Below are positions 1 to 64,000 of a stretch of 64,000 bases of DNA, piece by piece; position 1 is the first letter of the stretch; each line of letters starts with the position of its first letter. This DNA comes from Mycolicibacterium helvum (GTDB lineage Bacteria; Actinomycetota; Actinomycetes; Mycobacteriales; Mycobacteriaceae). The translations under genes and the position numbers were made by a program. The stretch is taken from contig NZ_AP022596.1 of NCBI RefSeq assembly GCF_010731895.1, positions 3,906,001 to 3,970,000 on the forward strand. Direction: 5' to 3'. Under the pieces are notes generated by a model. The model was not told the DNA's origin. It was given only the letters and a program-made list of their open reading frames with translations, and did no database searches.

Positions 1-1
1 T

Positions 2-706
2 GCGCGGATCGTCGTCGTGTTCGAAGGGCGGGACGCGGCTGGCAAGGGCGGCACCATCAAACGTGTCACCGAATATCTGAGCCCGCGCGTGGCCCGCATC
101 GCCGCGTTGCCCGCGCCCACCGAACGTGAGCGCGGCCAGTGGTACTTCCAGCGCTATATCGAGCACCTGCCGGCTCGCGGTGAGATCGTCCTGTTCGACC
201 GGTCCTGGTACAACCGCGCCGGTGTCGAGCGGGTGATGGGGTTCTGCACGCCCAAGGAGCACACCCTGTTTCTGCGGCAGTGCCCGATCTTCGAGCAGAT
301 GCTGATCGACGACGGGATCATCGTGCGCAAGTACTGGTTCTCGGTCTCCGACGACGAGCAGTTGCGCCGGTTCAAATCTCGTCGCAACGATCCGCTGCGG
401 CGCTGGAAGCTGAGCCCGATGGACCTGGAGTCGGTGTACCGCTGGGAGGACTACTCCCGGGCCAAAGACGAGATGATGGTGCACACCGACCTCCCGACCA
501 GCCCCTGGATTGTCGTGGAGTCCGACGACAAGAAGCATGCCCGGCTCAACATGATGGCCCACCTGCTGGCCAGCATCAATTACGAAGAAGTTCCGCACCC
601 GCCGGTCGAACTGCCCAAGCGACCGCTGATAGGCAACTATCAGCGCCCATCGCGGGAGGTGTCGACCTATGTCGATGACCACGTCTCCACGTTGCTCGGA
701 GACTGA
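2..706 (+). CDS. ppk2: Polyphosphate kinase 2 (PPK2), 5' end cut by the window edge
   Basis: PPK2 enzymes transfer phosphate between polyphosphate and nucleoside di- or triphosphates. The visible part starts at a P-loop-like GRDAAGKGG, followed by FDRSWYNRAGVERVMGF and a C-terminal region typical of PPK2; about 235 residues are seen. The first codons lie left of the window, since the frame is open from base 2 (ARIVVVFEGRD), so no start is called. The stop overlaps the start of the next gene (TGATG), suggesting an operon. By synteny this is the Rv3232c counterpart. Family assignment is firm; nucleotide preference cannot be read from the sequence. Confidence 0.93.
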   Translation, partial: ARIVVVFEGRDAAGKGGTIKRVTEYLSPRVARIAALPAPTERERGQWYFQRYIEHLPARGEIVLFDRSWYNRAGVERVMGFCTPKEHTLFLRQCPIFEQMLIDDGIIVRKYWFSVSDDEQLRRFKSRRNDPLRRWKLSPMDLESVYRWEDYSRAKDEMMVHTDLPTSPWIVVESDDKKHARLNMMAHLLASINYEEVPHPPVELPKRPLIGNYQRPSREVSTYVDDHVSTLLGD

Positions 707-1209
707 TGCGGGTCTATATCCCGGCCACCTTGGCCATGCTGCAGCAGCTGGTTGCCGACGGATCGCTCCAGCCGCTGAGCGGGACGGCGTTCGCCGTCAC
801 GCCGACCCTGCGGGAGTCCTACGCCGAGGGCGACGACGAGGAGCTGGCCGAGGTCGCGATTGGCGAGGCGGCGCTGGCGTCGCTGCGGCTGCTGGCTGCT
901 GAGGCGGACCACGCCGATGGCGGGTTGCCGCTGCGCCGGGCGGTCGTCATCGCGGACGCGGATGCCACGGTGCGACCGGATCTGGACGACGCGGTGGTGC
1001 GGGTGAGCGGCCGGGTGAACCTGGATCAGGTGGTCGCTGCCTACGTGGACAACGCCGACGCCGAACCCGCCGTGAAGGCCGCGATCGCCGTTGTCGACGA
1101 CGCCGATCTGGGCGACGACGACGCCGAGTTCATCGTGGGCGACGCCCAGGACCACGCCCTGGCCTGGTACGCCACCCAGGAGCTGCCGTTTCTGCTCGAT
1201 TTGCTCTGA
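706..1209 (+). CDS. Conserved actinobacterial hypothetical protein (DUF6912-like)
   Basis: A 167-residue acidic soluble protein starting MRVYIPATLAMLQQLV, with no signal peptide or membrane segment. Its ATG overlaps the ppk2 stop, so translation is probably coupled. It corresponds by position and N-terminus to the actinobacterial family of Rv3231c, whose function I do not know. The middle is rich in Asp, Glu and Ala. It is followed directly by the palindromic operator region of the next gene. Confidence 0.85.
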   Translation: MRVYIPATLAMLQQLVADGSLQPLSGTAFAVTPTLRESYAEGDDEELAEVAIGEAALASLRLLAAEADHADGGLPLRRAVVIADADATVRPDLDDAVVRVSGRVNLDQVVAAYVDNADAEPAVKAAIAVVDDADLGDDDAEFIVGDAQDHALAWYATQELPFLLDLL

Positions 1210-1218
1210 ACGCCTAGA

Positions 1219-1245
1219 TACGGGACCGTAAGTTACGGTACCGTA
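1219..1245. promoter_or_regulatory. Tandem palindromic operator upstream of the reductase gene
   Basis: Two 12-bp palindromes lie 3 bp apart: TACGGGACCGTA (one mismatch) and TACGGTACCGTA (perfect). They end 26 bp before the ATG at 1272. The same arrangement recurs before the desaturase gene at 2440-2466. That is what a shared dimeric repressor, for example of the TetR type, would need. The regulator itself is not identified. Confidence 0.7.
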
Positions 1246-1271
1246 GGTTAACGGCCAGTAGGAGATGCGCG

Positions 1272-2420
1272 ATGGTTAAAAACCAGGTCAAGATCAGTGC
1301 GAACGTGGTCGACACGGTTCGCCCCACGGTGGCCGGCGAGGGTCGCAACCCCGCGATCGACGCGGTCCGAGCCCTGATTGGACGGATCACCACACCGCTG
1401 CTGCCCGACGATTACCTCCAGCTGGCCAACCCGTTGTGGTCGGCACGCGAGATGCGCGGCCGGGTGCTCGAGGTCCGCCGGGAAACCGAGGACTCGGCGA
1501 CGCTGGTGATCAAACCCGGCTGGGGGTTCACCTTCGACTATCAGCCCGGCCAGTACATCGGCATCGGCCTGCTGGTCGACGGCCGCTGGCGGTGGCGGTC
1601 GTACTCGCTGACGTCGAGCCCGCACTCAGACGGGTCGGGTCGCTCCAGGACCATCACGATCACCGTCAAGGCCATGCCCGAGGGCTTTCTGTCCACCCAC
1701 CTGGTCGGTGGAGTGAAGCCCGGCACGATCGTCCGGTTGGCCGCCCCGCAGGGCAACTTCGTGCTACCCGATCCTGCGCCGGCCTCGGTGCTGTTCTTGA
1801 CCGCCGGCTCCGGCATCACCCCGGTGATGTCGATGTTGCGGACCCTGACGCGTCGTAACCAGATTGGCGATGTCGTTCACATCCATTCGGCCCCAACCGA
1901 ATCGGACGTCATGTTCGCCGGCGAGCTGGCTCAGCTGGCTCGAGACCACGACAGCTACCGGCTGACCGTGCGCACCACTCGCACCCAGGGGCGCCTGGAT
2001 CTGCGTCAGCTCGACGACGTGGTCGCAGACTGGCGTACGCGCCAGACTTGGGCCTGCGGCCCGGAAGGGATGCTCACCGAGGCTGAGAAGGTGTGGCAGG
2101 CGGCCGGGATCGGCGAGCAGCTGCACCTGGAGCGGTTCGCGGCGTCTCGGGCGGCCGCGCACGGGCAGGGCGGCACCGTGACATTCGGCCGCAGTGGCAA
2201 GACCGTGACGGTGGACGCTGCGACGTCGTTGATGGAGGCCGGCGAGACGGCCGGGCTGCAGATGCCCTTCGGCTGCCGGATGGGTATCTGCCAGTCCTGT
2301 GTGGTGCCCCTGGTCGATGGCCACGTCCGCGACCTGCGCACGGGCGCCGAACACGAACCGGGTACTCGGATCCAAACCTGTATTTCGGCTGCATCGGGCG
2401 ACTGTGTGATCGATGTCTGA
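1272..2420 (+). CDS. Ferredoxin-NAD(P) reductase-type electron donor for acyl desaturase
   Basis: A 382-residue flavin reductase with a C-terminal plant-type [2Fe-2S] domain. The N-terminal two thirds show the FAD-binding pattern ([13 protein letters not shown]) and a NAD(P) domain ([15 protein letters not shown], then WACGPEGML). The C-terminus has the ferredoxin cysteines ([11 protein letters not shown] ... QTC). It is the Rv3230c counterpart, which is known to supply electrons to the DesA3 stearoyl-CoA desaturase, encoded here 70 bp downstream. AGGAG precedes the ATG at 1272 by 8 bp. The shared operator suggests coregulation with the desaturase from separate promoters. Confidence 0.93.
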
Positions 2421-2439
2421 GGTTTACTGGCTAGTAACC

Positions 2440-2466
2440 TACGGGTACGTAGGTTACGGTACCGTA
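2440..2466. promoter_or_regulatory. Tandem palindromic operator upstream of the desaturase gene
   Basis: TACGGGTACGTA and the perfect palindrome TACGGTACCGTA are separated by 3 bp, mirroring 1219-1245. The left palindrome also sits in a longer inverted repeat with arms TAACCTACG and CGTAGGTTA around GGTA. The right palindrome ends 24 bp before the desaturase ATG, against 26 bp in the upstream copy. Confidence 0.7.
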
Positions 2467-2490
2467 GGCATAAGAAGGGAGGCGTGACTG

Positions 2491-3753
2491 ATGGCTATTA
2501 CCGATATTGATGCGTTTTCGCATCTGACCGAGGCTGATATCGACAGCTTGGCGGTTGAGCTCGACTCGATCCGCCAGGACATCGAGGATTCCCTGGGCGC
2601 GCGGGATGCGCGCTATATCCGGCGCACCATCGCCGCTCAGCGCGGACTGGAGATTGCCGGCCGCCTGATGCTGACTGCCGGCACCAAGCGATCCGCCTGG
2701 TGGGTAGGCACCGTGACCCTGGGCGTGGCCAAGATCATCGAGAACATGGAGATCGGCCACAACGTCATGCATGGCCAGTGGGATTGGATGAACGATCCCG
2801 AGATTCACTCCTCGTCGTGGGAGTGGGACATGAGCGGCGTGTCCAAGCACTGGCGGTTCACCCACAATTTCATGCACCACAAGTACACCAACATCTTGGG
2901 TATGGATGACGACGTGGGCTACGGCGTCATCCGGGTCACCCGCGATCAGCGGTGGAAGCCGTTCAACCTGTACGGCAACCTGCTCTTCAACACCCTGCTT
3001 GCCGCTGGCTTCGAGTGGGGCGTCGGCCTTCAGCATCTGGAGCTCGGCAAGATCTGGAAGGGCCGCGACGACCGTAAGGCCACCTTGATTCGGGTGCGCG
3101 AATTCGGCGTCAAGGCGGGACGGCAACTCCTCAAGGACTATGTCGCCTACCCGGCGCTGACGTCGTTGTCCCCGGGCGCCACATACCGCTCGACGGCCAC
3201 CGCCAACGCTGTGGCCAACGTGATCCGCAACGTGTGGGCCAACGCGGTGATCTTCTGCGGTCACTTCCCGGATGGCGCAGAGAAATTCACCAAGACCGAC
3301 ATGGTGGGCGAGAGCAAGGGTCAGTGGTATCTGCGCCAGATGCTGGGCAGCGCCAACATCGACGGCAGCCGGGCCATGGACTTCATGACCGGCAACCTGT
3401 CGTACCAGATCGAGCACCATCTCTATCCCGACCTGCCGAGTAATCGGCTGGCCGAGATCTCGGTGCGGGTGCGCCAGGTCTGCGACAAATACGACCTGCC
3501 CTACACCAGCGGGCCGTTCCTGGTGCAGTACGCCAAGACCTGGCGCACGATCGCGAAGTTGTCGCTGCCGGACAAGTACCTGCGCGACACCGCCGACGAT
3601 GCACCCGAAACCCGCAGTGAGCGGATGTTCGCCGAACTCGATCCGGGCTATGCCGGTGTCGATCCGAGCACCGGTCGCAAGCGTGGCCTGAAGTCGGCGA
3701 TCGCCGCGGCGCGCCAGTGGCGCCGGGACAAGCGCACGGCCAAAGCCGCCTAG
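2491..3753 (+). CDS. desA3: DesA3-like membrane acyl-CoA delta-9 desaturase
   Basis: A 420-residue integral-membrane fatty acid desaturase. All three histidine boxes for the di-iron centre are present: GHNVMH, HNFMHH and QIEHHLYP. Hydrophobic stretches between the boxes fit the membrane fold. The Rv3229c family makes oleoyl-CoA from stearoyl-CoA for membrane lipids, with electrons from the Rv3230c-type reductase encoded just upstream. GGGAGG lies 9 bp before the ATG. The gene ends in a long hairpin shared with the convergent AKR gene. Confidence 0.95.
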   Translation: MAITDIDAFSHLTEADIDSLAVELDSIRQDIEDSLGARDARYIRRTIAAQRGLEIAGRLMLTAGTKRSAWWVGTVTLGVAKIIENMEIGHNVMHGQWDWMNDPEIHSSSWEWDMSGVSKHWRFTHNFMHHKYTNILGMDDDVGYGVIRVTRDQRWKPFNLYGNLLFNTLLAAGFEWGVGLQHLELGKIWKGRDDRKATLIRVREFGVKAGRQLLKDYVAYPALTSLSPGATYRSTATANAVANVIRNVWANAVIFCGHFPDGAEKFTKTDMVGESKGQWYLRQMLGSANIDGSRAMDFMTGNLSYQIEHHLYPDLPSNRLAEISVRVRQVCDKYDLPYTSGPFLVQYAKTWRTIAKLSLPDKYLRDTADDAPETRSERMFAELDPGYAGVDPSTGRKRGLKSAIAAARQWRRDKRTAKAA

Positions 3754-3762
3754 GGTTTTCAA

Positions 3763-3819
3763 CGAAATCGACGCTGGCGTGGGAAAGTCCGAGTGACTCC
3801 CACGCCAGCGTCGATTTCG
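3763..3819. terminator. Long bidirectional hairpin between desA3 and the AKR gene
   Basis: A perfect 22-bp inverted repeat (3763-3784 against 3798-3819, arm start CGAAATCGACGCTGGCG) encloses a 13-base loop between two converging genes. The arms are far longer than a usual intrinsic terminator and no clear T tract follows on either side. A transcript block or an mRNA 3'-end stabiliser is likely. A mobile palindromic unit is possible. Confidence 0.75.
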
Positions 3820-3838
3820 GCGTTCTAGGACTGATCGT

Positions 3839-4687
3839 CTACTTCGGGATCCAGTCGAACACGTCCGGGTTGGGGCCCCTGCGTCCAGCCTCGCCCTTGT
3901 CGAGGGCGGTGATGGCGTCGATGTCGGTGTCGCTCAGCTCAAAATCGAAGATCTCGGTATTTTCCTTGATGCGCTGCGGGGTAACGGATTTCGGGAAAAC
4001 GATGTCGCCACGCTCGATGTGCCAGCGCAGCACCACCTGAGCCGGGCTCTTGCCGAGGCGCTCGGCGATCGCGCCGATCACCGGGTCGCCGAGCACCGCG
4101 CCCTGGGCGATCGGTGACCACGCCTCGGTGAGAATGCTGTGGTCGATGCCGTAGCCGCGCAGCTCGTCGTTGGCGAAGTACGGATGCACCTCGATCTGGT
4201 TGACGGCGGGCACGATCTCGGTGTCGCGTGCGAGCTGCTCGAGGTGGTGGATTCCGAAGTTGGAGACGCCGATGCTGCGGGCGCGGCCGTCTTTCTTGAA
4301 CTCCTCCAACGTCTTCCACGTCGAGACAAAGTCGCCGTCGTAAAGCGTCGGCAGCGGCCAGTGGATCAGGAATAGGTCGACGTAGTCGAAGCCCAGCGCC
4401 TCGATCGTTCCGTCGAACGCGCGCCGCGCATCGTCGGGCCTGTGGAAGCCATTGTTGAGCTTGCTGGTGATGTAGACCTCGCCGCGGTCGATGCCGGAAT
4501 CCCGGATACCGTCGCCGACACCCTTTTCGTTCTGGTACATCTCGGCGGTGTCGATATGGCGGTAGCCGATCTCCAGCGCGGTGCGCACGGCCGCCGCGGT
4601 CTCATCAGGAGCGATCTGGAAGACGCCAAACCCGAGCTGGGGGATGGAAGTGCCGTCGTTGAGTGTCAGATTTGGAATGGTGCTCAT
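3839..4687 (-). CDS. Aldo/keto reductase
   Basis: A 282-residue NADPH-dependent (beta/alpha)8 reductase. It contains the AKR signatures GYRHIDTAEMYQNE (catalytic Asp and Tyr), TSKL (Lys), IHWP (His) and the NADPH-binding segment FPKSVTPQRIKEN. The start at MSTIPNLTLNDG is chosen from family length; the frame is open further upstream but with unrelated sequence. It resembles the 2,5-diketo-gluconate/prostaglandin-F synthase branch, but the substrate is not predictable. As I recall, there is no AKR at this point of the M. tuberculosis block, so this may be a lineage-specific insertion. Confidence 0.93.
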   Translation of the reverse strand: MSTIPNLTLNDGTSIPQLGFGVFQIAPDETAAAVRTALEIGYRHIDTAEMYQNEKGVGDGIRDSGIDRGEVYITSKLNNGFHRPDDARRAFDGTIEALGFDYVDLFLIHWPLPTLYDGDFVSTWKTLEEFKKDGRARSIGVSNFGIHHLEQLARDTEIVPAVNQIEVHPYFANDELRGYGIDHSILTEAWSPIAQGAVLGDPVIGAIAERLGKSPAQVVLRWHIERGDIVFPKSVTPQRIKENTEIFDFELSDTDIDAITALDKGEAGRRGPNPDVFDWIPK

Positions 4688-4727
4688 ATCTGCGGCGTGC
4701 CCTCTCGATTGGTGGTGCAAACAATTA

Positions 4728-5717
4728 TCAATACGCTGCGCCCTCTGACAACGCGGCCAGCAACCGCCGAGCGGCGCCGACGCGCCGCGCGGGTGCACCG
4801 GTCAGCGCGTCGAGTGCGCATTCCGGGTCGGCCGGTGGTCCCATGTGGCCGCAGCCGCGGGGGCAGTCTTTGATGACGTCGGCCAGATCCGAAAACGACC
4901 GCAGCACGTCGTCGGGCTCGATGTGGGCCAGGCCGAACGACCGGATGCCCGGGGTATCGATGACCCAGCCGCCGCCGGGCAGCGGCAGTGCCACCGACTG
5001 CGTCGATGTGTGCTTGCCTTTGCCGACGCCCGATACCTCACCCGTGGCGCGGTCCGCATGCGGCACAAGGCGATTCACCAAGGTGGATTTGCCAACTCCG
5101 GAGTGGCCGAGCAGCACGGTGACCTGCCCGGTCAGTAGCCGCTGCACCTCATCGATCAGGTCGCCACGGCCGGCGGTGAGCACGGTGAGCTCCAGATCGG
5201 CGAACTGTTCGGCGAACGGCCCGGCCGGCGCGAGGTCGGTCTTCGTCAGGCACAGAATCGGCCTGATCCCGCCGGCGTAGGCCGCGATCAACGCCCGGTC
5301 GACCAGTCCGGTGCGCGGCGGCGGGTCGGCCAGGGCGATCACCATGAGCAACTGGTCGGCGTTGGCGACGACCACCCGTTCCGTGGGATCGGTGTCATCA
5401 GCGGTGCGGCGCAACACCGTTCGCCGTTCACTGCGGCGCACGATCCGGGCCAGTGTGTCGGGCCGCCCGGAGAGGTCACCGACGACGTCGACGTGATCGC
5501 CGACGACGATCGGCGTGCGGCCCAGTTCGCGGGCGCGCATCGCGGTGACGTGCCGGTCCGGATCGCCCTCGAGAACGCAGCCCCACCGGCCGCGGTCGAC
5601 GGTGACCACCATGGCTGACACCGCGTCGGCGTGCTCAGGACGGGTCTTGGTACGGGGCCGCGAGCCACGGCCCGACCTGATCTTGACGTCGGACTCGTCG
5701 TACTCGCGAGGGCTCAA
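4728..5717 (-). CDS. rsgA: Small ribosomal subunit biogenesis GTPase RsgA
   Basis: A 329-residue circularly permuted GTPase that matures the 30S subunit. An N-terminal OB-like part is followed by TKTD (G4), [10 protein letters not shown] (G1), DTPG (G3) and a C-terminal zinc-binding region with CPRGCGH. The TTG start at 5717 overlaps the aroA stop (TTGA) and gives the family N-terminus [12 protein letters not shown] start 8 codons upstream would fall inside aroA. Expected to be translated from the aroA message. Rv3228 counterpart. Confidence 0.94.
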
Positions 5718-7000
5718 GCGCGGCCCACCATCTCGGTCCACAGCTGCGGAAAGGCCGGCAGCGTCTTGGCGGTGGTCGCGATGTCCTCGACCGTCACACC
5801 CGGTACTCGCAGGCCGACGATCGCCCCGGCCATCGCCATCCGGTGATCGGCGTAGGAATGCCAGGTGCCGGCGTGCAGCGGTACGGCGGTGATCACCAGG
5901 CCGTCATCGGTTTCGGCGCAGTTGCCGCCGAGCGCGCTGAGTTCGGTGCGCAGCGCCGCCAGCCGGTCGGTCTCGTGGCCGCGCAGATGCGCGATGCCGG
6001 ACAGTCGTGACACCGAGCCCGGGGCGGCCAGCGCGGCCAGTGCGGCCACCGCCGGGGCCAGCTCGCCCACGTCGTGCAGGTCTACGTCAAAGCCATCATA
6101 GGATTGTGGCCCGCGCAGTTCCAGGTGTGAATCTTCCTGGTGCACAGTCGATCCGAGTAACCGCAGGATGCCAACAATGGCGTCGGCGGGCTGCACACTG
6201 ATCGCCGGCCAGCCGGTGATCCGCACCTGCCCACCGGTCACCACCGCCGCTGCCAGGAACGGCACCGAATTGGACAGATCCGGCTCGACATCCCAATGCC
6301 GGGCTGCGATCGGTCCCGGCGTCACCCGCCACTGATTGGCGCCTGCGTCGTCGACGTCGACGCCGGCCTCACGCAGCATCGCCACCGTCATAGCGATATG
6401 TGGTGCCGAGGGCACCGATGTGCCGGTATGCACGACGGTCAGGCCCTTACTGAAGGCGGCACCAGAGAGCAGCAGGCCCGAGACGAACTGTGAGGAGCCC
6501 GAGGCGTCGATGTGCGCGGTGCCGCCCTCGACCGCGCCGCCACCGCGAACCAGAAACGGCAGCCCGGTGCCGTCGATGTCGACACCGAGCCCACGCAGTC
6601 CGTCGAGCAGGGGAGCGATCGGCCGGATTCGGGCCTGTTCGTCACCGTCGAACTCGACGACCGCGGTGCTCAGGGCCGCCAGCGGCGGGACGAACCGCAG
6701 CACCGTGCCGGCCAGTCCACAGTCGATGCGTGCCTGCGGGTCCGGCGCGAGCGTCCCGCCGACCACCAGTTCGGCGTCGGCGCCGGCGACCTCGATACCG
6801 AGCGCTTGTAGAGCGCCGATCATCAGGTTGGTGTCACGGCTGCGCAACGCGCCGCTGATCGTGGACTCGCCCTGCCCCTGGGCGGCGGCCAGCGCCGCGA
6901 GCACCAGGGTTCGGTTGGTCTGGGATTTCGAGCCGGGCACTATCACCGTGGCGTCGACGGCGGTCGCTGTTGATGGTGCCGTCCACAACTCGGTGCTCAC
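5714..7000 (-). CDS. aroA: 3-phosphoshikimate 1-carboxyvinyltransferase (EPSP synthase)
   Basis: A 428-residue enzyme of the shikimate pathway joining shikimate-3-phosphate and phosphoenolpyruvate. The substrate-binding PGSKSQTNR is near the N-terminus, followed by SGLAGT-like [10 protein letters not shown], and near the C-terminus [15 protein letters not shown] at 7000 gives the expected N-terminus STELWTAP. It is divergent from the SRAP gene 44 bp away, so both promoters share this gap. It overlaps rsgA by 4 bp. Confidence 0.95.
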
Positions 7001-7044
7001 GGCTATACATCCTGCCTTGTCGGTCCGTGCGTCACGATGGAGGT

Positions 7045-7809
7045 ATGTGCGGACGATTCGCGGTGACCACCGACCCGGCGCTGCTGGCCGAGAAGATCCA
7101 CGCCATCGACGAGGCAACCGAAGCAGCCAAGGAGGCCAGGGGAGCCAACTACAACGTCGCCCCGACGGCCACCATCGCCACGGTGGTCAGCCGCCACACC
7201 GAACCCGAAGACACCCCAACCCGGCGCGTGCGATTGATGCGCTGGGGTCTGGTGCCGCCCTGGGTGAAGGCGACCGCTGACGGCACCCCGGAGACCAAGG
7301 GCCCCCTGCTGATCAACGCGCGTGCCGAGAAAATCACCAGCTCACCGGCTTTTCGGGCGTCGGCGAAGAGCAAGCGTTGCCTGGTGCCGATGGACGGCTA
7401 CTACGAGTGGAAACCCAACCCGGACACCCCGGCCGGCAAGAAGGCCCGCAAGACGCCGTTCTACCTGCACCGGACCGATGACGAGCCGCTGTTCATGGCC
7501 GGGCTGTGGTCGGTGTGGAAAAAGGATGATGCGGCCACGCCGCTGCTGACGTGCACCATCATCACCACCGACGCCGTCGGGGAGCTGGCCGAGATCCACG
7601 ACCGGATGCCCCTGATCGTCGATGAGCGCGATTGGGACCGCTGGCTGGACCCCGACCAGCCCGCCGACACCGACCTGCTTACCGCGCCGCCGGATATCGC
7701 CGGGATCGACTTACGGGAAGTCTCGACCCTGGTCAACAGCGTTCGCAACAACGGGCCGGAGCTCATCGAGCCGGCCGGTCCGCACAACCAACCGGTTGGA
7801 CTGTTCTAG
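7045..7809 (+). CDS. SRAP (HMCES/YedK-type) abasic-site protein
   Basis: A 254-residue SRAP domain protein, which forms a thiazolidine crosslink with abasic sites in single-stranded DNA through the Cys after the initiator Met. The N-terminus MCGRF fixes the start at 7045, because Cys2 must become the first residue. Other family motifs are WGLVPPW, NARAEKI, MDGYYEW and IHDRMP. GGAGG lies only 1 bp before the ATG, too close for normal use. The message may be leaderless or use another site. Rv3226c counterpart, placed head to head with aroA. Confidence 0.94.
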
Positions 7810-7864
7810 CGACTCGGCTGCGGTTACGCTCACAGGCGAGATCCGTCCAGCGAGAGGAACCGCC

Positions 7865-9403
7865 ATGACCGCGGTCGAGCCGAAGGCCGATCAGGCCACC
7901 ATCACCGTGCGTAACCCCGCCGATGGCCGCGTCGCCGGAACCGTGCCGATCGACGGCCCGGAGACGGTGGCCGCCAAGGCCGCAGAACTGCGGCTGTTCC
8001 AAACCGAGTGGGAAGCGATCGGGCCGCGCGGGCGCAAGACCTGGATGTTCAAGTGGCAGGACTGGATCCTCGACCACGCCGACCACCTCACCGAGGTGTT
8101 GATGTCGGAGACCGGAAAGTCGCACAACGATGCCAGCCTTGAACCGGTGGCCCTAGCCGACTCCATCAAGTATTGGGCAGGCAATGCCGAGGTGTTCCTG
8201 GCCGATGTGCACCCCAAGCCGCACACCCTGGTCTACCGGACGAAAAAACTGACCACGGTGTACCGGCCGTATCAGCTGGTCGGGATCATCGAGCCGTGGA
8301 ACTTTCCGCTCGCGATGCTGGCCCTCGACGTGGTGCCCGCCCTGGCGGCCGGCGCGGCGGTACTGCTGAAACCGTCTGAAGTGACCCCGCTTTCGGCGGT
8401 CGAGTTCGCCCGCGGCTGGTCAGAGGTCGGTGCTCCGCCGATCCTGGGCCTAGCCACCGGTCACGGCGCCACCGGCGCAGCGGTGATCGAGAACTCCGAC
8501 TACGTCCACTTCACCGGGTCGACGGCGACCGGTCGCAAGGTCGCCGTGGCGTGCGCCCAGCAGCTCAAACCGTTCAGTCTCGAACTCGGCGGCAAGGACC
8601 CGGCGATCGTGCTGGCCGACGCCGACATCGACCGCGCGGCCAACGGCATCGCCTGGGGTGGCATGTTCAACTCCGGTCAGGTCTGCATCTCGGTGGAGCG
8701 GGTCTACGTCGAGGCACCGGTCTATGACGAGTTCGTCGGTAAGCTCACCGCGAACGTGCGCAATATCGCTCAGGGGCAAGAGGATTCGGGCTACAAGTAC
8801 GACACCGGCGCGATGGCCACCGCCGCGCAACGGGACATCGTCGACCGCCACGTTCAGGACGCCGTCGCCGCCGGGGCGCGGGTACTCACCGGCGGCAAGC
8901 CCACCGGGGTCGGCACATTCTTCCAGCCGACCGTGCTGGCCGATGTCACCCCGACCATGGCCTGCATCGCCGAGGAAACCTTCGGCCCGACGCTGCCGGT
9001 GGTCAAGGTCGCCGACGAGGAAGAAGCCATCCGGCTGGCCAACGACTCCGAATACGGGTTGTCGGCCACGGTCTGGACCGGCGACACCGAGCGCGGTGAG
9101 CGGATCGCCCGGCGGTTGGAGTGCGGCGCGGTCAACATCAACGACGCGCTGACCAACGTGTTCTGCCCGCCGCTGCCGATGGGCGGCTGGAAGGACTCCG
9201 GTATCGGCTACCGTGCCGGCGGCGCGAGCGGGCTGATCAAGTTCTGCCGCCAGCAGGCGATCACCGCGCCGCGGATCCCGACCCAGAAGTCGGAGCTGGT
9301 GTGGTACTCGTCGTCGAGGCGGCAGGGCCGGCTGGCGCTGGCAGCGATGCGGGCGTTCGCCGGTACGGGTGTGCGCCGCTTCGGGCTTCGCCCGGGCAAA
9401 TAG
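7865..9403 (+). CDS. Aldehyde dehydrogenase (succinate-semialdehyde type)
   Basis: A 512-residue NAD(P)-dependent aldehyde dehydrogenase. Seen are the EPWNFPL region, the general-base motif LELGGKDP (Glu), the nucleophile in FNSGQVCIS (Cys) and EETFGPTLPVV. The 30-residue C-terminal tail (VWYSSSRRQGRLAL...) is extra to the catalytic fold and basic. AGAGG precedes the ATG by 9 bp. It has no partner gene nearby that reveals the substrate. The succinate-semialdehyde label is only the closest family resemblance. Confidence 0.92.
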   Translation: MTAVEPKADQATITVRNPADGRVAGTVPIDGPETVAAKAAELRLFQTEWEAIGPRGRKTWMFKWQDWILDHADHLTEVLMSETGKSHNDASLEPVALADSIKYWAGNAEVFLADVHPKPHTLVYRTKKLTTVYRPYQLVGIIEPWNFPLAMLALDVVPALAAGAAVLLKPSEVTPLSAVEFARGWSEVGAPPILGLATGHGATGAAVIENSDYVHFTGSTATGRKVAVACAQQLKPFSLELGGKDPAIVLADADIDRAANGIAWGGMFNSGQVCISVERVYVEAPVYDEFVGKLTANVRNIAQGQEDSGYKYDTGAMATAAQRDIVDRHVQDAVAAGARVLTGGKPTGVGTFFQPTVLADVTPTMACIAEETFGPTLPVVKVADEEEAIRLANDSEYGLSATVWTGDTERGERIARRLECGAVNINDALTNVFCPPLPMGGWKDSGIGYRAGGASGLIKFCRQQAITAPRIPTQKSELVWYSSSRRQGRLALAAMRAFAGTGVRRFGLRPGK

Positions 9404-9433
9404 AAGCCAGCCACCGCCGCCCGGGTCTACGCC

Positions 9434-10288
9434 TCAGGGGTTGCGGTAGCCGGGCGGGTTGGGGGTGTCGACCCACAGGTCCACCCCCAGCTCGGAGCCC
9501 GGAATGCAGTCGTAGACAGACAGATCCGTGACGCCGGAATCGAGCAGCACGTCCTCACACAACAGCGTCTGACCGGTGTATTCGCCGGCAGGCCTGCTCA
9601 GCACCGCGTAGGCGGCGTCGGCGTAGACCTCGGGTTTGCGGGAACGCGCCATCGCCTCGTCGCCGCCCAGCAGGTTCTGCACCGCGGCGGTGGCGACCAT
9701 GGTGCGCGGCCACAGTGTGTTCGAGGCAATGCCCGCATCGCGAAGCTCTTCAGCAATGCCCAACGCACACAGGGTCATTCCGAACTTCGCCATCATGTAC
9801 GGGGTCGGCTTGAGCCACTGCGATTCCAGCCGGATCGGCGGTGAGAGCGTGAGGATGTGCGGGTTCTCCCGGCCCTTCATGTGGGGGATGCACGCCTGCG
9901 AGACGGCGTAGGTGCCGCGCACCTGGATGCCGTTCATCAGATCAAAGCGCTTCAGCGGCACCTCCTCGATTGAGCCGAGGTTGATCGCCGAGGCGTTGTT
10001 GACGCAGATGTCGATGCCGCCGAACTGCTCGACGGCTTTGGCGACGGCGGCGGCTACCGAGTCGCCGTCGCGGACGTCGCCGACGATCGGCAGGGCCTGG
10101 CCGCCGACTTCCTCGATCTCCTTGGCCGCGGTGTAGATGGTGCCCGGCAGCTTGGGGTGGGGCTCAGTGGTCTTGGCCACCAGTGCGACATTGGCTCCGT
10201 CGGCCGCGACGCGCTTGGCGATGGCCAGGCCGATGCCGCGGCTGGCGCCGGAGATGAACATGGTCTTGCCGGAGAAAATACCTGCCAT
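9434..10288 (-). CDS. Short-chain dehydrogenase (HSDL2-like, Rv3224 family)
   Basis: A 284-residue Rossmann-fold oxidoreductase. The cofactor motif GASRGIG is near the N-terminus, NNAS follows near residue 95, and YMMAK provides the catalytic Tyr and Lys. The sequence resembles the HSDL2 group. ATG at 10288 is preferred over the GTG 9 bp upstream. The gene follows the ybaK-like gene on the same strand with a gap of only 10 bp, so cotranscription is likely. Substrate unknown. Confidence 0.91.
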   Translation of the reverse strand: MAGIFSGKTMFISGASRGIGLAIAKRVAADGANVALVAKTTEPHPKLPGTIYTAAKEIEEVGGQALPIVGDVRDGDSVAAAVAKAVEQFGGIDICVNNASAINLGSIEEVPLKRFDLMNGIQVRGTYAVSQACIPHMKGRENPHILTLSPPIRLESQWLKPTPYMMAKFGMTLCALGIAEELRDAGIASNTLWPRTMVATAAVQNLLGGDEAMARSRKPEVYADAAYAVLSRPAGEYTGQTLLCEDVLLDSGVTDLSVYDCIPGSELGVDLWVDTPNPPGYRNP

Positions 10289-10298
10289 CCGTGCCACC

Positions 10299-10793
10299 CT
10301 AGACCGCGCGGATATCGGCAGTCACCGCCCGTGCCAACCGCACGAGATCCTGCGGAGCGACCGCCACATCCCAGCCGCGCTTACCGGCGCTGCACAGCAC
10401 GCGCTCGAAGCTCAGCGCCGAACTGTCGACCACCGTCGGTAGCCGCTTGCGCTGGCCTAGCGGCGAGATACCGCCCAGCACGTATCCGGTGGCGCGTTCG
10501 GCGGCCGCCTGATCGGCCATCGCCACCTTCGACAGCCCTAGTGCCGCGGCAGCGGCCTTCAGCGACAGCTTCCACGGCACCGGCAGCACCGCCACGGCCA
10601 ACACCGGCCCCGCCGCGATGACCAGCGTCTTGAAGATCTGCTCAGGTAGCAGCGAATCGCCCGCCAGGGCGGCGACCGCCTCGTCGCCAAACGACTGCGC
10701 TCGCGGGTCGTGGTGGTAGCGCAACACCTCATGGGGCGCGCCGGCTGCCACCAGGGCGGCGATCGCCGGGGTTGCTGCACGACTCACCGGCAC
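10299..10793 (-). CDS. YbaK/EbsC-type aminoacyl-tRNA deacylase
   Basis: A 164-residue editing-domain protein of the YbaK family, which hydrolyses mischarged Cys-tRNA(Pro). It has the conserved lysine segment EQIFKTLV and the G-x-I-S-P-x-G motif (GGISPLGQRKRLPT). GTG at 10793 is used; a second GTG two codons later is equally possible because neither has a clear ribosome site. The 5' end abuts the sigH promoter region, transcribed in the opposite direction. Confidence 0.9.
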   Translation of the reverse strand: MPVSRAATPAIAALVAAGAPHEVLRYHHDPRAQSFGDEAVAALAGDSLLPEQIFKTLVIAAGPVLAVAVLPVPWKLSLKAAAAALGLSKVAMADQAAAERATGYVLGGISPLGQRKRLPTVVDSSALSFERVLCSAGKRGWDVAVAPQDLVRLARAVTADIRAV

Positions 10794-10803
10794 AGTTAAC
10801 CGT

Positions 10804-10832
10804 GGGAAATAGCCTGGTGAGAAATCCTGTTG
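10804..10832 (+). promoter_or_regulatory. Candidate autoregulated SigH promoter
   Basis: GGGAAAT (10804-10810), a 17-base spacer and TGTTG (10828-10832) fit the SigH/SigR-type consensus GGAAT-N17/18-GTT. It lies about 80 bp upstream of the long sigH start at 10914. SigH-type factors are known to transcribe their own operon. No transcription start was measured here. Confidence 0.55.
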
Positions 10833-10913
10833 TGGTCAGTGATCACAGTTCTCAAGGGCAGCGATCGAAAAAGTTGTTGGTTACAGCCTTAGGATCGGAA
10901 GGAGAGAAGTCCG

Positions 10914-11030
10914 GTGTCAGCTGCAGTCGCCATGATGGCTCAAGAGCAGGCACCCGCATTTCTCGTCCGTCCGATACCGCTGCCGGAGCTCGTCTGGGGC
11001 GCCGCGGCAGAAGGGACTGTGTCACCCACG
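10914..11030 (+). other. sigH: N-terminal extension of a longer SigH isoform
   Basis: The sigH frame is open without a stop back to GTG at 10914, which has a strong ribosome site (AAGGAG, 9 bp away). The short-form ATG at 11031 has no good one. The extension encodes 39 residues ([12 protein letters not shown]...). In actinomycetes a longer, unstable isoform of the SigR/SigH factor from an upstream start has been described as a positive feedback device. This arrangement matches it. Confidence 0.6.
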
Positions 11031-11666
11031 ATGACCGATATCGACACCGAGGCGCCCGCGCGCGAAGAGTCCGACGCGGAGTTGACCGCGCGCTTCGAGC
11101 GTGACGCGATACCGCTGCTGGACCAGCTCTACGGTGGTGCGCTGCGCATGACGCGCAATCCCGCCGATGCCGAAGACCTGCTGCAGGAAACCATGGTCAA
11201 GGCGTACGCCGGTTTCCGGTCCTTCCGCGAGGGCACCAACCTCAAGGCGTGGCTGTACCGGATTCTGACGAACACCTACATCAACAGCTACCGCAAGAAG
11301 CAGCGCCAGCCGGCCGAGTACCCGACCGAGGAGATCACCGACTGGCAGTTGGCGGCTAACGCCCAACACACCTCCACCGGACTGCGTTCGGCTGAGGTCG
11401 AAGCACTCGAGCTGCTGCCCGACACCGAGATCAAAGAAGCTCTGCAGGCCCTGCCTGAGGAGTTCCGGATGGCGGTGTACTACGCCGATGTCGAGGGCTT
11501 CCCCTACAAGGAGATCGCCGAAATCATGGATACCCCGATCGGGACGGTGATGTCCCGGCTGCACCGAGGCAGGCGCCAACTGCGTGCCCTGCTCGCCGAC
11601 GTGGCCAAGGAGCGCGGCTTTAACCGCGGTCAAGTGGAGGACACGCCGGAGGAGGTCGTTTCATGA
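11031..11666 (+). CDS. sigH: ECF sigma factor SigH (oxidative and heat stress)
   Basis: A 211-residue group IV sigma factor (short form). Region 2 includes [20 protein letters not shown] and [19 protein letters not shown]. Region 4 includes the helix-turn-helix around [20 protein letters not shown]. SigH controls thioredoxin, chaperone and thiol-repair genes and is held inactive by RshA. Its stop overlaps the rshA start by 4 bp (ATGA). A longer form from GTG 10914 is likely (separate entry). Rv3223c counterpart with very high identity in the part I can recall. Confidence 0.95.
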
Positions 11667-11974
11667 GCGACGAGAACGTATCGGGCGATATGGAATGGCG
11701 CCCGCCGATCGGGCCGGTGGACCCGGATCATCCCGAGTGCGCTGCGGTGATTGCCGAGGTGTGGACGCTGCTCGACGGTGAATGCACCGCCGAGACGAAA
11801 GACCGCCTGCGCCATCACCTCGAAGAATGCCCGACGTGCCTTCAGCACTACGGGGTGGAGGAGCGCATCAAGAAGCTGGTCGCGTCCAGATGCAGCGGGG
11901 ACAAGGCACCCAAGCACCTGTTGGAGCGGGTGCGCCTACAGATCAGCCAAACGACGATTATCCGGCGCGGATAG
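11663..11974 (+). CDS. rshA: Anti-sigma factor RshA (ZAS family)
   Basis: A 103-residue zinc-associated anti-sigma factor that releases SigH when its thiols are oxidised. The redox motif H-x3-C-x2-C is visible in HHLEECPTC; a further Cys lies near residue 76 (SRCSGD). ATG overlaps the sigH stop, giving coupled synthesis of factor and inhibitor. A strong terminator follows 12 bp after the stop. Confidence 0.95.
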
Positions 11975-11986
11975 CGTGCCAGAACA

Positions 11987-12014
11987 AAAGAGCCCGGCAG
12001 ATGCCGGGCTCTTT
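11987..12014. terminator. Intrinsic terminator between rshA and the bL37 gene
   Basis: AAAGAGCCCGGCA (11987-11999) and TGCCGGGCTCTTT (12002-12014) form a 13-bp stem with a minimal loop. A-rich and T-rich ends on both sides make it usable by the two converging transcripts (rshA from the left, bL37 from the right). Confidence 0.88.
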
Positions 12015-12018
12015 GTTA

Positions 12019-12093
12019 TCAGGCGTTGGGACGCCTGCCGTGATTGGCTTTGCTGTGCTTGCGGTCACGCTTCTTACGACCACGCTTGGCCAT
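12019..12093 (-). CDS. Mycobacterial 50S ribosomal protein bL37 (24 residues)
   Basis: A tiny, very basic protein, MAKRGRKKRDRKHSKANHG plus five residues, matching the actinobacterial ribosomal protein bL37 seen in M. smegmatis 70S structures. GGAGGT lies 5 bp before the ATG at 12093, and the rshA/bL37 hairpin lies just after the stop. Genes this short are often missed by automatic annotation. The longer open frame upstream of the ATG has no family resemblance and is ignored. Confidence 0.88.
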   Translation of the reverse strand: MAKRGRKKRDRKHSKANHGRRPNA

Positions 12094-12221
12094 GATGTAC
12101 CTCCATGTGATTTGACGCTGCATACAGTGTCTCACGGCGCAGTCGAACCTCTGACCACCCGGTGTTGTGGTTCGATAGAGCCGCATCAAGAGTTTGAGCA
12201 GTACCAAGAGTGAGGGTGAAG

Positions 12222-12437
12222 ATGGCCGAGGATGTTCGCGCCGAGATCGTGGCCAGTGTGCTCGAGGTCGTGGTCAGCAAGGGAGACCAGATCGGCGCGG
12301 GCGACACCCTGGTGCTCCTGGAGTCGATGAAGATGGAGATCCCCGTGCTGGCCGAAGTCGGCGGCACTGTCACCGAGGTCAGCGTGTCGGTGGGCGATGT
12401 CATCCAGGCGGGCGACCTCATTGCCGTGATCGACTAG
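12222..12437 (+). CDS. Biotinylated/lipoyl-domain protein TB7.3
   Basis: A 71-residue stand-alone biotinyl domain. The attachment lysine lies in the classic LLESMKMEIPV motif, followed by a second symmetrical half. Biotin carrier domains of this size act as acyl-carboxylase carriers in other systems; the partner carboxylase of TB7.3 (Rv3221c) is not evident here. GTG codons upstream are possible starts, but ATG gives the family length. Four bases separate it from pdtaS, so they form an operon. Confidence 0.92.
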   Translation: MAEDVRAEIVASVLEVVVSKGDQIGAGDTLVLLESMKMEIPVLAEVGGTVTEVSVSVGDVIQAGDLIAVID

Positions 12438-12441
12438 CTCC

Positions 12442-13938
12442 GTGTCCACCCTCGGTGACCTGCTCGCCGAGCACACGATGCTGCCGGGCAGCGCCGTGGA
12501 CCACCTGCATGCGGTGGTCGGCGAATGGCAGTTGCTGGCGGACCTCTCGTTCGCCGATTACCTGATGTGGGTGCGCCGCGATGACGGCGTGCTGGTCTGT
12601 GTGGCCCAGTGCCGGCCCAACACTGCACCGACCGTCCTGCTCAAGGATGCCGTCGGCACCGTCGTCGCCGACGGCGACTTGCCCCTGGTGACCGCGGCGT
12701 TCACTTCGGGTGCGATCGGCCGTGGTGACAGCGATCCAAAGCTGCGCGAACCCGACATCGACGTCGAAGCCGTTCCGGTCAGATACAGCAACCACGTGGT
12801 GGCCGTCCTGACCCACCAGACCGCGCTGGCCGAGCGGCGCACGTCCTCGCCACTGGAGCGGGCCTACCTGGACTGCGCGGGCAACCTGCTGCACATGCTG
12901 TCCGAAGGCACGTTCCCCAACGTCGGCGATCTGGCGCTGTCCCGGTCGAGCCCGCGGGTCGGTGACGGTTTCGTCCGTCTCGACGTCGACGGCGTCGTCG
13001 CCTACGCCAGCCCGAACGCCTTGTCGGCCTACCACCGCATGGGGCTGGCCGCTGAACTCGAGGGCCACAACCTGGTGGCGATCACCCGGCCGCTGATCTC
13101 CGATCCGTTCGAGGCCCTGGAACTGGCCGAGCATGTGCGTGACTCGCTGGCGGGCGGGTCGAGCATGCGGCTGGAGGTCGACGCCGGCGGTGCCGCGGTA
13201 CTGATGCGCACGCTGCCCCTGGTGGTCCACGGCGCTGCTGCCGGGGCGGCGGTACTCATCCGGGACGTCACCGAGGTCAAGCGCCGCGACAGGGCGCTGC
13301 TGTCCAAGGACGCGACCATCCGCGAGATCCACCACCGGGTCAAGAACAACCTGCAGACCGTCGCTGCGCTGCTGCGACTTCAGTCCCGGCGCACCAGCAA
13401 CGAAGAGGCCCGCGAGGCGTTGATGGAATCGGTACGCCGGGTGGCTTCCATCGCCCAGGTGCACGAGGCGTTGTCGATGTCGGTGGACGAGGAGGTCAAC
13501 CTCGACGAGGTGATCGACCGGATCCTGCCGATCATGAACGACGTGGCCCGCGTCGATACGCCCATCCGCATCAACCGGGACGGCGCGCTGGGCGTGCTGG
13601 ACGCCGATCGGGCCACCGCCCTGGTGATGGTGGTGACGGAGTTGGTGCAGAACGCCATCGAGCATGCCTTCGAGCCGTCGGCCAAACAGGGCTGCGTGAC
13701 CATCCGGGCCGAGCGTTCTGCGCGGTGGCTGGACGTTGTCGTACACGACGACGGGCGTGGGCTGCCCGACGGTTTCAGCCTGGAGAAGTCCGACCGGCTG
13801 GGTCTGCAGATCGTGCGGACCCTGGTCACCGCGGAGCTCGACGGTTCGCTCGGAATGCACGACGTTCCCGGCGGCGGGACCGACGTCGTGTTACGTGTGC
13901 CACTCGGGCGACGGACAAGCGCGCGAGTTCCGCAATAG
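12442..13938 (+). CDS. pdtaS: Sensor histidine kinase PdtaS
   Basis: A 498-residue soluble kinase: N-terminal GAF-like domain, PAS-like domain, then a HisKA_2 domain with the phospho-acceptor in REIHHRVKNNLQTVAALL, and a HATPase_c domain (VVTELVQNAIEHAF, HDDGRGLP). PdtaS phosphorylates the ANTAR-type regulator PdtaR, which controls transcription antitermination; pdtaR is not in this window. GTG at 12442 follows the TB7.3 stop. No membrane segment is seen, as expected for this cytosolic kinase. Confidence 0.94.
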   Translation: MSTLGDLLAEHTMLPGSAVDHLHAVVGEWQLLADLSFADYLMWVRRDDGVLVCVAQCRPNTAPTVLLKDAVGTVVADGDLPLVTAAFTSGAIGRGDSDPKLREPDIDVEAVPVRYSNHVVAVLTHQTALAERRTSSPLERAYLDCAGNLLHMLSEGTFPNVGDLALSRSSPRVGDGFVRLDVDGVVAYASPNALSAYHRMGLAAELEGHNLVAITRPLISDPFEALELAEHVRDSLAGGSSMRLEVDAGGAAVLMRTLPLVVHGAAAGAAVLIRDVTEVKRRDRALLSKDATIREIHHRVKNNLQTVAALLRLQSRRTSNEEAREALMESVRRVASIAQVHEALSMSVDEEVNLDEVIDRILPIMNDVARVDTPIRINRDGALGVLDADRATALVMVVTELVQNAIEHAFEPSAKQGCVTIRAERSARWLDVVVHDDGRGLPDGFSLEKSDRLGLQIVRTLVTAELDGSLGMHDVPGGGTDVVLRVPLGRRTSARVPQ

Positions 13939-13968
13939 CAAATGTGACGGACGCAACATTGGGAAATA

Positions 13969-14007
13969 AAAATCGCGGCCCCAGGCATTTGCCGGGGCCG
14001 CGATTTT
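13969..14007. terminator. Bidirectional terminator between pdtaS and whiB1
   Basis: AAAATCGCGGCCCC (13969-13982) pairs with GGGGCCGCGATTTT (13994-14007) around an 11-base loop. The stem is GC-rich with A and T runs at both ends, in the gap between two converging genes. Confidence 0.9.
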
Positions 14008-14026
14008 AAGAACTGTCGAAAGGGAC

Positions 14027-14281
14027 TTAGACGCTGCTGCGCGCCCGCGTGCGGGCATTACGACGCTTGAGCGCGCGGCGCTCGTCCTCGCTCATGCCGC
14101 CCCAGACACCGGCGTCCTGGCCGGACTCCAAAGCCCAGCTCAGGCACTCCGTGGTCACCGGACACCGGTTGCACACGAGCTTCGCATCAGCGATCTGAGC
14201 GAGTGCCGGACCGCTGTTTCCCACCGGGAAGAACAGTTCCGGATCCTCGTCCCGACAGATCGCCTTGTGGCGCCAATCCAT
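14027..14281 (-). CDS. whiB1: WhiB1, [4Fe-4S] nitric-oxide-responsive regulator
   Basis: An 84-residue Wbl protein. Four cluster cysteines are at C9, C37, C40 and C46 (VCNRCPVTTEC), followed by the GVWGG turn and a basic C-terminal DNA-binding tail (RRALKRRNARTRARSS). WhiB1 binds SigA and is essential in M. tuberculosis. It loses its cluster to nitric oxide. The 234-bp gap upstream contains a CRP-type site. Confidence 0.96.
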   Translation of the reverse strand: MDWRHKAICRDEDPELFFPVGNSGPALAQIADAKLVCNRCPVTTECLSWALESGQDAGVWGGMSEDERRALKRRNARTRARSSV

Positions 14282-14421
14282 TTGTCGCTACTCCTTACTA
14301 AGTGCGCGACTAATCGCGCTGGCTTTTTCTTCGGCTGTTAACGCGTGCACACAAATGTTTCTGTGCTGTTGCATCCGATCGTTTCACAGCCTCGACGGAT
14401 GTCAATAGGACTCAGTTAACA

Positions 14422-14437
14422 CGTGGGCAATCTCACT
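14422..14437 (-). promoter_or_regulatory. CRP (Rv3676-type) binding site upstream of whiB1
   Basis: Read on the minus strand this is AGTGAGATTGCCCACG. It fits the mycobacterial CRP pattern AGTGA-N6-CCAC and, as I recall, differs by one base from the site before M. tuberculosis whiB1. It is about 140 bp upstream of the whiB1 start, in the shared gap with the lipid kinase gene. Confidence 0.65.
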
Positions 14438-14515
14438 GCGGGGGTCGGTCAACTAACCCTCCACCCGTTTGTACTACACTCAACCCACCTGCGCCCTCAG
14501 GCGAACCGCGTGAAG

Positions 14516-15544
14516 TTATTGCCGCTGGTCAGAGGGTGTGGCGACAGGTGGAGCAACTACGCTCAACGCCTCCGGAACCGACCGGAACGACATTTCTTCG
14601 CGCAGCCCGAGAAAATCTCCGTCGATCTGGCTAGCGACCGGTTCGGCGCTTCGGATCCGCACCCAGGCCACGTCGTCGTCCCGGATCAGGTGCTTGGCCT
14701 TGATGTTGTGCTTCTGCGACACCATGCGTCGCACCAGCATCAGGTTTCTCCAAACGTTCATGCTGGTCACGGCGAAAACGCCTAGGCCAGTCCCGAACGT
14801 GGTGTCCGGGTTGGTCCACACCGGCGTGGTGTTGGCGTAGGTCCACGGGCTTGAGTTGGAGATGAAGGCGAAGTAGACGCCGGTTATCGGTGGCTGGCCG
14901 GGAAGCTCGAGAGTCAGCAGGGGATCTTTGCGGGCGCTGGCCAGCATTTGCCGCACCGCCACCCGGATGTAGCGGCCCGCAGTTACTTTGCGGCCCTTGG
15001 CGCGCTGGGCTTCCACCGCCGCCACGACATCGCCGTCCACGCCCATCCCCGCGGTGAACACCGCCCAGCGCTCGCCGCAGTCCATCAGCCCGATCCGTCG
15101 CCACGACGCGCCGTTGCGACGCGCGCTGAGCAGGTCGACCAGCTGATTGGTGGCCACGGTCGGGTCCGGACTGATGCCCAGCGCCCGCGCGAAGACATTC
15201 GCCGACCCGCCGGGCACCACCGCCACGGCGGGCATGGTGTCCGGCTGCGGCCGGTCGCTGCGCTCCTGCCCGCCGGTGTCATTCCCCGGGTCGCTGCGCT
15301 CCTGCCCGCCGGGACGCCCCATCAGCCCGTTGACCACCTCGTTCACCGTGCCGTCGCCGCCGTGAACGATGATCACGTCGGTGCCGTCGCGCTTGGCCGC
15401 CTCGGCGATCTCGATCGCGTGGCCGCGGTGGTCTGTGTGCACAACGGTTAGCTCCACGCGACTCTCCAGTGCATGCGCGAGCAGATCGCGGCCGGCTGGG
15501 GTCGTGGAAGTGGCGTTCGGGTTGACGATCAGGACGGCGCGCAC
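14516..15544 (-). CDS. Diacylglycerol/lipid kinase (DAGK catalytic domain)
   Basis: A 342-residue lipid kinase of the DgkB/YegS type. The catalytic glycine loop is VHGGDGTVNEV near residue 60, followed by PGGSANVFARALG near residue 110 and a C-terminal beta-sandwich. Between these motifs lies an insertion holding two copies of GGQERSD, encoded by a chromosomal repeat (15253-15313). Rv3218 counterpart by position. It reads away from the GtrA gene and toward whiB1. The lipid substrate is not predictable. Confidence 0.9.
   Translation of the reverse strand: MRAVLIVNPNATSTTPAGRDLLAHALESRVELTVVHTDHRGHAIEIAEAAKRDGTDVIIVHGGDGTVNEVVNGLMGRPGGQERSDPGNDTGGQERSDRPQPDTMPAVAVVPGGSANVFARALGISPDPTVATNQLVDLLSARRNGASWRRIGLMDCGERWAVFTAGMGVDGDVVAAVEAQRAKGRKVTAGRYIRVAVRQMLASARKDPLLTLELPGQPPITGVYFAFISNSSPWTYANTTPVWTNPDTTFGTGLGVFAVTSMNVWRNLMLVRRMVSQKHNIKAKHLIRDDDVAWVRIRSAEPVASQIDGDFLGLREEMSFRSVPEALSVVAPPVATPSDQRQ
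15253..15313 (-). repeat. Two in-frame copies of a dispersed 25-30 bp repeat inside the lipid kinase gene
   Basis: Plus-strand copies at 15253-15276 and 15284-15312 share the core GGTCGCTGCGCTCCTGCC followed by CGCCGG. The same core with TTCG instead of TGCG appears in intergenic positions 38341-38370 and 48416-48445, and a degenerate inverted copy at 29458-29487. In the kinase gene both copies stay in frame and encode GGQERSD twice. Confidence 0.8.
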
Positions 15545-15635
15545 GAGCGATGAGCCTAACCGTGCGGTGGATCTGAAAACGAAGTGTTTGCCTGCTCATC
15601 ACCAAGGGGACAGCTGCCGGTGGAATGCTCGCGAC

Positions 15636-16109
15636 GTGATCGTGGGGTCGGAGCCAGGTTCGGCCAGCGCCGTCGGCTGGTTTCACCGGGTCTGTGAGAC
15701 CGTCGTCGCACGTTTGCCGTTCGGCCTGAATTCCGTTGTGGCGCCGACCTTTTTAGGGTTTGCGGTAATCAACTCCGGTACCTTCGCGCTCGACCTGGTG
15801 GTGCTCACGCTGTTGCACGGGGTGTTGCACGCGCCGTTCGGGCTCGCGGTGACGGTGGCCTACGCGTGCGCCTTCGCCGCGAGCTACGTCCTCAATCGTG
15901 TGGTGAACTTCCAGTCGCACGGTGCGCTCGGGCCGCAGCTGGCCGTCTACATCGTCGTGGTCGTGATCAACTATCTGGCATTCATCCTCGGAGTCTCCAG
16001 TGCGCTGCGCGCCCTCGGCGTCGAGTACCACCTGGCCCGGATAGCGGCAGGGGCCTGCGAGGGGATCTACATGTACTGCGCCATGCGGTGGGTGGTGTTC
16101 CGGCGCTGA
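15636..16109 (+). CDS. GtrA-like small integral membrane protein
   Basis: A 157-residue protein with four predicted membrane helices, the first around FLGFAVINSGTFALDLVVL, and the GtrA-type motif YVLNRVVNFQS. GtrA proteins are thought to flip or help transfer lipid-linked sugars. GTG at 15636 gives the family length; a second GTG lies two codons on. The reading frame is open far upstream, but that part overlaps the lipid kinase on the other strand. Rv3217c counterpart. Confidence 0.85.
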   Translation: MIVGSEPGSASAVGWFHRVCETVVARLPFGLNSVVAPTFLGFAVINSGTFALDLVVLTLLHGVLHAPFGLAVTVAYACAFAASYVLNRVVNFQSHGALGPQLAVYIVVVVINYLAFILGVSSALRALGVEYHLARIAAGACEGIYMYCAMRWVVFRR

Positions 16110-16134
16110 TGCGGCGTCGGGCTACCTTACGGGG

Positions 16135-16524
16135 GTGAGCGAACTTCCTGTCCCGCCTGTGGTCCGTTACGCCGGTTTCGCTTCGGCCGCCGAAGGTGTC
16201 GTGGCAATCGTTGTGGCCGTAGTGCTGGTAGTGCGCGCAGTTTCCGGCGCCGACCAGCACATCGTCAACGGATACGGCACCGCCGGCTGGTTCGCGGTGA
16301 TGGGCGCCGCCGTCTTGGCCGCCGGCTGGGCGCTGATCACCGGACGGCGGTGGGGCAGGGGCATCGCGGTGTTCGCCAACCTGCTGCTGTTGCCGGTCGC
16401 CTGGTACATCGTTGCCGGCCACCAACCCGTCTACGCGGTCGCGCTCGGCGGGGTGGCTATCGCGGTGCTCGCGCTGTTGTTCAGCCCGCCGGCACTGCGC
16501 TGGGCGTCGCGGGTCGACGACTAG
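16135..16524 (+). CDS. Small four-helix membrane protein, unknown function
   Basis: A 129-residue hydrophobic protein with four membrane segments (about residues 18-37, 50-68, 77-95 and 99-116) and little else. GTG at 16135 lies 25 bp after the GtrA-like gene on the same strand, so the two may be cotranscribed. The stop overlaps the stop of the converging acetyltransferase gene by 4 bp. I do not recognise a named family. Confidence 0.82.
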   Translation: MSELPVPPVVRYAGFASAAEGVVAIVVAVVLVVRAVSGADQHIVNGYGTAGWFAVMGAAVLAAGWALITGRRWGRGIAVFANLLLLPVAWYIVAGHQPVYAVALGGVAIAVLALLFSPPALRWASRVDD

Positions 16525-17000
16525 ATCTCTGCCGCCAGGACGTCGAGTTTCGGCCCGCTCACCCGGTAGGTGATCCACTCCGACATCGGTTTGCCGCCAA
16601 CGCTGTCGTAGAGCGCGATCGCGTTGACGTTCCAGTCCAGCACCGCCCACGTCAGGCGGCTGTAGCCGTTGTCGACGCATTCTTTGGCCAGCGTTGCCAG
16701 CAGCGCCCGAGCCAGCCCACGCCGGCGGAACTTGTCGCGAACGAACAAGTCTTCCAAGTAGATTCCGGCCACACCGTCCCAGGTGGAGAAGTTGAGGAAC
16801 CACAACGCCACCGCGGCGGCTTCGCCATCGACCTCGGCAAGGTGGCAGAATCCGATCGGTTTCTCGGCGAAAAGTGCTGTGGCGATCTGGGTTTCGGTCA
16901 CTGTGCACTGATCGGACGCGTGCTCGAATTCGGCGAGCTCGCGGATCATTGCGACGATATCGGCTTCGTCCCCGGGACGGGCCGGACGGATCACGGTCAT
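16521..17000 (-). CDS. GNAT acetyltransferase (spermidine/spermine N-acetyltransferase-like)
   Basis: A 159-residue single GNAT domain. The acetyl-CoA loop RRRGLARALLATL follows the strand GIYLEDLFV. The pattern WAVLDWNVNAIALYDSVGGKPMSEW near the C-terminus is typical of SSAT-like enzymes. ATG overlaps the entC stop (ATGA), so it is probably translated with entC. Rv3216 counterpart; substrate unproven. Confidence 0.9.
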   Translation of the reverse strand: MTVIRPARPGDEADIVAMIRELAEFEHASDQCTVTETQIATALFAEKPIGFCHLAEVDGEAAAVALWFLNFSTWDGVAGIYLEDLFVRDKFRRRGLARALLATLAKECVDNGYSRLTWAVLDWNVNAIALYDSVGGKPMSEWITYRVSGPKLDVLAAEI

Positions 17001-18094
17001 TGCTGCGCTCCCAGTGCCGACAGGATGGTCCTGAATTTGGTTGTGGTTTCCGCGACTTCGTCGTCGGGATCGGACTCGGCGACGATACCGCCGCCGGCTT
17101 GCGCGAGTGCCCCGCGCCGGTCAGCGGACAGTTGTGCGCCGCGGATCGCCACCACCCAGCGGCCGTCGCCGCGGGCATCGCACCAACCCACCGCGCCGGC
17201 ATAGAAGCCGCGGTCGCCTTCCAGCTGCGCGATCAAGTCGACCGCGTCCCGGGTCGGTACGCCACCCACCGCCGGCGTGGGGTGCAGCGCCAGCGCCAAA
17301 TCGATTGCGGTGATCGAGGTGTCACGCAGCCGGCCACGGATCGGGGTGGACAAGTGCCACAGCGCGGCGGTGTGGCTCAGCTGCGGTTGGGCGGCCACGT
17401 CGAGCTCGGCGCACAGTGGCTCGAGTGCGGTGCGCATGGTGTCAACGACCAACTGGTGCTCGTGCCGGTTCTTGCCCGACTCGGCAAGCGCGGCGCCATT
17501 GGCGGCGTCGGTCTCCGGGTCCGCCGACCGTGGCGCCGACCCGGCGAACGGCTGGCACGTCACCACCGCACCGGAACGGGCGACCAGCAACTCGGGGCTG
17601 GCGCCGACCAACGCGGCGCCGGTGTAGCTTCCGCCGGCCGGGGACAGATCGGCCAGGTACGCGCATGCCTCGGCGTCGTCGGCCACCAGCCGGCGCAGGA
17701 TCGCCCGCTCGTCCAGCGGCCCGTCGGCCACAAGGCTCAGCGCGCGCGCCAAAACCACCTTCTGCAAAGCGCTTTGGGGATTGGTGAGGTGATCCAAGGC
17801 GGTCCGGATCCGGGATCGGTGCTCATCGGGCGAGGGCAGGGTCGCGGCGATCCGCACCCCGGGCAGCACCGCGCTCGGCCACGCAGGCAAGGCGTCGGTG
17901 AACTTCACCGCCGTCGGCGACAGCAACGCGGCCTTGCCCCTGACGTCGAACGGTAGCGCCCCGACCACCACGGCGGCTGAGCCGTCGGCCAACGCAGCCG
18001 ACGCCGCGGCAACGTCGTCGTAACTCGTCTCGATCCCCTCGGCGACCACCGTCCCGGCGGGCCCGCTCAGCACGAATGACGGCTGCGCCATCAC
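16997..18094 (-). CDS. entC: Isochorismate synthase / chorismate-binding enzyme EntC
   Basis: A 365-residue member of the chorismate-utilising family. Conserved segments are ALQKVVLARAL, GASPELLVARSG, a Lys/Asn/Glu site in SGKNRHEHQLVVDTM, the HPTPAVGG motif and GFYAGAVGW. These enzymes feed siderophore or menaquinone synthesis. Iron use is suggested only by family. It overlaps the histidine phosphatase upstream and the GNAT gene downstream by 4 bp each, so three genes form a tight operon. Confidence 0.93.
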   Translation of the reverse strand: MMAQPSFVLSGPAGTVVAEGIETSYDDVAAASAALADGSAAVVVGALPFDVRGKAALLSPTAVKFTDALPAWPSAVLPGVRIAATLPSPDEHRSRIRTALDHLTNPQSALQKVVLARALSLVADGPLDERAILRRLVADDAEACAYLADLSPAGGSYTGAALVGASPELLVARSGAVVTCQPFAGSAPRSADPETDAANGAALAESGKNRHEHQLVVDTMRTALEPLCAELDVAAQPQLSHTAALWHLSTPIRGRLRDTSITAIDLALALHPTPAVGGVPTRDAVDLIAQLEGDRGFYAGAVGWCDARGDGRWVVAIRGAQLSADRRGALAQAGGGIVAESDPDDEVAETTTKFRTILSALGAQQ

Positions 18095-18708
18095 GTCCCG
18101 GTGACCGGCTCGCGGTGGGTGGTCAGGCCCAGCGCCGAGAGCTGCCGCAAGCCGTACTCGAAACCGCCCACCGCGACCGAGGCCGGGCCGAACCCGTAGC
18201 GCGCGCCCTCACGCAGCGGCTGCTCGACCCAGCGGGTGGCCACCGACCGGGAGAAATGGCCGTGGCCCACGAACACCACATCGCGGTCGACCATGTTGTC
18301 CAGGGCGTAGGACACCGCCTGGTCGGCGCGCATGCTGACCTGGTCGACGCTCTCGCCGCCGGGACAGCCGTAGGTCCACAGCAGCCAGCCGGGGGTGTCG
18401 GTGCGGATCTGTCGGGTGGTCAGGCCTTCGTAGTCGCCGTAGTTCCACTCCACCAGCAGCGGGGACACCTCGTCGACGGTCAGCCCGGCCAGCTCGGCGG
18501 TGGCCAGCGCGCGCTTGCGCGGACTACTGATCACCAGCGGGTTGTCCAGGCCGAGATGGGCGAGCGTCAGGGCGGCAAGTTTGGCCTGCTCGCGCCCGTA
18601 CTCGGTGAGGTCGAGGTCGGTGATACTGGTGTGCTGGCCGCTCTTGGACCATTCGGTTTCGCCGTGCCGAAGCAGGACCAACCGATGTGTACCGACGCTC
18701 ACGCTCAC
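18091..18708 (-). CDS. gpm2: Histidine phosphatase superfamily acid phosphatase (Gpm2-like)
   Basis: A 205-residue branch-1 histidine phosphatase. The catalytic LLRHGETEWS holds the phospho-accepting His, and VFVGHGHFSR holds the second His. Rv3214, the counterpart, was named gpm2 but behaves as an acid phosphatase rather than a mutase. GTG at 18708 or 18702 can be the start; I use the first. It leads the operon with entC and the acetyltransferase. Confidence 0.88.
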   Translation of the reverse strand: MSVSVGTHRLVLLRHGETEWSKSGQHTSITDLDLTEYGREQAKLAALTLAHLGLDNPLVISSPRKRALATAELAGLTVDEVSPLLVEWNYGDYEGLTTRQIRTDTPGWLLWTYGCPGGESVDQVSMRADQAVSYALDNMVDRDVVFVGHGHFSRSVATRWVEQPLREGARYGFGPASVAVGGFEYGLRQLSALGLTTHREPVTGT

Positions 18709-18781
18709 TGATTCTGCCCGATGACCAGGCGCGCCGTCGCAGCCGGGACGCAACTGCTCAGAACCTGCAAGGATGGTCCCT

Positions 18782-19573
18782 GTGACCCGAGTATTGGCGG
18801 TCGCCAACCAAAAAGGTGGAGTGGCCAAAACAACCACGGTCGCGTCTCTGGGTGCGGCTTTCGTAGATGCAGGCAAGCGTGTCTTGCTCATCGACCTCGA
18901 CCCGCAGGGCTGTCTGACCTTCTCGCTGGGTACCGACCCGGACAAGCTGCCGGTATCGGTGCATGAGGTGCTGCTCGGCGACGTCGAGCCCAGTGCCGCC
19001 CTGGTGGATACGGCCGAAGGCATGACGCTGCTGCCGGCCAATATCGACCTGGCCGGTGCGGAGGCGATGCTGCTGATGCGGGCGGGCCGGGAGTATGCGC
19101 TGAAACGTGCGCTGGACAAGCTCGATCAGTTCGACGTCGTGCTCATCGACTGTCCACCGTCGCTGGGCGTGCTCACCCTCAACGGGCTGACCGCGGCCGA
19201 CGAGGTGATCGTGCCGCTGCAGTGCGAGACGCTGGCGCATCGCGGTGTGGGTCAGTTCCTGCGCACAGTCGATGACGTGCAGCAGATCACCAACCCGAAG
19301 CTGAAGCTGCTGGGCGCGCTGCCCACGCTGTACGACTCGCGCACCACGCACAGCCGCGACGTGCTGCTCGACGTCGCCGACCGCTACGACCTGCCGGTGC
19401 TGGCTCCGCCGATCCCGCGAACCGTGCGCTTCGCCGAGGCCAGCGCATCCGGTTCGTCGGTGCTGGCGGGACGAAAGAGCAAGGGCGGCATGGCTTATCG
19501 CGATCTGGCCAGCTCGTTGCTGAAGTATTGGAAGTCGGGCAAGGCGCTGCCGACGTTCACCCCGGACGTCTAG
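18782..19573 (+). CDS. ParA/Soj-like ATPase without a ParB neighbour
   Basis: A 263-residue deviant Walker ATPase: KGGVAKTT near the N-terminus, DLDPQG, and VVLIDCPPSLG. No parB lies next to it, and this locus (Rv3213c) is distinct from the chromosomal parAB. GTG at 18782 follows AAGGA by 9 bp. The C-terminus is basic (SLLKYWKSGK). The role is unknown; orphan ParA proteins often position cell-pole or division machinery. Its end overlaps the converging secreted protein gene by 4 bp. Confidence 0.91.
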   Translation: MTRVLAVANQKGGVAKTTTVASLGAAFVDAGKRVLLIDLDPQGCLTFSLGTDPDKLPVSVHEVLLGDVEPSAALVDTAEGMTLLPANIDLAGAEAMLLMRAGREYALKRALDKLDQFDVVLIDCPPSLGVLTLNGLTAADEVIVPLQCETLAHRGVGQFLRTVDDVQQITNPKLKLLGALPTLYDSRTTHSRDVLLDVADRYDLPVLAPPIPRTVRFAEASASGSSVLAGRKSKGGMAYRDLASSLLKYWKSGKALPTFTPDV

Positions 19574-20799
19574 GGATTCGTCCCGAACGCGGCTAGCGCC
19601 GCTCCGCGCTGCTCGATGACCTTCGAGTCGGTGACGGTGGGAACCACCGGTCCGGTGCCGTCCGGGTGGGTGACGGCGATGATGCGTTCGCTGGTGCCGT
19701 TGGTCGGGTCGTACACCCCGATGCCGTTGGTCAGCGGGATGAGCAGGCGCCCGGCCATCATCGCGCCGGGGCCCAGCGGGCCGACGGCGCCGGATGCCTC
19801 GATGGTGTAGCGATAGGACAGTCGGCTGTTGAAAACTTCCACGCTATCGCCGGTCCACCAGGTGAACATGTCACCGGCGCGGGTGACGGACAGGGCCGGA
19901 TTCGCCAGTACCGGAGGCTTTTTCAGCAGTGTGCTGGCGATCTTGCTGCCGGTGTCGTCGTAGACGGCGATCTCAGGTTGGGGCGTGGGCAGGTACACCG
20001 CGGTGGTGGTGCCCGACACGGCCAGCACCCGCGCCTCGGAATCGGCGGCGACGCCGGGCAGCGGCACGTTCTTGGTGTCGGGTTCGTCTTCCTCTTTCGC
20101 CGGCTTGAGCAGCGTCAGGCGCAGATCCTTCTGGTCCCGGCAGGCTTCCAGCACCGACACCGCCTCGTCGCTGGCGGCCGCCGACATCAGCGCGCAGCCG
20201 GCGCCGAGACCCTGGTTGACCGGTTTGACCCGGGCGTCGATTTCGCCATAGGACAGCATCCGCACCAGATCCGAGCGCCACAGTTCCAGCCGGGTGGGGC
20301 CAGCCGACAGAACGGCGCTGCCGTTGGAGCTGAGCACCACTTGCTTGTCGGCGTATGCGGTGCGGGTCGGCCCGCGTTGTCCCGTACCGCCGTTGATGCC
20401 GCTGACCTGCCCGCAGCCGCGGACATCGGGGTAGACCGCCACGGCGAGGTCGTAGACGTAGGACACCCCGCACAGGTTGGTGTCGCGGGCGAAGGTCCAT
20501 CGGGTCTGGCCGGTCTGCGGATCGCGGCCCTCGACGGTGGTCCCATCGCCGGTCACCACGGTGCCGCCGACGACGATCGGGCTCAGCGTGCGCGGGCTGG
20601 CCGCAGTCCACAGCTGGTGCAGTGTGTCGGGAACTACCCGCGCCGGTACCGGATTGGGCGCGGGCGAGGTGGCGGGCCGGCTGATCGTGGCGCGCGCCGA
20701 ACTGTTCCACCAGAACAGCGCGGCGACGACGGCCACGATAAGCGTGATCGTCGCCGCGGCGACGAGATCGCCCTTGGTGCGGCGCTCAGGTCTGACCAT
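19570..20799 (-). CDS. Membrane-anchored beta-propeller-like protein (Rv3212 family)
   Basis: A 409-residue protein with a short cytoplasmic basic N-terminus (MVRPERRTKGDL), one membrane helix at about residues 12-30, a Pro/Ala linker, and a large extracytoplasmic part with repeating beta-rich segments (GDGTTVEGRDPQTGQTRWTF) like a PQQ propeller. Cysteines in LCGVSYVYD, RGCGQ, GCAL and EACRDQ may form disulfides outside the cell. Function is unknown. It is convergent with the ParA gene and follows rhlE's 3' end at a distance of 20 bp in opposite reading order. Confidence 0.86.
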   Translation of the reverse strand: MVRPERRTKGDLVAAATITLIVAVVAALFWWNSSARATISRPATSPAPNPVPARVVPDTLHQLWTAASPRTLSPIVVGGTVVTGDGTTVEGRDPQTGQTRWTFARDTNLCGVSYVYDLAVAVYPDVRGCGQVSGINGGTGQRGPTRTAYADKQVVLSSNGSAVLSAGPTRLELWRSDLVRMLSYGEIDARVKPVNQGLGAGCALMSAAASDEAVSVLEACRDQKDLRLTLLKPAKEEDEPDTKNVPLPGVAADSEARVLAVSGTTTAVYLPTPQPEIAVYDDTGSKIASTLLKKPPVLANPALSVTRAGDMFTWWTGDSVEVFNSRLSYRYTIEASGAVGPLGPGAMMAGRLLIPLTNGIGVYDPTNGTSERIIAVTHPDGTGPVVPTVTDSKVIEQRGAALAAFGTNP

Positions 20800-20819
20800 C
20801 TAGGCGACGATAGCGGTCG

Positions 20820-22346
20820 TCAACTTGCTGTTGCGGGGGCCTCGGCGGCGTTGCGCGGCCGACGCCGGCGCCGGCGCTTACGAGCCGGGCTGTCGTCGCT
20901 GCCGTCGGTCGCCGTGGCCTTGTCGCCGGAGACGGGGGCTGGGGCGTCCGTCGCCGTCTCGACATGCCCGGTGGCTCCCTCGCCGGCGCGGGTGCGACGA
21001 CGAGATCGGTTGCGGGTGGGCCGCTCTCGGTTGGAGTCCGTCGAGCTGATCCGGGTTCCGTCTTTTGCTTTTGCCGCCTGAGCCGATTTCCGCGGGCCGC
21101 CGATGTTGCCGCCGGCGTCGGCCGGGATGCCGAGCTCCTCATAGAAGTGCGGCGAGTTGGAGTAGGTCTCCGCGGGATCGGCGCAGTCGAGCTTGAGCGC
21201 CTTATCGATCATCGCCCAGCGCTCGAGCTCGTCCCAGTCGACCAGGGTGATCGCGATGCCGGTCTTACCGGCCCGGCCGGTGCGCCCGATGCGGTGCACG
21301 TAGGCCTGCTCGTCTTCGGGAATCTGGTAGTTGATGACGTGGGTGATGTCGTCGATGTCGATACCGCGGGCGGCGACGTCGGTGGCCACCAGGACGTCGA
21401 CGTCACCCGTGCGGAATGCCTTGAGCGCCTTCTCGCGGGCGATCTGGCCCAGGTCGCCGTGCACGGCGCCGACCTTGAAACCGCGCTCGGCAAGCTCGTC
21501 GGCCACTTTCTGTGCGGTGCGCTTGGTACGGGTGAAGATCATCGTCGCGCCGCGGCCTTCGGCCTGCAGGATGCGGCTGACCATCTCGACCTTGTCCAGC
21601 GCGTGCGCGCGGTAGACGAACTGCTCGGTGGTGTCGTGGGTGGCCGCCCCTTGCACGCCCTCCGCCCGGATGTGGGTGGGCTGGTTCATGAACGTGCGGG
21701 CCAGCGTGATGATCGGGTCGGGCATGGTCGCCGAGAACAGCATGGCCTGCCGCTTCTCGGGGATCTGCTTGAGGATGCGCTCGATGTCGGGCAGGAAGCC
21801 CAGGTCGAGCATCTCGTCGGCCTCGTCGAGCACGAGCATGCTCAAACCGCCGAGCTGCAGGTGACCCTGCTGGGCGAGATCGAGGAGCCGGCCCGGCGTG
21901 CCGATTACGACGTCGACGCCCTTCTGCAGGGCCGCGATCTGCGCCTCGTAGGGTCGCCCGCCGTAGATAGAGGTGACGGACAGTTTGCGGTCGCCATGGC
22001 CGGCAACATCCGCCCTCAAATACCGAGCGGCGCTCGCGATGTCTTCGTACACCTGCAGGCACAGCTCACGGGTCGGTACGACGACGAGCCCGCGCGGGAT
22101 ACCGGTGAGTTCGCGTTCGCTGTCGGTGGTGATGCGCTGCAGCATCGGCACACCGAAGGCCAGGGTCTTGCCCATACCGGTGCGGGCCTGGCCGATCAGG
22201 TCATCGCCTGCCAGGGCCATCGGCAGCGTCAGTTCCTGGATGGCGAAGGCGTATTCCTTGCCATCTTCGGCAAGGGCGCGGACGATCTCGTCACGCACTC
22301 CGAGCTGGGCAAATGAGATCTGGGGGAGTGTTGTCAATGGTGTCAT
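20820..22346 (-). CDS. rhlE: DEAD-box RNA helicase RhlE
   Basis: A 508-residue helicase. Motifs in order: Q motif region FAIQELTLPMAL, ARTGMGKT (I), PTREL (Ia), GTPGRL (Ib), DEAD (II), SAT (III), ATDVAARGID (V) and HRIGRTGRAG (VI). A C-terminal tail of about 90 residues is rich in Arg and Lys ([10 protein letters not shown]) and probably binds RNA. The ATG at 22346 gives the family N-terminus. DEAD-box proteins of this type work in RNA decay and ribosome assembly. A gap of 252 bp to the divergent gene leaves room for a long leader. Confidence 0.94.
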   Translation of the reverse strand: MTPLTTLPQISFAQLGVRDEIVRALAEDGKEYAFAIQELTLPMALAGDDLIGQARTGMGKTLAFGVPMLQRITTDSERELTGIPRGLVVVPTRELCLQVYEDIASAARYLRADVAGHGDRKLSVTSIYGGRPYEAQIAALQKGVDVVIGTPGRLLDLAQQGHLQLGGLSMLVLDEADEMLDLGFLPDIERILKQIPEKRQAMLFSATMPDPIITLARTFMNQPTHIRAEGVQGAATHDTTEQFVYRAHALDKVEMVSRILQAEGRGATMIFTRTKRTAQKVADELAERGFKVGAVHGDLGQIAREKALKAFRTGDVDVLVATDVAARGIDIDDITHVINYQIPEDEQAYVHRIGRTGRAGKTGIAITLVDWDELERWAMIDKALKLDCADPAETYSNSPHFYEELGIPADAGGNIGGPRKSAQAAKAKDGTRISSTDSNRERPTRNRSRRRTRAGEGATGHVETATDAPAPVSGDKATATDGSDDSPARKRRRRRRPRNAAEAPATAS

Positions 22347-22598
22347 GCTGGTGGCGTTGTGCCTTCCGATGTCGTTCCTCGATGTAGCTTCCAGCGCGCA
22401 CGAGTTCAGATAAGTCGGAATGGAGCCGGCTTCAAGAGTTTCGATGCCGATTCGCCGGGCCCTGCACTGAGGGAGGCGGGCCCACTGCATGCACGCACAT
22501 TTCCTTGACCGCGCCTCACGGCGCTTGTCAGACCCCATCATAGCTGGTCGCGGTTGCTGGGACTGATCGCCGCCCCACCCGCGACTACAGTGACGGCC

Positions 22599-23282
22599 AT
22601 GACAGCCCCGCAACCGGCCGCCGAGTCAGCGGCGAGCATCTCCGCCGACCATCCCGGTGTGAACGAGTTGTTCGCGCTGCTGGCCTACGGCGAGGTCGCG
22701 GCGTTCTATCGGCTGACCGACGAGGCGCGGATGGCACCGGACCTGCGGGGCCGGATCAACATGGCCAGCATGGCCGCCGCCGAGATGGCCCACTACGACA
22801 TGCTGCGCGATGCGTTGCAGGCGCGGGGCGTCGACGTCGTCCCGGCGATGTCGCGGTACGCCTCGGCGCTGGAGAACTATCACCGGCTGACCACGCCGAG
22901 CACCTGGCTGGAGGCCCTGGTCAAGACGTATGTCGGTGATGCGCTGGCGGCCGATTTCTACCTCGAGATCGCCGACGTGCTGCCCGATGAGGTGGCCGCG
23001 GTGGTGCGCGGGGTGCTGTCAGAGACCGGGCATTCGCAGTTCGTGGTCGCCGAGGTTCGCGACGCGGTGACCACCAGCGGACGGCAGCGCAGCCGGCTGG
23101 CGTTGTGGTCACGCCGGCTGCTCGGTGAGGCGATCACCCAGGCTCAATACGTGCTCGCCGACCACGACGAACTCGTCGACCTGGTGTTGGCGGGGCCGGG
23201 CGGGCTGGGGCAGGTGGCCGATTTCTTCGACCGGCTACAGCGCACGCACGACGACCGGATGCACCAGCTCGGCCTGGCTTAG
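22599..23282 (+). CDS. Ferritin-like fold protein (MiaE-like)
   Basis: A 227-residue helical protein. Glu and His residues spaced as in ferritin-like di-iron proteins are seen in ELFALLAYGEVAAFYR, AAEMAHYDML and TGHSQFVVAEV. The family has a tRNA hydroxylase MiaE-like fold, though enzymatic activity is unproven. ATG at 22599. It is divergent from rhlE, and its stop overlaps the stop of the converging MmpS-like gene. Rv3210c counterpart. Confidence 0.86.
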   Translation: MTAPQPAAESAASISADHPGVNELFALLAYGEVAAFYRLTDEARMAPDLRGRINMASMAAAEMAHYDMLRDALQARGVDVVPAMSRYASALENYHRLTTPSTWLEALVKTYVGDALAADFYLEIADVLPDEVAAVVRGVLSETGHSQFVVAEVRDAVTTSGRQRSRLALWSRRLLGEAITQAQYVLADHDELVDLVLAGPGGLGQVADFFDRLQRTHDDRMHQLGLA

Positions 23283-23851
23283 CGGTTGCAGGTCGCGGCG
23301 ATCGTGTTGTCGGTCTGGGCGGCCACGGTGGCCCCGCGGGCATCGGTGATCCAGCAGTTCAGCTGACTTCCGTTGCTGCTGGCCGTGACGTAGTTGACCG
23401 GCACGGTCGGAATGACGGTCATCCGCCAGGGCAGTGAGACGTTTTCAGAGGTGCGCAATGCCCCCGTCTCGTCGGCGTAGGTGATGGTCACCGGATCGTC
23501 GGGTCGCTGGTTACCCGCGACGGTGTAGACGATCTGGCGGGGATCGACCAGCGGCTGCGCCATCGGTGCGGCCGCCGGGGCGCTCGGCGGGGGCACCATC
23601 ACCGGCGTCTCCACCGGCAGACCCGGGACGGTGACAGTGACCGGCGCGGGCGCCGGAGTGGAGGTCCGGGGTCCGGGGATGGCCACCACGGTCCGGGTCG
23701 GGGTGGCGCCACCGAATTCCGGTGTGGTGGTGGCGGCGTCGCCGGTCCGTACGACCAACGTCGTCGCCGATGCGGCCACCAGCACGCCCGCAGTGGTCAG
23801 TGCCACCCGGGGCCACTGGACCAGCCGCTGTCGACGCTTCTTGTCGCTCAC
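23279..23851 (-). CDS. MmpS-like exported protein with Thr/Pro-rich linker
   Basis: A 190-residue protein: basic N-terminus, one membrane or signal helix (VALTTAGVLVAASATTLVV), a Thr/Pro/Ala-rich linker of about 60 residues, and a C-terminal beta domain like MmpS proteins (YTVAGNQRPDDPVTITYAD, LPWRMTV, LNCWITDA). MmpS proteins assist MmpL lipid transporters; no mmpL is adjacent here. GTG at 23851. Rv3209 counterpart. Confidence 0.83.
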   Translation of the reverse strand: MSDKKRRQRLVQWPRVALTTAGVLVAASATTLVVRTGDAATTTPEFGGATPTRTVVAIPGPRTSTPAPAPVTVTVPGLPVETPVMVPPPSAPAAAPMAQPLVDPRQIVYTVAGNQRPDDPVTITYADETGALRTSENVSLPWRMTVIPTVPVNYVTASSNGSQLNCWITDARGATVAAQTDNTIAATCNR

Positions 23852-24037
23852 GAGGCAAGGTTACGGACGCGCACGCCTCATTCCGGCGCGCCGCGCCTGT
23901 CCGTTGCCATGCTGTTATCCCAGCTTGACGCCCTATTCGCGCACCGCGAACGGCTGCCCTCAACCGCGCACTCGGGCGTCCACTAGCCTTCTGGGGTAGT
24001 CGCGCACCGCGACGCAGATGAGAGGGAAGGGGCCAGT

Positions 24038-24286
24038 GTGGAGGTCAAGATCGGCGTCACGGACAGCCCGCGTGAACTCGTGTTCCAAAGCACCCAGACG
24101 CCTGCAGAGGTCGAGGAGCTGGTGACTTCCGCGTTCTCGAAGGGTGGTCCGGACGTGCTGAGCCTGACCGACGACAAGGGACGCCGATTCCTGGTGCAGA
24201 CCGCCAAGATCACCTACGTGGAGATCGGTGTCGCGGACGTGCGCAGGGTCGGCTTCGGGATCGCCGCAGGACCAGCGGGCGCCTGA
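24038..24286 (+). CDS. Conserved DUF3107 protein TB9.4
   Basis: An 82-residue small protein from GTG 24038 (VEVKIGVTDSPRELVFQS), with no signal or membrane segment. It matches the actinobacterial family of Rv3208A/TB9.4, a known T-cell antigen name in M. tuberculosis. It is convergent with fasR, 3 bp apart. Function unknown. Confidence 0.9.
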   Translation: MEVKIGVTDSPRELVFQSTQTPAEVEELVTSAFSKGGPDVLSLTDDKGRRFLVQTAKITYVEIGVADVRRVGFGIAAGPAGA

Positions 24287-24289
24287 GCC

Positions 24290-26169
<1,880 letters not shown>

Positions 26170-26277
26170 GCGCGGGAAGCTTTCGCGGTTGTTTGCCGTT
26201 GACCTGACCACCTGCTGAGATGGATGGTGAACGTCCGTCGGGCCAGTGTCAGAACGAGCCAATCCGAGGAGTAGCCG

Positions 26278-27453
26278 GTGTCGTCGTTGCCGCCGCTGGT
26301 CGAGCCAGCCGCCGAGCTCACCCGTGAAGAGGTCGCACGCTACAGCCGCCATCTGATCATTCCGGACCTGGGTGTGGACGGGCAGAAGCGCTTGAAGAAT
26401 GCCAAGGTGCTGGTGATCGGCGCAGGCGGACTGGGTTCGCCCACGCTGCTGTACCTGGCCGCCGCCGGTGTCGGCACGATCGGCATCGTCGAGTTCGACG
26501 TGGTCGACGAGTCCAACCTGCAGCGCCAGATCATCCACGGCCAATCCGATATCGGCCGGTCCAAGGCCGAGAGCGCTCGTGACTCCGTCCTCGAGGTCAA
26601 CCCGCTGATCGCGGTGAACCTGCATGAGATGCGGCTGGAGCCCGACAATGCGGTGCAGCTGTTCGAGCAGTACGACCTCATCCTGGACGGCACCGACAAC
26701 TTCGCCACCCGCTACCTGGTCAACGACGCCGCGGTGTTGGCGCACAAGCCGTATGTGTGGGGTTCGATCTACCGCTTCGAAGGGCAAGCCTCGGTGTTCT
26801 GGGAGGACGCTCCTGACGGCTTGGGCCTGAATTATCGCGATCTATACCCGGAGCCGCCCCCGCCCGGCATGGTCCCGTCCTGCGCCGAAGGCGGCGTGCT
26901 GGGCATCCTGTGCGCGTCGATCGCGTCGATCATGGGCACCGAGGCAATCAAGCTGATCACTGGAATCGGGGACACCCTGCTGGGCCGGTTGATGGTCTAC
27001 GACGCGCTGGACATGACCTATCGCACGATCCGGATCCGCAAAGATCCCGAGACGCCGAAGATCACTGAGCTGATCGACTACGAGTCGTTCTGCGGCGTGG
27101 TGTCCGAAGCGGCGGCCGACGCCGCGCAGGATTCGACCGTCACCCCGCGGGAGCTGCGTGAGCTGCTTGATTCCGGCAAGAAGCTGGCACTGATCGACGT
27201 GCGGGAGCCGGTGGAGTGGGAAATCAACCACATCACCGGTGCCGAGCTCATCCCGAAATCGGTGATCGAGTCCGGGGAAGGCCTGAGCAAGTTGCCACAG
27301 GACCGCGTCCCGGTGCTCTACTGCAAGACCGGGGTGCGCTCGGCCGAAGCGCTGGCCGTGGTGAAGAAGGCCGGTTTCGCCGATGCCGTGCACCTTCAGG
27401 GCGGCATCGTCGCCTGGGCAAAGCAAATCGATCCCGACATGGTGATGTACTGA
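26278..27453 (+). CDS. moeZ: Adenylyltransferase/sulfurtransferase MoeZ
   Basis: A 391-residue two-domain protein. The E1-like ThiF domain has VIGAGGLGSPTLLYLAAAG (nucleotide loop), ESNLQRQIIHG and DGTDNFATRY. The C-terminal rhodanese domain has the active Cys in LYCKTGVRSAEA. MoeZ activates and sulfurates small ubiquitin-like sulfur carriers (CysO, MoaD-type) for cysteine and molybdopterin synthesis. Those carriers are not in this window. GTG at 26278 follows GAGGAG at a normal distance. Often labelled moeB1 (Rv3206c). Confidence 0.93.
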   Translation: MSSLPPLVEPAAELTREEVARYSRHLIIPDLGVDGQKRLKNAKVLVIGAGGLGSPTLLYLAAAGVGTIGIVEFDVVDESNLQRQIIHGQSDIGRSKAESARDSVLEVNPLIAVNLHEMRLEPDNAVQLFEQYDLILDGTDNFATRYLVNDAAVLAHKPYVWGSIYRFEGQASVFWEDAPDGLGLNYRDLYPEPPPPGMVPSCAEGGVLGILCASIASIMGTEAIKLITGIGDTLLGRLMVYDALDMTYRTIRIRKDPETPKITELIDYESFCGVVSEAAADAAQDSTVTPRELRELLDSGKKLALIDVREPVEWEINHITGAELIPKSVIESGEGLSKLPQDRVPVLYCKTGVRSAEALAVVKKAGFADAVHLQGGIVAWAKQIDPDMVMY

Positions 27454-27489
27454 CGGCTACTTTGCGTCCCGACAACTTAGGCTGTCGGG

Positions 27490-28353
27490 GTGGACGGGGT
27501 GACTGATGAGCGCCCGCCTGATCATGTCCTGGCGACGTTCGGTCTGAAAGGCCAGGATCCTGAACCGCTCGGTGCGGGCTGGGAGGGCGGTTTCAAGTGC
27601 GGCGAGGTAGTGCTGTCGGTGATCGCCGACCATGCCAGGGCCGCTTGGTCGGCGAAGGCCCGCGAGACGTTGTTCATCGACGGAGTCCGGTTGGCCCGGC
27701 CGGTGCGCTCGACTGACGGCCGCTATGTGGTGTCGGGTTGGCGGGCAGACACATTCGTCGCCGGTACTCCCGAGCCCCGCCACGACGAGGTCGTCTCGGC
27801 CGGGGTGCGCCTGCATGAGGCCACGGCCAAGCTGGAACGGCCGCGGTTCCTGACCCAGGCGCCGGTCGCGCCGTGGAGCGATGTCGATGTGTTCATCGCC
27901 GCCGATCGCGCTGCCTGGGAGGAGCGTCCGCTGCACTCGCTGCCGGCTGGCGCGATGGTGGCACCGGGCACGGCCGATGGCGAGCGGTCGGTGGACCTGA
28001 TCAATCAACTGGCCGGGTTACGCAAGCCGACGAAGAGTCCGAATCAACTGGTCCATGGCGACCTGTATGGCAGCGTCCTGTTCGCCGGGACGGCTGCGCC
28101 TGGCATCACCGACATCACCCCGTACTGGCGGCCGGCGTCGTGGGCTGCCGGGGTGGTGGTCGTGGACGCACTGGCCTGGGGCGAGGCCGACGACGGCTTG
28201 ATCGAGCGGTGGGACGCGCTACCGGAGTGGCCGCAGATGTTGTTGCGCGCTTTGATGTTCCGGCTCGCCGTCCATGCTTTGCATCCGCGTTCCACGGCGG
28301 CCGCGTTCCCCGGTTTGGCCCGCACGGCCGCGCTGATCAGGCTGGTTCTCTAG
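27490..28353 (+). CDS. Aminoglycoside-phosphotransferase-fold protein (Rv3205c family)
   Basis: A 287-residue actinobacterial protein starting at GTG 27490, 36 bp after moeZ, so probably in its operon. It has a kinase-fold catalytic-loop-like LVHGDLYGSVLF and a DFG-like ITDITPYWRP; the usual Asp of the second motif is retained as Asp-Ile-Thr. An actual phosphotransferase activity is only inferred. Its stop overlaps the stop of the converging alkyltransferase-like gene by 4 bp. Confidence 0.83.
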   Translation: MDGVTDERPPDHVLATFGLKGQDPEPLGAGWEGGFKCGEVVLSVIADHARAAWSAKARETLFIDGVRLARPVRSTDGRYVVSGWRADTFVAGTPEPRHDEVVSAGVRLHEATAKLERPRFLTQAPVAPWSDVDVFIAADRAAWEERPLHSLPAGAMVAPGTADGERSVDLINQLAGLRKPTKSPNQLVHGDLYGSVLFAGTAAPGITDITPYWRPASWAAGVVVVDALAWGEADDGLIERWDALPEWPQMLLRALMFRLAVHALHPRSTAAAFPGLARTAALIRLVL

Positions 28354-28646
28354 AACTCGTGGCGGGCGCGCGCCAGGTTCACCCGGCCGTCGTCGGCCAG
28401 CACGCCTTCGGCCCGCAGCAGCTCCAGCTGACGCGTCACCAGGTGGGCGGCCGGCCGGCCGGACGCGGTGATCACCCGATGCCACGGCAAGTCCGAGGAA
28501 TCGGTGCGCATGATCCAGCCGACGATGCGAGGGCTGGAAAGCCGTGCGGCCGAGGCAATGTCCCCGTAGGTGGCGACGCGGCCTGCGGGTATTGACGACA
28601 CCAGACGGCGGACCAGCTCGACCTGCTCGTCGGTGACCGCGGCCAT
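28350..28646 (-). CDS. Alkyltransferase-like protein (ATL, active-site Trp)
   Basis: A 98-residue protein with the O6-alkylguanine DNA alkyltransferase DNA-binding fold (GRVATYGDIASAARL, then RIVGWIMRT). The active-site PCHRV is replaced by LPWHRVI, so Trp stands where the alkyl-accepting Cys would be. Such ATL proteins bind O6-alkylguanine and hand the lesion to nucleotide excision repair instead of repairing it. Rv3204 counterpart. It lies 2 bp downstream of the lipV-like gene, likely in one transcript. Confidence 0.9.
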   Translation of the reverse strand: MAAVTDEQVELVRRLVSSIPAGRVATYGDIASAARLSSPRIVGWIMRTDSSDLPWHRVITASGRPAAHLVTRQLELLRAEGVLADDGRVNLARARHEF

Positions 28647-28648
28647 GT

Positions 28649-29446
28649 CTAGCGCGACCCCAGCAGGTCCCGGATCACCTTGGCGGTCTCCTCCGGCTTG
28701 GCGTTGGCAACCATGTGCTGGCAGGCGAGGTCGACCAGGGTGAAGTCCGTGCCGAGCCGGTTCGACAGGCCGTTGAGCAGTTCTTCACTGACGTACGGCG
28801 GATCCGTCCACAGCGCCCGGACCAGTGTTGTCGGAGTTCCGCTGCGCGGCAGGACGATATGGCGGGTCAACTCGCTCCAATACGACATCATCGCCGGCAC
28901 GCAGATCCGCCAGCCGTAGCGGCCACCTGGCAGCGCGATCAGATGCTCGTCGAGATCCTCGTCGAGTTCGGCCGGATCGACGTCGGCCCACGAGCCGGTG
29001 AACTTCTCGGTGCGGGCCTCGTCTCGGTCGGCGTAATCCGGCGATGCCAGCATGGATTCCGCGATCTCGTGCATCCACTGTCCGTCCAGGCCGATCGCGG
29101 GATCCAGCAGCACCAGCCCGGATACCAGATCGGGATACGCCGCGGCCAGATTCAGCCCGATCGCGCCGCCAAAGGAGTGTCCGACCACCAGCACCGGTCC
29201 GTCGGCGTCGTTCTCCACCAGGGTGGCCAGCGCAGCGATATTGGCTTCGATCGTCCATGGCGCCGCGTAGGAGGAGCGGCCATGCCCGATCAGATCGGGT
29301 GCGGCCACCGCGATTTCGGGTAAGTGCTGTTCTGCCAGCCTGCGCCAACGGTAGCCATGGCCGGTCAGGCCGTGAATGGCCAGCACTTGCGTGGGTTCGG
29401 CAGGGCCAAAGCGGTGGACGTGAAGAGCGTGGGTCACGAGCATCAT
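28649..29446 (-). CDS. lipV: Alpha/beta hydrolase (LipV-like)
   Basis: A 265-residue alpha/beta hydrolase. The oxyanion region is IHGLTGHGYRW, the nucleophile elbow VVGHSFGGA, and the C-terminal His lies in DLACQHMVA. GGAGAA lies 8 bp before the ATG at 29446. That ribosome site sits inside a degenerate copy of the dispersed repeat (29458-29487). Rv3203 counterpart (lipV). It reads away from adnA; the two share the 81-bp gap. Confidence 0.87.
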   Translation of the reverse strand: MMLVTHALHVHRFGPAEPTQVLAIHGLTGHGYRWRRLAEQHLPEIAVAAPDLIGHGRSSYAAPWTIEANIAALATLVENDADGPVLVVGHSFGGAIGLNLAAAYPDLVSGLVLLDPAIGLDGQWMHEIAESMLASPDYADRDEARTEKFTGSWADVDPAELDEDLDEHLIALPGGRYGWRICVPAMMSYWSELTRHIVLPRSGTPTTLVRALWTDPPYVSEELLNGLSNRLGTDFTLVDLACQHMVANAKPEETAKVIRDLLGSR

Positions 29447-29457
29447 GCTGCCAGTTC

Positions 29458-29487
29458 TCCGGCGGGCGGAGCGCAGCGACCTGGGGA
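29458..29487 (-). repeat. Degenerate copy of the dispersed repeat
   Basis: Read on the minus strand it gives TCCCCAGGTCGCTGCGCTCC followed by GCCCGCCGG, like the copies in the lipid kinase gene but missing a few bases. It lies in the lipV/adnA gap and abuts the lipV ribosome site. Confidence 0.6.
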
Positions 29488-29527
29488 TGGACACAGCTTG
29501 TCGGTGGCTCGTGGTGGCATAGCCGGC

Positions 29528-32500
29528 ATGAGCACGCCTGCATTTGTCACCGAGGTGACCGAGGCGGCCGATGTGCTGCGCCCGGGGTTGCGTGGCACGG
29601 TCCGTGTCGTCGGCGGGCCAGGTACGGGCAAGACCAGCCTGCTGGTGTCGGCCGCTGCCGCGCATATCGCCGCCGGGACCGACCCGGAATCGGTTCTGCT
29701 GCTGACGGGTTCGGGCCGGCTGGCCGCCGCCACCCGCAGCAAGCTCACCGCTGAGTTGCTCGCCGCGCGCTCGCCCGAGCCGTGCCGCGCGGTGGTGCGG
29801 GAGCCGCTGGTCCGCTCGGTGCACAGCTACGCGTTCGCGGTGCTGCGGCAGGCCGCAGCCCGGGCGGGCGATCCGCCGCCACGCCTGGTCACCGGTGCTG
29901 AGCAGGACGGCATCATCCGCGAACTGCTCGCCGGCGATCTCGAGGACGGGGATGCGTCGTTATCGCGCTGGCCACAGGTGTTGCGGCCGGCGCTGACCAC
30001 CGCTGGGTTCGCCACCGAACTGCGTGATCTGCTGGCCCGCTGCGCCGAACGAGGAGTGGACCCGCTGCAGCTGCAACGCATCGGCCGGCTGTCCGGGCGG
30101 TCCGAGTGGGCAGCCGCCGGTCGGTTCGCCCAGCAATACGAACAGGTGATGTTGCTGCGCGCGGCCGTCGGCACCGCCGCGCCGCAGGCCACCGTGCCTG
30201 CGCTGGGCGCCGCCGAGCTGGTCGGCGCTGCGCTGGAGGCATTGGCCTCCGACGCCGAGCTGCTGGCTGCCGAACGGTCCCGGATCCGCCTGCTGCTCGT
30301 CGACGACGCTCAACACCTCGATCCGCAGGCCGCGCGACTGGTCCGGGTGCTGGCTGCTGGTGCCGAACTGACTCTGCTGGCCGGTGACCCCAATCAGGCA
30401 GTCTTCGGCTTCCGCGGCGCCGACCCGGCAGTGCTGACCGCCGCCGACACCCCGGTGGTCGAGTTGAGCCGCTCGTACCGGTGTGCGCCCCAGGTGGCCA
30501 ACGCGATCAGCGGGATCGCCGCCGGGTTGCCCGGCAACAGTGCGTGGCGCCGGCTGGCGGGCAACGCCGACGACACCGGATCGGTGCGCGTTCGGGTGGC
30601 CGCCTCGGCGCACGCCGAGGCGGCGCTGATCGCCGACACGCTGCGCCGCGCACACCTGGTCGATGGGGTGCCGTGGTCGCAGCTGGCGGTCATCGTCCGC
30701 TCGCCCTCGGCCGCCGCGGCGCTGCCCAGGGCGCTCGCCGGTGCCGGTGTCCCGGTCGCCGCGGCGCAGCTGGCCGGACCGGTCGCCGACCAGCCCGCCG
30801 CCCAGGCGCTGCTGCTGGTGCTGGCCGCGACCGCCGACGGCCTCGACCGTGAGCAGGCGGTGTCCTTGCTGACCGGGCCGATCGGCCGGGTCGACCCGGT
30901 GACCCTGCGCCAACTGCGTCGGGCGCTGCGCCGCAACTCCTCCGGTGATTTCGGCGACCAGCTCGTCGCGGCGCTCACCACCGGTCCGGTCGACCTGCCT
31001 GCGACGCTGGCCCGCCCGGTCAACCGGGTGCGCGCGGTGCTGACGGCGGCCGGCCGGGGGCACCGCCGGCACCGCGACCCCCGCTACACCCTGTGGCAGG
31101 CCTGGGAGCGCAGTGGATTACAGCGGCGCTGGCTGTCGTCAGCCGAGCGCGGCGGCACCGAGGGGGCACTGGCCGACCGCAACTTGGAAGCTGTCACCGC
31201 GCTGTTCGGTATCGCTGACGACTACGTCTCTCGCACCACCGGTGCGTCACTGTCCGGTCTGCTCGATCATGTTGGCGGCCTGCAGCTTCCACCAGTCAAC
31301 GCTGACGGCCGGTTAGCTGTCGAGACGGTGGCCGTGCTCAGCCCGCACGCGGCGCTGGACCGGGATTGGGACCTGGTGATCATCGCCGGTCTGCAGGACG
31401 GTTTGTGGCCCAACACCACACCGCGAGGTGGGGTGTTGGGCACCCAGCGATTACTTGACGTGCTCGACGGCCTGGGTGACGACGTGTCGGCGCGGGCTCC
31501 GCTGCTGGCCGAGGAGCGCAGGCTACTCATCGCCGCGATGGGCCGCGCGCGGCGCGGGCTGTTGGTCACCGCCGTCGACAGCGACGCCGGCGACGACGCG
31601 GCGCTGCCGTCGCCATTCGTCGCCGAGCTCGCCGAGTATGCCTGCGCGGACGCCGTCGCGCCCGCTGCGCCGGCCACCGCGCCGCCGGTGCTGGCACCGG
31701 CGGCGGTCGTCGGCCGCTTGCGTTCGGTGGTGTGCGCCCCGGCCGGCACGGTCACTGACGGTGAACGTGTCACGGCCGCACAGCAATTGGCGCGACTGGC
31801 GGCGAACGGTGTCCCCGGTGCCGACCCGGCGCAGTGGTACGGCATGACGACCGTCAGCACGTGCGCGCCGCTGTGGAGCGGTGACGAGCACACCGTCACG
31901 CTCAGCCCGTCGACTCTGCAGACGCTGACCGACTGCCCATTGCGTTGGCTGGCCGAACGGCACGGCGGCGCCGACCGCCGTGAGCTGCGCTCCACCCTCG
32001 GCTCGGTGGTCCACGCGCTGATCGCCGATTCGGCGAGCAGCGCGGAGCGGCTGTTTGCGCAGTTGGAAATGCTCTGGAGCACACTGCCATTCGACTCGCC
32101 CTGGTATGCCGACAATGAGCTGGCCCGGCACCGGGCCATGCTCGAGACATTCGTGGCGTGGCGATCGGCCACTCGCCACGAGCTGACCGAGATCGGCACC
32201 GAGATCGATGTCGACGGCGTGATCGTCGCCCCGGACGAGGACGGTCCGGGCGTGCGGGTCCGTGGGCGGGTCGACCGGTTGGAGCGCGATGCCGAGGGCC
32301 GGCTGGTGATTGTCGACGTCAAGACCGGCAAGAGCCCGGTGACCAAGGACGACGCGCAGCGACATGCGCAGCTCGGGCTCTACCAGCTGGCGGTCGCCGA
32401 AGGGGCGCTCGCCGACGGCGATCGCCCCGGCGGCGGGCGACTGGTGTACGTCGCCAAGCCGAGTGCGTCAGGCGCCACGGAGCGTGAGCAATCCGCCCTG

Positions 32501-32659
32501 ACACCGGACAGCGCAGCCGACTTGCGACAGGGTGTGCGGCAGGCCGCGGGTGCGACCGCGGGGCCGCAGTTCCTTGCCCGCGTCAACGACGGCTGCACCC
32601 ATTGCCCGATGCGCGCGGCCTGCCCCGCACACACCGCGCCGCGAACGGAGCCGTCATGA
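29528..32659 (+). CDS. adnA: AdnA, lagging helicase-nuclease subunit of AdnAB
   Basis: A 1043-residue UvrD-like motor fused to a RecB-like nuclease. The N-terminal motor has GGPGTGKTS and a DDAQ-type motif II (LLVDDAQHLD). The C-terminal nuclease has the metal and lysine residues in IVDVKTGKS. It ends in a cysteine cluster (GCTHCPMRAAC) that, with an upstream Cys in TDCPLRW, fits an iron-sulfur site. AdnAB resects double-strand breaks in mycobacteria. The ATG at 29528 gives about the known AdnA length. The stop overlaps the adnB start. Confidence 0.94.
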   Translation: MSTPAFVTEVTEAADVLRPGLRGTVRVVGGPGTGKTSLLVSAAAAHIAAGTDPESVLLLTGSGRLAAATRSKLTAELLAARSPEPCRAVVREPLVRSVHSYAFAVLRQAAARAGDPPPRLVTGAEQDGIIRELLAGDLEDGDASLSRWPQVLRPALTTAGFATELRDLLARCAERGVDPLQLQRIGRLSGRSEWAAAGRFAQQYEQVMLLRAAVGTAAPQATVPALGAAELVGAALEALASDAELLAAERSRIRLLLVDDAQHLDPQAARLVRVLAAGAELTLLAGDPNQAVFGFRGADPAVLTAADTPVVELSRSYRCAPQVANAISGIAAGLPGNSAWRRLAGNADDTGSVRVRVAASAHAEAALIADTLRRAHLVDGVPWSQLAVIVRSPSAAAALPRALAGAGVPVAAAQLAGPVADQPAAQALLLVLAATADGLDREQAVSLLTGPIGRVDPVTLRQLRRALRRNSSGDFGDQLVAALTTGPVDLPATLARPVNRVRAVLTAAGRGHRRHRDPRYTLWQAWERSGLQRRWLSSAERGGTEGALADRNLEAVTALFGIADDYVSRTTGASLSGLLDHVGGLQLPPVNADGRLAVETVAVLSPHAALDRDWDLVIIAGLQDGLWPNTTPRGGVLGTQRLLDVLDGLGDDVSARAPLLAEERRLLIAAMGRARRGLLVTAVDSDAGDDAALPSPFVAELAEYACADAVAPAAPATAPPVLAPAAVVGRLRSVVCAPAGTVTDGERVTAAQQLARLAANGVPGADPAQWYGMTTVSTCAPLWSGDEHTVTLSPSTLQTLTDCPLRWLAERHGGADRRELRSTLGSVVHALIADSASSAERLFAQLEMLWSTLPFDSPWYADNELARHRAMLETFVAWRSATRHELTEIGTEIDVDGVIVAPDEDGPGVRVRGRVDRLERDAEGRLVIVDVKTGKSPVTKDDAQRHAQLGLYQLAVAEGALADGDRPGGGRLVYVAKPSASGATEREQSALTPDSAADLRQGVRQAAGATAGPQFLARVNDGCTHCPMRAACPAHTAPRTEPS

Positions 32660-35600
32660 CCTACAGCCCCACCGAACTGGCGCACGCCCTCGGTGTTCCG
32701 ACGCCGACCGACGAGCAGGCCGCCGTCATCGCCGCCCCGCCCGGGCCGCTGGTCGTCATCGCCGGGGCCGGTGCGGGCAAGACCGAGACCATGGCCGCGC
32801 GCGTGGTGTGGTTGGTGGCCAATGGATACGCCGATCCAGGGCAGGTCCTCGGACTGACCTTCACCCGTAAAGCGGCCGGGCAGCTGCTGCGCCGGGTGCG
32901 GTCCCGGCTGGCCCGCCTGGCCGGCCACCTGGGCAGCAGCGCGCAGCAGGGCGCGCCGACGGTCAGCACCTATCACGCGTTCGCCGGTACGCTGCTGCGT
33001 GAGTTCGGGCCGCTGCTCCCGGTGGAGCCCGATGCCCGGCTGCTGAGCGAAACCGAGTTGTGGCAGCTGGCTTTCGAAGTGGTCAGCAGTTATCCCGGTC
33101 CGCTCGACACCACCAAGGATCCCGCCGGCGTCACCGCGATGGTGCTGCGACTGTCCGGCGATCTGGCCGAGCACCTGGTCGACACCAGCCAGCTGCTGGA
33201 CACCCACCTCGAACTCGAACGTCTGGTGCACCACCTGCCGGCCGGGCGCTACCAGCGTGACCGAGGGCCCAGCCAGTGGCTGCTGAGCATGCTGGCCACC
33301 CAGACCGAACGCACCGCGCTGGTGCCGCTGATCGACGCACTGCATGCCCGGATGCGTGCCGACAAGGTGATGGACTTCGGTTCGCAGATGTCGGCGGCGG
33401 CGCGGCTGGCGTCGTCCTGCCCGCAGGTGGGGGAGCAGCTGCGCGGCCGGTTCCGGGTCGTCCTGCTCGACGAGTACCAGGACACCGGGCACGCCCAGCG
33501 GATCGCGCTGTCGTCGCTGTTCGGTGCCGGCGCCGACGAGGGGCTGGCGCTCACCGCGGTCGGCGACCCGATCCAGTCCATCTACGGCTGGCGCGGGGCG
33601 TCGGCGACCAACCTGCCGCGCTTCACCACCGACTTTCCGCGCCCGGACGGCTCGCCGGCGCCGACCCTCGAGTTGCGCACCAGCTGGCGCAACCCGCCCA
33701 GCACCCTGCACATCGCCAACGCCGTCTCGGCTGAAGCCCGGCGCCGCTCGGTGGCGGTGCGCGCCTTACGGGCGCGCCCCGGCGCCGAGGCGGGCACGGT
33801 GTGCGCCGCACTGCTCACCGATGTCGCCACCGAACGGGAGTGGATCGCCGACCACATCGCCGAGCGCTACGCGGCGGCACCTGACCAGCCGCCGACTGCG
33901 GCGGTGCTGGTGCGCCGCAACGCCGATGCCGGTCCGATCGCCGAGGCGTTGACCGCGCGCGGTATTGCGGTGGAAGTGGTTGGTCTGGCCGGGCTGCTGT
34001 CCATCCCCGAGGTCGCCGATGTGGTGGCGATGGTGCGCCTGGTCGCCGATCCGGCCGCCGGCGCGGCGGCGATGCGGGTGCTGACCGGACCGCGCTGGCA
34101 GCTGGGGGCGGCCGACCTTGCCGCGCTGTGGCGACGGGCGGTCGTACTCGACGGAGCGCGGCCGTCGACCGCCACCGCCGAGGAGATCATCGCGGCGGCG
34201 GCACCCGACGCCGACACCGCGAGCCTGGCTGACGCGCTTGCCGATCCGGGGTCGGCCGCGGCATATTCGGTCGACGGCTATCAGCGCATCACCGACTTGG
34301 CAAGCGAATTAGCAAGACTGAGAACGCTTTTAGGGCATCCGGTGACCGAACTCGTCGGCGAAGTACGACGTACCCTCGGTGTCGACGTGGAGGTGCGCGC
34401 GGCCCGCCCGGTCGCCGCCGGATGGGCCGGTGCCGAGCACCTGGACCGGTTTGCCGACGTTGTCGCCACTTACGCGGGGCGGCCACATGCGTGCGCGGTG
34501 GGCCTGTTGGCCTACCTTGACGCAGCCGAGGTGGTGGAGAACGGGCTGGCCCCCGCCGAAGTCAGTGTGGCCACCGACCGGGTCCAGGTGCTGACCGTTC
34601 ACGCCGCCAAAGGGCTGGAGTGGCAAGTGGTGGCCGTCCCGCACCTGTCCGCACGGGTCTTTCCGTCCACCGCCTCCAAGCGCACCTGGCTCACCGATCC
34701 GTCCGAGCTGCCGCCGCTGTTGCGCGGTGACCGGGCGGCCGCCGGCCTGCATGGGGTACCGGTTCTGGAAACCGGAGGAGTCAACGACCGAAAAGCGTTG
34801 TCCGACACCATCATGGCGCACCGCGATCAGCTCGAACAGCGCCGCCTCGACGAGGAGCGCAGGCTGCTCTATGTGGCGATCACCCGGGCCGAGGACACCC
34901 TGCTGCTCTCGGGTCATCACTGGGGTGCCAGCGAAAGCAAGCCGCGCGGGCCCTCGGACTTCCTGCGCGAGATCAAAGACATCATCGATGACGCGGCCGC
35001 GGCGGGCCAACCGTGCGGCGAGGTGGAACAGTGGGCCCCGCCGCCGGCCGAGGGTGATCGAAACCCGTTGCGAGACAGCGTCCGCGAGGCGATCTGGCCT
35101 GCCGACCCGCTCGGCCGGGCGCGCGCCGACGTCGAAGAAGGAGCCGCACTGGTACGAGCGGCCATGGCCGGCGCGGTCGCCGACACCGGCGAGGACCCTG
35201 AGGGCTGGGCCGCCGACGTCGATGCGCTGCTGGCCGAGCGGTCCCGCATCGCCGCGCCGCCGCCGGCCGAACTGCCCGGCCAACTGTCGGTCAGCGCCCT
35301 CGTCGAGCTGGACCGCGATCCGACGGCGCTGCGCCGGCTGTCCAGAAGACTGCCGTCGCGCCCGGACCCGCACGCGATCCTGGGCACCGCCTTCCACGAG
35401 TGGGTGCAGCGGTTCTACGGTGCCGAGCGGCTGTTCGACCTCGACGACTTGCCCGGCGCCGTCGACGGCGTGGCCGGCGACACCGAGGAACTCGCCGCCC
35501 TGCAAGACGCTTTCACGTCGTCGGCATGGGCGGCGCGCACCCCGGTGGATGTCGAGGTGCCGTTCGAGATGGCGATCGGCGAGACCGTCGTACGCGGCCG

Positions 35601-35880
35601 CATCGACGCGGTATTCGCCGACGCCGACGGCGGCATGACCGTCGTCGACTGGAAGACCGGCGAGCCTCCGAAAGACGATGACGCGCAACGGCACGCCGCC
35701 GTCCAGCTCGCGGTGTACCGGATGGCGTGGGCCGCATTGCGGGGTTGCCCGCAGGAGACGGTGCGCGCGGCGTTCCACTATGTGCGCGCGGGCGTCACCG
35801 TGCGGCCGGAAAACCTGCCCGGCCCAGACGAATTGGTGGCGCTGCTGGCTCGCTCTAGTAGCGCGGAGCGTTACGCCTGA
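32656..35880 (+). CDS. adnB: AdnB, leading helicase-nuclease subunit of AdnAB
   Basis: A 1074-residue partner of AdnA. Motor motifs: GAGAGKTET (I), TFTRKAAGQLL (Ia), LLDEYQDT (II), VGDPIQSIYGWRGA (III), [11 protein letters not shown] (V) and YVAITRAE (VI). The nuclease motif is VVDWKTGEPP near the C-terminus. In the known complex AdnB is the leading 3'-to-5' motor on the same strand tracked by AdnA. The start ATG overlaps the adnA stop by 4 bp, which fits an obligate heterodimer. Confidence 0.95.
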   Translation: MTYSPTELAHALGVPTPTDEQAAVIAAPPGPLVVIAGAGAGKTETMAARVVWLVANGYADPGQVLGLTFTRKAAGQLLRRVRSRLARLAGHLGSSAQQGAPTVSTYHAFAGTLLREFGPLLPVEPDARLLSETELWQLAFEVVSSYPGPLDTTKDPAGVTAMVLRLSGDLAEHLVDTSQLLDTHLELERLVHHLPAGRYQRDRGPSQWLLSMLATQTERTALVPLIDALHARMRADKVMDFGSQMSAAARLASSCPQVGEQLRGRFRVVLLDEYQDTGHAQRIALSSLFGAGADEGLALTAVGDPIQSIYGWRGASATNLPRFTTDFPRPDGSPAPTLELRTSWRNPPSTLHIANAVSAEARRRSVAVRALRARPGAEAGTVCAALLTDVATEREWIADHIAERYAAAPDQPPTAAVLVRRNADAGPIAEALTARGIAVEVVGLAGLLSIPEVADVVAMVRLVADPAAGAAAMRVLTGPRWQLGAADLAALWRRAVVLDGARPSTATAEEIIAAAAPDADTASLADALADPGSAAAYSVDGYQRITDLASELARLRTLLGHPVTELVGEVRRTLGVDVEVRAARPVAAGWAGAEHLDRFADVVATYAGRPHACAVGLLAYLDAAEVVENGLAPAEVSVATDRVQVLTVHAAKGLEWQVVAVPHLSARVFPSTASKRTWLTDPSELPPLLRGDRAAAGLHGVPVLETGGVNDRKALSDTIMAHRDQLEQRRLDEERRLLYVAITRAEDTLLLSGHHWGASESKPRGPSDFLREIKDIIDDAAAAGQPCGEVEQWAPPPAEGDRNPLRDSVREAIWPADPLGRARADVEEGAALVRAAMAGAVADTGEDPEGWAADVDALLAERSRIAAPPPAELPGQLSVSALVELDRDPTALRRLSRRLPSRPDPHAILGTAFHEWVQRFYGAERLFDLDDLPGAVDGVAGDTEELAALQDAFTSSAWAARTPVDVEVPFEMAIGETVVRGRIDAVFADADGGMTVVDWKTGEPPKDDDAQRHAAVQLAVYRMAWAALRGCPQETVRAAFHYVRAGVTVRPENLPGPDELVALLARSSSAERYA

Positions 35881-36265
35881 TCTTGATGGCCTGGGTGATC
35901 ATCGGCAGCTGCAACGGCAGCCGGGCGAGAGAGACCAGCTTCATCGGCAACGGCTTGCTCCACCACAGGCGGCACATGTTCACATTGGCCGGGAACACCG
36001 CCAGGTAGAGCAGGATTGCTGCCAGCGCGCCTGCGCGGCGGGTCCGCGGCACCAGCAGCATGGTCCCGATGCCGACCTCGGCGACTCCGGAGGCGTAGGT
36101 GTAGAACCGGGCATTGCCGGGCAGTTCGGCGGGCACGATGTCATCGAACGGTTTGGGGGCGGCGAAGTGCCCGACGCCGATGCCGATGAGCATCGCGGCA
36201 GTCCGGTAGGCGGGCAGCTGGCTTGGGCTGCGTTGGGGTTCGAGTTCGGTGGTCGTCGTCGGCAT
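35855..36265 (-). CDS. DoxX-like small membrane protein
   Basis: A 136-residue protein with about four membrane helices, starting MPTTTTELEPQRSPSQLP. Segments such as AYRTAAMLIGIGVGHFAAP and GVAEVGIGTMLLV resemble DoxX-like proteins. Its 3' end overlaps the last 26 bp of adnB in a convergent arrangement. No function can be assigned beyond family resemblance. Confidence 0.8.
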   Translation of the reverse strand: MPTTTTELEPQRSPSQLPAYRTAAMLIGIGVGHFAAPKPFDDIVPAELPGNARFYTYASGVAEVGIGTMLLVPRTRRAGALAAILLYLAVFPANVNMCRLWWSKPLPMKLVSLARLPLQLPMITQAIKIRRNAPRY

Positions 36266-36342
36266 AGGTACATAATGCTGGAGTGGTGGCGCTGAGGCCG
36301 AAAAATTCGGGGCGAGAGGGTCGGGCACGATGACGGAGTCGC

Positions 36343-37416
36343 GTGGCCAAGGGTAGGTTGCGGCGCAGGCTCGAGGCGATCGACGAGAACCTGGCAGCCA
36401 AGCCGGACAGTGCGCTCGTTGATTACCTCCACATCCCGGACAAGTTCGTCAGCCCGGGTCGTCGCATCGCCCGTCGGCTGCTCTACGCCCTGACGGCGCT
36501 GTTCGCCGCGGTGATCATCGTCTACCTCGACCGTGACGGCTATCGCGACGTCCGCGGCGATTCGATGACCTTCCTGGACTGCCTGTACTACGCCACGGTG
36601 TCGCTGTCGACCACCGGCTACGGCGACATCACCCCCTTCACCGAGCAGGCGCGCCTGGTGAACGTTCTGGTCATCACCCCGCTTCGGGTGGCGTTCCTGA
36701 TCGTGTTGGTCGGTACCACCGTCGAAACCCTGACCACGGCGTCGCGGCAGGCTCTCAAGATTCAGCGTTGGAGGAACAGCGTGCGCAACCACACCGTCGT
36801 CATCGGTTACGGGACGAAGGGCAGGACGGCGGTGGCCGCGATGATCGGTGACGGTGCCGCCCCCGCCGATATCGTCGTCGTCGACACCGACCAACCTTCA
36901 CTGGACCGCGCCAACGCGGCCGGACTGGTCACCGTGCGCGGTGACGCCAACAAGTCCGACGTGCTGCGACTGGCCGGCGCCCAGCATGCCAATTCGATCA
37001 TCGTGGCGACCAACAGCGACCCGACTGCGGTGCTGGTGACCCTGACCGCCCGGGAGTTGGCCCCGAAGGCCAAGATCATCGCGTCGGTGCGGGAAGCCGA
37101 GAACCAGCACCTGCTGCGCCAGTCCGGCGCCGACTCGGTGGTGGTGTCATCGGAGACCGCGGGCCGTCTGCTCGGCATCGCCACCAGCGCCCCGAGCGTG
37201 GTGGAGATGATCGAAGACCTGTTGACGCCGGACGCCGGTTTCGCGATCGCCGAGCGAGAGGTCGAGCACAAAGAGGTCGGCGGCTCACCGCGGCATCTGC
37301 CCGACATCGTGCTGGGCGTGATGCGCGACGGGAAACTGCTGCGTGTCGATGACCCCACTGTCGACGCATTGGAAACCACCGACCGGCTGCTCTACGTCCG
37401 CAGCACCGGAGACTGA
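36343..37416 (+). CDS. Two-helix potassium channel with RCK domain
   Basis: A 357-residue channel subunit. It has a first membrane helix (LLYALTALFAAVIIVYL), the K+ selectivity filter TTGYGD and a second helix (VAFLIVLVGTTVETL). A cytosolic RCK/TrkA-N domain follows (VVIGYGTKGRTAV, VVVDTD), then a TrkA-C-like end. GTG at 36343. Four subunits would form the pore with a nucleotide- or ion-gated ring. Rv3200c counterpart. nudC starts 6 bp after the stop, so they are likely cotranscribed. Confidence 0.92.
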   Translation: MAKGRLRRRLEAIDENLAAKPDSALVDYLHIPDKFVSPGRRIARRLLYALTALFAAVIIVYLDRDGYRDVRGDSMTFLDCLYYATVSLSTTGYGDITPFTEQARLVNVLVITPLRVAFLIVLVGTTVETLTTASRQALKIQRWRNSVRNHTVVIGYGTKGRTAVAAMIGDGAAPADIVVVDTDQPSLDRANAAGLVTVRGDANKSDVLRLAGAQHANSIIVATNSDPTAVLVTLTARELAPKAKIIASVREAENQHLLRQSGADSVVVSSETAGRLLGIATSAPSVVEMIEDLLTPDAGFAIAEREVEHKEVGGSPRHLPDIVLGVMRDGKLLRVDDPTVDALETTDRLLYVRSTGD

Positions 37417-37421
37417 GCGCG

Positions 37422-38339
37422 GTGACTTTTCGACTGCGCAACATTCCGCTGCTCTCCCGCGTGGGTGCCGACCGTGCTGACCATCTGCGCACCGATATCG
37501 ACGCCGCGATCGCCGGCTGGGCCGATGCCGCCGTGCTGCGGGTCGATCACCGCAACCAGGTGATGATCGCCGACGGCCGGGTGCTGCTGGGTTCGGCGGC
37601 CAAGCTGGGGGACAAGCCTCCGGCCGACGCGGTGTTCCTGGGCCGCCTGCAAGACGACCGTCACGTCTGGGCGGTCCGCGGCGCGCTGGAGGCTCCCGAC
37701 GACGGCGCAGCCGAGGTGTCGGATCTGCGCCGCGGCGGGCAGGTGTTCGACGATGTCAGCGCACAGTTGGTGGCCTCGGCCCTGGCGCTGCTGAATTGGC
37801 ATGACCACGCCCGGTACAGCGCGGTCGACGGCTCCCCGACGAAGGCGATCAAGGCCGGCTGGTCGCGGGTCAATCCGCTCACCGGCCACGAGGAGTTCCC
37901 CCGGATCGATCCGGCCATCATCGTGTTGATTCACGACGGCCACGACCGGGCGGTGCTGGCTCGCCAGACCGCGTGGCCGCAGCGGCTGTTCTCGTTGCTC
38001 GCCGGGTTCGTCGAGGCCGGCGAGTCGTTCGAGACGTGCGTGGTGCGTGAGGTCGCCGAGGAGGTGGGCCTGGCGGTCACCGACGTCGAATACCTGGGCA
38101 GTCAGCCGTGGCCGTTCCCGCGATCACTGATGGTGGGGTTCCATGCCATCGGTGACCCCGAGCAGGAGTTCGTCTTTCACGACGGTGAGATCGCCGAGGC
38201 GGCGTGGTTCACCCGGGCCGAAGTTCGTGAGGCGCTCGACCATGGCGACTGGAACAGCGAATCCTCGTCGAGGCTGCTGCTGCCGGGATCGATCTCGATC
38301 GCCCGCGAGATCATCGAGTCCTGGGCCGCCCAGGATTGA
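37422..38339 (+). CDS. nudC: NAD+ diphosphatase NudC
   Basis: A 305-residue Nudix hydrolase that cleaves NAD(H) and can remove NAD caps from RNA. The Nudix box is GFVEAGESFETCVVREVAEE, and the NADH-pyrophosphatase signature SQPWPFPRS lies about 15 residues later, with the Gln intact. The zinc-ribbon cysteines of E. coli NudC are absent between the domains, where WHDHARYSAVDG is seen; I recall this also from other mycobacterial NudC proteins. GTG at 37422. Confidence 0.92.
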   Translation: MTFRLRNIPLLSRVGADRADHLRTDIDAAIAGWADAAVLRVDHRNQVMIADGRVLLGSAAKLGDKPPADAVFLGRLQDDRHVWAVRGALEAPDDGAAEVSDLRRGGQVFDDVSAQLVASALALLNWHDHARYSAVDGSPTKAIKAGWSRVNPLTGHEEFPRIDPAIIVLIHDGHDRAVLARQTAWPQRLFSLLAGFVEAGESFETCVVREVAEEVGLAVTDVEYLGSQPWPFPRSLMVGFHAIGDPEQEFVFHDGEIAEAAWFTRAEVREALDHGDWNSESSSRLLLPGSISIAREIIESWAAQD

Positions 38340-38340
38340 T

Positions 38341-38370
38341 CCCCGGGTGGCTTCGCTCCTGCCCGCCGGA
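38341..38370 (+). repeat. Dispersed repeat copy after nudC
   Basis: CCCCGGGTGGCTTCGCTCCT followed by GCCCGCCGGA, nearly identical to 48416-48445, fills the short gap between the convergent nudC and mycoredoxin genes. It starts directly after the nudC stop. Confidence 0.75.
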
Positions 38371-38376
38371 TATTGA

Positions 38377-38628
38377 CTACGACGCGAGCTTGGCCTGGAC
38401 GTCTTTGAGGCTGGGGTTGGTCAGCGCGCTGCCGTCGGCGAACTTCACCGTCGGGACGGTCTGGTTGCCGTTGTTCACTGACATCACGAACTTGGCCGCC
38501 GCCGGGTCGTGCTCGATGTCGACTTCGGTGAAGGAGATGCCCGCCGATTTCAGCGCGGTCTTCAGTCGCTTGCAGTAACCACACCAGACGGTGCTGTACA
38601 TCGTGAGCTGGGGATCACTGGCACTCAT
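38377..38628 (-). CDS. mrx1: Mycoredoxin Mrx1
   Basis: An 83-residue glutaredoxin-fold protein with active site WCGYC near residue 15 and the cis-Pro segment QTVPTVKF. Mycoredoxins reduce mixed disulfides between proteins and mycothiol. Start ATG at 38628. It is divergent from uvrD2 across 83 bp and convergent with nudC. Rv3198A counterpart. Confidence 0.93.
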   Translation of the reverse strand: MSASDPQLTMYSTVWCGYCKRLKTALKSAGISFTEVDIEHDPAAAKFVMSVNNGNQTVPTVKFADGSALTNPSLKDVQAKLAS

Positions 38629-38711
38629 AAGTCCAACAACCTATCCGAGGCCGAACACATGCCCGCAACCGGCGCGGCGCGCAGCGCGAAATGTCGTCAC
38701 CCCCTGCCAAG

Positions 38712-40820
38712 ATGGAGCCCATGCCGGTGACCGTCGATGATGTGACCGGCCTCGACGACGAACAGCGCGAAGCCGTGCTGGCCGCTCGCGGGCCGGTATG
38801 TGTGCTCGCCGGTGCCGGCACCGGTAAGACGCGCACCATCACCCACCGCATCGCGCAGTTGGTGGCCAACGGTCACGTCGCCGCCGGTCAGGTACTGGCC
38901 GTCACGTTCACCTCCCGCGCCGCGGGCGAGATGCGCGCCCGGCTGCGGGCCATGGATGCCGCCGGTGATTCCGGTGCCCTGGTCGGCTCGGTCCAGGCAC
39001 TGACGTTCCATGCCGCGGCCCGCCGTCAGCTGCAGTACTTCTGGCCCCGGGTGGTCGGCGACACCGGCTGGCAGCTGCTGGACACCAAGTTCGCCGTCGT
39101 CGCGCAGGCCGCCAGCCGCAGCCGGTTGCAGGTCAGCACCGACGACGTCCGCGACCTCGCCGGCGAAATCGAATGGGCCAAGGCCTCATTGATCAGCCCC
39201 GAGGGGTACGCCGCAGCGGTGGCCAAAGTCCAGCGTGACATTCCGTTGGACGCCGAGAAAGTCTCGACGGTGTACGCCGCTTACGAGAAGCTCAAGGCCA
39301 ACCGCGACGGGATAGCGCTGCTCGATTTCGACGACCTGCTGCTGCACACTGCCGGGGCGATCGAGAACGATGCGGCGGTGGCCGCCGAATTCCGGGACCG
39401 GTACCGCTGTTTCGTCGTCGACGAGTATCAGGACGTCACCCCGTTGCAGCAGCGGGTGCTCGACGCGTGGCTGGGCAACCGCGACGATTTGACCGTCGTC
39501 GGTGACGCCAACCAGACCATCTATTCGTTCACCGGCGCCTCGCCGCGCTTCCTGCTCGACTTCTCCCGCAAGTTCCCCGAGGCGACGGTGGTTCGGCTGG
39601 AGCGCGACTACCGCTCCACACCGCAAGTGGTGTCGCTGGCCAACCGGGTGATCGCGGCCGCGCGCGGCCGGGTCGCCGGGAGCAAGCTGCACCTGATCGG
39701 TCAGCGTGAGCCCGGACCGTCGCCGACCTTTCACGAACACCCCGACGAGGTCGCCGAGGCGGCGTCGGTCGCGCGCTCGATCAAGCGTCTCGTCGAATCC
39801 GGAACGCCCGCAGCCGAAATCGCGGTGCTCTACCGGATCAACGCCCAGTCAGAGGCGTACGAAGAGGCGCTGACCGAGGCCGGTATCCCGTTCCAGGTAC
39901 GCGGCGGGGAGGGCTTCTTCAGTCGCCAGGAGATCCGCCAGTCGCTGGTCGCGTTACAACGCGCCGCGGAACGCGGTGCCGAAGGTGAGTTGTCGGAGAT
40001 CGTCCGGGCGGTCCTCGAACCGCTCGGCCTGACCGCCGAACCGCCGGCTGGCACCAAGGCCAGGGAGCGCTGGGAGGCGTTGACCGCGCTCGCCGAGCTG
40101 GTCGATGACGAGGTCGCCGCCCGCCCGCAGCTCGAATTCCCGGCGCTGATGGCCGAATTGCGGATGCGCGCCGACGCCCGCCACCCACCGGTAGTACAGG
40201 GCGTGACGCTGGCGTCACTGCATGCGGCCAAGGGCTTGGAGTGGGACGCGGTGTACCTGGTCGGCGTGGCTGACGGCACACTGCCGATCTCGCATGCGCT
40301 GGCCCACGGTCCCGACAGCGAGGCGGTGGAGGAAGAGCGGCGCCTGCTCTATGTCGGGATAACCCGGGCCCGAATACATTTGGAACTCAGCTGGGCGCTC
40401 GCCCGCACGCCGGGCGGTCGGCAGGGGCGACGTCCGTCCCGGTTCCTCAATGGCATCGCGCCCCAGACGCAAGCCGAGCCGTCGCCGAACAAGCCGCGCA
40501 GGCAGAAGGGCGCCACCCCGCGTTGCCGGGTGTGCAATGCGGTGCTCAGCACCGCGCCGTCAATTATGTTGCGCCGCTGTGAAACCTGCTCGGTCGACAT
40601 CGATGACGAACTGCTGTCCCAGCTCAAGGACTGGCGGCTGCGTACCGCAAAGGAGCTGAAAGTCCCTGCCTACGTGGTCTTCACCGATAACACGCTGATT
40701 GCGATCGCCGAGTCGTTACCCGCCGACGAAGCGGCGTTGGTGGCGATCCCCGGCATCGGCGCGCGCAAGCTCGAGCAGTTCGGCCCCGACGTGCTCGAGC
40801 TGGTGCGCGGCCGCCAGTAG
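38712..40820 (+). CDS. uvrD2: ATP-dependent DNA helicase UvrD2
   Basis: A 702-residue superfamily 1 helicase. Motifs: GAGTGKTRT (I), [10 protein letters not shown] (Ia), [10 protein letters not shown] (II), [13 protein letters not shown] (III), [11 protein letters not shown] (V) and YVGITRAR (VI). After the motor comes the tetracysteine module CRVC ... CETC and a C-terminal HRDC domain, the layout of mycobacterial UvrD2. UvrD2 can use Ku to unwind. ATG 38712 or 38721 may be the start; no clear ribosome site separates them. The stop is 1 bp from the converging SYTG-repeat gene. Confidence 0.94.
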
Positions 40821-40821
40821 G

Positions 40822-41250
40822 TCAGTGCCCGGGGCCGTAGTTCACGGTCCTGGTGGTCGAGTTGGTCCCGTTGTCCGCGATTCCGGGGCTGCCACCGCCG
40901 GTGTAGCTGTTGACGTCGCCGACGCCGAGGCTGGCCGTACCGCCCGGGCTGTTCGTCGTGCCGGCGCCGGTGTAGCTGGACGCGTCGCCAACCCCGATCG
41001 AGGCGCCCGCACAGTTCTGGGTGATGAAGCCGCCGGTATGGGGTAGTGGTCCGCCGCACAGATTATTGGACGTCGAGCTGCCGGTGTAGCTCGACGAATG
41101 GCCGACACCGAGGGTTGGCCCGAAGCCGGCACCCGGCACCGCTCCCGATTCGCCCTCGGCCGAGGCCGTCGCGATAGGGAATCCGCCTAGTGAGAGCGCC
41201 GCCGACACGGCCGTTACCTCGCCAAGCCAGATAATTCGCCGTTTGTTCAT
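40822..41250 (-). CDS. Secreted SYTG-repeat protein, copy 1
   Basis: A 142-residue exported protein. The signal peptide MNKRRIIWLGEVTAVSAALSL ends near ATASAEG. The mature part repeats the unit GVG-x-x-S-SYTG at least three times (GVGHSSSYTGSS, GVGDASSYTGAG, GVGDVNSYTGGG) and is rich in Gly, Ser, Thr and Asn. Two Cys (LCGG, NCAG) may form a disulfide. A paralogue lies 113 bp upstream, so this is a tandem duplication. I do not recognise the family; a surface or cell-wall role is only inferred. Confidence 0.8.
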   Translation of the reverse strand: MNKRRIIWLGEVTAVSAALSLGGFPIATASAEGESGAVPGAGFGPTLGVGHSSSYTGSSTSNNLCGGPLPHTGGFITQNCAGASIGVGDASSYTGAGTTNSPGGTASLGVGDVNSYTGGGSPGIADNGTNSTTRTVNYGPGH

Positions 41251-41362
41251 CTTTGAGCACCCTCTCGTTGGTTGACCAGATGCGAACTTATGGTAAAAGA
41301 GCGAGGCTACGCCAGTGTAATGCCGAGTCGAGGGTGAACGAGCCGGTGGCGTGAGATCCCGA

Positions 41363-41803
41363 TCAATCAGACGGCGCGTGGCCGGGACCGTAGTTGCCCG
41401 TTCGGGTCGTCGCGTTGGTGCCGTTGCGCGGGGCACCGGACGTGCCCTGCCCCGTGTAGCTGTTGACGTCTCCGACGCCGTGGGTCGCCGTACCACCCGG
41501 GTGGTTGACGGTGGCGCCACCGGTGTAGCTGGACGGCCCGCCCACTCCGAGGGTCGCTACTGTGCAGTTCTGGTGGCACAGGTGGGTAGACGTCGAGCCG
41601 CCGGTGTAGCTTGATGCGTCGCCGACACCGAGCGTCGGTCCGAAGCCCGCACCGGTCACGGCTCCCGATTCGCCACTGGTCGCCGCGGCGATGGGGGAGC
41701 CGCTCAATGCGAGCGCCGAGGACACCGCGACGGCACCGGCGAACAGCCAACTGTTACGACGAATTGGGTTGTGGGTGAAGTCAGTTCGTGCGATCAGATC
41801 CAT
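41363..41803 (-). CDS. Secreted SYTG-repeat protein, copy 2
   Basis: A 146-residue paralogue of the preceding gene with the same plan. The signal sequence is SWLFAGAVAVSSALALSG; then come GVGDASSYTGGS, GVGGPSSYTGGA and GVGDVNSYTGQG, ending in NYGPGHAPSD. The two Cys (LCHQNC) sit closer together than in copy 1. Both proteins end with the TTRTxNYGPGH motif. It is separate from the DUF1254 gene upstream by about 80 bp. Function unknown. Confidence 0.8.
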   Translation of the reverse strand: MDLIARTDFTHNPIRRNSWLFAGAVAVSSALALSGSPIAAATSGESGAVTGAGFGPTLGVGDASSYTGGSTSTHLCHQNCTVATLGVGGPSSYTGGATVNHPGGTATHGVGDVNSYTGQGTSGAPRNGTNATTRTGNYGPGHAPSD

Positions 41804-41883
41804 TCTTCAAGAATGGGTGCGGAATCCGCGCGGGTCACGCGACTCATAGTGAAAACAAATGTATTACGGCCCCTGCCGGCGGC

Positions 41884-43335
41884 TCAGGCCTTCACCACCT
41901 TTGGTGCCTGCCATGCGCCGCTCAGCGCGTCCGGCTTGGGCCAGTACAGCCGAAGGATGGCAGTGAAGGGTCCGGGCGGGGCAGGTAGCCAGTTGGCTTC
42001 CTTCTCCGGGCCGGGCGACTGGTTCTGTAGGTACAGTGTCACGCCGCCGTCGGGGTTTTTGACGAGGCCCGGCAGCATGGGCGAGTTGATCAGGTACCGG
42101 TTGATCGGATTGTCCACCAGCAGGCTTTCCGGCAACTTGTACATCGTCAGCGACCAGAACGCGTTGACCGGCGGCAGTTGCCCGGGCGGGAAGGTCAGCG
42201 TGTAGTTGTTCGCTCCGGCCAGCGGTTGGCCGTCGGCGTCGGTGTTGTAGATCGGGTACATGGCCTCCTGCTTGGAATTGCCATAGATCCCCAGCACCGC
42301 CCCGGCCATTCGGTACAGGTAGTTGTTCTTCAGTTCGTCCTTGGTGCCGAACAGGTCGCCCGAGGTCACCTGTCCGGTGTCGAGCTTGTCCTTCTTGAAG
42401 GTGTTCAGTTCGGCCCAGGCATCGGCGATCCCGCCTTCGATCGCCGAGCGCATCTCGGGGGTGAGTGTGTCGGCGTTGAACGTTCCATCCGGCGCGACAC
42501 CGATGGTGGCGAATCGGTCGCGCACCTCCTTGTCCGACGGCAGTACCGGGGCGTGGCGCAGCACGAAGTTCATCAGCTCGAAGAACTTCGGCGAGGTCTT
42601 CTGTTCGTCGGGGCTCAACGGCACCGGGAAGTCGATCGCGGGCGCGGCGGGGGGAGCGGGCTGGTTGAGGAATGCCGACAAGGGCTGCACGGCGTAGCCG
42701 GCCTGGATCTTCTTGACGTTCTCCAGGTCGTCGGGACTGAACAGTTGGGTGCGGTAGATCGCCAGCGCGAAGTCGGTGTCGGCGCGGAGCACCTCGTTGA
42801 CACCCTCTGGTTTCTCACCGTTCCAGCCGGGCCCGGCCAGCAGATACCTGCCGCCGCTGTTACCCGTCGTCCGGCTGCCGAGGTAGGCGAAGTTGTAGGT
42901 ATAGCCGTCGACGAACTGCACCGAGAAGTACCGGTCCTGCTCGACCGGCGGCAGGGTCAGCACCAGTGGCTCGGTGCGTAGATCCGCACCGAGCATCGAG
43001 TACGGGGTGTCGGAGTTCGGCGTCTGGATCGTGGTGTCCGCCGGGGTGAACACCCGGGCGATGCTGCGCACCTGGTTCCAGTCGCCCTTGTACTCCGGGC
43101 TGTGCGAGTCGACGAAGTACGAGTACTGGACCCGGTAGTTGTCCACCATCGGGAAGCCGTAGATGTAGGCGTCTTTCGCGATGGCTCGCGCCTGTTCGGG
43201 AGTCACGGCGCCCTGCGCCTCGGTGGTCGACGGTGGTGGCGGCGAACTGGTCGTCTCCCGGGGTTTGTTCGCGCCCGAACACCCGGCGGTCATGGCGATC
43301 AGCAGGACGGCAGCGACAGCGGTGCGCGACTTCAC
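41884..43335 (-). CDS. DUF1254/DUF1214 lipoprotein
   Basis: A 483-residue lipoprotein. The signal peptide ends at the lipobox LIAMTAGCSG, so the mature protein is anchored outside the membrane. The body is the paired DUF1254 (AYIYGFPMVDNYRVQYSYF) and DUF1214 (FWSLTMYKLPESLLVDNP) domains, common in mycobacteria and of unknown function. The GTG start at 43335 lies at the edge of a long hairpin (43335-43369), which could affect its expression after tpx on the same strand. Confidence 0.87.
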   Translation of the reverse strand: MKSRTAVAAVLLIAMTAGCSGANKPRETTSSPPPPSTTEAQGAVTPEQARAIAKDAYIYGFPMVDNYRVQYSYFVDSHSPEYKGDWNQVRSIARVFTPADTTIQTPNSDTPYSMLGADLRTEPLVLTLPPVEQDRYFSVQFVDGYTYNFAYLGSRTTGNSGGRYLLAGPGWNGEKPEGVNEVLRADTDFALAIYRTQLFSPDDLENVKKIQAGYAVQPLSAFLNQPAPPAAPAIDFPVPLSPDEQKTSPKFFELMNFVLRHAPVLPSDKEVRDRFATIGVAPDGTFNADTLTPEMRSAIEGGIADAWAELNTFKKDKLDTGQVTSGDLFGTKDELKNNYLYRMAGAVLGIYGNSKQEAMYPIYNTDADGQPLAGANNYTLTFPPGQLPPVNAFWSLTMYKLPESLLVDNPINRYLINSPMLPGLVKNPDGGVTLYLQNQSPGPEKEANWLPAPPGPFTAILRLYWPKPDALSGAWQAPKVVKA

Positions 43336-43369
43336 CGCACAAGGATGCGGTATCGGCATCCTTGTGCGG
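43335..43369 (-). terminator. 14-bp hairpin between tpx and the DUF1254 gene, touching its start codon
   Basis: CCGCACAAGGATGC (43335-43348) and its exact complement (43356-43369) flank a 7-base loop. It lies 15 bp after the tpx stop and ends at the GTG of the next gene. No T tract follows, so it may be a factor-dependent terminator, an operator, or an mRNA hairpin gating translation of the lipoprotein. Confidence 0.6.
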
Positions 43370-43384
43370 TGTATTTCGCGGCTG

Positions 43385-43879
43385 TCAGCTCACCGCGGCG
43401 AGCGCGGCGTCATAGTTGGGCTCGGTGCCGATCTCGGGCACCAGCTCGGTGTAGACGACCTTGCCGTCAGCACCCACCACGACGACGGCCCGGCCCAGCA
43501 GGCCTGCCATCGGTCCGTCGGCGATCGTGATGCCGAAATCCTCACCGAAGCTGCTGCGGAAGGCCGAGGCCGTGACGACGTTCTCGATGCCCTCGGCGCC
43601 GCAGAATCGCTTCTGGGCGAACGGCAGATCCTTCGACACATTCACCACCGGCACACCCGTGGCCGCGGCGCGCTCGTTAAAGGTCCGCACACTGACTGCG
43701 CACACGGGGGTGTCGACTGACGGGAAGATGTTGAGCACCAAGCCTTTTCCGTCGAATTGGCTGCTGTCGACGGAGCCGAGGTCGGTGCCGGTCAGGTCGA
43801 AGGCGGGGGCCTGGGCGCCGACGGCGGGCAGGTCTCCAACGGTGTTGATCGGGTTTCCACGCAGGGTTATCTGTGCCAT
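43385..43879 (-). CDS. tpx: Thiol peroxidase Tpx (atypical 2-Cys peroxiredoxin)
   Basis: A 164-residue peroxiredoxin. The peroxidatic Cys is in FPSVDTPVCA (about residue 60), the resolving Cys in KRFCGAEG (about 93). It reduces peroxides with thioredoxin. ATG at 43879. In M. tuberculosis tpx lies elsewhere (Rv1932), so here it is a second copy or a moved gene. It is divergent from the whiB7 leader. Confidence 0.94.
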   Translation of the reverse strand: MAQITLRGNPINTVGDLPAVGAQAPAFDLTGTDLGSVDSSQFDGKGLVLNIFPSVDTPVCAVSVRTFNERAAATGVPVVNVSKDLPFAQKRFCGAEGIENVVTASAFRSSFGEDFGITIADGPMAGLLGRAVVVVGADGKVVYTELVPEIGTEPNYDAALAAVS

Positions 43880-43950
43880 GGGAACAAGTTTGTCAGGGTC
43901 GGTGTCAGGGCCGCTGGGCGGGCTTGAGAAATCGCATAAGCGCAGGTCAG

Positions 43951-43988
43951 AAAATCGCTTGTGGCGAAATGGTGGTAGGGTTTAGCCT
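43951..43988 (+). promoter_or_regulatory. Candidate WhiB7-responsive promoter of whiB7
   Basis: AAAAT (43951-43955) is followed by a -35-like TTGTGG (43959-43964) and a -10-like TAGCCT (43983-43988), spacer 18. WhiB7-dependent promoters are known to carry a short AT-rich block just upstream of the -35. The placement, about 60 bp before the leader peptide and 400 bp before whiB7, fits the long leader known for this gene. Confidence 0.4.
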
Positions 43989-44045
43989 CGAATCTTCAAT
44001 CCTGTGCTGATCGATGGCTGCAGGCGGCGTGACGAAAGGAGGGGC

Positions 44046-44240
44046 ATGACGATGATCACCACCACTGCTGATTTTGGCGTAGCTGGCATGGCGCATCGCA
44101 CGTGGTCCTTCTCGGCCGTCGTGTCGATCCCCGCGCATAACGCTCATGCCGCTGGTGCGGCCGCCGCTATTGCGGCGCAGCGTAAGCGCCGCGCCAACGC
44201 CGCCCCGGCGATCGCGTCCGTGGACAGGAGCTTCATCTAG
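44046..44240 (+). CDS. whiB7 leader peptide (uORF)
   Basis: A 64-codon reading frame (MTMITTTADFGVAGMAHRTW...) directly after AAAGGAGG. It ends within a hairpin whose loop holds its stop codon, followed by an intrinsic terminator before whiB7. The layout is that of ribosome-mediated attenuation: stalled ribosomes on the uORF, as caused by ribosome-targeting antibiotics, would let transcription reach whiB7. Start at 44046 or at the in-frame ATG 44052. Confidence 0.62.
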   Translation: MTMITTTADFGVAGMAHRTWSFSAVVSIPAHNAHAAGAAAAIAAQRKRRANAAPAIASVDRSFI

Positions 44241-44306
44241 GAAAGCTCCCAGACACAGCCACTGGCCACGGACCCGAAGTCATAAGGATCCGTGGCCTTT
44301 GTGTTT
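44227..44306 (+). promoter_or_regulatory. Attenuator structures upstream of whiB7
   Basis: First hairpin: GGAGCTT (44227-44233) with AAGCTCC (44243-44249); the uORF stop TAG is in its loop. Second hairpin: GGCCACGGA (44264-44272) with TCCGTGGCC (44289-44297), followed by TTTGTGTTT, a typical intrinsic terminator. The whiB7 ATG is at 44384. A ribosome stopping or stalling in the uORF would decide which structure forms. Confidence 0.75.
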
Positions 44307-44383
44307 CCACCAGATTCCTGGTCCCGGATCCCTCTGAGAAGAGATACGTACAGTCATTCGACCAGGAAGCAGGTGAGCGAGAC

Positions 44384-44653
44384 ATGTCGACATCGACAGT
44401 CCGCCAGGAGAAACTGCCGGTGTTGCCGTGCCACGTCGGGAATCCCGACTTGTGGTTCGCCGAAAGTCCGATGGACCTAGAGCACGCCAAGGTGCTCTGC
44501 GGGGAATGTCCGATCCGGCGGCAATGCCTTGCCGCCGCTCTGGAACGCGGTGAGCCCTGGGGTGTCTGGGGCGGCGAGATCATCGAACGGGGCACCGTCG
44601 TGCAGCGCAAGCGTCCGCGCGGGCGTCCCCGCAAGGAGGTCATCGCGGCCTGA
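44384..44653 (+). CDS. whiB7: WhiB7, antibiotic-resistance transcription activator
   Basis: An 89-residue Wbl protein. Cluster cysteines are C16 and, in VLCGECPIRRQC, C39, C42 and C48. GVWGG follows, and the C-terminal AT-hook RPRGRPRKE reads AT-rich promoters. WhiB7 with SigA induces intrinsic resistance genes. Expression is controlled by the attenuator leader just upstream. It converges on the ABC1-family gene, whose M. tuberculosis relative (Rv3197) has been linked to macrolide tolerance. Confidence 0.96.
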   Translation: MSTSTVRQEKLPVLPCHVGNPDLWFAESPMDLEHAKVLCGECPIRRQCLAAALERGEPWGVWGGEIIERGTVVQRKRPRGRPRKEVIAA

Positions 44654-44670
44654 GGCTTGTCGGGTCCGGC

Positions 44671-44688
44671 GGCGACTGAGATGTCGCC
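44671..44688. terminator. Possible terminator between whiB7 and the ABC1-family gene
   Basis: GGCGAC (44671-44676) and GTCGCC (44683-44688) pair around TGAGAT, extended by one C-G pair, in the 53-bp gap between two converging genes. There is no T tract, so termination is uncertain. Confidence 0.4.
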
Positions 44689-44706
44689 GGCCTTGCGGCT
44701 CCTGCG

Positions 44707-46032
44707 CTATTGCGCGGGTTCGGGCTCGGCAAACCCCGGCACCAAACGCGCGGCCAGTTCGCGCGTCGGCACGTGGGCGTCCAGCTGGCACGAGATCGCC
44801 ACGGTGGACGCGATAACCCGCAGCGGAATCGCCAGCTTGGCCGGCAGATCCATCGCTCGGGCGGTCTTGATCTGCTGCGACGAGACATTCATGTTCGCCG
44901 CGGCCATCTTCTGTAGCCACCGACGGGTGTAGTGGAACACCTCGACCTCGATCGGCTCCACGTACTGGCGCAGCATGTCGTCGATTTCGCTCGCCGAGAC
45001 CTGCTCACCCTTCTGGATGAAACCGACTCGTTCCATCGTGGGCAGCAGCTCGTCGTAGTTCTTGTCGCGGGCCAGGCAGATGATCTGACCGATTTCGATG
45101 GGCAACCCATCCGGCAGCGGACCGACCGCGCCGAAGTCGATGACGCCCATCCGGCCGTCCGGCAACATCATGAAGTTCCCGGGATGCGCGTCGCCGTGCA
45201 TCATGCCGAGGCGGGACGGGGCATCGAAGGTGAGCTCGATAAGCCTTGTGCCGCAAAGGTCTCGCTCCTGCGGGGTGCCTTCGCGGATGATGTGCGACAT
45301 CGGCACGCCGTCGATCCACTCGGTGATCATCACCTTGGGCGAGCTGGCCACCACGTGCGGCACGACGAAATGCGGATGGCCTTCGTAGGCCTTGGCGAAG
45401 GCGCGCTGGTTGTCGGACTCCAGCCGGTAGTCCAGCTCCATCTCGGTGCGTTCGATGAGCTCGTCGACCACGCCCTGCACATCCGCGCCGGGGGAGAGCT
45501 GCTTGAACACACTGACCATGCGCTGCATGGTCTTCAGGTCGGCGCGCAGCGCCTCGTCGGCGCCGGGGTACTGGATCTTGACCGCGACCTCACGGCCGTC
45601 CGACCACACCCCCTTGTGCACCTGCCCGATGCTGGCCGACGCCACCGGGGTGTCGTCGAACGAGGTGAATCGCTCGCGCCATTTGGTGCCGAGCTGGCCG
45701 TCAAGCACCCGGTGCACTTTGGCTGCGGGCAGCGGCGGGGCGTCCTTCTGCAGTTTGGTCAGGGCCTCGCGGTAGGGCTCGCCGAACTCTTCCGGGATGG
45801 CGGCCTCCATCACCGACAGTGCTTGGCCCACCTTCATGGCACCGCCCTTGAGTTCACCGAGCACGGTGAACAACTGGTTGGCGGCCTTCTCCACCAGCTC
45901 GGCGCTGACCTCGTCTTTGGATTTGCCGGTCAGTCGTTTGCCGAAGCCCAAAGCCGCCCGGCCGGCAAACCCCACCGGGATGGAGGCCAGCTTGACGTTG
46001 CGGGCCGCTCGGCCGCGCTTGATGTCTGCCAC
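44707..46032 (-). CDS. ABC1/UbiB-family atypical kinase
   Basis: A 441-residue UbiB/ADCK-like protein. Seen in order: the KxGQ motif KGGAMKVGQALS, the A-rich loop ASASIGQVHKG, the nucleotide-site Lys in VAVKIQYPG, the catalytic loop HGDAHPGNF and the metal-binding IDFGAVG. No membrane helix is evident. In M. tuberculosis Rv3197 is reported to bind and export-associate with macrolides and to belong to the WhiB7 environment. GTG at 46032 is used because upstream residues overlap the neighbouring gene. Confidence 0.91.
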   Translation of the reverse strand: MADIKRGRAARNVKLASIPVGFAGRAALGFGKRLTGKSKDEVSAELVEKAANQLFTVLGELKGGAMKVGQALSVMEAAIPEEFGEPYREALTKLQKDAPPLPAAKVHRVLDGQLGTKWRERFTSFDDTPVASASIGQVHKGVWSDGREVAVKIQYPGADEALRADLKTMQRMVSVFKQLSPGADVQGVVDELIERTEMELDYRLESDNQRAFAKAYEGHPHFVVPHVVASSPKVMITEWIDGVPMSHIIREGTPQERDLCGTRLIELTFDAPSRLGMMHGDAHPGNFMMLPDGRMGVIDFGAVGPLPDGLPIEIGQIICLARDKNYDELLPTMERVGFIQKGEQVSASEIDDMLRQYVEPIEVEVFHYTRRWLQKMAAANMNVSSQQIKTARAMDLPAKLAIPLRVIASTVAISCQLDAHVPTRELAARLVPGFAEPEPAQ

Positions 46033-46076
46033 GTCCCCATCATCCCTGACGATGCCCTCCTGGCAACCAAGGATGG

Positions 46077-46910
46077 TCAGCAATGGCAGTTCGGATGTCG
46101 TGACCAGCGACGAGCCGAAATCGTATTGCTGGTGACGTCGATCTGCAGGGTGGTGTTCAGCGTTGCTGGCGGTGTCCCGGCGGCTTCCTGCCCGCGAACT
46201 GCGGTGATGATGCGCTGCAGCTGGCCCAGCGCGACCGCGACGGTAGCCAGCACAGTTGGCCGGTCGGCGTTGCCGATCACGTCACGTAACTGCGCGGCCA
46301 CCGCCGGCCAGGCCTCGTCGCGGTCGGTGCGGTGCAAGTCGGCGCATGCCAGGCAGCTGGTGACGCCGGGGATCACCAGCGGGCCGACCAGTCCGGCGCC
46401 GTCGCGCACCCGGACCGGCAGGTGCGGCACGCCGGCGGTGTGCAAATCCCGGACCAGCCGCGGGTCGGCGACCAGATAGTCGCTCAGCACCACCATGTCC
46501 GCGCTCGCCGCCGACACCGACGCACCTGCGTGGCTGGTCTGCGCGATCCGTGCCCCCGAGCATCGCAGTGCCTCGACCAGCAGATCCGAAAGCGGACCGC
46601 GGCCGTGCACCCGGATCGACAGGGCCCGCGCGACCGGCTGCCGCGTCCGGCCGTGGACGACGCCGTTGGTGATCAGGGCCTGCAGGATTTGTTCGACGAC
46701 GGGCCCGGCCAGCCCGTGGGTGGCGGCCAGCCGGAGCAGTTCGGCCATGCCGAGCGGAATCTGCATGCTGCGCAGCAACGCGGCCAGCGCCGCAGGGGTG
46801 GTGCCGTCAGGTGGGCGGACCAGGACCGCGCGGCGCGGATCCCAGCCCACCTGCACCGCGCCGTCGGGTCGCAGCAGCACCGGCATGGCCGGGTCGAGCG
46901 CGTAGAGCAC
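46077..46910 (-). CDS. ThiF/cyclodehydratase-like protein (Rv3196 family)
   Basis: A 277-residue protein resembling the ThiF-like half of azoline-forming cyclodehydratases. The characteristic segment TSCLACADLHRTDRDEAWP contains a CxxC pair, and GRGPLSDLLVEALRCSGARI resembles a Rossmann-like loop. No YcaO partner or precursor peptide is visible next to it, so it is probably an orphan. The C-terminus has SRHPNCHC. GTG at 46910 is the start. Confidence 0.78.
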   Translation of the reverse strand: MLYALDPAMPVLLRPDGAVQVGWDPRRAVLVRPPDGTTPAALAALLRSMQIPLGMAELLRLAATHGLAGPVVEQILQALITNGVVHGRTRQPVARALSIRVHGRGPLSDLLVEALRCSGARIAQTSHAGASVSAASADMVVLSDYLVADPRLVRDLHTAGVPHLPVRVRDGAGLVGPLVIPGVTSCLACADLHRTDRDEAWPAVAAQLRDVIGNADRPTVLATVAVALGQLQRIITAVRGQEAAGTPPATLNTTLQIDVTSNTISARRWSRHPNCHC

Positions 46911-46945
46911 CAGCCGACTGTGGCACCTGCGGGGTGCCGCGCGGC

Positions 46946-48328
46946 TCAGCTATCCACAGGCCCGTCGGCGTCGGGCTTGTCTTGGTCCGTTTCGGACTTC
47001 TCGGATTCAGATTTCTGGAACTCGGCGATCGCCGAGTCGATGTCCAGCCCGCTGGTGTCGCCGCCGATGATCCGGTCGATGAACCCGGCCGGCTCGTCGA
47101 GATCTGCGGTGTTGGGCAGTAAGTCGGGGTGCTGCCAGACGGCGTCGCGGGCGTCGATGCCGACGGCATCGGTGAGCCGCTCCCACAACACGGCGGCTTC
47201 CCGCATCTTGCGGGGCCGCAGTTCCAGGCCGACCAGCGTCGCGAACGTCTGTTCGGCCGGTCCGGCGGTGGCCCGCCGTCGCCGCAGCATCTCCGACAGC
47301 GCGGCGGTACCGGGGATCCGGTCGCCGAGCGCGGCGGTGACCACGGTCTGCACCCAGCCTTCGACCAGCGCCAGCAGAGTTTCCAGCCGCTCGAGAGCGG
47401 CGGTCTGCTCCGGGGTGGCCTTGGGCTCGAACATGCCCTGACTGAGCAGTTGCTCCATGGCGGCTGGGTCGGCCAGCGCGGCGGGGTTGAACCCCTGGGC
47501 CAGCTCCTCGATGCCGCTCATGTCGATCTTCATGCCCTTGGCGTAGGCCTCGACGGCGTTGAGCAGCTGGGTGGACAGCCACGGGACGTGGCTGAACAAC
47601 CGGTGATGGGCCGCCTCGCGTGCAGCCAGGAAGGTCAGGATCTCGCTGCGCGGCTGCTCAAGACCTTCGGAGAGTGTTTCGATGGCCTCGGGCAACAACG
47701 CCGCGACGCCCTTGGGGCCCAGCGGCAGCCCGATGTCGGTCGACGTCAGCACCTCACGGGAGAGCTTTCCCAGTGCTTGGCCCAGCTGCGAGCCGAATGC
47801 CATGCCGCCCATCTGGGTCATCATCGCCAGCAGCGGGCCGGCCATCGCCTTGGCTTCCTCGGGCAGAGACGCCGCCCACACCGACCCGATCTGCTCGGCC
47901 ATCGGGTCGCACAGCCGCTTCCAGGTGTCCAGGGTGCCGTCCACCCATTCGTTGGGTGTCCAGGCGAGCGACTTGGTGGCCCCGGCGGGCAGCGCGGTCG
48001 CACCGTCGAGCCAGGTGTCGGCCAGGTGCACGGCATCGGCGATGGCGGAGCTGGTGGCGGCCGGGATTGGCGCGACGAAGCCGATCGAACTCGACGCCAG
48101 CTGGCGGGCCAGGTCGTAGTTGACCGGCCCGGACGAGCTACCGCCCATCACACCGCCTGCGCCGCTGAACATCTGGCCGAGCTTGGTGAAGATTTGCCCC
48201 AGGTCGGCCATGTTGAAGTCGCCGCCGCCGAATCCGAAGGGGTCGCCGGGACCGGAGTTGGGGTCCTTTTTCGGCTGGTCGCGGTTGGGGTCGTCTCCTG
48301 CGGAGAAGCCGAAGGGCAGGTCAGCCAT
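46946..48328 (-). CDS. Zinc-dependent metalloprotease-like protein (Rv3195 family)
   Basis: A 460-residue actinobacterial protein of the zincin-like hydrolase family. A Gly/Phe-rich N-terminus (FGFGGGDFNMADLG) is followed by a helical body with AAREAAHHRLFSHVPWL, where HHRLF takes the place of a standard HExxH, and an E-rich partner helix (LVEGWVQTVV). The C-terminus is acidic and disordered. Catalysis is unproven. It is divergent from the PDZ-Lon gene, with a dispersed repeat copy in the gap. Confidence 0.86.
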   Translation of the reverse strand: MADLPFGFSAGDDPNRDQPKKDPNSGPGDPFGFGGGDFNMADLGQIFTKLGQMFSGAGGVMGGSSSGPVNYDLARQLASSSIGFVAPIPAATSSAIADAVHLADTWLDGATALPAGATKSLAWTPNEWVDGTLDTWKRLCDPMAEQIGSVWAASLPEEAKAMAGPLLAMMTQMGGMAFGSQLGQALGKLSREVLTSTDIGLPLGPKGVAALLPEAIETLSEGLEQPRSEILTFLAAREAAHHRLFSHVPWLSTQLLNAVEAYAKGMKIDMSGIEELAQGFNPAALADPAAMEQLLSQGMFEPKATPEQTAALERLETLLALVEGWVQTVVTAALGDRIPGTAALSEMLRRRRATAGPAEQTFATLVGLELRPRKMREAAVLWERLTDAVGIDARDAVWQHPDLLPNTADLDEPAGFIDRIIGGDTSGLDIDSAIAEFQKSESEKSETDQDKPDADGPVDS

Positions 48329-48415
48329 GTCTCAACCGTACTCACCCTGCGTCGCGGGCGGGTAACTGGCAATCACGCTGTCAGTGAACCGGGCCTGCCG
48401 ACGCTCCGTATTATT

Positions 48416-48445
48416 CCCCGGGTCGCTTCGCTCCTGCCCGCCGGA
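48416..48445 (+). repeat. Dispersed repeat copy before the PDZ-Lon protease gene
   Basis: TCCCCGGGTCGCTTCGCTCC followed by TGCCCGCCGG; this core is shared with 38341-38370 and, with one or two changes, with the copies inside the lipid kinase gene. It sits 15 bp before the protease start. Confidence 0.75.
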
Positions 48446-48460
48446 TCTAGTCTTGGCGGC

Positions 48461-49483
48461 GTGAACAGGCGGATTCTGACGCTGATGACGGCGCTGGTGC
48501 CGATCGTCGTCTTCGGCGTGCTGCTGGCGGTCGTGACGGTGCCCTTTGTCTCGTTGGGCCCCGGGCCGACCTTCGACACGCTCGGCGAGGTCGACGGCAA
48601 GCAGGTGGTGGCCATCAACGGCACCGACACCCATCCCACCTCAGGGCACCTGAACATGACCACGGTCGCCCAGCGTGACGGTCTGACCCTGGGGCAGGCG
48701 CTGACGCTGTGGGTGTCGGGCCGCGAACAGCTGGTGCCCCGTGCTCTGGTGTTCCCGCCGGACAAGTCGCGCGAGGACGTCGAGAAGGATCAGGACGCCG
48801 ACTTCAAGCGCTCAGAGGACAGCGCCGAGTACGCGGCTTTGGGTTATTTGAAGTACCCCCAGGCGGTGCGGGTGGAGCGGGTCACGGATCCCGGGCCCTC
48901 GGCGGGCAAGCTGCAAGTCGGTGACGCCATCGACGCTGTCGACGGTAAGCCGGTGGCGAACATCGCCGAGTTCACCGCACTGCTGAAGGCCACCAAACCG
49001 GGCCAGGAGATCGTCATCGACTACCGCCGCAAGAACGCCCCGCCCGGCACCGCGCGGATCACGTTGGGCACCAACACCGACCGCGATTACGGCTACCTGG
49101 GGGTCGCCGTGCTCGACGCGCCGTGGGCGCCGTTCACCATCGACTTCAACCTCGCCAACATCGGCGGGCCGTCGGCCGGGTTGATGTTCAGCCTGGCTGT
49201 CGTCGACAAGCTGACCACTGGTGACCTCAACGGATCGAAGTTCGTCGCAGGCACCGGCACGATCAACGAGGACGGCAAGGTGGGCCCGATCGGGGGCATC
49301 ACCCACAAGATGCTGGCCGCCCAGGAAGCCGGGGCATCGGTCTTCCTGGTGCCCGCCGAGAACTGCGACGAGGCGAAGTCGATGCGCGACGACAACATGG
49401 AGCTGATCAAGGTGGACACCTTGGCCGGGGCCGTCGACTCGCTGCACACGTTGACCTCCGGCGGGCGTCCGCCGAGCTGTTAG
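48461..49483 (+). CDS. Membrane-anchored PDZ-Lon serine protease
   Basis: A 340-residue protein: one N-terminal membrane helix (LMTALVPIVVFGVLLAVVTV), an extracellular PDZ domain around VTDPGPSAGKLQVGDAIDAV, and a Lon-type Ser-Lys protease domain with the nucleophile in GGPSAGLMFSL and the Lys in GGITHKMLAAQ. Rv3194c has the same length. GTG at 48461 is the start. Substrates are unknown. The position of the active site outside the membrane is inferred from the topology. Confidence 0.9.
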   Translation: MNRRILTLMTALVPIVVFGVLLAVVTVPFVSLGPGPTFDTLGEVDGKQVVAINGTDTHPTSGHLNMTTVAQRDGLTLGQALTLWVSGREQLVPRALVFPPDKSREDVEKDQDADFKRSEDSAEYAALGYLKYPQAVRVERVTDPGPSAGKLQVGDAIDAVDGKPVANIAEFTALLKATKPGQEIVIDYRRKNAPPGTARITLGTNTDRDYGYLGVAVLDAPWAPFTIDFNLANIGGPSAGLMFSLAVVDKLTTGDLNGSKFVAGTGTINEDGKVGPIGGITHKMLAAQEAGASVFLVPAENCDEAKSMRDDNMELIKVDTLAGAVDSLHTLTSGGRPPSC

Positions 49484-49586
49484 CCCGTCGCATCAGGACA
49501 GCCCCGCTGCCCTGATGCGTAGAGTTGTGGCCGTACTGCTGCCTCGGCGCGGCGCGGCCGCCCGACGAGACCCAGGAGCCTGACAG

Positions 49587-52586
49587 GTGAGTATGCGGCC
49601 CGGTGCGCGGATGCCGAAGTTGACTCGGCGCAGCCGGATTCTGATCGGTGTTGCGCTCGCTGTTGTGGTGCTGTTGTTGGTGGGGCCACGGCTGATCGAC
49701 GCCTACGTGGACTGGCTATGGTTCGGCGAGCTGGGATACCGCTCGGTGTTCACCACCGTGTTGCTCACCCGCGTCGTCGTATTCCTGGTGGCCGCGGTGC
49801 TGGTCGGGGCGATCGTGTTCGCCGGGTTGGCGCTGGCCTACCGCACCCGGCCGGTGTTCGTGCCGACCGCCGGACCCAACGATCCGGTGGCGCGTTACCG
49901 CACCGCGGTGATGGCGCGGCTCAAGCTGTTCGGCATCGGGGTGCCCGCCGTGATCGGGTTGCTGGCTGGTGCGGTCGCGCAGAGCTACTGGGCTCGGGTG
50001 CAGCTGTTCCTGCATGGCGGCGAGTTCGGTGTCGCCGATCCGCAGTTCGGCAAGGACCTCGGCTTCTACGCCTTCGATCTGCCGTTTTACCGGCTGGTGC
50101 TGTCGTATCTGTTTGTTGCCGTCTTCCTGGCGTTCCTGGCGAGCGTGATCAGCCACTACATCTTCGGCGGTATCCGGCTGGCCGGGCGCAGCGGCGTGTT
50201 GAGCCGCCCGGCCCGGATTCAGCTGGTCGCCCTGATCGGCACGCTGGTGGTGCTCAAGGCGGTCGCCTACTGGTTCGACCGCTACGAACTGCTCAGTCAT
50301 ACCCGCGGCGGCAAGCCCTTCACTGGTGCCGGCTACACCGATATCAACGCGGTGTTGCCCGCCAAGCTGATCCTGATGGCCATCGCGATCATCTGCGCGG
50401 CCGCGGTGTTCTCTGCGCTCGTGCTGCGCGACTTGCGTATTCCGGCGATCGGCCTGGTGCTGTTGCTGCTGAGCTCGCTGATCGTCGGGGCGGGCTGGCC
50501 GCTGGTCGTCGAGCAGATCAGCGTCAAACCGAATGCGGCGCAGAAGGAAAGCGAATACATCAGCCGCAGCATCGCCGCGACCCGGCAGGCCTACGGGCTG
50601 ACGAACGACCACGTGACCTACCGCGACTACTCGGGTACCGCGCCGACCACCGCGCAGCAGGTCGCCTCTGACCGGGCGACCACGTCGAACATCCGGGTGC
50701 TCGACCCGACGATCATCAGCCCGGCGTTCACCCAGTTTCAGCAGGGCAAGAACTTCTACTACTTCCCCGACCAGCTGTCGATCGACCGTTACCAGGGTTC
50801 CGACGGCGAACTGCGTGACTACGTCGTCGCTGCGCGTGAACTGAACCCGGACCGCCTGATCGACAACCAGCGGGACTGGATCAACCGGCACACTGTCTAT
50901 ACCCACGGCAACGGGTTCATCGCCTCGCCGGCCAACACGGTGCGCGGAATTGCCAACGATCCGAACCAGAATGGTGGTTACCCGGAGTTCCTGGCCAGCG
51001 TCGTCGGGGCGAACGGCAGTGTCGTCTCGCCGGGCCCGGCTCCGCTGGATCAGCCGCGTGTCTACTTCGGCCCGGTCATCTCCAATACGCCGGCTGACTA
51101 CGCGATCGTCGGCAAGAACGGCAACGACCGCGAGTACGACTACGAGACCAACACCGAGACCAAGAACTACACCTACACCGGCAGCGGTGGCGTTCCGATC
51201 GGTAACTGGCTGGCGCGCAGTGTGTTCGCTGCCAAGTTCGCCGAGCGGAACTTCTTGTTCTCCAACGTGATCGGCTCCAACAGCAAGATTCTGTTCAACC
51301 GCGATCCCGCACAGCGGGTGGAGGCGGTGGCGCCCTGGCTGACCACCGACAGCACGGTGTACCCCGCGATCGTCAACAAGAAGATGGTGTGGGTGATCGA
51401 CGGCTACACCACGCTGGACAACTACCCCTACTCGGAGTTGACGTCGTTGTCGTCGGCCACCGCGGATTCCAACGAGGTGGCGGTCAACCGGTTGGCGCCG
51501 GACAAGCAGGTGTCCTACATCCGCAACTCGGTGAAGGCCACTGTCGACGCCTATGACGGCACCGTGACGCTGTACGCCCAGGACGAGAGCGACCCGGTGC
51601 TGAAGGCGTGGATGTCGGTGTTCCCGGGCACGGTGAAGCCGAAGAGTGACATCACGCCGGATCTTGCTGCGCACCTGCGGTACCCGGAAGACCTGTTCAA
51701 GGTGCAGCGCATGCTGCTGGCCAAGTACCACGTGGACGACCCGGTGACGTTCTTCTCCACCTCGGACTTCTGGGATGTGCCGCTGGATCCGAACCCGACC
51801 GCCAGCAGCTACCAGCCGCCGTACTACATTGTGGCCAAAGATATTGCCCGCAATGACAATTCGGCGTCGTTCCAGCTGACCAGCGCGATGAACCGGTTCC
51901 GCCGCGACTTCCTGGCGGCCTACATCAGTGCGAGTTCGGATCCCGATACCTACGGCCGGATCACGGTGTTGACGATCCCGGGTCAGGTCAACGGTCCGAA
52001 GTTGGCGTTCAACGCGATCAGTACCGACACCGCGGTCAGCCAGGACCTCGGCGTGATCGGTCGGGACAACCAGAACCGAATACGCTGGGGCAATCTGCTG
52101 ACCCTGCCGGTCGGGCAGGGCGGCCTGATCTACGTGTCGCCGGTGTATGCCTCGCCGGGCAGTAGTGACGCCGCGTCGTCCTATCCGCGATTGATCCGGG
52201 TAGCGATGATGTACAACGACAAGGTCGGTTACGGCCCGACGGTAAGCACCGCGCTGGACGGCATTTTCGGTGCCGGCGCGGGTGCGACGGCCACTGGCCC
52301 CGCACCGGCGACTCCGCCAGGCGGCCAGCCACCGGGTGGTCGTCCGCAGGCGGCGGGCCCCGCACCGGCGCCGGGCAGCGCACCGGAGGTCCCCACGCCG
52401 ATCGCGACACCCGCCACGCCGGGTGTGCCAAGCAGCTTGTCGGGACCCAAGGCGGCCGCGCTGCAGGATGTCGAGACCGCGCTCGGAGCTGTGCAGGAAG
52501 CTCAAAAGAATGGCAACTTCGCCGATTACGGTGATGCGCTGCAGCGCCTCGATGATGCGATGAAGAAGTACGAGGCCACTAAATAG
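49587..52586 (+). CDS. UPF0182 giant membrane protein
   Basis: A 999-residue protein of the UPF0182 family. About seven membrane helices lie in the first 320 residues (for example [20 protein letters not shown] and [16 protein letters not shown]). A large extracellular domain follows, then a Pro/Ala/Gly-rich linker near residues 890-960 and a C-terminal coiled segment ([20 protein letters not shown]). GTG at 49587 gives the N-terminus [16 protein letters not shown], as in Rv3193c. Function unknown; it is strongly conserved in actinobacteria. Confidence 0.91.
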
Positions 52587-52607
52587 CGAGTGCGGCGGCG
52601 TCTAGCC

Positions 52608-53519
52608 ATGCGTGAATTGGTCGTGCTCGGTACCGCCAGTCAGGTGCCGACGCGCTACCGCAACCACAACGGCTATTTGTTGCGCTGGGACGACGACGGG
52701 CTGCTGTTCGACCCCGGCGAGGGTACCCAGCGCCAGATGGTGCTGGCGGGTGTGGCTGCCAGCTCGGTGAACCGGTTGTGCCTCACGCATTTTCACGGCG
52801 ACCACTGCCTCGGGGTGCCTGGCATCATCCAGCGGGCGTCACTGGACCGGGTGGGCCATCCGATCACCGCCCACTACCCGGCGTCGGGCCGGGAGTACTT
52901 CGCCCGGTTACGGCACGCCTCAATCTTCTACGACACCGTCGACGTGGTCGAGGAGCCGATCGAGGCTGACGGAACGGTGGCGGTGGGACCGTTCGGTGCG
53001 CTGGAGGTGCGGGTACTGGAGCATTCGACCGATGTGTTCGGCTACCGGCTGGTCGAGCCCGACGGTCGGCGGTTCATTCCGGAATTGTTGTCCCGCTTCG
53101 GGATCAGCGGCCCCGACGTCGGCGAGTTGGACCGAGCCGGAGCCATCAGGGTGGGGGACCGGACAGTCGACGTGGATCAGGTCAGCGAGGCGCGGCGCGG
53201 CCAGCGGTTCGCGTTCGTGATGGACACCCGGCTGTGCGACGGGGTGTACGAGCTGGCCGACGGCGCCGACCTGTTGGTGATCGAGGCGACGTTCCTGGCG
53301 CAGGACGAAGACCTGGCACAGCAGTACGGGCACCTGACGGCTCGACAGGCGGCTCGGGTCGCGGCCGAGTGTGGGGTGCGCAGGCTGGTGTTGACGCACT
53401 TCTCACAGCGCTACCAGCAGGCGAGTGCCCGCTACGCCGACGAGGCCGCCGCGGTGTTCTCCGGTGACATCGTGGTGGCCGAGGACCTGATGCGTGTGCC
53501 GGTGCCGGTGCGCCGCTAG
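52608..53519 (+). CDS. rnz: Ribonuclease Z / metallo-beta-lactamase fold RNase
   Basis: A 303-residue metallo-beta-lactamase protein. The metal motif [10 protein letters not shown] is near residue 64, followed by [12 protein letters not shown], an MDTR segment (FVMDTRLCD) and the C-terminal [10 protein letters not shown]. This is the RNase Z plan (tRNA 3'-end maturation), placed close to an initiator tRNA gene, probably by chance. ATG at 52608 gives the family N-terminus [15 protein letters not shown]. Confidence 0.88.
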
Positions 53520-54166
53520 GGAGTTCCCTGAGGGCTGGGCAACCCCACGCGCAGGGCGATGGCCTGCTTCTGCCCGACGTTGGTGACGAAGTCGGCGTCT
53601 GCCGGTTTTCCGGGCAGGCCGTCGAACTCGATACGGGCCAAGGTGGATCCCTCGGTGAACAGCAACACGGTCACCGACTTCGCGCCGTCGGGCGAGTTGC
53701 CCGAGACCACGGTGCCGCCGGTGCCCACGATGGAGGGTCGCGGCGGGCCGGGGTTCACCGATTTGGCCAGGCTGGCCTGCGCCTCGGCGAGCGCGGACGG
53801 CCCGGCGGCCGGGCTGTCGAGTGCCACGATCAGGATGCTGACGGCCTTGGTCTGCTCCTGGTTGACGATCAGCACCTCGGCGCCAGGGCGGGTGTCGGGG
53901 TTCGCGGTCGGCGGCTGGGCGACGTAGGCGTCGCCCGTTGCGGAGATGTCGCCGGCTTGCAGCAGCAACCGGGTGTAGTCGATCGGGGCCGCCGCGGGCT
54001 TGGTGCTAGTTGTCGTGGTGGTGGTGGACACGCCGGGCAGCGCAGGGACCGACGCGGCGGGTTTGCTTGTAGTGACGCCGGATTCGTTGTCACAACTGCT
54101 GACCCCGAAGGTGACGGCGGCGATCATCGCGATCGCGGCCCAGCGGGTGGCGTGTTGTTGTTTCAT
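53516..54166 (-). CDS. Small lipoprotein, unknown function
   Basis: A 216-residue lipoprotein: signal peptide [20 protein letters not shown] followed by the lipobox Cys in SSCDNES, a Thr-rich linker ([13 protein letters not shown]), then a beta-rich domain with [14 protein letters not shown]. The linker and single domain resemble mycobacterial LpqN-type lipoproteins, but I cannot name the family. Its 3' end overlaps rnz by 4 bp. The ATG at 54166 is chosen so that the signal peptide is N-terminal. Confidence 0.8.
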
Positions 54167-54261
54167 CTCCAACGAGCCTGTCGACTTCGGCCGCGAGAAG
54201 CAAGTGAATACCCCTCGGTTGTGACGAACGCGATGCCCGATTGGGCCTCTGAGCAGCCGAT

Positions 54262-54291
54262 TTGGTTCGGACGCTTGGCGTTCGGTAACGT
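54262..54291 (+). promoter_or_regulatory. Promoter of the initiator tRNA
   Basis: TTGGTT (54262-54267) and TAACGT (54286-54291) with an 18-bp spacer lie 13 bp before the tRNA 5' end. The hexamers fit a SigA-type stable RNA promoter. Confidence 0.5.
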
Positions 54292-54303
54292 TGCGTTCAC
54301 CAA

Positions 54304-54380
54304 CGCGGGGTGGAGCAGCTCGGTAGCTCGCTGGGCTCATAACCCAGAGGTCGCAGGTTCGAATCCTGTCCCCGCTACCA
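54304..54380 (+). tRNA. Initiator tRNA-Met (CAT)
   Basis: A 77-nt cloverleaf with encoded CCA. The anticodon stem is CTGGG-CTCATAA-CCCAG, giving the three consecutive G-C pairs of initiator tRNAs. Position 1 is an unpaired C against T72, another initiator feature. The T arm contains GGTTCGAATCC. The sequence right after it looks accessory, so its 3' end is the probable attachment site of the adjacent element. Confidence 0.96.
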
Positions 54381-54383
54381 GGT

Positions 54384-54419
54384 AAAACGGCCCTCGGAGA
54401 CCCCTCCGAGGGCCGTTTT
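54384..54419 (+). terminator. Terminator after the tRNA
   Basis: AAAACGGCCCTCGGA (54384-54398) pairs with TCCGAGGGCCGTTTT (54405-54419) around a 6-base loop, a 15-bp stem ending in T residues, 3 bp after the tRNA CCA. Confidence 0.9.
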
Positions 54420-54427
54420 CATGCCAG

Positions 54428-54450
54428 TTGGGAACATATTTGGGAACATA
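54428..54450 (+). repeat. Direct repeat TTGGGAACATA x2 next to the tRNA (candidate att-associated sites)
   Basis: TTGGGAACATA occurs at 54428-54438 and 54440-54450, one base apart, 48 bp after the tRNA. Short direct repeats beside an attachment core commonly serve as integrase arm sites. No second copy of the tRNA 3' end was found in the window, so the other attachment site must lie to the right of it. Confidence 0.4.
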
Positions 54451-54679
54451 AGGCTGTCTAACTACCTGTCTGGAGCTGCTCAAAGGGCGGGCAACAGGCG
54501 TTGAACCTGGCACTTACTGCCGAGATCGGCTTGTTTGCTCAGTCGGTCAGTCGTGCGACGACGTTGCCGCCTGGGCTTTGGGTATATGACACCGGCCCGG
54601 AGCCCGTCCTGGTTCGTCGGCGGGGCTTCGAGGCCCCCGCACGGCTCACCTCGATGCCCGAGGGCCGGTTCGATAGGCG

Positions 54680-54722
54680 GCTCCTGAGGGAGGAGCAGGG
54701 AAGGCCCAACGAGGGCCCTCCC
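54680..54722. other. Two adjacent hairpins in the 424-bp gap between the tRNA terminator and the Ntn-like gene
   Basis: GCTCCT/AGGAGC (54680-54696, 5-base loop) and GGGAAGGCCC/GGGCCCTCCC (54698-54722, 5-base loop, one mismatch). The surrounding stretch 54420-54843 contains no frame with family resemblance; short open frames on both strands look like chance. The hairpins may belong to a regulatory leader or be remnants of the element's end. Confidence 0.45.
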
Positions 54723-54843
54723 TGAACAACCTGGGTGCGAACGTTGCCATTCGCAGTGACACCTCGTACCGGCATGTTTGGCCGGTCCCAGGAGTTGCGC
54801 ACCCACAATGGCCCAGGGGCGCAACGAATGTCAAGATCAAGAG

Positions 54844-55653
54844 GTGACCTCAATTGTGGTTTGGTGCGGTGTGGACCAACGTAGTCCCGCTTCTTTATAC
54901 ATCGCAACCGATAGCCGAATTACTTGGCCGGGAAGCAGGAGGCGGTGGGATCGCGGTCGAAAGACTTTCGCTTGCAAGAATGCTCCCTACATCTTCGGAT
55001 ACTGGGGTGATGTACTTTTCCCAGCCCTGACCCTTCCCGCGGTTGGGGATCGTATAGATGGCGGAATGTATTCCGGACTACCGCAGTGTGAAACACACGA
55101 CGCGATCGGGGGATTTATTCGAAGGCAGTGGTTAATGTACCCGGAAGATCTGCGGGTTGACGTGGGTATCGTGATCGCAAGTCGATCTGGGGAAAGAACG
55201 AGTGATTTTGCATTATCTGTGCTGAGTTATTCTGCCATTAAGCGTGATTGGAAGATGAGACACGTCTCGATGCCGGAAAGGTCGAGCGCACTTGCTATCG
55301 CAGGGACTGGCGCCAACACGGTTCGGGCGTCTCTCGAGCTTTGGGACGCTAACGAGACCAGCGGGACGAGCCGGGCCGTTTTCAGCGCATTCTGTGAGGC
55401 GCTTGAAGGTGGAGAGGATCCGTCGTCGGGCGGTCCTCCTCAGCTGGTGGGTTTGCACCGCATCGGATCGGGTAAGACGTTCGGCGTCGTTTTTGGTGGC
55501 CAGCGGTTTCTTTCTGGCGCCGATGTTCACACCCAGGAGTCCAAGGAAGCTGGTGCGTTCGAGTGGTTTAACAACCTTTTCGAGCTAACAGACCCCCTTA
55601 ACAAGAAGCGCCGCGCCGGCGCGCAGGTTCATAAACCAAGACCAGGAGCTTAG
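54844..55653 (+). CDS. Putative proteasome/HslV-like Ntn-hydrolase
   Basis: A 269-residue protein. From GTG 54844 the sequence is Met-Thr-Ser-Ile-Val-Val, so removal of Met would expose Thr1. Asp in YIATDSRITW follows at position 22 and Lys in RGRKTF at position 39. This Thr-Asp-Lys spacing (about 17 residues between Asp and Lys) is like Thr1/Asp17/Lys33 of HslV and proteasome beta subunits. ATG at 54808 could start a 12-residue propeptide instead. No ATPase of the ClpX/HslU type is adjacent; the neighbour is an OLD-family gene, convergent and 35 bp away. Base composition is clearly lower in GC than the core. Fold and activity are inferred from motifs only. Confidence 0.6.
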   Translation: MTSIVVWCGVDQRSPASLYIATDSRITWPGSRRRWDRGRKTFACKNAPYIFGYWGDVLFPALTLPAVGDRIDGGMYSGLPQCETHDAIGGFIRRQWLMYPEDLRVDVGIVIASRSGERTSDFALSVLSYSAIKRDWKMRHVSMPERSSALAIAGTGANTVRASLELWDANETSGTSRAVFSAFCEALEGGEDPSSGGPPQLVGLHRIGSGKTFGVVFGGQRFLSGADVHTQESKEAGAFEWFNNLFELTDPLNKKRRAGAQVHKPRPGA

Positions 55654-55688
55654 GCTCTTCGCGCTCGGCGGCGTCGCGCTTTCTGTAG

Positions 55689-57101
55689 TCACGTTTCCTT
55701 TGTTGCCAATAGGTAGCTATTAATGTCGTCGTACATGGCCTCAACGTCGGAGCGTTTCGTTTCATCCAAACCTCCCGTTGTCGACCACAACCCTTTCTTG
55801 GCGACCGTAGCGCTTCGTGCTGGCTTGTTGCGGATGTCGTCTGCGGGCAAAAGTACGAAGTGGTACGAGGGAAACCGCTCCGCACTTTTTTCTTTCGCGG
55901 CACTCATATCGGCGTCGAATATTCCGACAACTCGGCTAAAATGTAGCCCTTCAAGCAAGGCGCATATGGTCCCGATGTTGGTGGCCCCTCCTGCGCCCCA
56001 ACCGTAGAATTCACCTTCTAGGATTTTGCCGATTTTCGCGGATATTTTATCGAAATAGACGACGTCCTCTTGACCCTCAGTGATGATGATATTGTCGTCA
56101 AGAAAGAAAACCTCACTAGCATCTAGGCCTAGAGTATGCGGGGTATTATCGCTTCCGAGCTTGAGCATTCCGTCAAGTGCGTCGCGCGGGACTTGTGCAA
56201 GCTGGACGCGGCCCTCTTTATCCTTATAAGCCCGCGCGACCTCTGCTCCTCTTTCTATGTCGCGCCAATTCAAGAAATAGGGGGAATGGGTTGCGTACAC
56301 AATCTGCCGATCTGCCGACAGCTCTGACAGAAGTGAGCGAAGTCGTCTCTGATAATGCGGGTGAAGCGACAATTCCGGTTCATCGATGACGACGACGCTT
56401 TGGGGCTCGGAATCGTAGGTTGCCGAGACTATGACGAATAAGCTTATTATGCCGTCGCCAACACCTTCACTGCTGTGATAAAACTGGGGGCCACCGACGT
56501 CGAATTTCAGAAAATATTGACCACTGTGCATCTGATCGATCGTCCACGCTGGAACGTCGCCCATCACGCGGCCTAGCATTTCGTTGAACTTACTTCGGCT
56601 ACCTTCAGAGTTGATCTTAAATAGTTGTCCTTCGAAAGATTCCAGTGCTTGTGGCCGCGAACGGGGCGTTCGGCGGTGGCTGTAGTACCAGTCTCGATCA
56701 GTCGGGGGTGACTGGCTGAAGTAGGCCTCAAAGCCACGTCGGGACGGGACGACGACGATGTCCGGGTTGACTACATCGCGCTTCGACCACGTTGTTTCCG
56801 ATCCGCCGTGGATAGCTTCTAGGCGGTTTTCCTTTTCTTCGTCACCCACAAATACACAGCGAATTACTAGGTGGTCTGGGTTACGGGCATTGCGCTTCCC
56901 TATGGAAAAGCTGGGCAAGTTATCTTGACTTTTACTCATCGCATCGAATGCTTCAACAATCGTTGACTTCCCGCTATTGTTAGACCCGACTAAAACTGTC
57001 AAGCCGCTACCATGGCGCCCATCGGGTACTGCGAGTCTAAGCGATAGGGGTTCTGAAACGCCACGGAGCCCGTCAATTGTTAACTCCTTTATGTGGGGCA
57101 A
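55689..57101 (-). CDS. OLD-family ATPase with TOPRIM nuclease domain
   Basis: A 470-residue SMC/ABC-type ATPase: Walker A GSNNSGKST near residue 40, signature-like YHSSEGVGDG, Walker B VVVIDEPELSLHP, and the switch His in YATHSPYF. The C-terminal TOPRIM part has IITEGQEDVVYF (Glu) and VGIFDADMSA (Asp-x-Asp). The plan is that of OLD nucleases such as GajA of the Gabija system, which act against phage DNA. The start is TTG at 57101. It is relatively AT-rich and convergent with the Ntn-like gene; no UvrD-like GajB gene is next to it. Confidence 0.88.
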   Translation of the reverse strand: MPHIKELTIDGLRGVSEPLSLRLAVPDGRHGSGLTVLVGSNNSGKSTIVEAFDAMSKSQDNLPSFSIGKRNARNPDHLVIRCVFVGDEEKENRLEAIHGGSETTWSKRDVVNPDIVVVPSRRGFEAYFSQSPPTDRDWYYSHRRTPRSRPQALESFEGQLFKINSEGSRSKFNEMLGRVMGDVPAWTIDQMHSGQYFLKFDVGGPQFYHSSEGVGDGIISLFVIVSATYDSEPQSVVVIDEPELSLHPHYQRRLRSLLSELSADRQIVYATHSPYFLNWRDIERGAEVARAYKDKEGRVQLAQVPRDALDGMLKLGSDNTPHTLGLDASEVFFLDDNIIITEGQEDVVYFDKISAKIGKILEGEFYGWGAGGATNIGTICALLEGLHFSRVVGIFDADMSAAKEKSAERFPSYHFVLLPADDIRNKPARSATVAKKGLWSTTGGLDETKRSDVEAMYDDINSYLLATKET

Positions 57102-57438
57102 GATATTCCCTTACTCCTCGATACCTGAAGGTGGTTGTGGCCAGGCCGCGTACAGCAGGCGACACGCACTGGAGGGTACGAGAACCTCCTCGGCTGTGGG
57201 TTCAATATCACGATCTGTCGTCACCGAAGCGCCCTCGTTCCCGTACGGGAACATCAACATGCGGGTTAATGGCGGTTTGGGCGCGACAGAGCGTGGATCC
57301 AGAAGTCGCGAACTCGTTTGGCGAACCCAACATAAATCGGCTTACCGCGAACGCGCGGCTTGTCCTTGATTATTAGGGTTTACGGTGTCGTGGACCTTTC
57401 AGAGGCCTGGCGGCCTTAATCCGACCCCGAAGCCGCTC
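57102..57438. other. 337-bp gap between the OLD gene and the antitoxin gene
   Basis: It should contain the promoter of the minus-strand OLD gene, although I could not pick a convincing -35/-10 pair. Open frames here on the plus strand lack family resemblance. No repeat or RNA gene was recognised. Confidence 0.4.
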
Positions 57439-57771
57439 TCAAGCAGTCAGTTCGACAGTGTCATCACCGAACTCGGCGACGACGCGCAACTGCCCGCCAA
57501 GCGCGGCGACATAAGCCTGAAGCGTGCCCAACTCGGTGTGCGACAAGTCCCCGCTCTCAAGCTTCGAAACGCGAGCCTGTGAGACACCCATCAAGGCCGC
57601 GACGTCGGCTTGGCGGGAGTGCCCCAGCGCCTTGCGGATCTCGGCCAGACGGTGCGCCTGGACGGCCTCACGCATCTCCTCGCGCGCCGCACTGGCCCGC
57701 TCGGCATCCAGTGCACCCTGCGCGATCGCATCCGCGCGAATGTCCCGCCAGTTGCGCGCCATGGTCATCAC
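57439..57771 (-). CDS. HigA-type antitoxin (XRE helix-turn-helix)
   Basis: A 110-residue antitoxin. The DNA-binding motif is RQADVAALMGVSQARVSKLE, followed by the C-terminal segment LGTLQAYVAALGGQLRVVAEF that is typical of this group. It closely resembles, from memory, M. tuberculosis Rv3183. The ATG overlaps the toxin stop by 4 bp (ATGA). Toxin first, antitoxin second is the HigBA order. It should repress its own promoter at the inverted repeat 58125-58142. Confidence 0.9.
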   Translation of the reverse strand: MMTMARNWRDIRADAIAQGALDAERASAAREEMREAVQAHRLAEIRKALGHSRQADVAALMGVSQARVSKLESGDLSHTELGTLQAYVAALGGQLRVVAEFGDDTVELTA

Positions 57772-58121
57772 CCTCCGTGCTCGGTCGCCAGCCAGCTCTC
57801 GAAGCGTGCGTCCGCGATCGGAATGTTCTTGTCGTACCAGTGCTTCCAGTCGTCTGCCTTATCGCCACCCAGCAGCAGGACCGCCTGCCGCGCCGGGTCG
57901 AAGATGAACAGGACGCGGATGCTGGTGCCAGCCGGGCGCAGCTCCTTCATGCTGTGAAACTTCGAGCCGTTCACCTTGTCGACGATCGGCCGGCCCAGTG
58001 TCGGCCCCTCCAGCTCCAACAGGTCGATGGCACCGGTGACCGCCGCCATCACGTCCCTTTCGAGCGTGAAGAACCACTCTTCGACTTCGTCGAGCAGGAT
58101 CACGTCCCAACGCTTCGACAT
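57768..58121 (-). CDS. HigB/RelE-type toxin
   Basis: A 117-residue protein of the RelE/HigB (Gp49-like) superfamily: N-terminal helix EVEEWFFTLERDVMAAV, then KFHSMKELRPAGTSIRVLFIFDP and the C-terminal KADDWKHWYDKNIPIA. Such toxins cut mRNA on the ribosome. Rv3182 is the matching relative. It starts 11 bp after the integrase stop on the same strand, so it can be read from the xis-int transcript as well as from its own promoter. Confidence 0.9.
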   Translation of the reverse strand: MSKRWDVILLDEVEEWFFTLERDVMAAVTGAIDLLELEGPTLGRPIVDKVNGSKFHSMKELRPAGTSIRVLFIFDPARQAVLLLGGDKADDWKHWYDKNIPIADARFESWLATEHGG

Positions 58122-58124
58122 CAG

Positions 58125-58142
58125 TATAACCTCTACGTTATA
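58125..58142. promoter_or_regulatory. Palindromic operator of the toxin-antitoxin genes
   Basis: TATAAC and GTTATA flank the 6-bp spacer CTCTAC, a perfect inverted repeat 3 bp before the toxin ATG and overlapping the integrase stop codon. Read on the minus strand TATACT also fits a -10. A HigA dimer is the likely ligand. Confidence 0.6.
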
Positions 58143-59494
58143 TTGTGCGGAGGTAGATTGGCCGGCGCCTCGTCGCCGTCGGTCCAGCTGTCACCGAGCA
58201 GGAACGCGGCTGCCTGCTCGGCCGCTTCGCTATCGTCGTTGTCGAGGACGTGGGCGTAGGTCTCCAGGAAGAAGCCGATGTTCGCGTGCCCGATGCGCTC
58301 GCTGACGATCTTCGGGCTCACCCCGGCCCGCAACGCGCCGGTGGCGTACGTGTGGCGAAGATCGTGAAACGTGATGCGGGACAACCCAGCCCTGGCCGTC
58401 AAGCGTTCGAAGCGCTGGCGGATCGAATCCGGGTGTGGAGGACGTCCGTCGGGGTAGGTGAACACGAAGTCACCCGGGTGGTAAGCGTCGCCGAAGAACT
58501 CCCGCTCAGTGTCCTGTTGGGCGCGCCAGCGCCGCAGGGCGCCCACCGTCGTCTTGTCGATGGAGATGGTCTGGTCGGCGTTGCGGGTCTTTCCGCCCGC
58601 CTTGTCCACGACTTGGCCGCCGACGACAACCCGGTTGTCGTGCACGGTCACCTTTCCCGCGTCTAGATCGACCGCCGACCATTTGAGCCCGCAGATCTGG
58701 CCACGTCGGATCCCGGTGGTCAACTCCAGGAGGAACAATGTGGCAAAGCGGTCCTCGCGCACCGAGGCCAGGAAGGTCCGGATCTCCTCGGGTTTCCACA
58801 CGTGCCGGCGGGTTCGCGGGTTGCGGGGCGGCTTGACGTTGCTCGCCGGGTTCTCGGGGATGTACTTCCAGGCGACGGCATCGGCGAGTGCCCGGTGCAG
58901 GAACGAATGAATGTTGCGGACGGTCTTGGGGGCCAGGCCTTGCGTGAGGGTCCGGGGAGTCAGGCCCGCCTTGTAGCGCCGGACGGCGTCACGCGCGGCG
59001 TGGATGGAGGTACCGCACGCCGTCGACAGCTCGCGAGGTGTCGGTGGCGGCTTGCCGCTGGCGGCCAGCTTCGCCCAATGGGTGTACATCACCGCGTCGT
59101 TGTTCGGTTTCACCCGGCCCTTGGCCAGCAGCATCGCGTAAAACCGCAGCAGCACCGGCCCATTGAGCGCCTGAAGCCGCTCGCCGCCGACGTGGGGGAT
59201 GACGTACCACCGGGCATAGTCGCTCCAGCTGCGCCACGTGGAGGCGTCAAGCGCCGGTTGCACCGCCGTCAGCCAGTCGGTGACGAACTCGCCGACTGTC
59301 TGTTGCGACGGCCGCACGATCCGATTGCGGTCGGCATCGCGCATCGCCTCGCGGCAGGCCTCCCACGCGTCGCGCTCGGTGTCGTGGCCACCCTTGGTCA
59401 CCCACGGGAACTGGCCGGTCGAGGGATCTCGCTGCGGCAGCCGAAACTTGTAGTACCACTTCGCGCCCCGCCGATACACCGAGCCCTTCATCAC
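58133..59494 (-). CDS. int: Tyrosine recombinase integrase
   Basis: A 453-residue phage-type integrase. An N-terminal arm-binding region (YRRGAKWYYKFRLPQ) and SAM-like core-binding region precede the catalytic domain. Catalytic residues are Arg in TTGIRRGQICGLKW, His-x-x-Arg in HDLRHTYATGAL, His in IGHANIG and the nucleophile Tyr in LETYAHV. GTG at 59494 overlaps the stop of the excisionase-like gene, so the two are coupled. It points toward the tRNA attachment site 3.8 kb away. Confidence 0.93.
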   Translation of the reverse strand: MMKGSVYRRGAKWYYKFRLPQRDPSTGQFPWVTKGGHDTERDAWEACREAMRDADRNRIVRPSQQTVGEFVTDWLTAVQPALDASTWRSWSDYARWYVIPHVGGERLQALNGPVLLRFYAMLLAKGRVKPNNDAVMYTHWAKLAASGKPPPTPRELSTACGTSIHAARDAVRRYKAGLTPRTLTQGLAPKTVRNIHSFLHRALADAVAWKYIPENPASNVKPPRNPRTRRHVWKPEEIRTFLASVREDRFATLFLLELTTGIRRGQICGLKWSAVDLDAGKVTVHDNRVVVGGQVVDKAGGKTRNADQTISIDKTTVGALRRWRAQQDTEREFFGDAYHPGDFVFTYPDGRPPHPDSIRQRFERLTARAGLSRITFHDLRHTYATGALRAGVSPKIVSERIGHANIGFFLETYAHVLDNDDSEAAEQAAAFLLGDSWTDGDEAPANLPPHNIT

Positions 59495-59658
59495 GCTCCC
59501 AACTCGCGCAGGCCTGCGGTTACCACGTAAATGCGTCCGCCGAGCCGACGGACCGGCAGCTCGCCAGAGTGGACGAGCCGGTAGGCCGCAGCACGACTGA
59601 TTCCCAGAAGCTTCGCCGCGTGCGGTACCGCGAGGAGCAGGGGAAGATCGCTGAACAC
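59491..59658 (-). CDS. xis: Excisionase-like helix-turn-helix protein
   Basis: A 55-residue MerR-like excisionase/HTH_17 protein: LLLAVPHAAKLLGISRAAAY, then RLVHSGELPVRRLGGRIYV, the winged-helix layout in which the last strand reads the minor groove. GTG at 59658 with GGAAGA 4 bp upstream is used; TTG at 59670 with AGAGG further up is possible. The stop overlaps the integrase start. Together they control excision of the element. Confidence 0.85.
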   Translation of the reverse strand: MFSDLPLLLAVPHAAKLLGISRAAAYRLVHSGELPVRRLGGRIYVVTAGLRELGA

Positions 59659-59851
59659 GTTATCTTCCAATGTAATTCACCACCTCTCACTGTGTCGATC
59701 GATTGACCAAGAACCCTGGCATCTGTGGATGGCGCGCGAGTTGGTGAAGAGCTGCGGTCGAGCGGTAGCCAGGGCGCTGGCACCGAGTCGGCGAGCGCCA
59801 CCACCGTGGCGTGAAGTGGACCCCGCAGTCACCGGCATAACTGACAGCTAA

Positions 59852-60232
59852 ATGCGCTCGGCACCGCTATGCGATGGTCAAATGAAAACGATTCGCGGCT
59901 CACGAATTGGCGCAATTTGGCCTGAGACGCGATGGAACTCTATGCAACAGGTCTTCGATCGACTCAGATCAACTCGCGCCGCTTTTTCGGTCGGCTTTGA
60001 GGCATCCACTGCGAAACCGATAGCGGAGCGGCGCGATCACCAATTGCGACGAATGTGGACGAAGGCTGAGCGGCCCTATGCCGACGCGTTCTGGATGCGC
60101 ATCGACGCCCTGTCGGAGCGCTACGGCGGCGACGGGCTGTCGGTGGTGATGGCGATGTCGCCGAACGCCGCGCGGCCGCTCGTCGGTTCCGTTGCGCGTG
60201 TGGGTCGGGGCGTACTTGGCACCGCACACTGA
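59852..60232 (+). CDS. Hypothetical protein of the element
   Basis: A possible protein of 126 residues or less (ATGs at 59852, 59882 and 59942). The middle (RMWTKAERPYADAFWMRIDAL, SERYGGDGLSVVMAMS) shows codon use like real genes. The first 40 codons and the end look poorer. No family is recognised and there is no clear ribosome site. It may be a decayed gene. The flanking stretches 59659-59851 and 60233-60563 hold nothing else that I recognise. Confidence 0.35.
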   Translation: MRSAPLCDGQMKTIRGSRIGAIWPETRWNSMQQVFDRLRSTRAAFSVGFEASTAKPIAERRDHQLRRMWTKAERPYADAFWMRIDALSERYGGDGLSVVMAMSPNAARPLVGSVARVGRGVLGTAH

Positions 60233-60563
60233 TGCTTTCGCCCGGTCGTCTCCGGCGTAGTGGGCACCCGCAAGTGTCACGTTGGCCTTCGCTCAGCGGA
60301 GGGCTTAGTTCGACGCGATGCCTCGTACGGCTTCGAGCAATTCCGTGCGATCGATTCGACGCGCGTAGCGCCATCCGGGCGCGGTGACGTTCGACGCCGC
60401 GGCACCACCTCGCGTACCTCCGCGACTACCGTCGCCCACCTCTTCACCACATACCTGTAGTCTCAACCATCTCAACATATTCCATCTGTTGCCGCTGCTT
60501 CTCCAAACGCATTGTCTGACAGAGCAACTCACAAAAAATATCAGATTTCCCTATGGCACATTT

Positions 60564-60607
60564 GCACAAGGGTGTGCGAGATTGGCGGTAGCGAACGTTG
60601 CGTTCGC
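60564..60607 (+). other. Two hairpins just upstream of the relaxase gene (candidate oriT)
   Basis: GCACA-AGGG-TGTGC (60564-60577) and GCGAACG-TTG-CGTTCGC (60591-60607) lie 52-95 bp before the relaxase start, in a locally AT-rich stretch. MobF relaxases nick at an oriT next to their own gene, usually beside inverted repeats. The nic site cannot be placed from sequence alone. Confidence 0.4.
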
Positions 60608-60658
60608 CGCCCGGCGGTATTGAGCCCTGGGCGATCTCGGGTTCGAGAGGTGATCGAC

Positions 60659-63448
60659 ATGCTGACGATTGCCAAGCTGTCGGCCTGGTCGATCAACTAC
60701 TACAACGAGACCGCCCGCGCGGCTATCGACGCGCAGAAGGCCGGCGGCGGGCTGGGGGAGTACTACTCCGAACACGACACCCGGACACCGGTTTGGTTAT
60801 GCGCAGGGGACGGCCGCCGCGCGGCCGAACTGGTCGGATTATCGGACCTCGACCGGGCGGGTGGAGAGGCCGAAACCGACACCGTGGAGCGGTGGTTAGT
60901 GGGCGGAGAATCACCCAACGGCACGACGGGTCGTGGCTTCCGAAACGGTAGTGTGCATGGCTTCGATCTGACGTTCTGCGCGCCGAAGTCGGTGTCGCTG
61001 ATCCGCGCAATCCGGGCCGACGACGTCACCGAGAAGGCGATCGCGGACGCCCACACGACCGCAATTTTCGAGGCGATGGAATACCTTGCGAGCCATGCCG
61101 GATACACCCGGGTCCACAATCCGACAACGGCGAAGAAGGACCTCGTTCGGCTGCCCGGTTTGGTGGGGATCGCATACCAACATGAGACCTCGCGGTCGGG
61201 TGATCCGCACCTGCACACCCACGTCATCGTGCCCAACCGCCAAGCCCGCGGCGACGGTCGATTGGTGTCGATCGATGGCACGTCGCTCTATCACGAAGCC
61301 AAGGCCGCCGGCATCATCTATCAGGCCACGCTGCGCCGCGAACTGCATCGATCGTTGGGTTACGAATGGCTGCCTGTCGACCCGTCAACGGGCATGGCGG
61401 AGGTCGCCGGCATCGACCCGAACAGCATCACGGCGTGGTCCCAGCGGTCTTCTCAACTGCGAGAGTGGGCCGCGGTAAATCTTGCGGTAAACGCGAGCGG
61501 CGGGCCGACGGCATCCCAGCTCGCAACGGCTCAAAAGGCCACCCGTCCAAGCAAGCCCGAAGAACTCGCGTGGACAGAGTTGCGGGCCGGATGGCGCACC
61601 GACGAGCGCGGCGTGCGCATCGATTCTGCGGCGCACCGCCGGGCCCGCCGCGACCGTCTAGCCACGAGCGGGCCGCGGTTCGACCGGCACCGGATCGTCG
61701 ATGCCGCCGCCATGATCGAGAAGGCCGCGTTCAGCCGCGCTGATCTCGTCGAGGTCGTCGGCGCTCAGTTGCCATTCGACACCGCACGCTCACCGCGCGA
61801 ACTGGTCGAGGAAGCGGTCGGCGAGATCGCGGTACGGCTGACCACCCCACGCGAGGCGCATCAGCGCGAAGGTCACGAGCGGTTCACGCTCGATCTGATC
61901 TTGGCCGAAGAAGCCGCAGTGCTCGATCTCGTCGATGCCCACGACCCGCGGTCAATCCTGTGGGGTCTGCCTGACGACATCGACGGGCTATCGCCGGATC
62001 AGCAACGCGCAGTTGTAAATATCGGCGTCTCACCGTGGTTGGTGCAGCCACTGAGCGCGCCTGCCGGGGCTGGCAAGACGACGTCAATGCGGGCTCTGGT
62101 AGCGATGGCTCGTCGCCGCCGAAGCGGGCGAGTGATCGTGTTGGCGCCGACAGGCAACGCCGTCGATGTCGCGGTCCGCGAAGGCGCCGGAGACGTGGGC
62201 TACACCATCGCCAAAGCGCTGCGCGACATCGACAATCACAGCCTGACCCTCAGACATACCGACCTCGTCATTGTCGACGAAGCAGGCATGGTCGGCACCG
62301 ACGATCTGCGACGCCTGCTCACTGCGACCACGGTCGCGGGGGCCAAGATAGTTTTAGTCGGCGATCAACACCAGCTCGCCCCGGTGAAGGCCCGCGGCGG
62401 CATGTTCGCGCAGCTCTGCTCCGACCTGCCGTGGACGCAGAAGCTGTCGGAAGTGTGGCGGATGCGCGACCGAGAAGAGCGCAGTGCATCCCTTGCGCTG
62501 CGCGATGGGGGACCGGCCCCGGTGCGCCGCGCGATTGAGTGGTATCGCAAGAAGGGCCGTCTGCATGCCGGAGACGAAATCGCCATGGCCAGCGCTGCTT
62601 TGGCAGCGTATCGACGGGACATCGCAGCGGGCAAAGATAGCCTGCTCGTGTGTGACACCAGGGAGATGGCCGACGCCCTGAACCAACGCATCCACAACGA
62701 CACCATCGGCCCGAACGCGCCAAAGGTGACCGCTGCACGTGGTCATCAGATTTCCGTTGGCGACCTGATCATTAGCCGCCGCAACGAAACCGCGATCAGC
62801 GTCTTGCATGCAACGGACAGCACCCAACATGCCGACCCGGTGCGCAATGGAAATCGGTGGCGCGTCTACGCCATCGACCCTGCCAAACAGCGCATCGCGG
62901 CGCGCCGCGTCAGTGACGGTGCCCGCACCGTCTTCACCGGCGACTACCTACGCGACCACATCGCCCCCGGCTACGCCGTCACTGTCCACTCCGCACAAGG
63001 TGCCACCGCCGAGACCACCCACGCCGTGGTGAACAAAAACACCACCCGTGCAGTGTTCTACGTTGCCATGAGTCGAGGACGCCAGGCCAACGCTGCATAT
63101 CTCACCGAGCAGCTCGGCGGCGACCAGAAGGCAGGTCACTACTCGCAACCCGAGCCCAACAATGCGTCTCGTGACTCGAGTCGACATGCGGCCCAACTCG
63201 TTCGCGGAGTCGTTTCCAACGACAGAGATCAAGCCCGCACTGCCCATGACATCGCAGCGCAGGCGCTTGGCAACTCGGCGGGTTGCGGCCGCGTTTCTGC
63301 ACTACAGTCTCGCCGACTTCGGCAGATCACTGACCGCAGGATCGCGCTACAGGACTGGCGGCGCGGGCATTCGGGAGTCGCAGACAAGCTAAATCGCGGG
63401 AAGTGCCAGAGCCGGCAAGCGGGACTCGACGACGTAGTCGAACTCTAG
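60659..63448 (+). CDS. MobF-family relaxase-helicase (TrwC/TraA-like)
   Basis: A 929-residue conjugative relaxase. The N-terminal TrwC domain has candidate nicking tyrosines Y14/Y15 and Y35/Y36 and the metal triad in DPHLHTHV (H184, H186, H188). The RecD-like helicase follows: [12 protein letters not shown] near residue 467, [20 protein letters not shown], then [12 protein letters not shown] and YVAMSRGR. The start ATG 60659 is preferred because GAGAGG lies 8 bp upstream; GTG 60650 is in frame. No coupling protein or type IV secretion genes are visible, so the element may be mobilisable only, or these genes lie beyond the window. Confidence 0.92.
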
Positions 63449-63477
63449 ACCCGGCATTCGAACGAGGACACAGCAGC

Positions 63478-63612
63478 ATGAGCTCCTCAGCCGATGACAA
63501 AAGGCGTCCGTCTGCTGCCGCTCCCATCCGCCGGTACAACATTTGCGAGATGTTCCTTGAGAGCGGAACGGTGATCCGCCGGAGCTGTGAGAACTTTCTC
63601 TACTGGTATTAA
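63478..63612 (+). CDS. Short hypothetical ORF after the relaxase
   Basis: A 44-codon frame (MSSSADDKRRPSAAAPIRRY...) with GAGGA 9 bp before its ATG and 29 bp after the relaxase stop. It could be a truncated second gene of the mobilisation operon; the C-terminal part (NICEMFLESGTVIRRSCENF) does not resemble a known family. Confidence is low because of its size. Confidence 0.3.
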   Translation: MSSSADDKRRPSAAAPIRRYNICEMFLESGTVIRRSCENFLYWY

Positions 63613-63876
63613 AGGAGGACCGGCGTTCTGCGGTCTTTGAGTGCTGGTGCGTCGGTAGGGTCCGCGTCCGGACGGGTGCTGTCTGACTCGTATCTTGACC
63701 GCCCACGAGCGTTGTTGTGCGCCTGCAATTTCCAGATTCATCGACTGCATCCGGTTCGGCGCGGAACCGCCGGACGGAGTGACCTAATAGGACCGCGACC
63801 AAGCATCCCGTACCAGTATCGTCCCCGCCCGGCGGCTCTGCCCATCCCAGAAGGTCCAGTTACAGGAAGGGCTGCA

Positions 63877-63951
63877 ATGGAATCCACCATCGCCGTATCA
63901 AGCCAACCACAGGTAACTGTGGGTGTCGACACGCATAAGCAGGTTCTTTGA
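63877..63951 (+). pseudogene. IS110-family transposase, N-terminal fragment
   Basis: MESTIAVSSQPQVTVGVDTHK matches the beginning of IS110-type DEDD transposases, including the first catalytic Asp in GVDTHK. After the Lys codon at 63937-63939 the homology stops and a TGA follows at 63949-63951. The remaining transposase is missing here. The 260 bp upstream (63613-63876) may include the IS left end but shows no inverted repeat, as usual for this family. Confidence 0.75.
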
Positions 63952-64000
63952 TTTTCCTTCGGCGGTGCGCCGCGCCATGTAGTCGCGGGTGGGTTGGTGG
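63898..64000 (-). pseudogene. Second IS110-family transposase, C-terminal fragment, inverted
   Basis: On the minus strand the frame entering from the right edge reads HQPTRDYMARRTAEGKSK, the C-terminal pattern of IS110 transposases. It then runs into the antisense of the first fragment (NLLMRVDTHSYLWLA) and stops at 63898. The normal terminal segment after GKSK is missing. The junction between the two fragments lies in 63940-63945. Confidence 0.65.

Follow-up and report, generated by a model that had tools for sequence, protein, structure and literature searches.

What does the low-GC gene near a tRNA-Met gene of Mycolicibacterium helvum encode, and does it act together with the nuclease gene beside it? 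A first-pass annotation of the window (i.e., the whole 64,000-nucleotide stretch of DNA analysed here) had described the two as an HslV-like N-terminal-nucleophile (Ntn) hydrolase candidate and an OLD-family nuclease on a mobile element, and had suggested a functional pairing of peptidase and nuclease. The Ntn-hydrolase candidate and its mobile setting are borne out by a predicted fold, conserved residues, attachment-site repeats and empty sites, so this first observation is confirmed, while the interpretation built on it is partly supported. The two genes are:

54844..55653, plus strand: Ntn gene, a proteasome-like N-terminal-nucleophile hydrolase candidate of 269 aa, GTG start followed by Thr2
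55689..57101, minus strand: OLD-type ATPase-TOPRIM nuclease candidate of 470 aa, a neighbour of the Ntn gene and not a conserved partner

The Ntn frame agrees with the annotated one, with GTG at 54844, Thr as the next codon, and 269 codons to a stop at 55653. A longer frame, from TTG at 54778 in the ORF list, is also open, and the choice of start lacks the support of a clear ribosome-binding site; we chose 54844 because homologs carry Thr directly after the start residue in 70 of the 73 rows of a cross-phylum alignment. The protein itself had no Pfam match (E ≤ 5), no PADLOC match (E ≤ 1) and no significant sequence match in PDB searches (phmmer and profile). None of 80 family members matched the Pfam Proteasome family (PF00227) at E ≤ 1, let alone above the gathering score that marks membership, and PF00227 is absent from the 10 families that were matched. 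A search of ~5.8 billion proteins with the Ntn sequence returned 310 relatives, and a profile search with the family returned at least 1,303 protein clusters. Among the 240 relatives listed (120 from each search) none has a precomputed Pfam domain, and the names of listed relatives, where given, are “hypothetical” or “uncharacterized protein.”

Conservation was assessed in two alignments that both include the window's protein: an 80-row alignment and the cross-phylum alignment of 73 rows. The Asp and Lys that had been noticed at the spacing of proteasome/HslV catalytic residues, here Asp23 and Lys40, are invariant in both (80/80 and 73/73). Position 2 is Thr in 79 of the 80 rows (a gap in the other) and, across phyla, Thr in 70, Ser in two and Leu in one. 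Gly55, the predicted oxyanion residue, is kept in 71 of 73 cross-phylum rows, in which the G-S/T-G loop at 154–156 also has both glycines (Gly154 and Gly156, 73/73) and always Ser or Thr between them. Asp192 itself is kept in 65 rows (Asn in four, Glu in three, Ser in one) and opens a D-x-x-S/T-G-G motif (195–197) in which Gly196 and Gly197 are kept in 71 and 72 of the 73 rows, respectively. That the protein is an inactive, proteasome-fold binding protein, as the single row lacking Thr or Ser might hint, is extremely improbable, since 72 of the 73 rows have Thr or Ser there and both Asp23 and Lys40 are invariant.

How close does this bring the family to the proteasome? In the proteasome, the triad is Thr1, Asp17 and Lys33, with Gly47 in the oxyanion hole (Fuchs, Alva and Lupas, 2021; PMC8665760), and the Ntn family has the N-terminal Thr or Ser and the equivalents of Asp17, Lys33 and Gly47, in a register that comes from hhalign at a weak score. 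Specifically, against nine PrcB-type proteins (seven from actinobacterial host genomes, one of Verrucomicrobiales origin and that of the M. helvum genome), hhalign placed the catalytic residues, the GSG loop and the S/T-GG motif in one register, with a probability of 4.9% and E of 0.008; probabilities were 3.8% against the own-genome PrcB, 1.9% against PrcB plus HslV and 0.3% against HslV alone. The GSG and D-x-x-S-G-G motifs have a role in 20S beta subunits. As judged from these alignments, the similarity of the family to known proteasome subunits is statistically weak, and sequence proof of proteasome homology was set aside, as the PDB searches gave no significant match and hhalign a weak one; only the fold comparison is clear. 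The structural check that the first-pass annotation had proposed, a predicted fold with the Ntn four-layer sandwich, came out in its favour: the model is an alpha-beta-beta-alpha sandwich of predicted 20S beta type, its listed structural matches are 20S beta and Anbu subunits, and a family member from Bacillota has Anbu among its best structural matches. About 45 residues trail the last core strands in this model, in which the loops span 44–48 (S3/S4), 98–106 (H2 to the next strand) and 169–175 (H3–H4).

Other conserved positions bear on what such an enzyme might do. Asp11, Arg114, Pro199 and Gln200 are invariant in the 73 rows and Thr175-Ser176-Arg177 nearly so, a pattern that suggests a specific ligand. 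This would suit a connectase-like or otherwise non-degradative Ntn enzyme, one that cleaves or joins a particular peptide or small amide instead of degrading proteins (e.g., by modifying a factor of the host or phage, or by controlling a defence gene next to it), and the wider Ntn clan does include ligases and amidases (PMC8665760). However, the model has no connectase-like long S3/S4 insertion, and the structural matches listed for it are 20S beta and Anbu subunits, so we consider a non-degradative role somewhat unlikely.

Among described families, the 20S beta subunit (PrcB, MEROPS T1) shares with the Ntn protein the predicted fold over ~205 residues, the place of the Thr nucleophile, the Asp/Lys pair, the GSG loop and the D-x-x-S/T-G-G motif. 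Yet PrcB shows 9–15% identity in the listed structural alignments and, unlike PrcB, the Ntn family has no propeptide, no PF00227 match and the ~45-residue tail past the core. Neighbour clustering gave no recurrent family that would be an alpha-subunit or unfoldase partner. HslV and Anbu resemble the family in being bacterial, single-gene and started by an N-terminal Thr or Ser; HslV is a weaker profile match to it than PrcB, and in contrast to both HslV and Anbu the family is sporadic in distribution. A PF00227 protein is also encoded in 34 of the 44 host genomes searched, so the family does not stand in for HslV or 20S; M. helvum itself has a PF00227 gene pair at another place in its genome.

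A 2021 survey (Fuchs, Alva and Lupas; PMC8665760) added 22 new proteasome-like families, e.g., AAH, DAH and PMI-4, and reports for them neither a genomic context hinting at function nor an AAA+ partner. Like the Ntn family, these are prokaryotic proteasome homologs that are distant and lack a propeptide, and many occur sporadically; the Ntn family differs in its defence-island context, in a comparison made with their descriptions only. PMI-4 is described with a long insertion after H1/H2 and another between H3 and H4, and identity with it was rejected by that text definition, as the H3–H4 and H2-to-strand loops of our model are short. AAH is described as a compact homolog of group I that many phage genomes carry and that reaches its highest abundance in Actinobacteria; set beside that description, the Ntn protein had no match in 50,697 phage records (tblastn, one sequence), and four IMG/VR contigs (phage or provirus) were found by profile. 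DAH, an actinobacterial homolog, is described with an additional C-terminal domain, where the Ntn model has only its short tail. The Ntn family is thus possibly an undescribed proteasome-like family, set apart from PMI-4 by text definition.

Its occurrence is patchy at close range and broad at long range. In loose first-look scans that may miss some matches, the only matching genome of 396 in the genus was that of M. helvum itself, and it gave the sole full-length match in order-wide (397) and phylum-wide (396) samples, each with one short doubtful match besides. A scan of named genomes found 95 relatives, of which 80 were kept. In a tree with 69 labelled rows across 13 phyla, a quick method counted 17 phylum changes where the minimum possible is 12; the family is mostly clustered by phylum with some jumps, and the tree suggests cross-phylum transfer. 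Five plasmid records match the Ntn protein, one over 62% of the query only. No match was found in IMG/VR with the single Ntn sequence, or in E. coli genomes with a single distant Ntn gene as DNA query.

What carries the gene in M. helvum is an integrative element at tRNA-Met, with these further features:

54335..54368, plus strand: attL core, the 3' half of tRNA-Met(CAT) (tRNA 54304-54380)
57439..57771, minus strand: HTH_3 protein (antitoxin-like), element backbone
57768..58121, minus strand: Gp49-like protein, element backbone, which we take from its family to be HigB/RelE-type toxin-like
58133..59494, minus strand: tyrosine integrase (Phage_integrase)
60656..63448, plus strand: TrwC-type relaxase with a helicase domain, element
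G000:C1:3982311-3982344 (window-equivalent 76311-76344): attR copy, 30 of 34 bases the same as the attL core

The first reading had placed the Ntn and OLD genes between a tRNA attachment site and an integrase. The tRNA site is real, as shown by the repeat and by empty sites in two relatives (G004 and G009), in which the tRNA runs straight into the DNA beyond the far repeat (80% and 79% over 291 columns); the integrase, however, is no boundary, since the element continues past it to a far end outside the window. From the attL/attR repeat and these empty sites, the element is ~22 kb long. Searching with the window's own tRNA end (≤2 mismatches allowed) found only that end itself, and a self-devised tRNA-end pattern found nothing. 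The presence of a TrwC relaxase suggests a mobilisable element. At the same tRNA, a related element occurs in a third relative (G002), with 75% identity over HTH, Gp49 and integrase and 69–72% over relaxase parts; where the window has the Ntn and OLD genes, it holds one 816-residue ORF (L151:714-3164), whose P-loop led us to read it as an SMC-like ATPase. GC is 55.8% in the Ntn gene and 52.2% in the OLD gene, compared with 63–67% in the backbone genes and 67.3% in window positions 1–54300, which agrees with the lower GC noticed at the outset. This base composition and the exchange in G002 together mark a swappable cargo slot.

The element carries more than this slot. A 1,152-aa NACHT-like ATPase with HEAT repeats (L098:10096-13554, window-equivalent about 64395-67853) scored 22.6 bits for NACHT, under the 26.7 cut-off, and had no PADLOC match at 1e-5; it may be an NLR-like defence protein. 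At the far end, a DUF4041-T5orf172 protein (L099:94-2129) matches PD-Lambda-1 at 1.2e-108, and the adjoining protein partially matches a type IV restriction model at 8.6e-32. A transposase-like protein with an rve domain is also present. Extra 3'-half copies of tRNA-Met lie downstream of the tRNA in several relatives (G002, G006, G009 and G011), so the tRNA may be a common integration hotspot.

Is the OLD gene, then, the partner of the Ntn gene? Its identity largely holds. The protein matches Pfam AAA_21/AAA_15, the PADLOC models AriA (1.4e-28), Old (8.1e-25), AriAB (5.7e-12) and GajA (2e-12), and an OLD-family endonuclease in PDB (6p74, 2.6e-9); for the OLD-like TOPRIM family of Pfam it scores 16.6 bits (E 0.012), under the cut-off of 23.2. 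Gabija GajA and PARIS AriA belong to the same ATPase-TOPRIM class. Gabija joins GajA (OLD) with the helicase GajB, and PARIS joins the ATPase AriA with the TOPRIM nuclease AriB. Gabija was rejected here: the ORF list between the tRNA and the HTH gene has only the Ntn gene, the OLD gene and short frames, so the helicase partner is indeed missing from the cargo slot, as had been remarked. As for PARIS, the AriA, Old and AriAB models all match one protein that has both ATPase and TOPRIM-like parts.

A two-gene defence unit, in which the peptidase would sense for or activate the nuclease, draws on the convergent arrangement with its 35-bp gap (as annotated, and confirmed by coordinates), on the low GC of both genes, which may therefore have arrived together, and on a phmmer-linked ATPase within 4 kb at three of the 78 other loci where a family gene was called, at differing positions. 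Yet the co-occurrence by which the first-pass annotation would have had the pairing judged failed to appear, as none of those 78 loci has a close OLD homologue beside the Ntn gene. By phmmer, the OLD protein found its own locus and one weak match (L041, E 2e-4), and looser clustering added L011 and L078 at 0.8 and 2.2 kb. Convergent genes share no operon, and the gene downstream of the Ntn gene elsewhere is convergent at 36 loci and tandem at 38, with no recurrent partner family. The search for any conserved partner likewise ended in rejection, since clustering within 4–5 kb gave no recurrent family save two clusters, a seven-locus one read as integrases and a loose ATPase one (the own locus plus three). 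Because the OLD gene has no close homologue near other family members, the two-gene system is unsupported and we rate it very improbable; the OLD gene is most likely one more piece of cargo, and members of the Ntn family appear to stand alone in defence islands.

Evidence for that setting comes from the neighbours across genomes, taken as the nearest gene of ≥100 residues on each side within 3 kb at the 78 loci. Of these 146 genes, the 136 of ≤1,000 residues (77 loci, 41,815 residues) were scanned, together with 116 control genes (40,988 residues) picked by nearly the same rule around random points in twenty 20-kb stretches of 19 host genomes; all were called by a simple script, so wrong frames are possible in both sets. 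The control stretches lie 25–45 kb from a proteasome/HslV gene and thus lean to core DNA instead of other accessory islands. At 1e-10, 176 PADLOC families were matched by the 136 neighbours and five by the 116 controls leaning to core DNA, counts that inflate the number of genes involved, since a single ATPase may hit many models; mad2 was matched by three control genes and also by two case genes. Against a control of this kind, the Ntn family is associated genomically with known defence genes. Among 20 long, close neighbours read singly (a non-random choice), nine match PADLOC at 1e-10 and 11 do not. Near-whole-model matches are to AbiO/Nhi (L034), HamA (L031), LmuB (L032), LmuA (L048) and PDC-S06 (L035), a PifA match (L065) covers about half of the model, and DrmA (L046), a SIR2-type Argonaute-system model (L004) and an HNH model (L074) are matched in part.

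The same neighbours could point to a passenger, i.e., an accessory protease of mobile elements that serves quality control or element maintenance and merely rides along with defence genes. Phage_integrase is the commonest Pfam neighbour (6/136; RloB occurs twice) and is not among the 25 families shown for controls, and carriage on plasmids and on the IMG/VR contigs fits as well. However, the neighbours are rich in defence models beyond mobility genes, although a control leaning to core DNA separates the two poorly, and the family has no fixed backbone partner; we regard the passenger reading as unlikely. tRNA genes fall within 10 of 42 case loci and four of 18 control stretches, i.e., without excess.

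Direct support exists for the gene and its residues, for the fold as predicted, for the element and for the surrounding defence genes, and on balance we favour the view that the Ntn protein is a stand-alone, propeptide-free proteasome-like enzyme, a candidate piece of defence cargo acting alone. The gene probably encodes an unnoticed defence enzyme, because its relatives in many bacterial groups often adjoin anti-virus genes; residence in defence islands is nonetheless no proof of a defence role. Catalysis, trigger, substrate and antiphage role are what we infer for it, as follows. Met-Thr starts are processed by methionine aminopeptidase, which would remove the fMet after translation and bare Thr2 without autocatalysis. 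Thr2 would then act as the nucleophile with Asp23, Lys40 and the oxyanion hole at Gly55. The gene would move on integrative elements and be parked in defence islands without a fixed partner, and its product, alone, as a protease or other amide hydrolase, would be switched on by infection, through assembly or the binding of a phage or damaged-host product, and cut a specific protein. Single proteasome subunits are active only in the assembled complex (PMC8665760), so a solo enzyme might plausibly be switched on by assembling on a trigger that the phage makes. As Ntn hydrolases include amidases, acylases and ligases (connectase), proteolysis is a guess. We would extend this only tentatively, and with less than even confidence, to a widespread, undescribed single-gene anti-phage class: a free-standing N-terminal-Thr proteasome-type protease that is activated by infection and does without propeptide, unfoldase and partner.

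Bacterial proteasome-like families have so far been catalogued without a functional clue, and the 2021 survey reports no telling context (PMC8665760); the Ntn family offers one, as anti-phage genes are its neighbours in many phyla. The association of a proteasome-like family with defence genes is new and testable. Judged by titles or the start of abstracts, and with bioRxiv and most subscription papers outside coverage, we found no literature joining a proteasome-like protein with phage defence; one defence paper that names HslV and anti-phage activity has HslUV, in its available part, only as heat-shock genes (PMC12345140). If the defence role is true, this would be the first case, within the literature searched, of a proteasome-like effector in bacterial immunity, the proteasome fold would join the proteases used there, and existing proteasome inhibitors and active-site probes could be brought to bear.

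Three further copies deserve mention. On Agrobacterium fabrum plasmid pAt1 (L144:14326-16789), a multiubiquitin-domain/ThiF/DUF6527 set, i.e., a ubiquitin-like system near a proteasome-like gene, lies ~5.5 kb from the Ntn member. On an Arcobacter plasmid (L146:6677-7969), a gene annotated as HEPN/Toprim-associated ends ~30 bp upstream of the Ntn member. The copy on a Burkholderia sp. contig (L072:10001-10801) has an internal stop codon and is probably decaying.
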